From Bacteroidales bacterium UBA3824 (GTDB lineage Bacteria > Bacteroidota > Bacteroidia > Bacteroidales > UBA3824): 26,625 nt of DNA. The stretch lies in assembly GCA_002393195.1 (NCBI GenBank), contig DGIK01000221.1, forward strand, positions 1 through 26,625, given 5' to 3'. A program made the position numbers and the translations under genes. Positions 1 through 26,625 of the stretch are shown here, one piece after another. Numbering within the stretch: position 1 is the first letter of the stretch; every line of letters starts with the position of its first letter. The notes under the pieces are model-generated. The model was not told the origin of the DNA and made no database searches. It worked only from the letters and a program-made list of their open reading frames with translations.

Positions 1-1
1 G

Positions 2-226
2 AGCGGCAATGTATGGGAGTGGTGTTCAGATTATTACGACAAGACATACTATACCAAAAGCCCTCAGGCAGACCCGTTCAACTCTGTGCCTTCCACTTAC
101 AGAGTGCTGAGGGGCGGTTCGTGGCATTACCAGGTGGAGCACGCCACCGTTACTTCTCGCGACGGTCCAGAGCCGGCATACACCAATTTTAATTATGGCA
201 TAAGACTTGCACGTAATGCACAGTAA
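2..226 (+). CDS. SUMF1/FGE-sulfatase-fold protein, C-terminal end (5' end outside window)
   Basis: The frame is open from the window edge and reads SGNVWEWCSDYY, then RVLRGGSW, and ends with FNYGIRLARNAQ. These are the conserved blocks of the C-terminal part of the FGE-sulfatase (SUMF1, C-lectin-like) domain. Only about 74 residues are visible, so any signal peptide lies upstream. The region after GGSW (HYQVEHATVTSRDG) has no cysteine, whereas true formylglycine-generating enzymes carry their two active-site cysteines there. It is therefore probably not a sulfatase activator. It is closely similar to the next gene, sharing the pattern TSRDGP.P..TNFNYG.R.A, and lies 29 bases upstream of it. 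The two look like a tandem duplication in one operon. Exact role unknown. Confidence 0.85.
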   Translation, partial: SGNVWEWCSDYYDKTYYTKSPQADPFNSVPSTYRVLRGGSWHYQVEHATVTSRDGPEPAYTNFNYGIRLARNAQ

Positions 227-255
227 GAACCCATGAATTAAAATCGTATTGAAAT

Positions 256-1068
256 ATGAGACAATTAGGTGTAATAAGCAGAACATTGCTTGCAGCGATA
301 GCCTTCTCCGCCCTTGGGGTGGGGGAGGCGGTTGCGCAGAGTACCAATCCGCCCGACATGATTTTTGTAAAAGGCGGCACGTTCAAGATGGGCAGCAATG
401 ACGGTTATGCTGACGAGGCTCCGGTGCACAGCGTTACGCTTAGCGACTTCTACATCGGCAAATATGAAGTTACTGTGGCACAATACAGACAGTTTTGCAA
501 TGCCACCGGACACAAATTTCCCGATGCTCCAAAGCCTGCATGGTATGAGGAGCACGACAATGCTGTGCAGTGGCAATGGAACGACACATACCCTATTGTC
601 AATGTTACATACTTCGACGCCATTACATATTGCAAATGGCTTTCTGAGTTTACCGGCGAGACCTACACCCTGCCCACCGAGGCGCAGTGGGAATATGCAG
701 CCCGGGGCGGTCACAAATCCAAAAATTACAAATACTCTGGCTCCAACGACATCGACGAAGTGGCATGGTACGACGAGACCACACGCGAGCGCGGTCCGAG
801 GTCTGTGGGAAGGCTCAAGCCAAACGAACTCGGCATCTACGATATGAGCGGCAACGCCTGGGAATGGTGTCTCGACTATTGGGGCAAATATTCGAGCAAA
901 TCAGAAAAAGACCCTTCAGGCCCAGCACAAGGCGGCTACAAGGTAATCCGTGGCGGCAGTTGGTATTATGTAGAGGATATGGCAAAACTCACGTCAAGGG
1001 ACGGCCCAAAACCAAGGGATACCAATTTCAATTATGGATTCCGTGTGGCTAAATCCGTTAAAAAATAA
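256..1068 (+). CDS. Secreted SUMF1/FGE-sulfatase-fold protein without FGE cysteines
   Basis: This 270-residue protein starts with a signal peptide (residues 1-27, hydrophobic LLAAIAFSALGVG, cleavage expected after AVA). A complete FGE-sulfatase domain follows: MIFVKGGTFKMGS near residue 35, FYIGKYEVT, LPTEAQWEYAARGG, NELGIYDMSGNAWEWC, and RGGSW followed by FNYGFRVAK at the end. The stretch after GGSW (YYVEDMAKLTSRDG) lacks the cysteine pair that oxidises the sulfatase cysteine in real FGE enzymes. It is thus likely a binding or structural member of the family, acting in the periplasm or at the cell surface. It sits 29 bases after a paralogue and 14 bases before a small exported protein, so the three probably form one operon. 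Ligand unknown. Confidence 0.85.
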   Translation: MRQLGVISRTLLAAIAFSALGVGEAVAQSTNPPDMIFVKGGTFKMGSNDGYADEAPVHSVTLSDFYIGKYEVTVAQYRQFCNATGHKFPDAPKPAWYEEHDNAVQWQWNDTYPIVNVTYFDAITYCKWLSEFTGETYTLPTEAQWEYAARGGHKSKNYKYSGSNDIDEVAWYDETTRERGPRSVGRLKPNELGIYDMSGNAWEWCLDYWGKYSSKSEKDPSGPAQGGYKVIRGGSWYYVEDMAKLTSRDGPKPRDTNFNYGFRVAKSVKK

Positions 1069-1082
1069 CGAAAACATTTAAG

Positions 1083-1619
1083 ATGGTAAAGAGGCTTTGT
1101 TTGATATTGGCAGTCTGCGCATTGCTGATAATACCGATAGAAAGTTTTGCTCAGCTTAATACGAAGGTTACTATTTCGCCTCGTATTAAGGTGGGCTGGA
1201 CTTTTTTTTCGGGTTTCGACTATGGCATCGAGCTAAATGTCGGTATGTTTACCATCAAGAAACAAAATCCAGAAATCAATGTCGGCTTCGCCCCGCAGTA
1301 TCTTTTTGTCAACTACAAAGGCAATGTGCACAGCCTTCTCACGATGAATCTATTTCTCGAGGCTGACACTTACCGACTGATGGCTGGCATGGGTCAGGCG
1401 TTCACCAAATGGGGATTCATGGGGCGCAATTCCAACAAGGCGTTTGGATATAATGTAGCCCTCGGTCTCACAACCGAGAGTAGTCATACGCCGTGGGTGG
1501 AGGGCGACGTATTCATATTGAAAAATGGTTACTGGGAATTTTACGGTCGTCCCTATTACCTTTCCACATCAATGTTTTTCCGCGAGGCAGACCCGTACAT
1601 TGTGTATCAAAAAAAATAA
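1083..1619 (+). CDS. Exported protein of unknown function, beta-strand rich
   Basis: I do not recognise this 178-residue protein. Residues 1-23 form a clear signal peptide (basic MVKR, hydrophobic LCLILAVCALLIIPI, then SFAQ). The rest alternates short aromatic and glycine-containing strands (VGWTFFSGFDYGIELNVG, INVGFAPQYLFVNYKG, LEADTYRLMAGMGQAF). This suggests a small beta-barrel or beta-sandwich at the outer membrane or in the periplasm, which is inference only. The gene begins 14 bases after the SUMF1-fold gene and is probably the last gene of that operon. A perfect palindrome two bases after the stop likely ends transcription. Start at 1083 gives the complete signal peptide. Confidence 0.7.
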   Translation: MVKRLCLILAVCALLIIPIESFAQLNTKVTISPRIKVGWTFFSGFDYGIELNVGMFTIKKQNPEINVGFAPQYLFVNYKGNVHSLLTMNLFLEADTYRLMAGMGQAFTKWGFMGRNSNKAFGYNVALGLTTESSHTPWVEGDVFILKNGYWEFYGRPYYLSTSMFFREADPYIVYQKK

Positions 1620-1621
1620 AC

Positions 1622-1649
1622 GTAGAGACGCACGGCCGTGCGTCTCTAC
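1622..1649. terminator. Perfect 28-bp palindrome, probable two-way terminator or dispersed REP-like repeat
   Basis: Bases 1622-1635 (GTAGAGACGCACGG) are the exact reverse complement of 1636-1649. The palindrome lies in the 32-base gap between a plus-strand stop codon (1617-1619) and a minus-strand stop (1652), where it could end transcription from both sides. No long T-run follows on the plus strand. The form GTAGAGACG...CGTCTCTAC resembles palindromes that I recall being scattered through many bacterial genomes, so it may be a mobile REP-like element. Confidence 0.7.
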
Positions 1650-1651
1650 CG

Positions 1652-2236
1652 TTAAAATCGTTTTGTCTTGTTGATTTCTGTAATTTCCTTCAAGTGGTCG
1701 ATTACAAATTGTTGAGCTTCCTTTGAGTACAAAACTTTGGTGAGTGTGGCTCCGTTGCTCTGAAATTCTTTAAATTGTATTCCGAGTGCAGCGCCCTGCT
1801 CAGTGGGGATTATCTTCCTGCGCACACGGTCTATCATACCGAATGCGTTGAGTACTTCTATTGCGCTGATTGCCTTCAATTTGCGCATCTTGGACGACGG
1901 GCGCAGATGGTTGAGCATATTGCAGATGTCGGCGAGAGAAATAGGTTTTTCGGAGAGTTTTATTTTTTTGAGTTCATTGTCCGTTAGTTCAAATTCTATC
2001 AACTCGTCGTCATCGTCCTCCTTTTTAGATTTTTCATTTGATTCGAGCCTGCTGATTTCGTTTTTGATGTATTCCGACAAAAATTCCAACTGCCTCGACA
2101 CCTTATAATCATATATCACCTCCCTCGTGCTTATGGGCTTGCCGTTGACGGGGTTGATGCCCTCCACGAGTTTGTCTATGTAGTCCTTGGATTTTTTGAG
2201 GTCTGCAATCAGGCTCTCAGGATTAGTTTTTTTCAT
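1652..2236 (-). CDS. Protein of unknown function, helical, possible winged-helix C-terminus
   Basis: I do not recognise the family of this 194-residue protein. It has no signal peptide or membrane segment. The N-terminal half is helical and charged, with an acidic linker (KSKKEDDDDELIEFELTDNE, about residues 70-90). The C-terminal half (ISLADICNMLNHL...AISAIEVLNAFGMIDRVRRKIIPTEQGAALG) has the rhythm of a helix-turn-helix or winged-helix domain. It ends with a segment, SKEAQQFVIDHLKEI, like those at the ends of some phage-type regulators. A cytoplasmic DNA-binding or regulatory role is only a guess. It is transcribed alone, towards the SUMF1 operon, from a good Bacteroidetes promoter at 2265-2295. 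Confidence 0.65.
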   Translation of the reverse strand: MKKTNPESLIADLKKSKDYIDKLVEGINPVNGKPISTREVIYDYKVSRQLEFLSEYIKNEISRLESNEKSKKEDDDDELIEFELTDNELKKIKLSEKPISLADICNMLNHLRPSSKMRKLKAISAIEVLNAFGMIDRVRRKIIPTEQGAALGIQFKEFQSNGATLTKVLYSKEAQQFVIDHLKEITEINKTKRF

Positions 2237-2264
2237 GTTGTAACCATTGATTATTTTTAATTTA

Positions 2265-2295
2265 CAAAAGTAGTGATATTTTTTAATCCTACAAA
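2265..2295 (-). promoter_or_regulatory. Bacteroidetes promoter of the 1652-2236 gene
   Basis: On the minus strand TACTTTTG (2272-2265) matches the -7 consensus TAnnTTTG. TTTG (2295-2292) lies 19 bases upstream as the -33 box. The start codon is about 30 bases downstream. Confidence 0.7.
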
Positions 2296-2373
2296 ATAAA
2301 AATTGATTTTTTTAAAGTTTAATGTAATTTTAGGAAAAAAAGTTACTAATTGTCAAATATTTTCGGGGAATGT

Positions 2374-2405
2374 TTTGGAGTAATTAGGAACAATCGTTAT
2401 ATTTG
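2374..2405 (+). promoter_or_regulatory. Bacteroidetes promoter of the MNT gene
   Basis: TTTG at 2374-2377 and TATATTTG at 2398-2405 are 20 bases apart and fit the TTTG/TAnnTTTG pattern exactly. Transcription should begin near 2412, which excludes the upstream TTG (2403) and ATG (2409) as start codons and points to ATG 2430. It is divergent from the promoter at 2265-2295. Confidence 0.75.
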
Positions 2406-2429
2406 CGGATGGTATTAAAAACAGAAACT

Positions 2430-2753
2430 ATGGAAGATTCTCTTACGATAGATATGCTGCGCGACTTTGCACAAAAGACAATGGTACCCGGCAGCAAAGT
2501 ATGGCTCTATGGTTCTCGGGCGCGGGGAGACAATGGCCCCAATTCCGATTGGGATCTTCTTATCCTTCTCGACAAGGACAAGATAAGCCACGACGATTTT
2601 GCCAAGTACGGATTTTCGTTTATAATGTATGGAACTCTGCACGATGCGGACGTGAGCCCGCAACTTTATACTTTCTCGGATTGGGAAAGATGTAGGATTT
2701 CGCCATATTATCAGAATGTAGAAGAAGATAAAAAAGCAATATATGGGACTTAA
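2430..2753 (+). CDS. MNT-type nucleotidyltransferase (antitoxin of a HEPN/MNT pair)
   Basis: This 107-residue protein has the minimal nucleotidyltransferase signature WLYGSRARGDNGPNSDWDLLILLDKD, i.e. GS followed by the metal-binding D-x-D pair, near residues 25-45. In HEPN/MNT toxin-antitoxin systems the MNT protein silences its HEPN RNase partner by transferring nucleotides onto it. The length is normal for the family and the C-terminal block (ISPYYQNV) is present, so the gene looks intact. The partner directly downstream is only a C-terminal fragment, so this is probably an orphan antitoxin or has taken another role. The start ATG 2430 was chosen because the -7 box covers the earlier start codons. 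Confidence 0.8.
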   Translation: MEDSLTIDMLRDFAQKTMVPGSKVWLYGSRARGDNGPNSDWDLLILLDKDKISHDDFAKYGFSFIMYGTLHDADVSPQLYTFSDWERCRISPYYQNVEEDKKAIYGT

Positions 2754-2949
2754 TGTCCTAAACAAAGAATATGTTTTAACCGGCTGGATTGATGTAGAGT
2801 CTGCACATTTTTTTGCCGAGTTGGAGTCTTTGCGTGATGCGGCGGATTATAATGTTTTTTTTCAAGCCACCGAAGAAGAAATTATGGAATACCGCCCAAT
2901 GGTTGATACTTTTATCGCGGACATTAAGAATTTGATAGGAGAGATTTGA
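2743..2949 (+). pseudogene. HEPN-domain protein, C-terminal remnant
   Basis: The 68-residue frame (NKEYVLTGWIDVESAHFFAELESLRDAADYNVFFQATEEEI...FIADIKNLI) matches the C-terminal half of HEPN proteins, where the order is xxFVKTG, then LRxxADY, then a final helix. A full HEPN partner of an MNT protein is normally about 130 residues. The N-terminal helices with the catalytic R-x(4-6)-H motif are missing. The frame begins at ATG 2743 inside the end of the MNT gene, overlapping it by 11 bases in another frame. This suggests that a deletion removed the 5' half of the HEPN gene. It is probably non-toxic if translated at all. Confidence 0.7.
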
Positions 2950-2976
2950 TTTAGTGTGATTATTTACGAAATGCAG

Positions 2977-2984
2977 TATATTTG
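2977..2984 (+). promoter_or_regulatory. Possible -7 promoter box for the folded RNA
   Basis: TATATTTG matches TAnnTTTG exactly. No TTTG is found 19-21 bases upstream, so this is a one-box match. It would start a transcript near 2991 that covers the folded region at 3067-3230 and, if read through, the SUMF1 gene at 3354. No other TAnnTTTG is seen on this strand between 3231 and 3354. Confidence 0.45.
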
Positions 2985-3066
2985 AAAAATACTTGCTGAA
3001 AAATTTGGCGGGAATCAAAATTTGTATTTTCTTTGCCGTTGAAAATATTGACAAAAACGAAAGAGT

Positions 3067-3230
3067 GTTTGCTTGAGCCGATTAACAGAAAAAGACCAAT
3101 AAAAAACAGAAAACATCGGCTTAGGCAAATTCTCACATTCTCATAAAGGGTGTGGGCTTCCTTTATAGTGTTTTCAGGCTTTGGTCGGCCTTCTGTTAAC
3201 TATTGGGTAGTCTGCGTCCCTTCTTTTTTT
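3067..3230 (+). ncRNA. Structured RNA candidate with a pseudoknot/kissing-loop fold
   Basis: This lies in a 404-base gap (2950-3353) without a gene. Stem A: 3067-3082 pairs with 3115-3130 in 16 unbroken pairs, three of them G-U, so the fold belongs to the plus-strand RNA. Stem B: 3083-3090 (TAACAGAA) pairs with 3191-3198 and starts in the loop of A, making a pseudoknot. GACCAA (3094-3099), also in the loop of A, is complementary to TTGGTC (3181-3186). That hexamer is exactly the six-base loop of a small hairpin (3176-3180 with 3187-3191). A further hairpin pairs 3143-3149 (ATAAAGG) with 3160-3166. A short hairpin (3199-3202 with 3208-3211) precedes a T-rich run at 3221-3230 that may end the RNA. 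It is not tmRNA, RNase P or 6S as far as I can tell. It could be a free small RNA or a leader of the genes downstream. Confidence 0.6.
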
Positions 3231-3273
3231 GCCACATTGTAGAAAACATTTTCGAATCTGACTTGAAAAACAA

Positions 3274-3303
3274 AGTTGACGAGGTAATAAATGACATGTC
3301 AAC
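3274..3303 (+). other. Small inverted repeat upstream of the zinc-ribbon SUMF1 gene
   Basis: GTTGAC (starting at about 3275) and GTCAAC (ending at about 3303) can pair across a 17-base loop, and the palindrome TGACATGTCA lies within the right half. It is 50 bases before the start codon in the leader. It may be an operator or just a weak hairpin. Confidence 0.25.
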
Positions 3304-3353
3304 GAGACAGAAAAATCAAAAAAGAATTAATAACAATAAAAAAACAGGAAATC

Positions 3354-4235
3354 ATGGGATTATTCAAACCAAGTTGTCCTTACTGTGGTTCGGATGACGT
3401 AACACGGACTAACATTGCAGAAAAGGTTGGCTCAATGATAGTAGGCAGTGCGGCCAGAAGTTTGCTGAGTATGATAACAGGTATTTCCACGAGACCGATG
3501 GGACGACTCCCAGGTGAAAAAGAGCCAACACATTATAAATGTGATTGCTGTCACCGCACTTGGAAGAGTGGTGAAGAAGATTTCATCCGTTCTGGAGGAA
3601 AAACTCGAGATGAAGAGTTGCTACGGCAAGAGTTACAACAGCAAGCGGAGATAAGATCAAAATACAAGTTGGAAGATGTATTTCCAGAAATGATTAAAGT
3701 CGAAGGGAATCCGAATATTTCTAGTTTTTACATCGGAAAATATCCCGTAACAAGGGCACAATGGGCAGCCGTAATGGGCATTGATCCAGAAGGAAGAGAA
3801 CGACAACCTGTGGTATGTGTTTCTTGGCATTATTGCCAATCTTTCATTGAGAAACTTCATTCTATGTCAGGACGTAAATTTCGTTTGCCCAAGGAAGCGG
3901 AATGGGAGTTTGCAGCGCATGGAGGCAATATGACCCACAATTATATGTATAGTGGGAGCAATAACATTGCCGAAGTAGCGTGGTATGACTGCAATTCAGG
4001 CGGAACACCACATCCTGTCGGTCAGAAGAAACCTAATGAACTCGGCATCTATGATATGTCGGGTAATGTTTGGGAATGGTGTGAAGATTTGTATTCAACC
4101 TCAGAGAACCGCCGTATTATACGTGGAGGCTCTTGGTACAACGTCGAATCCCTCTGTGCCATCCACACACGTCGCAGCAACTTTCCAGACAGCGTTCCCG
4201 ACTATTACGGCTTTCGTCTTGCTATGGATGCATAA
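3354..4235 (+). CDS. Zinc-ribbon protein with SUMF1/FGE-sulfatase domain
   Basis: This 293-residue protein has no signal peptide, so it should be cytoplasmic. Residues 8-11 (CPYC) and 63-66 (CDCC) form a zinc ribbon, split by a small-residue stretch (VGSMIVGSAARSLLSMITG). A charged helical linker (EELLRQELQQQAEIRSKY) leads to a FGE-sulfatase domain from about residue 115: FYIGKYPVTRAQW, LPKEAEWEFAAHGG, NELGIYDMSGNVWEWC, RIIRGGSW, YYGFRLA. After GGSW the motif is YNVESLC, which keeps the second of the two FGE cysteine positions but not the first. FGE catalysis is therefore unlikely. The start at 3354 drops 21 poorly supported residues and puts the ribbon at the N-terminus. The gene pairs with the MBL gene 73 bases downstream. 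Function unknown; a role in a conflict system is inference. Confidence 0.8.
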   Translation: MGLFKPSCPYCGSDDVTRTNIAEKVGSMIVGSAARSLLSMITGISTRPMGRLPGEKEPTHYKCDCCHRTWKSGEEDFIRSGGKTRDEELLRQELQQQAEIRSKYKLEDVFPEMIKVEGNPNISSFYIGKYPVTRAQWAAVMGIDPEGRERQPVVCVSWHYCQSFIEKLHSMSGRKFRLPKEAEWEFAAHGGNMTHNYMYSGSNNIAEVAWYDCNSGGTPHPVGQKKPNELGIYDMSGNVWEWCEDLYSTSENRRIIRGGSWYNVESLCAIHTRRSNFPDSVPDYYGFRLAMDA

Positions 4236-4253
4236 TCGAAATTATTAACAATC

Positions 4254-4291
4254 AATCAGCACTCATAATAATTAAGTTTTGGGTGCTGATT
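4254..4291 (+). other. Intercistronic stem-loop between the SUMF1 and MBL genes
   Basis: AATCAGCAC (4254-4262) is the exact reverse complement of 4283-4291. Two further pairs (one G-U) extend the stem to 11 bp around a 16-base AT-rich loop. It is followed by an A-run rather than a T-run, so it is not a typical terminator. It may tune mRNA stability or the expression ratio of the two genes. Confidence 0.55.
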
Positions 4292-4308
4292 AATAAAAAA
4301 AGATAAAA

Positions 4309-5544
4309 ATGGAACTAACAAGAACAATTCACCCAATTGGACAAGGCGGTTTCTATACCGAAACCTTGAAGGATGGCGACGATGAAATCAACGTGGTCTA
4401 TGACTGTGGTGGTTTTAATAGACTTGACAACTCGCCATTGATGAACAATTATATAGTCCAAAATTTAGAAAAGGACAAAGAAATTGATATCGTATTTATT
4501 TCCCATCTTGATTGGGATCATATTAATGGGTTAGAATGCCTATTGGCTCATTGTAATGTCAAATATCTGTTTCTTCCTCAGTTGACAGAAGATGAAAAAT
4601 ATGCTATCATATTGTATAATATGTACGTATTAGGAATTAGTTTTACACGTTATTTCACTTTTTACAAATTTCTTTTTAAAATACTTATAGGAGTGATAAG
4701 TAGTGATACGACAAAAATTGTTTGGGTTAGCAAAAGCACAAATATCTCCATTATTGGTATTAGAAATGACATAGACATCAAAAATATAAATTTAAAAAAC
4801 GGTGAGTACCTTAAAAAAGGAACAAGGATTCATTTCCATCATAAATGGTTTTATATTCCGTACAATCCGCCTGCCCCACAAAACACAGGCAAAAATATAA
4901 AAGACGAATTCAATAAATTGTTTCCAAATGTTGATTTTAAGGATTTACCGAATAAAATGAAAGGAAATCTGCAACAATGTAGAGGAATATACAAAAGTTG
5001 TTTTGTGGATCAGAATTCTTGTTCTATGACTTTGTTTTCAGGAAGTATAGAAACAAAGATGTATTATATAGGAATTGAATGTTTCAAAAATAACGACAAT
5101 GCCAATTGTTTATATATGGGAGACTTCGTAAAAGACTACATAGATAACCTTATATGGTTTTATAGAAAATATTGGAAAGTTATTGCAACAATACAAGTTC
5201 CTCATCATGGTTCTAACGACAACAATTCCTACAAATTATATGAATATGCGTATCGTGGTTTTATATCGGTAGGAAGTACAAATAAAGATCATCCCGGAAA
5301 CACAACAATGATTACCATGACAAATCATAGATGCCAATCATTAATTGTTACTGAAGAACCAAGTACAAAGAAAATATTTCATTATACGGATGTGGACTTT
5401 TTTGATTCAAATCAAGAAATTATGAATAGTAAGAAAAACAAGAAAGTCAACAAAAACGGCAAGTCATCTAAAACAGAAGAACAAACAGACGAATTAGTAA
5501 GTGAGCAAAAGCCAGAACAAGAACAGACGACAGAGATTAAATAA
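4309..5544 (+). CDS. ComEC/Rec2-type metallo-beta-lactamase-fold protein
   Basis: This 411-residue protein has the ComEC-like form of the MBL metal site: SHLDWDH at residues 65-71 (HxDxDH), MGDF near 270 and VPHHGSND near 297. Such domains hydrolyse phosphodiesters or related bonds in DNA or nucleotides. In ComEC the domain is fused to a DNA channel, but here it stands alone. Relative to a bare domain there is an insertion with a hydrophobic, aromatic stretch (about residues 105-135, YVLGISFTRYFTFYKFLFKILIGVI) that might touch a membrane or partner. The last 40 residues are a K/E/Q-rich, probably disordered tail. The gene is much more AT-rich than the ribosomal genes, which suggests transfer. 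It has no visible promoter of its own and follows the zinc-ribbon SUMF1 gene. The substrate is unknown. Confidence 0.8.
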   Translation: MELTRTIHPIGQGGFYTETLKDGDDEINVVYDCGGFNRLDNSPLMNNYIVQNLEKDKEIDIVFISHLDWDHINGLECLLAHCNVKYLFLPQLTEDEKYAIILYNMYVLGISFTRYFTFYKFLFKILIGVISSDTTKIVWVSKSTNISIIGIRNDIDIKNINLKNGEYLKKGTRIHFHHKWFYIPYNPPAPQNTGKNIKDEFNKLFPNVDFKDLPNKMKGNLQQCRGIYKSCFVDQNSCSMTLFSGSIETKMYYIGIECFKNNDNANCLYMGDFVKDYIDNLIWFYRKYWKVIATIQVPHHGSNDNNSYKLYEYAYRGFISVGSTNKDHPGNTTMITMTNHRCQSLIVTEEPSTKKIFHYTDVDFFDSNQEIMNSKKNKKVNKNGKSSKTEEQTDELVSEQKPEQEQTTEIK

Positions 5545-5570
5545 ATATTTTTGGACGACAGACACGACGG

Positions 5571-5600
5571 GGCGGATGCGTGAGTGTCCGCCTATTTTTT
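5571..5600 (+). terminator. Terminator after the MBL gene
   Basis: GGCGGA (5571-5576) pairs with TCCGCC (5587-5592) around a ten-base loop and is followed by TATTTTTT. The 21 bases 5572-5592 recur exactly at 8631-8651, again before a T-run. Confidence 0.7.
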
Positions 5601-5620
5601 GTAAAAAACTCTCGATAAAT

Positions 5621-5651
5621 TTTGCACTACCACAGAAATAACTTATATTTG
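5621..5651 (+). promoter_or_regulatory. Promoter of small gene, copy 1
   Basis: TTTG (5621-5624) and TATATTTG (5644-5651) are 19 bases apart. Only the last bases of the -7 box belong to the duplicated sequence, so the upstream half differs from that of copy 2. Confidence 0.75.
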
Positions 5652-5684
5652 CAGTGTAACAAAATCCACAAAAAAACAAAGATT

Positions 5685-5912
5685 ATGGAAACAAAAACCA
5701 TCAGTGTAGCGGTCAAGATACCCAAATCGTATCGGGTAGGATTGTTGCAGCAACAACTCACTGCATACGCGCAGGTATTGATTGCGCAATCGAAACCGAA
5801 AAAACGCCGTTACCGACATGAAGCATTACGTGGCATTTTCAAGACAGATGCAACCGAAGAAGAACTCATCGAGGATTATCTTCATGAGAAGTACAACATT
5901 AACAATGAATAG
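5685..5912 (+). CDS. Small antitoxin-like protein, intact copy
   Basis: The 75-residue protein starts METKTISVAVKIPKSYRVG and continues with a helical, basic middle (SKPKKRRYRHEALRGIF) and an acidic end (DATEEELIEDYLHEKYNINNE). A short N-terminal strand followed by helices and an acidic tail is typical of small type II antitoxins, and I recall similar unnamed proteins in Bacteroidetes. The assignment is by shape and context only. No full toxin gene follows: the overlapping ATG at 5904 opens a frame broken after seven codons. ATG 5685 is chosen because the promoter box ends at 5651, which excludes the earlier ATG at 5622. A frameshifted twin is at 7308-7534. Confidence 0.65.
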   Translation: METKTISVAVKIPKSYRVGLLQQQLTAYAQVLIAQSKPKKRRYRHEALRGIFKTDATEEELIEDYLHEKYNINNE

Positions 5913-5986
5913 TTATGAAAAAATATAAATTATGTCGCCGACAGAGTTCGTGAATAAGTATTTATAGAAAACTGCTACTTATCTTA

Positions 5987-6103
5987 CCGTGGGTTCACAC
6001 CCACGGCTAAAATATGTCACCCCTACGGGGTTAGGCTACCGATTACAATCTGAAACCAAGTTCTGAAAGGACGAAATATAATAGACGGGGGTGTGAACCC
6101 CCG
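5987..6103 (+). repeat. REP/BIME-like hairpin cluster in repeat copy 1
   Basis: Three hairpins lie in a row. CCGTGGGT (5987-5994) pairs with 5999-6006 around TCAC. ACCCC (6019-6023) pairs with GGGGT (6027-6031). CGGGGGT (6086-6092) pairs with ACCCCCG (6097-6103) around GTGA. The cores of the outer two, GGGTTCACACCC (5991-6002) and GGGTGTGAACCC (6089-6100), are exact reverse complements, i.e. two REP units facing each other. Copy 2 has lost the first hairpin. A further G-U-rich hairpin follows at about 6132-6157. The region 5913-6165 has no intact gene. Confidence 0.65.
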
Positions 6104-6165
6104 GCACAATGCGTATTAACGGCACAAATTTTCCGTCGGTCGTTCAACGGTTGGCGGAGAGGGTA

Positions 6166-7197
6166 TTAATTCAGTACCAACGTCGGATTAAGCATCAACG
6201 TGTCAATGATTTGATGATAAACATTGCTTTCGGCAATCAGGGTAATTGACATTACCTTGTTGCCGGCATCTTTTGAGGACGCTCCGCAATGATAGATTTT
6301 TTCGGCTGATGTTTTGTAGTCGATAATGATATAGCGATCGTGAAAAATGCCGCAAGTCTTTGTAAAAGTGATATTTGTATTTGGATATTGCTTCGTGAAA
6401 TCGTCGTAGTCGCTTTGCGATAGACCTTTGCCCATATTGTCGCTGAAAATAGTTATCGGAATGTTTTGGGCAACATCTTTGAGCAATACGAGAGTTTTGA
6501 CACCGATGTAATTGTCAATTACAAAAATTGATTTCTTTGCCGATGCGTAAATATTAGAGTATGCAATATTTGCGTCAAACGATTCTCCATTGAGGATAAG
6601 ATATTCGCGGCGAGTCTGCGGGTCGGTGAAATCTTGGATGAATTTCGACAAATCCGCCTTTGTAACCATATTCTGTTTGATTTCGGCAATGTCTTCGGTG
6701 TTTTTTGCGGTCTGCAAAGAAAGTTGCAACAATTCTCGTCCGCCGACAAGACTTCTGTTTTCGCTAATAAAATCCTTCATTTCCTTGAATGTTCTTATCA
6801 ACGCCTTGCTCTGCCGTACCGCCAAGTCACCTTTGAGAACGGTCATAAGCATATAAATTCCCTGCTCTGTGAATACGTATGGAAGTTTACGTGTGCCGCC
6901 CCATCTTGATGTCAAATTTTTTGATATCAAGATTCCATCATTTTGATTATCATCTGATAATGAGTTAATTGCATTTAATTTTGAGGTCAAAAATTTTGAC
7001 CTCAAAATTTCTTCATACTCTTCTTTGGTCAGTTGAAACCTGAAATCATCGTCAAATTTTTGTATATTATTCTTTACTTGTTGGTTGAATGACCTTGTTT
7101 CGTAGCCGTAAATTTCGGCAAGGTCGGAGTCAATCATAACTTTCAACCCTCTAACTGTAAAAATCAGGTTCTTTATGTGGTCTGTATTTTCAATCAT
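6166..7197 (-). CDS. ORF6N-domain protein with PLD-like C-terminal domain
   Basis: This 343-residue protein begins with an ORF6N domain: IKNLIFTVRGLKVMIDSDLAEIYGYETRSFNQQVKNN, FDDDFRFQLTKEEYEE and, further on, LPYVFTEQGIYMLMTVLKGDLAVRQSKALIRTF. ORF6N domains occur in phage-type antirepressors and bind DNA. The C-terminal part from about residue 230 (SIFVIDNYIG...FHDRYIIID...YHCGASSKDAG) resembles phospholipase-D-like domains. Its H286-x-R288 in place of the usual HxK, with D293, suggests altered or lost catalysis. ATG 7197 is preferred: a longer frame from 7302 would run back through its own promoter and into the neighbouring repeat. The gene lies exactly between two direct repeats and could be lost by recombination between them. 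Probably of phage or mobile origin. Confidence 0.8.
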   Translation of the reverse strand: MIENTDHIKNLIFTVRGLKVMIDSDLAEIYGYETRSFNQQVKNNIQKFDDDFRFQLTKEEYEEILRSKFLTSKLNAINSLSDDNQNDGILISKNLTSRWGGTRKLPYVFTEQGIYMLMTVLKGDLAVRQSKALIRTFKEMKDFISENRSLVGGRELLQLSLQTAKNTEDIAEIKQNMVTKADLSKFIQDFTDPQTRREYLILNGESFDANIAYSNIYASAKKSIFVIDNYIGVKTLVLLKDVAQNIPITIFSDNMGKGLSQSDYDDFTKQYPNTNITFTKTCGIFHDRYIIIDYKTSAEKIYHCGASSKDAGNKVMSITLIAESNVYHQIIDTLMLNPTLVLN

Positions 7198-7227
7198 ATT
7201 TGATGTGCTTGCTAATTTTTCACGCCG

Positions 7228-7260
7228 TAAAGATACAAAATAATTTGTATTGATACCAAA
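7228..7260 (-). promoter_or_regulatory. Likely promoter of the ORF6N gene
   Basis: On the minus strand TATCTTTA (7235-7228) is one base off TAnnTTTG, with TTTG (7260-7257) 21 bases upstream. It overlaps the opposite-facing promoter at 7244-7274, so the two may interfere. Confidence 0.45.
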
Positions 7261-7274
7261 ATTACCTATTTTTG
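7244..7274 (+). promoter_or_regulatory. Promoter of small gene, copy 2
   Basis: TTTG (7244-7247) and TATTTTTG (7267-7274) are 19 bases apart. Only the 3' end of the -7 box is shared with copy 1, yet the whole promoter pattern is kept. Confidence 0.7.
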
Positions 7275-7766
7275 CAGTGTAACAAAATCCACAAAAAAAC
7301 AAAGATTATGGAAACAAAAACCATCAGTGTAGCGGTCAAGATACCAAAATCGTATCGGGTAGGATTGTTGCAGCAACAACTCACTGCATACGCGCAGGTA
7401 TTGATTGCGCAATCGAAACCGAAAAAACGCCGTTACCGACACGAAGCATTGCGGGCATTTTTAAGACAGATGCAACAGAAGAAGAACTCATTGAGGATTA
7501 TCTTCAAGAGAAGTACAACATAAACAATGAATAGTTATGAAAAAATACAAATTATGTCGCCGACATAGTTCGTGAATAAGTATTTATAGAAAACTGCAAC
7601 TTATCTTACCTATTTTATTTCACCCCTACGGGGTTTGGCTACCGAATACAATCTGAAACTAAGTCCTGAAAGGACGAAATATCATAGCCGGGGGTGTGAA
7701 CCACCGGCACAATGCGTATTAATGGCACAAATTTTCCGTCGGTCGTTCAACGGTTGGCGGAGAGGG
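7271..7766 (+). repeat. Direct repeat, copy 2 (496 bases) on the right of the ORF6N gene
   Basis: Near-identical to 5648-6163, with scattered substitutions, a one-base deletion in the small gene and loss of the first REP hairpin. The end (GTTCAACGG...GGAGAGGGG) is followed here by a T-run (7771-7775 and the bases before it), so this copy may end in a working terminator. Together with its flanks it fills 7535-7790, where no other gene is seen. Confidence 0.9.
7308..7534 (+). pseudogene. Small antitoxin-like gene, frameshifted copy
   Basis: The first 48 codons match the intact copy at 5685-5912. A single base is missing between 7453 and 7454 (GCG-GGC here against CGTGGC in copy 1). After that the frame runs into RAFLRQMQQKK and stops at 7521-7523, while the old frame continues in register to TAG 7532-7534 with codons for ATEEELIEDYLQEKYNINNE. 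The promoter is intact, so a 71-residue altered protein could still be made, but without its acidic C-terminal helix. Confidence 0.85.
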
Positions 7767-7790
7767 GATTTTTTTCAAATAGATGCGAAA

Positions 7791-8060
7791 TCATTTTTTC
7801 ACTGCTATTATCTTTTCTCCAAAAAATGTTGTCAGTAGCGAAATCGTTCTCAGCGTAAAATTGTGCTGACCGCTGAGCCATTTGGTGATTTCGCTTGGAC
7901 GTTTGCCAAGTTTGCGGGCAAATTCGAGTTTCGTAAGTCGGTGTTTTTTCATCAGGTTGTCGATGCGGTTTGAAATCTCAACTTCAAAATCGATTTCCTG
8001 TTTGATTTCGGGCGGCACTTGCGAAACCATCTGGCTGAATGTTGCGTTCATTGTTTTCAT
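7791..8060 (-). CDS. HigA-like antitoxin, helix-turn-helix
   Basis: This 89-residue protein carries an HTH_3/XRE fold at about residues 30-80: IDNLMKKHRLTKLEFARKLGKRPSEITKWLSGQHNFTLRTISLLTTFFG. It should bind the operator of its own operon and neutralise the toxin encoded just upstream. Its ATG (8060-8058) overlaps the toxin stop codon by ATGA, so translation is coupled. The order toxin first, antitoxin second is typical of HigBA and differs from most type II systems. An internal ATG three codons later (MNATF) is an alternative start. Confidence 0.8.
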   Translation of the reverse strand: MKTMNATFSQMVSQVPPEIKQEIDFEVEISNRIDNLMKKHRLTKLEFARKLGKRPSEITKWLSGQHNFTLRTISLLTTFFGEKIIAVKK

Positions 8061-8527
8061 AGGTCAAAGTTTTTGTCGGTTTTGATTGTGTTTTTGGTAA
8101 TGACGATGGTTTTGTTTCTGATACCTTCTTTGATTAGGTTGTCAAATTTTTGAAGGGTCAGAACGTAACCATTCAACTCGCTGTCCTGTTCGTATGTTTT
8201 GGATTTTTTTACGCCGCCATTTCCCAAAATTAGGATTTTGTCTGACAGCCGCAGACAATATAGTCGTAGTTTGGAAGTTACCACTGGCAGTGCCACGACA
8301 TTGTCGTTCATTTTGCCTTCCGGTCTAAAAAACCTTTCCAATGCGCCTAAATCTGCAATTTTGTTCAAAAAGCCAACAATACGCATCAAGTCGGGGTTGA
8401 AGTCCACTTCGTCTTTAAATTTGTTGTAGAATTTTTCAAACTCGGTTTCATCATCCGACAAGAATTGAATTGTGTACAGCGTACATTCTTTTGCTTGATT
8501 TACCAATACTAATTCTGCATTGCTCAT
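8057..8527 (-). CDS. HigB/RelE-like (phage Gp49-type) toxin candidate
   Basis: The 156-residue protein has, in its second half, LRLYCLRLSDKILILGNGGVKKSKTYEQDSEL, which resembles the core strands of HigB/Gp49-like toxins (arginine-bearing strand, then the LxxGxxKK turn). Those toxins cut mRNA on the ribosome. It is longer than the usual 100-120 residues because of a helical N-terminal part (EFEKFYNKFKDEVDFNPDLMRIVGFLNKIADLGALERFFRPEGK). The coupled HTH gene downstream supports the toxin-antitoxin reading. The exact subfamily is uncertain. Confidence 0.65.
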   Translation of the reverse strand: MSNAELVLVNQAKECTLYTIQFLSDDETEFEKFYNKFKDEVDFNPDLMRIVGFLNKIADLGALERFFRPEGKMNDNVVALPVVTSKLRLYCLRLSDKILILGNGGVKKSKTYEQDSELNGYVLTLQKFDNLIKEGIRNKTIVITKNTIKTDKNFDL

Positions 8528-8551
8528 AGTCGTTAGTTTTTAATTATGTTG

Positions 8552-8559
8552 CAAATATA
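8552..8559 (-). promoter_or_regulatory. -7 box of the HigBA-like operon
   Basis: On the minus strand TATATTTG (8559-8552) matches the consensus and lies 25 bases before the start codon. No clear TTTG is found at the expected -33 distance, which fits a weak or repressor-controlled promoter. Confidence 0.5.
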
Positions 8560-8630
8560 ATTCAAAAATTTTAGTTATAAGTGAAATGCTTGTTTTTTAA
8601 CGTTTTTTATATTAACGTAATTTTGTGGAA

Positions 8631-8657
8631 GCGGATGCGTGAGTGTCCGCCTTTTTT
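8631..8657 (+). terminator. Hairpin plus T-run, second copy of the terminator sequence
   Basis: GCGGA (8631-8635) pairs with TCCGC (8646-8650), followed by six Ts (8652-8657). Bases 8631-8651 are identical to 5572-5592. Here no plus-strand gene ends just upstream, so this copy may be a relic of a rearrangement or a dispersed repeat. Confidence 0.55.
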
Positions 8658-8681
8658 GCGTATTTTTTTCAATGAAATCTT

Positions 8682-8712
8682 TTTGCTGATAGCAAACTTT
8701 GGATTATATTTG
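8682..8712 (+). promoter_or_regulatory. Promoter of the FISUMP-domain gene
   Basis: TTTG (8682-8685) and TATATTTG (8705-8712) are 19 bases apart, an exact match to the Bacteroidetes pattern. Transcription should begin near 8719. Confidence 0.75.
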
Positions 8713-8746
8713 CAAAAAAGTAATTATTATGTGTAGTTGGAATCCG

Positions 8747-9475
8747 ATGAAACACCTTATCACTTTCATCGCCATTATGCTGCTTGCCATTGGCGTTATG
8801 GCGCAGGGCAAAAATGCCTTTGTGGATTTGGGGCTTAGCAGCGGTACTCTGTGGGCGGCATGTAATGTGGGCGCAAAGTCGCCCGAACAATTTGGCGATT
8901 ATTTTGGCTGGGGCGAGATTGTGCCGCATTTTTATAAGGGCAAGTGGTCTAAGCCGTTGGAGGATGGGTATTACGGATACGTTTGGCCTAATTATAAATA
9001 TTGCAACCACAGTTTCAAGTTATTGACAAAGTATTGCTGCCAAGAAGAATATGGCGACGATGGTTTTACCGATTATCGCATTATGCTCAATCCCGATGAT
9101 GACGCCGCCTCTGTCATTATGGGCAAAAAATGGTGTATGCCCACCGAGGAGCAGTGGCAGGAATTGATTGACGAGTGTCAATGGTCTTGGACTGACAATT
9201 ACAAAAACACCTCGGTCGCAGGTTATATAGTTGCCAATAGACATAAAAACAAAGTCCATATTTTCTTGCCGGCGGCGGGTTTCTATGACCGTAATTTGTT
9301 TCATCAGGGCGGTATTACCGGCGACTATTGGTCGTCGTCCCTCGATAGAAACAATTCCTCATACGCCCGGTTTGTAAGTTTTCACGATAATAATTGCGAC
9401 ATCGTGAGCAACAACAGGTGTTATGGCATTTCGATTCGTGCGGTGCGAGTGCCTGGCGACGAGGTGTCGCGTTAA
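8747..9475 (+). CDS. Secreted FISUMP-domain (Fib_succ_major) protein
   Basis: This 242-residue protein has a signal peptide (MKHLITFIAIMLLAIGVMAQ) and then the typical blocks of the Fibrobacter succinogenes major paralogous domain: FVDLGLSSGTLWAACNVGAKSPEQFGDYFGWGE, WCMPTEEQWQELIDECQW, IFLPAAGF, GDYWSSSLDRNNSSYARF and YGISIRAVRVP. The fold is related to C-type lectins, and such proteins are common surface or periplasmic proteins in Bacteroidetes. The ligand is unknown. ATG 8747 gives a clean signal peptide; ATG 8729 (six residues longer) also lies after the predicted transcription start. The stop overlaps the mutS2 stop by four bases (TTAA) on the opposite strand. Confidence 0.85.
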   Translation: MKHLITFIAIMLLAIGVMAQGKNAFVDLGLSSGTLWAACNVGAKSPEQFGDYFGWGEIVPHFYKGKWSKPLEDGYYGYVWPNYKYCNHSFKLLTKYCCQEEYGDDGFTDYRIMLNPDDDAASVIMGKKWCMPTEEQWQELIDECQWSWTDNYKNTSVAGYIVANRHKNKVHIFLPAAGFYDRNLFHQGGITGDYWSSSLDRNNSSYARFVSFHDNNCDIVSNNRCYGISIRAVRVPGDEVSR

Positions 9476-11976
9476 TAATCCAATTCCACAACCGTGATGC
9501 CCGCGCCGCCGAGGTCTATCTTTTCGTCGTGGCAGGTTTTCACAATTGGCTGCACGCGGAGGTAGTCGCGTATCATTGAGCGTAGTGCGCCCGTGCCTGT
9601 GCCGTGGAGTATCTTGATTTCGCGGTGTCCTGTGGTGAGGGCTTGGTCGATGTATTTGGCAACTTTTTCGAGTGCCTCGTCGCCACGGAGTCCGCGCACG
9701 TCGAGCCCTTGAAGGTAGCCGCCTGATTTCTTTTCGGTCTGGAAGTTTACGTTGACAATCTGTTTTTTGGCGTCGTCGGTCTTCTTGTCGGAGGCCTTGG
9801 CGCGTTTGAGCCGTTTGATGTCCACAAATGATTGCATCCCGCCCATTTGCAACAATGCCTTGCCGTCCTTGATGTCGATGATGGTCATCGGCGTGGCTCC
9901 GCCGTCGAGATATACGGTGTCGTTGGGCTGCAACGGGCGCTCCTGGGGTTTGGCAACTTTTTGAGCGATGGCGGCGGCTTGCTGCGCCTTTTCCTCGCGG
10001 CGACGGGCGCGGCGTTCTGCGCGTTCAGATTGTTTGCGCTTCATGCGCTCGATGGTCTCGTCGATTTTGTTGTCCTCTTCCTCAAACTGTTGCATCGCTT
10101 GTTGCTTGAAGTCGTCGAGTTGCTTGCGGAGGTCGCGGGTCTGCGTCTTTTCGGCTTGGGCGTTTTTGATTTCGAGGATGGTGCGCTCTATCATGCGGTT
10201 GGTATTGCTTATTATCTCCTCGAATTTGGTTTTGTATGCACGGAGCAGGTTGCGACGCTCGGTGAGTGTAAATTCAGTTTGGTCGATGTATTGCTGCTCC
10301 TGTCGGATGAGGTTGTTTTCGCGGTTTTGGGCGTTGGTGAGCGTGATGGAAAGTTTGCGTTTTTCCTCGTCGAGTTCCTGTATGCGCCGCTCGTAGTCGA
10401 TGTGGTCGCGTCCGGCTATCTGTTCGGCTTTGGCAAGAAGACGCTCGTCTATGCCCATTCTACGCGCCATCTCAAATGCAAACGAATTGCCTATCTTGCC
10501 TATCTCCAATGCGAACAGGGGGCGCATATTCGTATTGTCGTACATCATCGCACCGTTGGCGATGCCGTCGGTTACGGTAGCGTAGTTTTTGAGGTTGGTA
10601 TAATGCGTTGTGATGACGCCTTTCACCTTGCGCCTATTGAGTTCGTCGAGTATTGCTTCGGCTATTGCGCCGCCCAAGATGGGTTCTGTTCCCGACCCAA
10701 ATTCGTCTATCAAAATCAGCGAGCGTTTGCTTGCGTGGTCGAGAAATTGTTTCATATTTCTCAGATGGCTGCTGTATGTGCTGAGGTCGTTTTCGATGCT
10801 CTGTTCGTCGCCGATGTCTATGAAAATGTCGTTGAATATGCCGAGCGTCGAGTTTGCGCTTGCTGGCGTCAGTAGTCCGCATTGATGCATGTATTGCAGG
10901 ATGCCAACTGTCTTCAGGCACACTGACTTGCCGCCCGCGTTGGGTCCCGAAATCATTATCATCCTCTGATTCTGCGTGTCTATCTCGATGTCGAGGGGGA
11001 CGGTTTTTTTGCCTTCCGATTTCAATGCCTGTTCCAAAATAGGATGGCGTGCGATGCGGAGGTCGATGGTGGGGGTATCTACAAGGTGCGGCATGTCGGC
11101 GTTCATGTCGATGGCAAGACGAGCCTTGGCTCTTGCAAAGTCGAGTTCGGCGAGGGTTTCGTTGGCGTCCATGAGGTCGGGGATGCACGGGCGCACTTTT
11201 TCGGTGATTTCGGTGAGTATCTTGATGATTTCGCGCCGCTCGGCAAATTCGAGTTCGGTGATGGCGTTGTTGAGTTCCACACTTTCCAACGGCTCTATGT
11301 ATGCGGTCTTGCCGGTGGCTGATTCGTCAAACACTATGCCCTGCAATTTGCGCTTGTTGGCGGCTTGGATGGGGATGAGGGGCTTGCCGTCGCGGATGTT
11401 TACTTCTGCATCGGCATCGCACCATCCTTGCGCCTTGGCTGTGCGGAGCAGTCGGTTGGCTACCGACGATATGGATGCGCGTTTGTTGCGGATTTCTTGG
11501 CGGATGTGGCGGAGTTCGGGCGTGGCGTCGTCGCGGATTTCGCCGTTGTCGTCCATGACGCGGCTTATGTGTTGCAGCAATGGATGTTGCACGACAATGC
11601 CTGCGCACAATTCCCTGAGCGCGGTGAATTGGTGGTCGGGTGTGCGCTTAAAAAATTTTATGATGTTTTTGATGGTGTCGCAACTCCTTTTGAGGTCGTA
11701 CAATTCCTGTCGAGACAGGTATGTATTGCCGATGGCGATGCGCCGTAGCCCTTGGCGGGTGTCGTAGTAGTTGTCTTGTGGAAAATCTTTGGACAGAAGG
11801 CAGATTTCCATAAACTCTTTGGCACGGCTCAGTTGAGTGCTGATGAGCGCAAGGTCTGTCGAAAATTTCATCTCCTCCACTTTGCTCTCGCCGAGAGAGC
11901 CGAGGCATTTGTCTTTCAGTATGTTGCGCAGTTTGTGAAAACCCGTCTTCTGTTCAAAGTTGTGTGGATAAATCAT
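9472..11976 (-). CDS. mutS2: MutS2 family protein with Smr endonuclease domain
   Basis: This 834-residue protein shows a MutS2 core with the ATP-binding P-loop GPNAGGKS near residue 344 and the Walker B segment LILIDEFGSGTEP near 420. A long charged coiled-coil clamp follows, then a KOW-like patch (DTVYLDGGATPMTIIDI) and a C-terminal Smr domain from about 757 with LDVRG and HGTGTGALR. MutS2 lacks the mismatch-binding domain. In known species it suppresses recombination or rescues collided ribosomes through ATP-driven splitting. The start was moved 25 codons in from the longest frame to MIYPHNFE. That ATG (11976-11974) overlaps the stop of the upstream gene by ATGA. It converges on the FISUMP gene. 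Confidence 0.95.
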   Translation of the reverse strand: MIYPHNFEQKTGFHKLRNILKDKCLGSLGESKVEEMKFSTDLALISTQLSRAKEFMEICLLSKDFPQDNYYDTRQGLRRIAIGNTYLSRQELYDLKRSCDTIKNIIKFFKRTPDHQFTALRELCAGIVVQHPLLQHISRVMDDNGEIRDDATPELRHIRQEIRNKRASISSVANRLLRTAKAQGWCDADAEVNIRDGKPLIPIQAANKRKLQGIVFDESATGKTAYIEPLESVELNNAITELEFAERREIIKILTEITEKVRPCIPDLMDANETLAELDFARAKARLAIDMNADMPHLVDTPTIDLRIARHPILEQALKSEGKKTVPLDIEIDTQNQRMIMISGPNAGGKSVCLKTVGILQYMHQCGLLTPASANSTLGIFNDIFIDIGDEQSIENDLSTYSSHLRNMKQFLDHASKRSLILIDEFGSGTEPILGGAIAEAILDELNRRKVKGVITTHYTNLKNYATVTDGIANGAMMYDNTNMRPLFALEIGKIGNSFAFEMARRMGIDERLLAKAEQIAGRDHIDYERRIQELDEEKRKLSITLTNAQNRENNLIRQEQQYIDQTEFTLTERRNLLRAYKTKFEEIISNTNRMIERTILEIKNAQAEKTQTRDLRKQLDDFKQQAMQQFEEEDNKIDETIERMKRKQSERAERRARRREEKAQQAAAIAQKVAKPQERPLQPNDTVYLDGGATPMTIIDIKDGKALLQMGGMQSFVDIKRLKRAKASDKKTDDAKKQIVNVNFQTEKKSGGYLQGLDVRGLRGDEALEKVAKYIDQALTTGHREIKILHGTGTGALRSMIRDYLRVQPIVKTCHDEKIDLGGAGITVVELDY

Positions 11977-12401
11977 TGTTTGGTGTTGTCGTTGTCTTTC
12001 TTTTTGACTTCCTTGGTGTCGTCCTTGGGCTGTTGTTTTTTCCTGAAACATTCTTTGAGCCTCAGAAAGCGTCTTTTGGGTCTTAATCGTAATCCCTCCT
12101 CTGTTATTTCGCAGATAATCTCTTTGGATTTTGGCTCTGAGTATTCAAACTTTTTGTCCATTTCGGTTGGCCATTCGCCCTGTTCGAGTTCTTTCTTGTA
12201 TTTCTCTATATAAACGAGTTCTTCAAACATCTGTTTCTTGATGTATGTCTCGCGGTCGCCGAGTACGGTTTTTGCTTTTCGCTTTCTGCCGGATACCTCG
12301 TCGCTTATTCGCTTGATTATTGCACCTAATAAACCGATGCCCGCTATCGCTATCAATGCTCCTATTGTCAAGGAGATACCTTTTAATATATCTGCTCCCA
12401 T
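11973..12401 (-). CDS. Small single-pass membrane protein upstream of mutS2
   Basis: I do not recognise this 142-residue protein. It has one strong membrane segment at about residues 8-30 (ISLTIGALIAIAGIGLLGAIIKRI). A basic, charged cytoplasmic part follows (KRKAKTVLGDRETYIKKQMFEELVYIEKYKKELEQGEWP), and the tail is very K/D/Q-rich (KKQQPKDDTKEVKKKDNDNTKQ). ATG 12401 is used, since the longer frame would begin with TTG at 12431. Its stop codon overlaps the mutS2 start, so the two proteins are made together. A functional link with MutS2 is possible but unproven. Confidence 0.7.
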   Translation of the reverse strand: MGADILKGISLTIGALIAIAGIGLLGAIIKRISDEVSGRKRKAKTVLGDRETYIKKQMFEELVYIEKYKKELEQGEWPTEMDKKFEYSEPKSKEIICEITEEGLRLRPKRRFLRLKECFRKKQQPKDDTKEVKKKDNDNTKQ

Positions 12402-12445
12402 ATACGTTTGTTTTTGTTGGTTGGTCGGCAATATTGCAACGGCTG

Positions 12446-12477
12446 CAAATTTACATAATTATTGCCATTTAGCCAAG
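12446..12477 (-). promoter_or_regulatory. Promoter of the membrane protein-mutS2 operon
   Basis: On the minus strand TAAATTTG (12453-12446) fits TAnnTTTG, with CTTG (12477-12474), one base off TTTG, 20 bases upstream. The first ATG is 45 bases downstream of the -7 box. Confidence 0.6.
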
Positions 12478-12523
12478 TGGGAAGGCAGATGTTTTTTTGT
12501 TTTTTGATTCAATTGGCTGATTG

Positions 12524-13054
12524 TCAGAGGTCTTCGAGCAACTTTGCCTCGTTGTTGCCGGTGGTGTTTTCGCGGTCGATGTAGATGAGCTCGATGCACT
12601 TGCCGCCATTGCCGCCGTCGTTGAGTACGATGGTGCCGTACTCGTTGCACCAGACGCGGTTGATGCTTATCTTGTAGTCGCCGTTGGAATCCTTGATGTA
12701 ATAATCCTGACACTCGTCGTATGCGCCGTACTTCACGGAGAGCCATTTGCTGAGGTTGTGGAAGATGTCGATGCTGCCGATTTCATACTCGTTGAAACGG
12801 ACGGTGATGTTGGCTATGTTGTCGGATTTGTTGGCAGATGCGCCGTTGGTGTTGAGGAGGATGTTGCAGTTGTAACCCGCAAAAGTGCCTCTCAGCCCGT
12901 TTCTCGTTATCTTCTTGAATCCTTTGCCATCTTCGAGTTTGGCTGCAAACTCTTCCAACGTGCCCTCTATCGGGAAGCCCATAAATTTCAGGTGCTGCGC
13001 TCTTAGTACGCCGCTCATCAGCACGGCGGCGAGCAGAAGTATTAGTCTTGTCAT
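12524..13054 (-). CDS. Exported protein of unknown function
   Basis: A 176-residue protein with a clear signal peptide (MTRLILLLAAVLMSGVLRAQ, about residues 1-20). The mature part opens with HLKFMGFPIEGTLEEFAAKLEDGKGFKK, a phrase I associate with unnamed exported Bacteroidales proteins. Alternating strands follow (GTFAGYNCNILLNTNG, NIANITVRFNE, YKISINRVWCNEYGTIVLND). Three cysteines are spread through the mature part. It likely acts in the periplasm or at the surface; no enzyme motif is seen. It is a single gene with its own promoter at 13087-13118, divergent from the ribosomal cluster. Confidence 0.7.
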   Translation of the reverse strand: MTRLILLLAAVLMSGVLRAQHLKFMGFPIEGTLEEFAAKLEDGKGFKKITRNGLRGTFAGYNCNILLNTNGASANKSDNIANITVRFNEYEIGSIDIFHNLSKWLSVKYGAYDECQDYYIKDSNGDYKISINRVWCNEYGTIVLNDGGNGGKCIELIYIDRENTTGNNEAKLLEDL

Positions 13055-13086
13055 GATGTTTCTTGTTTTTGGTGATTAATTGTTTG

Positions 13087-13118
13087 CAAAAGTAAGCATT
13101 ATCTTCTAATAGAGCAAA
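13087..13118 (-). promoter_or_regulatory. Promoter of the 12524-13054 gene
   Basis: On the minus strand TACTTTTG (13094-13087) and TTTG (13118-13115) are 20 bases apart. The start codon lies 33 bases downstream of the -7 box. Confidence 0.7.
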
Positions 13119-13244
13119 AAAAAGACCGAATGTAAAAAACTTTACGAAAAATTAATATTGCACATTAACATTCTGATTGATAATTTGTTACCTTTGTATC
13201 GCGAAACAAATGGAAAAAAACTGAAAAAATTAATATTAAAATAG

Positions 13245-13275
13245 TTTGAGATTCCAGAAAAAAATTATAATTTTG
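13245..13275 (+). promoter_or_regulatory. Main promoter of the ribosomal cluster (before rpsL)
   Basis: TTTG (13245-13248) and TAATTTTG (13268-13275) are 19 bases apart, giving a leader of about 30 bases before rpsL. A second -7-like box, TACCTTTG (13189-13196), lies further upstream without a clear -33 box and may be an extra promoter. The leader is too short to hold a large regulatory structure. Confidence 0.75.
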
Positions 13276-13311
13276 CATCTCAATTACGTTAATTAATTAA
13301 GTTAAACACAA

Positions 13312-13689
13312 ATGCCTACAATTCAACAGTTAGTTAGAAAAGGTAGAAAGACTATTACGGTAAAGAGTAAGTCTCCGGCATTGGATTCGTGCCCTCAGAA
13401 GCGCGGTGTGTGTGTACGTGTATATACCACCACGCCTAAGAAACCTAACTCGGCTATGCGCAAAGTGGCCAGGGTAAGGCTCTCGAACTCCAAGGAAGTG
13501 AACGCCTACATCCCCGGTGAAGGCCACAACTTGCAGGAGCACTCCATCGTGATGGTCCGTGGCGGTCGTGTAAAAGACCTTCCCGGCGTGCGTTACCACA
13601 TCATCCGCGGTACTCTCGATACAGCAGGTGTGGCCAACAGGGGTCAGCAGAGGTCCAAGTACGGCGCTAAGAGACCTAAGAAAAAGTAA
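13312..13689 (+). CDS. rpsL: 30S ribosomal protein S12
   Basis: The 125-residue protein is a full S12, which sits at the decoding site and controls accuracy. The loop [13 protein letters not shown] holds K43 and K44, and [12 protein letters not shown] holds K88, D89 and P91. These are the sites where substitutions give streptomycin resistance, and all are in the sensitive state. D89 is the residue methylthiolated by RimO in other bacteria. First gene of the cluster, with rpsG 25 bases downstream. No Shine-Dalgarno motif precedes the ATG. Confidence 0.98.
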
Positions 13690-13714
13690 TTTTTAAAAAG
13701 TTCATTTAGCAGAA

Positions 13715-14194
13715 ATGAGAAAAGCAAAACCAAAGAAAAGGGTGATCCTTCCCGATCCTGTGTATGGCGACTCGCTCGTTACGAGGTTCGTTAACGACAT
13801 GATGGTCGATGGCAAGAAGAGCATCGCTTTCAAGATTTTCTACAGCGCAATGGAACTTGTCGGCAAGAAGACAGCTGACACCGGCAAGACTCCTACCGAG
13901 GTGTGGAAGAAGGCAATGGAAAACATTACCCCCGATGTTGAGGTTAAGTCCAAGCGCATCGGCGGTGCCACTTTCCAGGTGCCCCAGGAAATCCGCCCCT
14001 CCCGCAAGGAATCCATTGGCGTGAAAAACTTGATTAAGTACGCTCGCCTCCGCTCCGGCCACTCCATGGCTGAGAAACTCGCAGCTGAAATCGTTGCCGC
14101 TTACAACGAGGAAGGCGCGGCCTTCAAGAAGAAGGAGGACACGCACCGCATGGCAGAAGCCAACAAGGCTTACGCCAATTTCGGAAGAATGTAA
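13715..14194 (+). CDS. rpsG: 30S ribosomal protein S7
   Basis: A 159-residue S7 beginning [46 protein letters not shown]. It starts head assembly of the small subunit by binding the 3' domain of 16S rRNA and lines the E site. The beta-hairpin region ([29 protein letters not shown]) and the C-terminal helix ([18 protein letters not shown]) are present. Length is normal for Bacteroidetes. In enterobacteria S7 represses its own operon; the 54-base gap to fusA shows no obvious equivalent structure. Confidence 0.98.
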
Positions 14195-14248
14195 GACTTT
14201 AAAAAAAGCACTTGAAGTAATAGACGACACCTTATATAATATAGTACC

Positions 14249-16369
14249 ATGGACAATCAACTCGCAAATACAAGGAATATCGGAATAGCGGCCCATATCG
14301 ATGCAGGTAAGACCACTACCACCGAGCGTATCCTTTATTATACGGGCGTTACCCACAAGATGGGTGAGGTTCATGACGGTGCCGCTACTATGGACTGGAT
14401 GAGCCAAGAGAAGGAGAGGGGCATCACAATCACCTCTGCCGCTATCACGGCTTATTGGAATTACGAGGGAATCAAGCATACCGTCAATATCATCGACACC
14501 CCCGGACACGTTGACTTCACCGTTGAGGTAGAGCGTTCGATGAGGGTTTTGGACGGTGCTGTCGCAGTATTCTGCGGCGTAGGTGGCGTGGAGCCACAGT
14601 CGGAAACTGTATGGCGTCAGGCTGAGAGGTACAATGTACCGCGCATTGCCTTCGTCAATAAGATGGACAGAATAGGCGCCGATTTTTTCAGCGTCGTTCA
14701 GGAAATTGAGGAAAAACTTGGCGCGAACCCCGTGCCGGTGCAGATTCCGATTGGTAGCGAAGACAAGTTTGTTGGCATAGTAGATCTCATCGAGATGCAG
14801 GCATACGTATGGCACGACGATGACAACGGAATGACCTTCGACAAGACCTCCATCCCTGCCGACCTCCAAGACTCCGCAGCCGAATGGCGCGACAAGATGC
14901 TTGAAAAATGTGCCGATCTTGGCGACGACGCTTTCCTCGAGAAATACCTCGAAGACGCCACCTCAATTACGGAACAGGACATCAAGGCAGTGCTTCGCAA
15001 AGCCACGATTGCCCTCAAAGCCGTTCCCGTACTTTGCGGTTCGTCGCTCAGAAACAAGGGCGTACAGAAGCTCCTGGACGCCATTATGGCATATTTGCCG
15101 AGTCCGCTCGACATTGGCGCGGTAAAGGGACACGACCCCGAACACAAGGATGTAGAGATACTCCGCAAGCCGGACAAGAAAGAGCCTTTTGCAGCGTTGG
15201 CGTTCAAGATTGCCGTTGACCCGTTTGTAGGCCGCTTGGTTTACATCAGGGTATATTCGGGAACATTGAAAGCCGGCGAGCAAGTGTTCAATGTGAGGAC
15301 GGGCAGAAAAGAGCGCATCACCAACCTCTATCGCATGTCTGCCAACAAGCAGCAGGCGTTGGACTTCGTGGAGGCGGGCGACATCTGTGGCGCGGCTGGA
15401 TTCAAAGACATCCGCACCGGCGACTCGCTCACAGACCAGAAGCATCCTGTGGCGTTCGAGTCAATCCACTTCCCCGACCCGGTGATTGGCGTTGCAATCG
15501 AACCCAAGACCCAGGCCGACCTCGACAAGCTTGATCTCGCGCTCCAGAAACTTGCAGAAGAAGACCCCACCTTCAAAGTGGAGACCGATTCGGAGACTGG
15601 ACAGACGATTATCAAAGGCATGGGCGAGCTTCATCTCGACATCCTCATCGACCGTCTCAAACGCGAGTACAACATCGAGATTACCTCGGGCAAGCCGCAG
15701 GTTACCTACAAGGAACGCATCACCAAGACTGTGGAACACCACGAAATCTTCAAGAAGCAGACCGGCGGCAAGGGCAAATTCGCAGACATCACGGTACGCG
15801 TTTCGCCGTCCGACGATGATGCCACAGGCCTTACATTCGTCAACAGCATCAAAGGCGGAGTGATACCCAAGGAATTCATTCCGGCAGTCCAGAAAGGCTT
15901 TGAGGAAGCCATGAACAACGGCCCTCTCGCAAACTTCAAGATGCAAAGTCTCACCGTCGAACTCCTCGACGGCTCGTACCACAGCGTTGATTCAGACGCT
16001 CTGTCGTTCGAGATCGCAGCCAAGCAGGCTTTCAAGGCAGCGACCGAACAGGCAAAAGCCAAATTGCTCGAACCTGTGATGGAACTCACGGTAGATACGC
16101 CCGAAGAATACATGGGCGACGTAATCGCCGACATCAACAAGCGCAGGGGACAGGTAATAAGCACTGATTCAAAAGCCAAGATGAAAATTATCAAATCGTT
16201 GGTGCCGCTCGCAGAGACATTCGGATATGTAACCGTTTTGCGCACGCTTACATCCGGCAGGGCGATTTCCTCGATGCAGTTTCACTCCTACGAGGAAGTG
16301 CCGCCACAGATTGCACAAGGCATCATAGACCAGGTAAAAGGCAAAATAGTTTTTATTGACCAATTATAA
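14249..16369 (+). CDS. fusA: Elongation factor G
   Basis: A 706-residue EF-G, the GTPase that drives translocation of tRNAs and mRNA on the ribosome. The G motifs are [13 protein letters not shown] (residues 15-27), ERGITITSA (switch I), DTPGHVDF and NKMD. Domain IV carries the conserved tip region ([20 protein letters not shown], then [22 protein letters not shown]). Domain V has [20 protein letters not shown]. It matches the str-operon form of EF-G. tuf does not follow, as is usual in Bacteroidetes, and rpsJ starts 12 bases later. Confidence 0.98.
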
Positions 16370-16381
16370 TTAAGGATTACC

Positions 16382-16687
16382 ATGAGTCAAAAGATTCGCA
16401 TCAAATTGAAATCTTACGATCACAACTTGGTAGATAGCTCCGCCGAAAGGATCGTCAAGACAGTCAAATCTTCTGGTGCAGCAGTCAGCGGTCCCATTCC
16501 GTTGCCCACTCACAAGAGGATTTTCACCGTCAATAGATCGACCTTCGTCAACAAGAAGTCGAGGGAGCAGTTCCAGCTCGCGTCTTTCAAGAGATTGATT
16601 GACATCTACAGCTCGAACCCCAAGACTGTGGAGGCCCTCATGAAGCTCGAATTGCCGAGCGGCGTGCAGGTAGAAATCAAGGTCTGA
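16382..16687 (+). CDS. rpsJ: 30S ribosomal protein S10
   Basis: A 101-residue S10 with [49 protein letters not shown], including the long loop that reaches into the 30S head. In other bacteria S10 (NusE) also binds NusB and NusG in antitermination and in coupling transcription to translation. It begins 12 bases after fusA, so the str and S10 operons are joined here. A 97-base gap with a stem-loop separates it from rplC. Confidence 0.98.
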
Positions 16688-16733
16688 TCGCAGCCATTCA
16701 ATTAGCGAGAAAACAACAACAAAGTAAAAACAT

Positions 16734-16767
16734 GTTTTCCTATACCGGCGGAGCCCGGCAAGAAAAC
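16734..16767 (+). other. Stem-loop between rpsJ and rplC
   Basis: GTTTTC (16734-16739) pairs with GAAAAC (16762-16767), and CCGG (16745-16748) with CCGG (16755-16758) inside it, leaving an asymmetric internal loop. No T-run follows, so it is not a simple terminator. It lies 17 bases before rplC in the longest gap of the cluster apart from leader regions. It may be a site for feedback by a ribosomal protein or for mRNA processing. Confidence 0.4.
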
Positions 16768-16784
16768 GAAAAAATTTATTCAAA

Positions 16785-17402
16785 ATGTCAGGAATAATAG
16801 GTAAAAAGGTTGGTATGACATCTGTCTTCAACGAGAAGGGCGTCAACGTTCCCGTTACTGTGATTGAGGCAGGACCATGTGTCGTTACCCAGATTAAGAC
16901 CGTAGAGACCGACGGCTATGACGCCGTGCAGCTCGCTTTCGACGACAAGAAGGCTAAGAACACCTCCAAGCCGTTGCTCAAGCACTTCGAGAAGGCCGGC
17001 ACGACCCCCAAGGCTAAGGTCGTAGAGTTCAAGAACATCGAGCAGGAAGTAAAGCTCGGCGACGTAATCACCGTAGAGTCCTTGAAGGACGTAGCCGCTG
17101 TACACGTAAGCGGCGTCACCAAAGGCAAGGGCTACCAGGGTGTCGTTAAGCGCCACGGATTCGGCGGCGTAGGCGACCAGACCCACGGCCAGCACAACAG
17201 GCTCAGGGCACCCGGTGCACTCGGTGGATCTTCGTATCCGTCAAAGGTGTTCAAGGGTATGCGCATGGCAGGACGTGATGGCGGCGACAATGTAAAGGTT
17301 CGCAACCTCCAGATCGTCAAGATCATCGCAGAGCACAACTTATTGTTAGTAAAGGGAGCCGTACCCGGTCCCAAAGGTTCATACTTAATCATCGAAGACT
17401 AA
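16785..17402 (+). CDS. rplC: 50S ribosomal protein L3
   Basis: A 205-residue L3 starting [19 protein letters not shown]. Its extended loop [43 protein letters not shown] reaches the peptidyl transferase centre. THGQ holds the glutamine that PrmB methylates in other bacteria. L3 is one of the first proteins in 50S assembly. The stop codon TAA shares its last base with the rplD ATG (TAATG), so translation of L3 and L4 is coupled. Confidence 0.98.
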
Positions 17403-18034
17403 TGGAAATATCAGTATTCAACATTGAGGGCAAAGACACCGGCAAGAAGGTCGTACTTGACGATGCTATCTTCGGCATCGACGCCAACGATCACGCAATG
17501 TACCTCGATGTAAAGCGTTACCTCGCCGACCAGCGTCAAGGCACGGCGAAGGCTAAGGAAAGGAGCGAGATGAGCGGCTCCACACGCAAGCTCAAGAAAC
17601 AGAAAGGTACCGGCGGCGCACGTTCGGGCGATATCAACTCGCCTGTAATGGTAGGCGGCGCAAGGTGCTTCGGACCCCGCCCGCGCGATTACAGCTTCAA
17701 ACTCAACAAGAAAGTGAAGTTGCTCGCAAGGAAGTCGGCACTCTCTTGCAAGGCAAAAGACGGACAGATCATCGTTGTCGAAGACTTCGACTTCAAGGAG
17801 CCCAAGACCAAGAATTTTGTATCGCTGAAAAATAACTTGAAAATCAGCGATAAAAAATCGCTTTTGGTTTTGTCAATTGAAAATAAAAACGTATATTTGT
17901 CGTCGAGAAATTTGGACAGGTCGAAAATTACAACTGCCTCAAAATTAACTACTTACGATGTGCTTGATGCTCAGTCGTTGGTGTTCACTGAAAGCGCGGT
18001 GGAGGCTTTGAACAAGATTTTCGAGAATAAGTAA
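17402..18034 (+). CDS. rplD: 50S ribosomal protein L4
   Basis: A 210-residue L4 with the long tunnel loop [46 protein letters not shown]. Changes in this loop cause macrolide resistance elsewhere; the KQKGTG core is the normal one. L4 is the autoregulator of the S10 operon in enterobacteria; here no classical L4 leader precedes rpsJ, since fusA lies directly upstream. The last third of the gene is visibly more AT-rich (poly-A-rich codons around 17820-17900) than the first part. Confidence 0.97.
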
Positions 18035-18055
18035 CGAAAAAAACGCACAAAAGTA

Positions 18056-18409
18056 ATGGAAATCATACAAAAACCCATTGTAACTGAGAAGTTCAATGCG
18101 CTTGCAAGCAGGACCGTGCAGACCGGTAAGAAGGGCAACAAGAATGGTCGCCCCGATACACGCGGCACAAGGAACATCGCGCAGTTTGCCTTCATCGTTG
18201 ACCCGAGGGCAAACAAGTATCAGATCAAGCAGGCGGTTGAAGAGATGTACAATGTTACTGTAGTGGCAGTAAACACAATGAATTACGACGGCAAGGTCAA
18301 GGCACGTATGACCAAGGCCGGATACATCGTAGGCAAGAAAGCAAGTTTCAAGAAAGCGATCGTCACCTTGAAGGACGGTGACAAGATTGATTTTTACAGC
18401 AACATCTAA
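18056..18409 (+). CDS. rplW: 50S ribosomal protein L23, with basic insertion
   Basis: A 117-residue L23, longer than the usual 95-100. The N-terminus (MEIIQKPIVTEKFNAL) and C-terminal half (NKYQIKQAVEEMYNVTVVAVNTMNYDGKVKARMTKAGYIVG...KKAIVTLKDGDKIDFYSNI) are standard. Between them, at about residues 20-40, is an extra basic stretch, QTGKKGNKNGRPDTRGTRN. L23 lies at the tunnel exit and is the docking site for trigger factor and SRP. The insertion is in frame, with codon use like the rest of the gene. Confidence 0.96.
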   Translation: MEIIQKPIVTEKFNALASRTVQTGKKGNKNGRPDTRGTRNIAQFAFIVDPRANKYQIKQAVEEMYNVTVVAVNTMNYDGKVKARMTKAGYIVGKKASFKKAIVTLKDGDKIDFYSNI

Positions 18410-18415
18410 TCCAAA

Positions 18416-19246
18416 ATGGCAGTAAGATTATTCAAACCGACAACTCCGGGACAAAGAGGTAAGGTACTGAGCACATTCGGCGAAATCACTACTAACAAGC
18501 CCGAAAAATCGCTCACCTTTGGTTATGCAAAGTCCGGCGGACGCAACCACACCGGCAAGATGACCGTCCGTTACATCGGCGGCGGCCACAAGCAGAAATA
18601 CCGTATCGTGGACTTCTGGCGAGCTAAAGACGGCATCCCAGCCACAGTAAAGACCATCGAGTACGACCCCAACCGCACAGCGAGGATTGCACTCGTATTC
18701 TATGCCGACGGCGAAAAGAGGTACATCATCGCCCCCAACGGCATTCAGGTAGGACAGAAGATTGAATCCGGAAAGGATGCAGCACCTGAAATCGGCAACG
18801 CTCTTTTCCTTTCTGACATTCCGCTCGGCACCATCATCCACAACATCGAGCTCAGGCCCGGCGAGGGCGGTGTGCTCGCAAGAAGTGCAGGTTCTTATGC
18901 GCAGCTTACTGCGAGGGACGGCAAATATGCAGTAGTGAAACTTCCTTCGGGAGAGACAAGGATGATTCTTGTAACATGCAAGGCAACAATCGGCAGCGTT
19001 TCCAACAGCGACCACGAGCTCGAAAAGAGCGGCAAGGCTGGCCGTTCACGTTGGATGGGTCGCAGACCTCACAACCGTGGTGTTGTAATGAACCCTGTTG
19101 ACCACCCGATGGGTGGCGGCGAAGGCCGTGCATCAGGCGGACACCCGAGGTCGCGCAAGGGTCTTCTCGCTAAGGGCTACAAGACACGCAGCCCCAAGAA
19201 GATCACCAGCAAGTTCATCATTGAAAGAAGAAAGAGAAAAAAATAA
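18416..19246 (+). CDS. rplB: 50S ribosomal protein L2
   Basis: A 276-residue L2, needed for subunit joining and peptidyl transfer. It shows [16 protein letters not shown] near the start, [29 protein letters not shown], and [37 protein letters not shown] at the end. The key histidine of VDHP is kept. The second histidine found in enterobacteria (HPHGGG) is methionine, the form I recall from Bacteroidetes. It begins six bases after rplW. Confidence 0.98.
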
Positions 19247-19263
19247 CTAATGCATAACAAATC

Positions 19264-19530
19264 ATGAGTCGTTCAATTAAAAAAGGCCCTTTTATCGACT
19301 ACAAGCTCGAGAAGAAAGTAATTGCCATGAATGAATCTGGCAAGAAATCGGTAATCAAGTCGTGGGCAAGAGCCTCTATCATCTCTCCTGACTTTGTTGG
19401 CCATACCATCGCGCTCCACAACGGAAACAAGTTCATCCCTGTTTTCATCACGGAGAACATGGTGGGACACAAGCTCGGAGAATTTGCTCCGACGCGCATG
19501 TTCAAGGCGCACGGCGGCAAGAAGAAGTAG
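19264..19530 (+). CDS. rpsS: 30S ribosomal protein S19
   Basis: An 88-residue S19 beginning [19 protein letters not shown] and containing [53 protein letters not shown]. It sits on the head of the 30S subunit, contacts the A-site finger and bridges to the 50S. The length is normal. It is placed 17 bases after rplB and 39 before rplV. Confidence 0.98.
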
Positions 19531-19569
19531 TAACAAATAGGAGACCATTTAAAAAAACATAATACAAAA

Positions 19570-19995
19570 ATGGCTGAAGAAGTAAAGCATAGAACCAAGA
19601 AAAAAGAAAGGGCTGCGAGGTTGAAGGAGCAGAAGAAGGACATGGCTTTCGCCGTCCTCCGTAACAACCCAACCTCCCCCAGGAAGATGCGCCTTGTGGC
19701 TGGCCTGATCAGGAATCAGAACGTCAGCAAGGCTCTCGACATCTTGCAGTACTCGCCGCAGGAGGCAGCAATCAAGTTGAGAAAACTTTTGCTGTCGGCT
19801 GTCGCCAACTGGGGCAGCAAAAACGAAGGTGCCCGTTTTGAAGACGCCGACCTCATCGTTAAGGAAATCAAGGTAGATGGAGCAAGGATGCTCAAAAGGC
19901 TCCGTCCGGCTCCCCAAGGTAGGGCTTACAGGATTAGGAAAAGATCCAATCATGTAACAATCGTGTTAGGTAACAAAGAAAATTCAGAAAAATAA
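19570..19995 (+). CDS. rplV: 50S ribosomal protein L22
   Basis: A 141-residue L22, longer than the 110-residue enterobacterial form because of a lysine/glutamate-rich N-terminus ([43 protein letters not shown]) and a slightly longer C-terminus. The tunnel hairpin ([31 protein letters not shown]) is intact, with no insertion of the type linked to macrolide resistance. The stop overlaps the rpsC start by one base (TAATG), so the two are coupled. Confidence 0.97.
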
Positions 19996-20696
19996 TGGGA
20001 CAGAAAACTAATCCGATCAGCAACAGACTTGGAATCATCAGGGGCTGGGATTCTGAATGGTACGACATCAAGAACTATTCCGACAAAATCGTAGAAGACG
20101 ACAAAATCCGCAAGTATCTGAATGTCCGCCTCGCTAAGGCCAGCATCTCTAAGATCGTTATACAGAGGACTCTCAAGTTAATCACCGTTACTGTCAACAC
20201 CGCTCGTCCGGGCATCATCATCGGCAAGGGTGGCCAGGAGGTCGATAAGATCAAAGAGGAACTCAAGAACATCACCAAGAAGGACGTACAGATCAACATC
20301 CTCGAAATCAAGCGTCAGGAACTCGACGCAGTAATCGTAGCCAACAACGTCGCAAGGCAGATTGAAGGCAAGATTGCTTACAGGCGCGCAATCAAGACAG
20401 CTGTCGCATCTACAATGAGGATGGGCGCAGAAGGCATCAAGTTTGTAATCTCCGGTCGTCTCAATGGCGCCGAGATGGCACGCACCGAGGCCTTCAAGGA
20501 AGGCAGGATTCCGCTGCACACCCTTAGGGCTGACATCGACTACGCTCTCGCCGTTGCTAATACAAAGGTAGGCTGCGTAGGTATCAAAGTATGGATCTGC
20601 AAAGGCGAAGTCTATGGCAAGAGGGATCTCTCCAACAACGTCGCCGCCAAGACTCCCAAGAAAGGCAATTTCAACAAGTCGAGGAGGCAGAAGTAA
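19995..20696 (+). CDS. rpsC: 30S ribosomal protein S3
   Basis: A 233-residue S3 with the KH domain motif [18 protein letters not shown] at about residues 73-90 and the C-terminal domain block [56 protein letters not shown]. It lines the mRNA entry tunnel and helps unwind mRNA. A basic tail ([15 protein letters not shown]) ends it. The length is close to the E. coli form. Confidence 0.98.
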
Positions 20697-20729
20697 GTCT
20701 AACAACAAATTTTTATAACAGAGTAAGAA

Positions 20730-21164
20730 ATGTTACAGCCAAAGAAGACTAAGTTCAGAAAAATGCAGAAAGGCCGCATGAGAGGTCTCGCCCAGAGGGG
20801 TCACGACATCGCGTTCGGTTCTTTCGCATTGAAGGCATTGGAGAATTTCTGGATCACAGGCCGTCAGATAGAAGCAGCTCGTCAGGCAATCTCTCGTTAC
20901 ATGCAACGTGAGGGCCAGATATGGATTCGCATCTTCCCGGACAAGCCGGTAACCAAGAAGCCTGCCGAGGTCCGCATGGGTAAAGGTAAGGGTCAGCCGG
21001 AGTACTTCGTAGCTCCCGTTACACCTGGCCGCATCATGTTTGAGGCCGACGGCGTGCCATTCGAGATTGCCAAGGAGGCTTTCCGCCTCGCAGCTCAGAA
21101 GCTCCCAATCAAAACTAAATTCGTCGTAAGACGCGATTATGTCAACCCTTTAACTAACGCATAA
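20730..21164 (+). CDS. rplP: 50S ribosomal protein L16
   Basis: A 144-residue L16 starting [37 protein letters not shown]. It binds near the A site and helps place tRNA. It carries the usual [56 protein letters not shown]81 and M82, near the arginine hydroxylated in some bacteria, lie in this block. Its TAA overlaps the rpmC ATG by one base. Confidence 0.98.
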
Positions 21165-21388
21165 TGAAAAGTTCGGTACAATACAAGGAAATAAAGGATT
21201 CGACCACCGCAGAATTGAAGGAAAAACTCAAGACGGCGACTTTGGAATACTCCAAGATGAAGATCAATCACGCAATCACACCCCTTGAGAACCCGATGAA
21301 GATTCGCGACCAGAGGAGGTACATCGCAAGGTTGAATACCGAGTTGCGTAGCAGGGAGATCGCCGAGGTCGAAGGCAAACAGAATTAA
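21164..21388 (+). CDS. rpmC: 50S ribosomal protein L29
   Basis: A 74-residue L29, a helical hairpin at the tunnel exit next to L23, where it helps form the docking area for nascent-chain factors. The conserved part is ELKEKLKTATLEYSKMKINHAITPLENPMKIRDQRRYIARLNTELRSRE. It is translationally coupled to rplP by a TAATG overlap. The short acidic C-terminus (AEVEGKQN) is typical of the phylum. Confidence 0.97.
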   Translation: MKSSVQYKEIKDSTTAELKEKLKTATLEYSKMKINHAITPLENPMKIRDQRRYIARLNTELRSREIAEVEGKQN

Positions 21389-21412
21389 TAACGCTCAATA
21401 ACACTGTTAACA

Positions 21413-21694
21413 ATGGAAGAAGTTAAAGAAGGTCAAGAGCTTGTGCGCAACTTCAGGAAGGAACGTATCGGTGTAGTGGTAAGCAACAAGATGCAGAAGT
21501 CCATCGTCGTTGAGGTAAACCGCAAGATGAAGCACCCCAAGTACGGTAAGTTCATCCAGCGTTCCAAGAAGTTCATCGCTCATGACGAGAACAACGAGTG
21601 CAACATCGGCGATACCGTTCGCATCATGGAGACTCGTCCGCTCAGCAAGCGCAAGAACTGGAGACTCGTAGAGATTGTAGAGAAAGCCAAGTAG
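21413..21694 (+). CDS. rpsQ: 30S ribosomal protein S17
   Basis: A 93-residue S17 with [77 protein letters not shown], an OB-fold protein that binds 16S rRNA early in 30S assembly. An N-terminal extension of about ten acidic residues ([10 protein letters not shown]) precedes the usual start, and no later ATG is available near that point. It lies 24 bases after rpmC. Confidence 0.97.
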
Positions 21695-21719
21695 TTTTTT
21701 AATACAGGTAAATTAAATC

Positions 21720-22085
21720 ATGATACAGCAAGAATCAAGAATGACTGTAGCTGACAACAGCGGCGCAAAAGAAGTTCTGTGCATACGTGTCCTCGGCGGC
21801 ACAGGACGCAGGTACGCCTCTGTTGGCGACAAGGTGGTCGTTACCGTCAAGAACGCAATCCCCTCGGGAGACATCAAGAAGGGTACAGTTTCCAAGGCGG
21901 TAGTAGTACGCACCAACAAAGAAATCCGCAGGGCCGACGGTTCGTACATCCGTTTCGACGACAACGCTGTCGTCCTGCTCAACAACCAAGGGGAGCTCAG
22001 GGGCACCCGTATCTTCGGACCGGTGGCACGCGAACTCCGCGCCGGATACATGAAGATTGTTTCCCTCGCACCCGAAGTTTTGTAA
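21720..22085 (+). CDS. rplN: 50S ribosomal protein L14
   Basis: A 121-residue L14 of standard length, beginning [44 protein letters not shown]. It forms an intersubunit bridge and is the docking site for the silencing factor RsfS in other bacteria. The C-terminal block [27 protein letters not shown] is intact. Confidence 0.98.
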
Positions 22086-22112
22086 TCACTTAATTCAAGT
22101 ACAACAAACAAA

Positions 22113-22445
22113 ATGAAACTGCACATTAAGAAAGGAGACACAGTAATTGTCAATTCTGGCGAGTTCAGAGGCCAGAAGGGTACGGTGCTGCAGGTGCTCG
22201 TTAAAAAGAATCGTGCTATCGTCGAAGGCGTAAACATCGTTTCGAAGGCAGTGAAACCGTCCGCTCAGAACAATGAGGGTGGCTTTGTCAAGAAAGAGGC
22301 GCCTATCCACATCTCCAACCTTATGCTCATCTGCCCCGAGACCGGCAAGCCTACTCGCATCGGTCGCAAGAAGGTGGAGGTCAATGGTGTAGAGAGATTA
22401 GTACGTTATTCAAAAAAATCTAAAGATCAAAAGGAGATAAAGTAA
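22113..22445 (+). CDS. rplX: 50S ribosomal protein L24
   Basis: A 110-residue L24 with the KOW motif at the start ([29 protein letters not shown]) and the conserved [23 protein letters not shown]. It is an assembly initiator of the 50S subunit. The gene ends one base before the start of rplE, so L24 and L5 are probably made together. Confidence 0.98.
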
Positions 22446-22446
22446 A

Positions 22447-22995
22447 ATGCAGTACGTACCATCTTTAAAGGAAAAGTATAAGAACGAGATTATTCCCGCT
22501 CTTATGAAAGAATTCGGATACAAGAGCGTAATGCAGTGTCCGAAGCTCACCAAGATCATCATCAATCAGGGCATTGGCGACGCTGTTGCCGACAAGAAGA
22601 TTGTGGACACCTCGATGGCTGAAATCACCGCCATCACCGGTCAGAAGCCTGTACCCGCTCTCTCGCGCAAGGACATATCTAACTTCCGCCTCAGGAAGGG
22701 TATGCCCATCGGCGTTATGGTGACCCTCCGCCGCGACCGCATGTACGAGTTCCTCGAGAGGCTCATCGTTGTATCGCTGCCCCGCATCCGCGACTTCAAC
22801 GGCATCAACGGCAAGCTCGACGGCAAGGGCAACTACACCCTCGGCATCAAGGAGCAGATAATCTTCCCCGAAATCGACATCGACAAGGTCAACAAAATCA
22901 TGGGTATGAACATCACGTTCGTAACCACAGCCAAGACCGACGAGGAGGGTTACAAGTTATTGCAGAATTTTGGTCTTCCATTCAAAAAGAAATAA
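22447..22995 (+). CDS. rplE: 50S ribosomal protein L5
   Basis: A 182-residue L5 containing [71 protein letters not shown] and [21 protein letters not shown]. It binds 5S rRNA and contacts the P-site tRNA. The length is normal. rpsN follows after four bases. Confidence 0.98.
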
Positions 22996-22999
22996 GACA

Positions 23000-23269
23000 A
23001 TGGCAAAAGAATCAATGAAGGCGCGCGAGGTAAAACGCGCAAAGCTCATCGCCAAATACGCCGCTAAGAGGGCGAAACTCAAAGAGGAAGGCGACTACGA
23101 AGGACTCCAGAAGCTCCCCAGAAACTCCAACCCCATCAGGCTCCACAACCGCTGCCAGCTCACTGGCAGGCCCAGGGGCTATATGAGGATGTTTGGAATC
23201 AGCCGCATCCAGTTCCGCGAGATGGCCTCCAATGGCCTTCTGCCGGGCGTTAAGAAAGCAAGTTGGTAA
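23000..23269 (+). CDS. rpsN: 30S ribosomal protein S14 (zinc-free form)
   Basis: An 89-residue S14 beginning [36 protein letters not shown]. It belongs to the long form without the zinc-binding CxxC pairs: the C-terminal block [43 protein letters not shown] has only one cysteine. It is thus not expected to depend on zinc. The start at 23000 was chosen over an earlier ATG at 22970 that lies inside rplE. Confidence 0.98.
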
Positions 23270-23293
23270 TAAAATCAATCACAAAGACAGAAA

Positions 23294-23683
23294 ATGACAG
23301 ATACAATTGCAGATTTCTTGACCCGCATTCGCAACGCAGTCATGGCTAAGCACAGGATTGTAGAGGTGCCCACAAGCAAAGTCAAGAAGGAAATTACCAA
23401 GATCCTCTTCAACAAGGGCTACATACTCAGCTACAAGTTCGACGACGAGAGCAGGACTATCAAGATTGCCTTGAAGTACAACCCCGCCACAAGGCGTTCA
23501 GCCATCACCGGCATCAAGAGGGTATCTACTCCTGGCCTGCGCAAGTACGAGGGCTGCAAGGAGCTTCCCCGCGTGCTCAATGGTCTCGGCATCGCGATCG
23601 TTTCCACCTCCAAAGGTATCATGACCGACAAGGAGGCAAGGGTTCAGAACGTAGGAGGCGAGGTAATGTGTTACGTTTATTAA
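23294..23683 (+). CDS. rpsH: 30S ribosomal protein S8
   Basis: A 129-residue S8 with [34 protein letters not shown] and the C-terminal RNA-binding core [53 protein letters not shown]. It binds helix 21 of 16S rRNA. In enterobacteria S8 represses the spc operon near rplE; I see no copy of that site in the short gaps here, though this was not modelled. Confidence 0.98.
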
Positions 23684-23710
23684 TCTAATTAGGCTATAAT
23701 ATTCAGTAAA

Positions 23711-24271
23711 ATGTCAAGAATTGGAAAATTGCCCGTTCAGATTCCCGCTGGAGTCCAGGTAACCGTAGATGACAAGAACCATGAGGTAGTCGTCAAAGGC
23801 AAGCTTGGTGAACTGAGGCAGAAAGTGAATCCTGATATCAAAGTCGAAGTAGAGGACAACAACATCAAGGTTTCCCGTCCCACCGACGACAAGCAGCACA
23901 GGTCGCTGCACGGCCTTTACAGGGCTTTGATTGCCAACATGGTGAAAGGTGTCAACGAAGGATTCACAATCAAGCAGGAAATGGTAGGCGTAGGTTACCG
24001 TGCTACATCGCAGGGCCAGCTCCTCGACATCTCCGTAGGTTACTCCCACAACATCCTCATTGAGCTTCCCGAGGAAGTGAAGGTGAGCGTGGTGACCGAG
24101 AAGCGCGCCAATCCCATCATCACCCTTACAAGCTGCGACAAGCAGCTCTTGGGCCAGGTAGCAGCCAAGATTCGTTCTTTCCGCGCTCCGGAGCCTTACA
24201 AGGGCAAGGGTATCAAGTTTGTCGACGAAGTACTGCGCAGGAAGGCCGGCAAGACCGCTTCATCCAAGTAG
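23711..24271 (+). CDS. rplF: 50S ribosomal protein L6
   Basis: A 186-residue L6 beginning MSRIGKLPVQIPAGVQVTVDDKNHEVVVKGKLGELRQ, with GVGYRATSQGQLLDISVGYSHNILIELPEEVKV in the middle and SFRAPEPYKGKGIKFVDEVLRRKAGKT at the end. It lies near the sarcin-ricin loop where elongation factors bind. Length is normal. Confidence 0.98.
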   Translation: MSRIGKLPVQIPAGVQVTVDDKNHEVVVKGKLGELRQKVNPDIKVEVEDNNIKVSRPTDDKQHRSLHGLYRALIANMVKGVNEGFTIKQEMVGVGYRATSQGQLLDISVGYSHNILIELPEEVKVSVVTEKRANPIITLTSCDKQLLGQVAAKIRSFRAPEPYKGKGIKFVDEVLRRKAGKTASSK

Positions 24272-24317
24272 TAGTAATCGCGACAGGGTATTATTTAATT
24301 TTTAAAATCATTGAAAA

Positions 24318-24674
24318 ATGGCTTTAACTAAGCAGGAAAGAAGGCAGAGGATTAAGTACCGCGTCCGCAAGAAGGTACAGGGTACTACTGAGCGCCCGAG
24401 GCTTTGCGTCTTCAGGAGCAACAGGAACATCTTTGCCCAGTTAATCGACGATGTTAAACAAGTGACAGTAGTCGCAACCTCTTCAAGGGTAAAGGATATA
24501 GCCGACCAGAAGGTCAACAAGGTGGAGCAGGCTAGGCTCGTTGGCAAGGCCATCGCCGAGAAGGCTATCGCCGCAGGTTACTCTAATGTTGTTTTCGATA
24601 GGAATGGTTATCTCTATCATGGCAGAATCAAGTCTCTGGCGGAAGCTGCTCGTGAAGGTGGTTTAATTTTTTAG
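24318..24674 (+). CDS. rplR: 50S ribosomal protein L18
   Basis: A 118-residue L18 with [37 protein letters not shown] and [40 protein letters not shown]. With L5 and L25 it anchors 5S rRNA. Eight of its 14 arginine codons are AGG, a striking choice for a highly expressed gene. It ends six bases before rpsE. Confidence 0.98.
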
Positions 24675-24680
24675 CGAATT

Positions 24681-25196
24681 ATGTTATCACAAGGAAAGAA
24701 ATTCAAGGCAAACGAGGCTGAGCTCAAGGACAAGCTTGTGGCAGTCAATCGTGTTACAAAGGTTACGAAAGGCGGTCGTACTTTCACATTCGCCGCTATA
24801 GTGGTAATCGGTGATGGCAACGGCACCGTGGGCTACGGCCTCGGCAAAGCCAACGAAGTTTCGGTGGCAGCCACCAAGGGCATCGAGGACGCTAAGAAGA
24901 ATTTGATCAAGGTTCCCGTGCTCAAGGGCACCATCCCCCATGAGCAGACGGCTAAGTTTGGAGGTGCGAGCGTATGGCTCAAGCCTGCTACAAGCGGTAC
25001 GGGCGTGAAGGCTGGTGGCGCTATGCGTGCAGTGCTCGAGAGCGTCGGCATCACCGACATCCTCGCCAAGTCCAAAGGCTCTTCCAACCCCCACAACCTC
25101 GTGAAGGCGACTTTCTTGGCGCTTTCGCAGCTCAGGGACGCTTACACCGTCGCACAAAACAGGGGTGTGGACATCAACACAGTGTTTAACGGTTAA
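24681..25196 (+). CDS. rpsE: 30S ribosomal protein S5
   Basis: A 171-residue S5 with the N-terminal double-stranded-RNA-binding fold ([62 protein letters not shown]). The C-terminal domain holds [41 protein letters not shown]. The loop [11 protein letters not shown], site of spectinomycin-resistance changes in other bacteria, has the ordinary sequence. rpmD follows after 17 bases. Confidence 0.98.
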
Positions 25197-25213
25197 TAAG
25201 TCTTTAGCTCAAA

Positions 25214-25396
25214 ATGAAGAAGAAAGTAACTCAAATCCGCTCCAAGATCGGATGGCCGAAGACTCAGAAGGCCACCCTGGCGGCTATAGGACTCAGGAAA
25301 ATCGGTCAAAGCGTCATCCTCGAGGACACACCCTCCAACATGGGCCAGATCCTCAAGGTAAAGCATCTTGTAAAAATTGAGGATATTAACGAATAA
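25214..25396 (+). CDS. rpmD: 50S ribosomal protein L30
   Basis: A 60-residue L30: KKKVTQIRSKIGWPKTQKATLAAIGLRKIGQSVILEDTPSNMGQILKVKHLVKIEDI. It is a small 50S protein that is missing in some bacterial groups but kept here. It lies between rpsE and rplO, the standard spc order. Confidence 0.97.
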   Translation: MKKKVTQIRSKIGWPKTQKATLAAIGLRKIGQSVILEDTPSNMGQILKVKHLVKIEDINE

Positions 25397-25414
25397 TCAA
25401 AAGAAATTTCAATC

Positions 25415-25861
25415 ATGGATTTGTCACAATTGAAACCTGCGAAGGGTTCTACTCATACCAAGAAGAGGCTCGGCAGAGGACAGGGCTCGGGCTGGGGTGG
25501 CACCTCTACAAGGGGCCACAAGGGCGCCAAGTCGCGTTCCGGCTACTCTCGCAAGAAAGGCTTTGAAGGTGGCCAGATGCCCCTCCAGAGGCGTGTGCCG
25601 AAGTTCGGTTTCAACAATATCAACAGGGTGGAGTACAAGGCCATCAACATCTCTGATCTTGAGAACCTTGCCACCAAGCTGAACATCACTGAAATCGACC
25701 TCGAGGTGCTCAAGAGGGAAGGCCTCGCCGCCAAGTCGGATCTCGTGAAGATTCTTGGCGACGGCAAGCTCACCAAACAGCTCAAGGTTACGGCCAACGC
25801 CTTCTCTAAGTCGGCCAAGGCAGCCATAGAGGCGCTCAACGGTACTGTTATCACATTGTAG
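25415..25861 (+). CDS. rplO: 50S ribosomal protein L15
   Basis: A 148-residue L15 beginning MDLSQLKPAKGSTHTKKRLGRGQGSGWGGTSTRGHKGAKSRSGYSRKKGFEGGQMPLQRRVPKFGF. The glycine- and arginine-rich N-terminus threads into the 50S subunit and the globular C-terminal domain follows. It is a late-assembly protein. secY starts 14 bases downstream, as in most bacteria. Confidence 0.98.
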   Translation: MDLSQLKPAKGSTHTKKRLGRGQGSGWGGTSTRGHKGAKSRSGYSRKKGFEGGQMPLQRRVPKFGFNNINRVEYKAINISDLENLATKLNITEIDLEVLKREGLAAKSDLVKILGDGKLTKQLKVTANAFSKSAKAAIEALNGTVITL

Positions 25862-25875
25862 TAAACTTCACTTTA

Positions 25876-26625
25876 ATGAAAAACTTTATTCAGACACTTA
25901 GAAACATCTTGAGGATAGATGACCTGCGCAACAGGATTCTTGCCACGCTTGGTCTGGTGTTGGTATACCGCGTGGGCGCGCACATCGTGCTCCCTGGCAT
26001 CGACCCCAACAAGATTGCCGCGTTAGGCGAGCAGACCAAGGACGGCATCATGTCCATCCTCAATATGTTTTCGGGTGGTGCATTCGCCAATGCCTCCATC
26101 TTTGCGCTCGGTATCATGCCGTACATCACGGCGTCTATCATTGTGCAGCTTTTGGGCATGGCGGTGCCGTATTTCCAGAGGCTCCAGAGGGACGGTGAGA
26201 GCGGACGCCGCAAGATCAACCGCATCATCCGCATCCTTACGGTAGGTGTGATGCTGGTACAGGCTCCAAGTTATTTGATCAACCTGCATTACCAGCTCCC
26301 CGATTCAGCCTTCCTCGCCGAAGGGTTCTGGGGGTTCACGTTCCCCTCGGTAATAATCCTTACGGCGGGCACCATGTTTATTATGTGGCTGGGTGAACGT
26401 ATCACTGACAAAGGCATCGGAAACGGTATTTCGCTCCTGATTATGATTGGTATCATCGCAAGATTGCCATTCGCATTCGGCGCCGAGTTCGTTTCCCGTG
26501 TACAGGAAGTAGGCGGCGGCGGTCTTATAGCTCTCATCGTGGAACTTGTGATGCTCTTCCTGGTGTTTGTCGTATCCATTCTGCTCGTGCAAGGCACCCG
26601 CAAGATTCCCGTACAGTATGCTAAG
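25876..26625 (+). CDS. secY: Protein translocase subunit SecY, N-terminal part (3' end outside window)
   Basis: The first 250 residues of SecY are visible: MKNFIQTLRNILRIDDLRNRILATLGLVLVYRVGAHIVLPGID holds the first membrane helix. The plug and second-helix region is SGGAFANASIFALGIMPYITASIIVQLL. Later come PYFQRLQRDGESGRRKINR (a cytoplasmic loop) and WLGERITDKGIGNGISLLIMIGIIA. SecY forms the channel of SecYEG for secreted and inner-membrane proteins. The frame is still open at the window edge. Confidence 0.97.
   Translation, partial: MKNFIQTLRNILRIDDLRNRILATLGLVLVYRVGAHIVLPGIDPNKIAALGEQTKDGIMSILNMFSGGAFANASIFALGIMPYITASIIVQLLGMAVPYFQRLQRDGESGRRKINRIIRILTVGVMLVQAPSYLINLHYQLPDSAFLAEGFWGFTFPSVIILTAGTMFIMWLGERITDKGIGNGISLLIMIGIIARLPFAFGAEFVSRVQEVGGGGLIALIVELVMLFLVFVVSILLVQGTRKIPVQYAK

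Follow-up and report, generated by a model that had tools for sequence, protein, structure and literature searches.

A multicopy structured RNA of Bacteroidota, probably a transcription attenuator, upstream of exchangeable genes

The window, which is the whole stretch of DNA analysed here, comprises 26,625 nucleotides of a contig from Bacteroidales bacterium UBA3824 (DGIK01000221.1, positions 1 to 26,625). Within it, a structured RNA on the forward strand lies upstream of two genes on the same strand. The parts of this locus, in window coordinates, are as follows.

3004..3035, + strand: probable Bacteroidota promoter, with TTTG at 3004-3007 (-33 type) and TTTCTTTG at 3028-3035 (-7 type)
3049..3234, + strand: structured leader RNA, core of about 185 nt; match to covariance model R1 at 3050-3232 (174 bits), match to model R2 at 151 bits
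3049..3057, + strand: 5' strand of P1, partner 3226-3234; closes the RNA ends and pairs with the U-run
3063..3082, + strand: 5' strand of P2; the 3' strand is 3115..3134
3082..3090, + strand: 5' strand of helix a, partner a' at 3191..3199
3094..3099, + strand: 5' strand of helix b, partner b' at 3181-3186 in the loop of P5
3109..3116, + strand: 5' strand of helix c, partner c' at 3168-3175
3132..3141, + strand: 5' strand of P3, partner 3147-3156; alternative to P4 and proposed antiterminator, with weak two-sided change
3146..3162, + strand: 5' strand of lower P4, partner 3205-3222; proposed terminator stem
3165..3169, + strand: 5' strand of upper P4, partner 3199-3203
3176..3191, + strand: hairpin P5 (3176-3180/3187-3191), presenting b' in its loop
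3221..3230, + strand: U-run near the RNA 3' end
3354..4235, + strand: downstream gene 1, FGE-sulfatase (SUMF1) domain (Pfam PF03781, E=6e-35), with an N-terminal CxxC motif by eye; an earlier in-frame ATG lies at 3291 (ORF 3291-4235)
4309..5544, + strand: downstream gene 2, metallo-beta-lactamase fold protein (Pfam PF00753, E=1e-6)

Along the RNA the order is P1 5', P2 5', a, b, c, P2 3', P3, P4 5', c', P5 with b' in its loop, a', P4 3', the U-run and P1 3'. Helices a, b and c are long-range and join the P2 loop to the P4 loop, while P3 and lower P4 compete for one common strand, GGUGUGGGC. By eye, b lies inside a small hairpin in many copies. The original prediction for this gap had described a 16-bp stem at 3067-3082/3115-3130, pairing of its loop segments TAACAGAA (3083-3090) and GACCAA (3094-3099) with 3191-3198 and 3181-3186, a hairpin at 3176-3180/3187-3191 and a T-run at 3221-3230. 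All of these are found in the sequence, the T-run with one C at 3223. The third crossing helix, c (GAAAACA at 3109-3115 with TGTTTTC at 3169-3175), had been missed. A 7-bp hairpin at 3143-3149/3160-3166 is likewise present in the window but, by eye, is not kept in other copies, in which the hairpin kept at its place corresponds to 3132-3141/3147-3156. The view that these pairings are too good for chance is borne out by folding of 2991-3230, which gives -67.4 kcal/mol on the + strand (z = -3.79, equalled by 0 of 200 shuffles) and a z of -0.04 on the - strand. Chance pairing in an AT-rich gap has a negligible probability, and is ruled out by this z-score together with the homologues, own-partner tests, kept order and two-sided changes described below. 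Upstream of the promoter (2403-2949) lies a nucleotidyltransferase gene, and behind it a partner ORF that is shortened. About 190 nt are missing at 2752-2755 relative to L054 (genome G017) and L256 (genome G002), and this second gene is thus without a start.

Homologues of the RNA are numerous among Bacteroidota from the gut and elsewhere. At the DNA level, six other places in the window's own genome resemble it, one of which (L006) is the promoter stretch only. Covariance model R1, built from six copies, finds eight copies in this genome, window included, the weakest at 49 bits. Among 59 genomes, 18 have an R1 match: 14 of the 18 genomes of the genus, own included, with 1 to 9 copies each, and 4 of the 41 genomes of other families, one of them weakly. 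The genus genomes G001, G003, G006 and G010 gave no R1 match. Model R2, built from 53 copies, matches 118 of 393 Bacteroidales genomes (about 30%) at E <= 1e-4, in 72 of 206 genera and often in several copies; these copy numbers are floors because only six candidates were scored per genome. Of 395 genomes drawn across the phylum, 18 match at E <= 1e-6, the window's own among them, and other orders and classes are represented.

Copies are also present on viral contigs. Fourteen IMG/VR contigs match a pattern derived for the other families, each of them with an R2 score at E <= 0.01; this pattern demands b and b', so these contigs provide no test of b. The genus pattern matched none of the IMG/VR viral contigs, and no plasmid or deposited phage matched one copy used as a nucleotide query. 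A pattern scan of named genomes returned 32 stretches, 18 of them on 'Bacteroidales bacterium' MAGs, which come, where the title tells, from the rumen, omasum or abomasum of yak, goat and sheep. The remainder consist of one stretch from Rikenellaceae, one from Paludibacteraceae and 12 outside Bacteroidota. On rescoring with R2, the Bacteroidales contig rescored (L106) and the Rikenellaceae stretch match, and the Paludibacteraceae stretch (L128) and the 12 stretches outside Bacteroidota do not.

For the comparisons that follow, two opposite-strand ghosts among the first 59 loci, a minus-strand ghost (L149) and the duplicates L142, L145 and L152 were dropped. The 53-copy R2 set leaves out L053 (a near copy of L052), L088 (3' half replaced) and the weak L098 and L099. 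Nine other-family rows of alignment A4 are counted with the other-family set, which otherwise consists of the best-scoring R2 matches listed (60 regions) and a few loci, and which therefore leans to good matches. The weak match L098 (29-31 bits) lies directly upstream of a 944-aa protein. DrmD is matched once in the PADLOC tally, which is not itemised per protein.

The helices are maintained by compensatory change. For P1, P2, P4 and P5 in the 53-copy model-fitted alignment, two-sided change is seen in 45 of 51 pairs (27.5 in shuffles) and pairing in 94.4% of cells (81.1% in shuffles). The covariation score of 0.458 compares with 0.206 for shuffled and 0.07-0.09 for slid versions. P3, a, b and c lie outside the covariance model, and for these we set the pairing of each copy with its own partner strand against pairing with strands from the other copies, separately in 44 genus and 77 other-family copies. 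In each set, and for each of the four helices, none of 5000 permutations reaches the own-partner sum. The own partner beats every other for a in 24/44 genus and 53/77 other-family copies and for c in 26/44 and 44/77. The corresponding counts are 7/44 and 19/77 for b and 2/44 and 5/77 for P3, helices so alike in many copies that the own partner cannot win often. Across the 121 copies there are 115 distinct strand pairs for a, 116 for c and 65 for b. The order a, b, c is correct in 118 of them, with two incomplete and one differently ordered. No special selection is needed to explain the private sequences of a and c: a strand that takes part in two alternative helices is constrained twice over and stays similar between copies, whereas a and c can drift in pairs. 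P3 has 93.5% paired cells, against 92.2% with shuffled partners and 20-69% in slid versions, and two-sided change in only one of seven pairs; its support thus comes mainly from own-versus-cross pairing and from beating the slid versions. With the exception of the 7-bp hairpin, the predicted pairings are therefore kept in many homologues, with wholesale compensatory change.

A U-run is present throughout: in all 121 copies the last 26 nt include an 8-nt stretch with 6 or more U, against a fraction of 0.11-0.15 of shuffles. One copy, L077, has a broken b/b' contact, ACUACCAC facing UUUGGUC, which is intact in the near-identical L076; L077 may be a natural b mutant or a recombinant.

The original prediction had taken the G-U pairs to mean that the plus-strand RNA is the folded form. 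In counts of G-U against A-C, this holds for the modelled helices (405 to 33 in alignment A4 and 458 to 97 in A7, with a model-fitted alignment that itself favours G-U), for P3 (174 to 14), for c (40 to 5) and for the interior of a, but b (18 to 14) says little about the strand. The raw count for helix a is 21 to 60, and 54 of the 60 A-C cases precede the last pair at the helix edge; for positions flanked on each side by at least two Watson-Crick pairs, the count becomes 11 to 1. The excess of G-U in most helices indicates that the + strand RNA is the form under selection.

Two sets of helices can be drawn for this RNA, one with P2 and P4 and one in which a, b, c and P3 nest in one another as a rod. 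Energies were computed by nested folding with the rival set penalised, pseudoknots not included. In the genus they are -62.8 for P2+P4, -56.5 for the rod and -37.7 for in-segment shuffles, and the P2+P4 terminator fold is lower in 38 of 44 copies. In other families they are -50.7, -64.5 and about -33, and the rod is lower in 76 of 77 copies. Both folds are far below the shuffles, which suggests that both are kept, with opposite balance in the genus and the other families. One reading of these data is that the folds are mutually exclusive and form no pseudoknot, P2+P4 being off and the rod on, with the loop-loop contact as an intermediate. It agrees with the nesting of a, b, c and P3, with the stability of both folds and with the rod's advantage outside the genus. 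It sits less well with the presence of b' in a hairpin loop (and by eye of b in many copies) and with the way P2, a, P4 and c mostly abut. In other families the commonest linkers are 0/0 both between P2 and a/c (33/76) and between P4 and c'/a' (32/76), and in the genus the commonest are zero or a 1-2 nt overlap, values for which the shortest linker was taken and to which no shuffled control applies. Such spacing is what a nearly linker-free four-way junction would show, and one may form in three dimensions. Strand exchange between the arms is also unsupported. For such branch migration, the pairings of P2-5' with P4-3' and of P2-3' with P4-5' do not exceed shuffles in the genus (mean z 0.38 and 0.49) and are weak in other families (-0.28 and -0.88). 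We regard exclusive folding as a serious but doubtful possibility. It is a variant of the attenuator proposed below and shares part of its probability.

The -33 and -7 boxes at 3004-3035 are putative and named after the Bacteroidota promoter consensus. In the 60 nt searched upstream, 37 of 46 genus copies have their best -7 box beginning 17-23 nt ahead of the RNA. Perfect boxes are present in 18 of the 46, against 5% of shuffles. In the window, the box at this kept position matches at 7 of 8 letters, as do half of the shuffles, so position is the argument here. A -7 box had been proposed further upstream, at 2977-2984 (TATATTTG); it is perfect but does not stand where relatives keep theirs.

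Downstream, 132 of 151 copies are followed within 5-130 nt by the start of an ORF on their own strand: 42/44 in the genus, 65/75 in other families (two of the 77 copies, with too little downstream sequence, are left out), 14/14 in IMG/VR and 11/18 at phylum level. The RNA-to-gene distance has medians of 39-49 nt. As controls, an upstream minus-strand ORF reading away is found in 6/44, 6/75, 1/13 and 5/18 copies, respectively, and random same-strand positions give 0.29-0.38. In three of the IMG/VR contigs (L225, L223 and L226), the leader starts 67-79 nt after a small lipoprotein-like gene, for which a phage role is a guess by eye.

The original prediction had left the choice between a new small RNA and a control leader. 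The gene within 5-130 nt in 132/151 copies favours the control leader, the free small RNA less so. An independent small RNA acting in trans, with its own promoter and terminator, an incidental gene behind it and variable loops that pair with other RNAs, would account for the conserved promoter position, the U-run in 121/121 copies, the ends closed by P1 and the several paralogues per genome. The close same-strand gene speaks against it, as does the finding that loop segments match their own partner better than those of other copies, which implies no common target. We hold an RNA of this kind to be rather improbable.

The genes behind the leader are diverse. Signal-like N-termini, by a crude hydrophobicity rule, are found in 64% of 95 first genes longer than 150 aa, against 23% of 553 other mechanical ORFs at the same loci, and by the crude rule also in 45 of 65 first genes in other families. 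Pfam was searched with two sets of proteins. The first has 89 proteins, encoded by the first to third genes behind the first 57 copies (genus and a few other-family), and the 25 families listed include caspase (9), dynamin (5), MMR_HSR1 (5), Sel1 (3), PP-binding (3) and TIR (1). PADLOC on these 89 proteins finds LeoA four times and caspase four times. The second has 89 first genes from other families, IMG/VR and the phylum, and among the 25 families listed are the Por secretion tail (6), HsdR N-terminus (3), ResIII (3), BACON (2) and SprB (2). A regulon devoted to defence was considered and rejected: the caspase, dynamin and LeoA tallies have no control set, and 45/65 other-family first genes are signal-like. 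A recurring stretch of three genes, encoding by eye a lipoprotein-like and two secreted proteins, follows the leader at L013, L056, L072 and L076. Its proteins are perhaps caspase-fold, and the Peptidase_C14 tally of nine is not itemised.

No common function of the downstream genes and no sensed ligand is apparent. A ligand-binding riboswitch or protein-bound leader with one fixed signal for all copies would be compatible with an attenuator and overlaps with it in probability. It could explain why UUUGGCGAU occurs in the P4 loop of 27/121 copies and recurs across families, and the diverse genes could form one regulon. Among the listed Pfam families, however, none exceeds 9 of 89 downstream proteins in the first set or 6 of 89 in the second, a and c are hypervariable, and no invariant pocket was identified, and we consider a single fixed signal unlikely.

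Comparison of flanks points to exchange of the genes behind the leader. We compared genus copies by BLAST (at least 120 nt, E <= 1e-10) over 80-900 nt before the RNA and 20-820 nt downstream. Ten pairs are alike upstream, and downstream three are also alike and seven are unrelated. Four of the seven have 228-820 nt at 94-98% upstream (window/L054, L008/L057, L075/L082 and L076/L077), and the other three are short or weak (125-261 nt, 76-91%). Between the window and L054, from another genome, the upstream flanks are 94-95% alike and the RNAs about 67-80%, and different genes follow. The sequences of L076 and L077 are for the most part 93-100% alike through the RNA end and unrelated beyond it. 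In genome G002 (L256), a flank 94% alike to the window's runs up to window position 3006, beyond which BLAST finds no further homology, and by eye it continues straight into a gene like the L054 cargo with no leader between; the R1 matches of G002 sit on other contigs. These pairs and the leaderless L256 suggest a fixed place where leader and cargo turn over and where the leader can also be lacking. A further pair, L055 and L088 (G004 and G007), is similar in both flanks and differs in the RNA 3' half and about 300 nt after it, L088 having lost the 3' half of the RNA.

Such turnover might instead be read as the mark of a DNA recombination site whose folded single strand swaps the gene behind it, in the manner of integron attC. 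Downstream sequence is indeed common to only three of the ten pairs with similar upstream flanks, and the L076/L077 similarity breaks at the RNA end. The G-U excess in most helices, however, marks the + strand RNA as the selected form, similarity ends at differing places in different pairs, and homologous recombination between copies would suffice. Sites of the attC type fold as single strands and occur in cassette arrays with an integron integrase, and here there is usually one copy of the RNA per fetched locus. A recombination site is, in our judgement, very improbable.

The explanation that we favour, and consider probable, is that the leader is a cis-acting transcription attenuator before exchangeable genes, and that it probably decides whether the genes behind it are read. 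RNA polymerase would start just upstream, at about 3041-3049, and make about 185 nt. The RNA would fold into arms P2 and P4, whose big loops would be joined by a, c and the hairpin-loop contact b. These contacts may hold the halves of P4 together and help it to form, a direction of effect that is our interpretation. P4 with the U-run would then stop transcription and leave a short RNA with its ends closed by P1. If instead P3 took the GGUGUGGGC strand and persisted, P4 would be blocked and the polymerase would read into the gene, typically about 40 nt downstream. We infer transcription, termination, a switch with P3 as antiterminator, the favouring of P4 by a, b and c, and the existence of a signal. 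The comparison of copies itself provides the family, P1, P2, P4, P5, a, b, c, the strand common to P3 and P4, the U-run, the placement ahead of genes and the differing genes behind similar flanks. The attenuator agrees with the terminator-like stem, the U-run behind it and the same-strand gene further downstream (132/151). The proposed antiterminator P3 has a strand common to P4 and own-over-cross pairing, but weak two-sided change. Against the attenuator, a gene lies within 130 nt in only 11/18 phylum-level copies, and the fold energies, computed without pseudoknots, disagree between the genus and other families.

More tentatively, and with somewhat less than even confidence, we propose a Bacteroidota-wide RNA class. 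Each member would be a portable attenuator with a private 'key', placed before exchangeable host and phage cargo genes and closing on itself through two four-way junctions (P2-a-P4-c and b hairpin-a-P5-c) and a kissing contact. If so, newly acquired genes would arrive under ready-made control, and an attenuator would add to Bacteroidota an extensive, so far undescribed level of control over secreted, surface and defence-like genes. Three long-range helices, with a and c hypervariable yet complementary, whose spacing suits a near linker-free four-way junction, make the RNA a clean structural target in which each copy carries its own natural compensatory changes. The loci with similar flanks and different cargo, and the one leaderless relative, make function directly testable.

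The RNA family is apparently undescribed: it would work like an attenuator leader and fits no described RNA family tested. The original prediction could not match it to tmRNA, 6S, RNase P or a riboswitch, and Infernal searches agree. Rfam 15 at gathering score matched no family for the window and 20 loci, nor did E-value mode for window 2900-3400, 5 loci and 18 loci, where the element in window 2900-3400 has chance-level matches only, far below gathering. A known Rfam RNA is thus rejected for every copy scanned. No description of the family was found in the main texts of the open-licence literature searched.

Intrinsic-terminator attenuators and riboswitch platforms have a 5' leader with a terminator stem and U-run, a competing hairpin on a common strand and a nearby downstream gene. 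The present RNA is like them in its position as a 5' leader, its terminator-like stem with U-run, its strand-sharing competing hairpin and a gene a few tens of nt downstream, and differs in the three long-range helices that join its two arms. Purine-type riboswitch aptamers likewise have a closing helix P1 and two arms with loops in contact. Here, in contrast, the loops are about 30 nt, with about 20 mostly variable pairs in three blocks, and no conserved ligand pocket was identified. In type III toxin-antitoxin systems, the RNA consists of a short pseudoknot repeated in tandem ahead of the toxin gene. Tandem repeats of this RNA were not found: 75 sources gave 78 matches, three sources having two.

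Among RNAs reported from Bacteroidota, the paralogous small RNAs FopS and GibS of Bacteroides are similarly multicopy. FopS is about 65-70 nt, with a canonical promoter, a single-stranded 5' seed (R1) and a terminator hairpin, and acts in trans on susC-type mRNAs (PMC11697453). The RNA described here, at about 185 nt with P1, P2, P4 and P5, is set apart from FopS in a comparison of size and anatomy. Of the computationally found motifs named in Weinberg 2010, Flavo-1, Bacteroidales-1, Bacteroides-1 and Bacteroid-trp match no copy scanned (PMC2864571). Bacteroides-2 and GUCCY-hairpin are listed there without an Rfam number, and our Rfam comparison covers Rfam-numbered motifs only (PMC2864571). 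A Flavobacterium transcriptome is reported to contain 64 structured 5' regions, some of them without an Rfam match, and overlap of these with the present family is possible (PMC9723704).

Elsewhere in the window, downstream of the two genes behind the leader, lie three Acido-Lenti-1 RNAs (RF01687), at 5987-6032 (+), 6059-6104 (-) and 7662-7707 (-). They surround a gene with an ORF6N domain (ORF 6166-7302), which itself stands between two small ORFs (5622-5912 and 7272-7523) encoding near-identical proteins. This looks like a duplicated or mobile segment.
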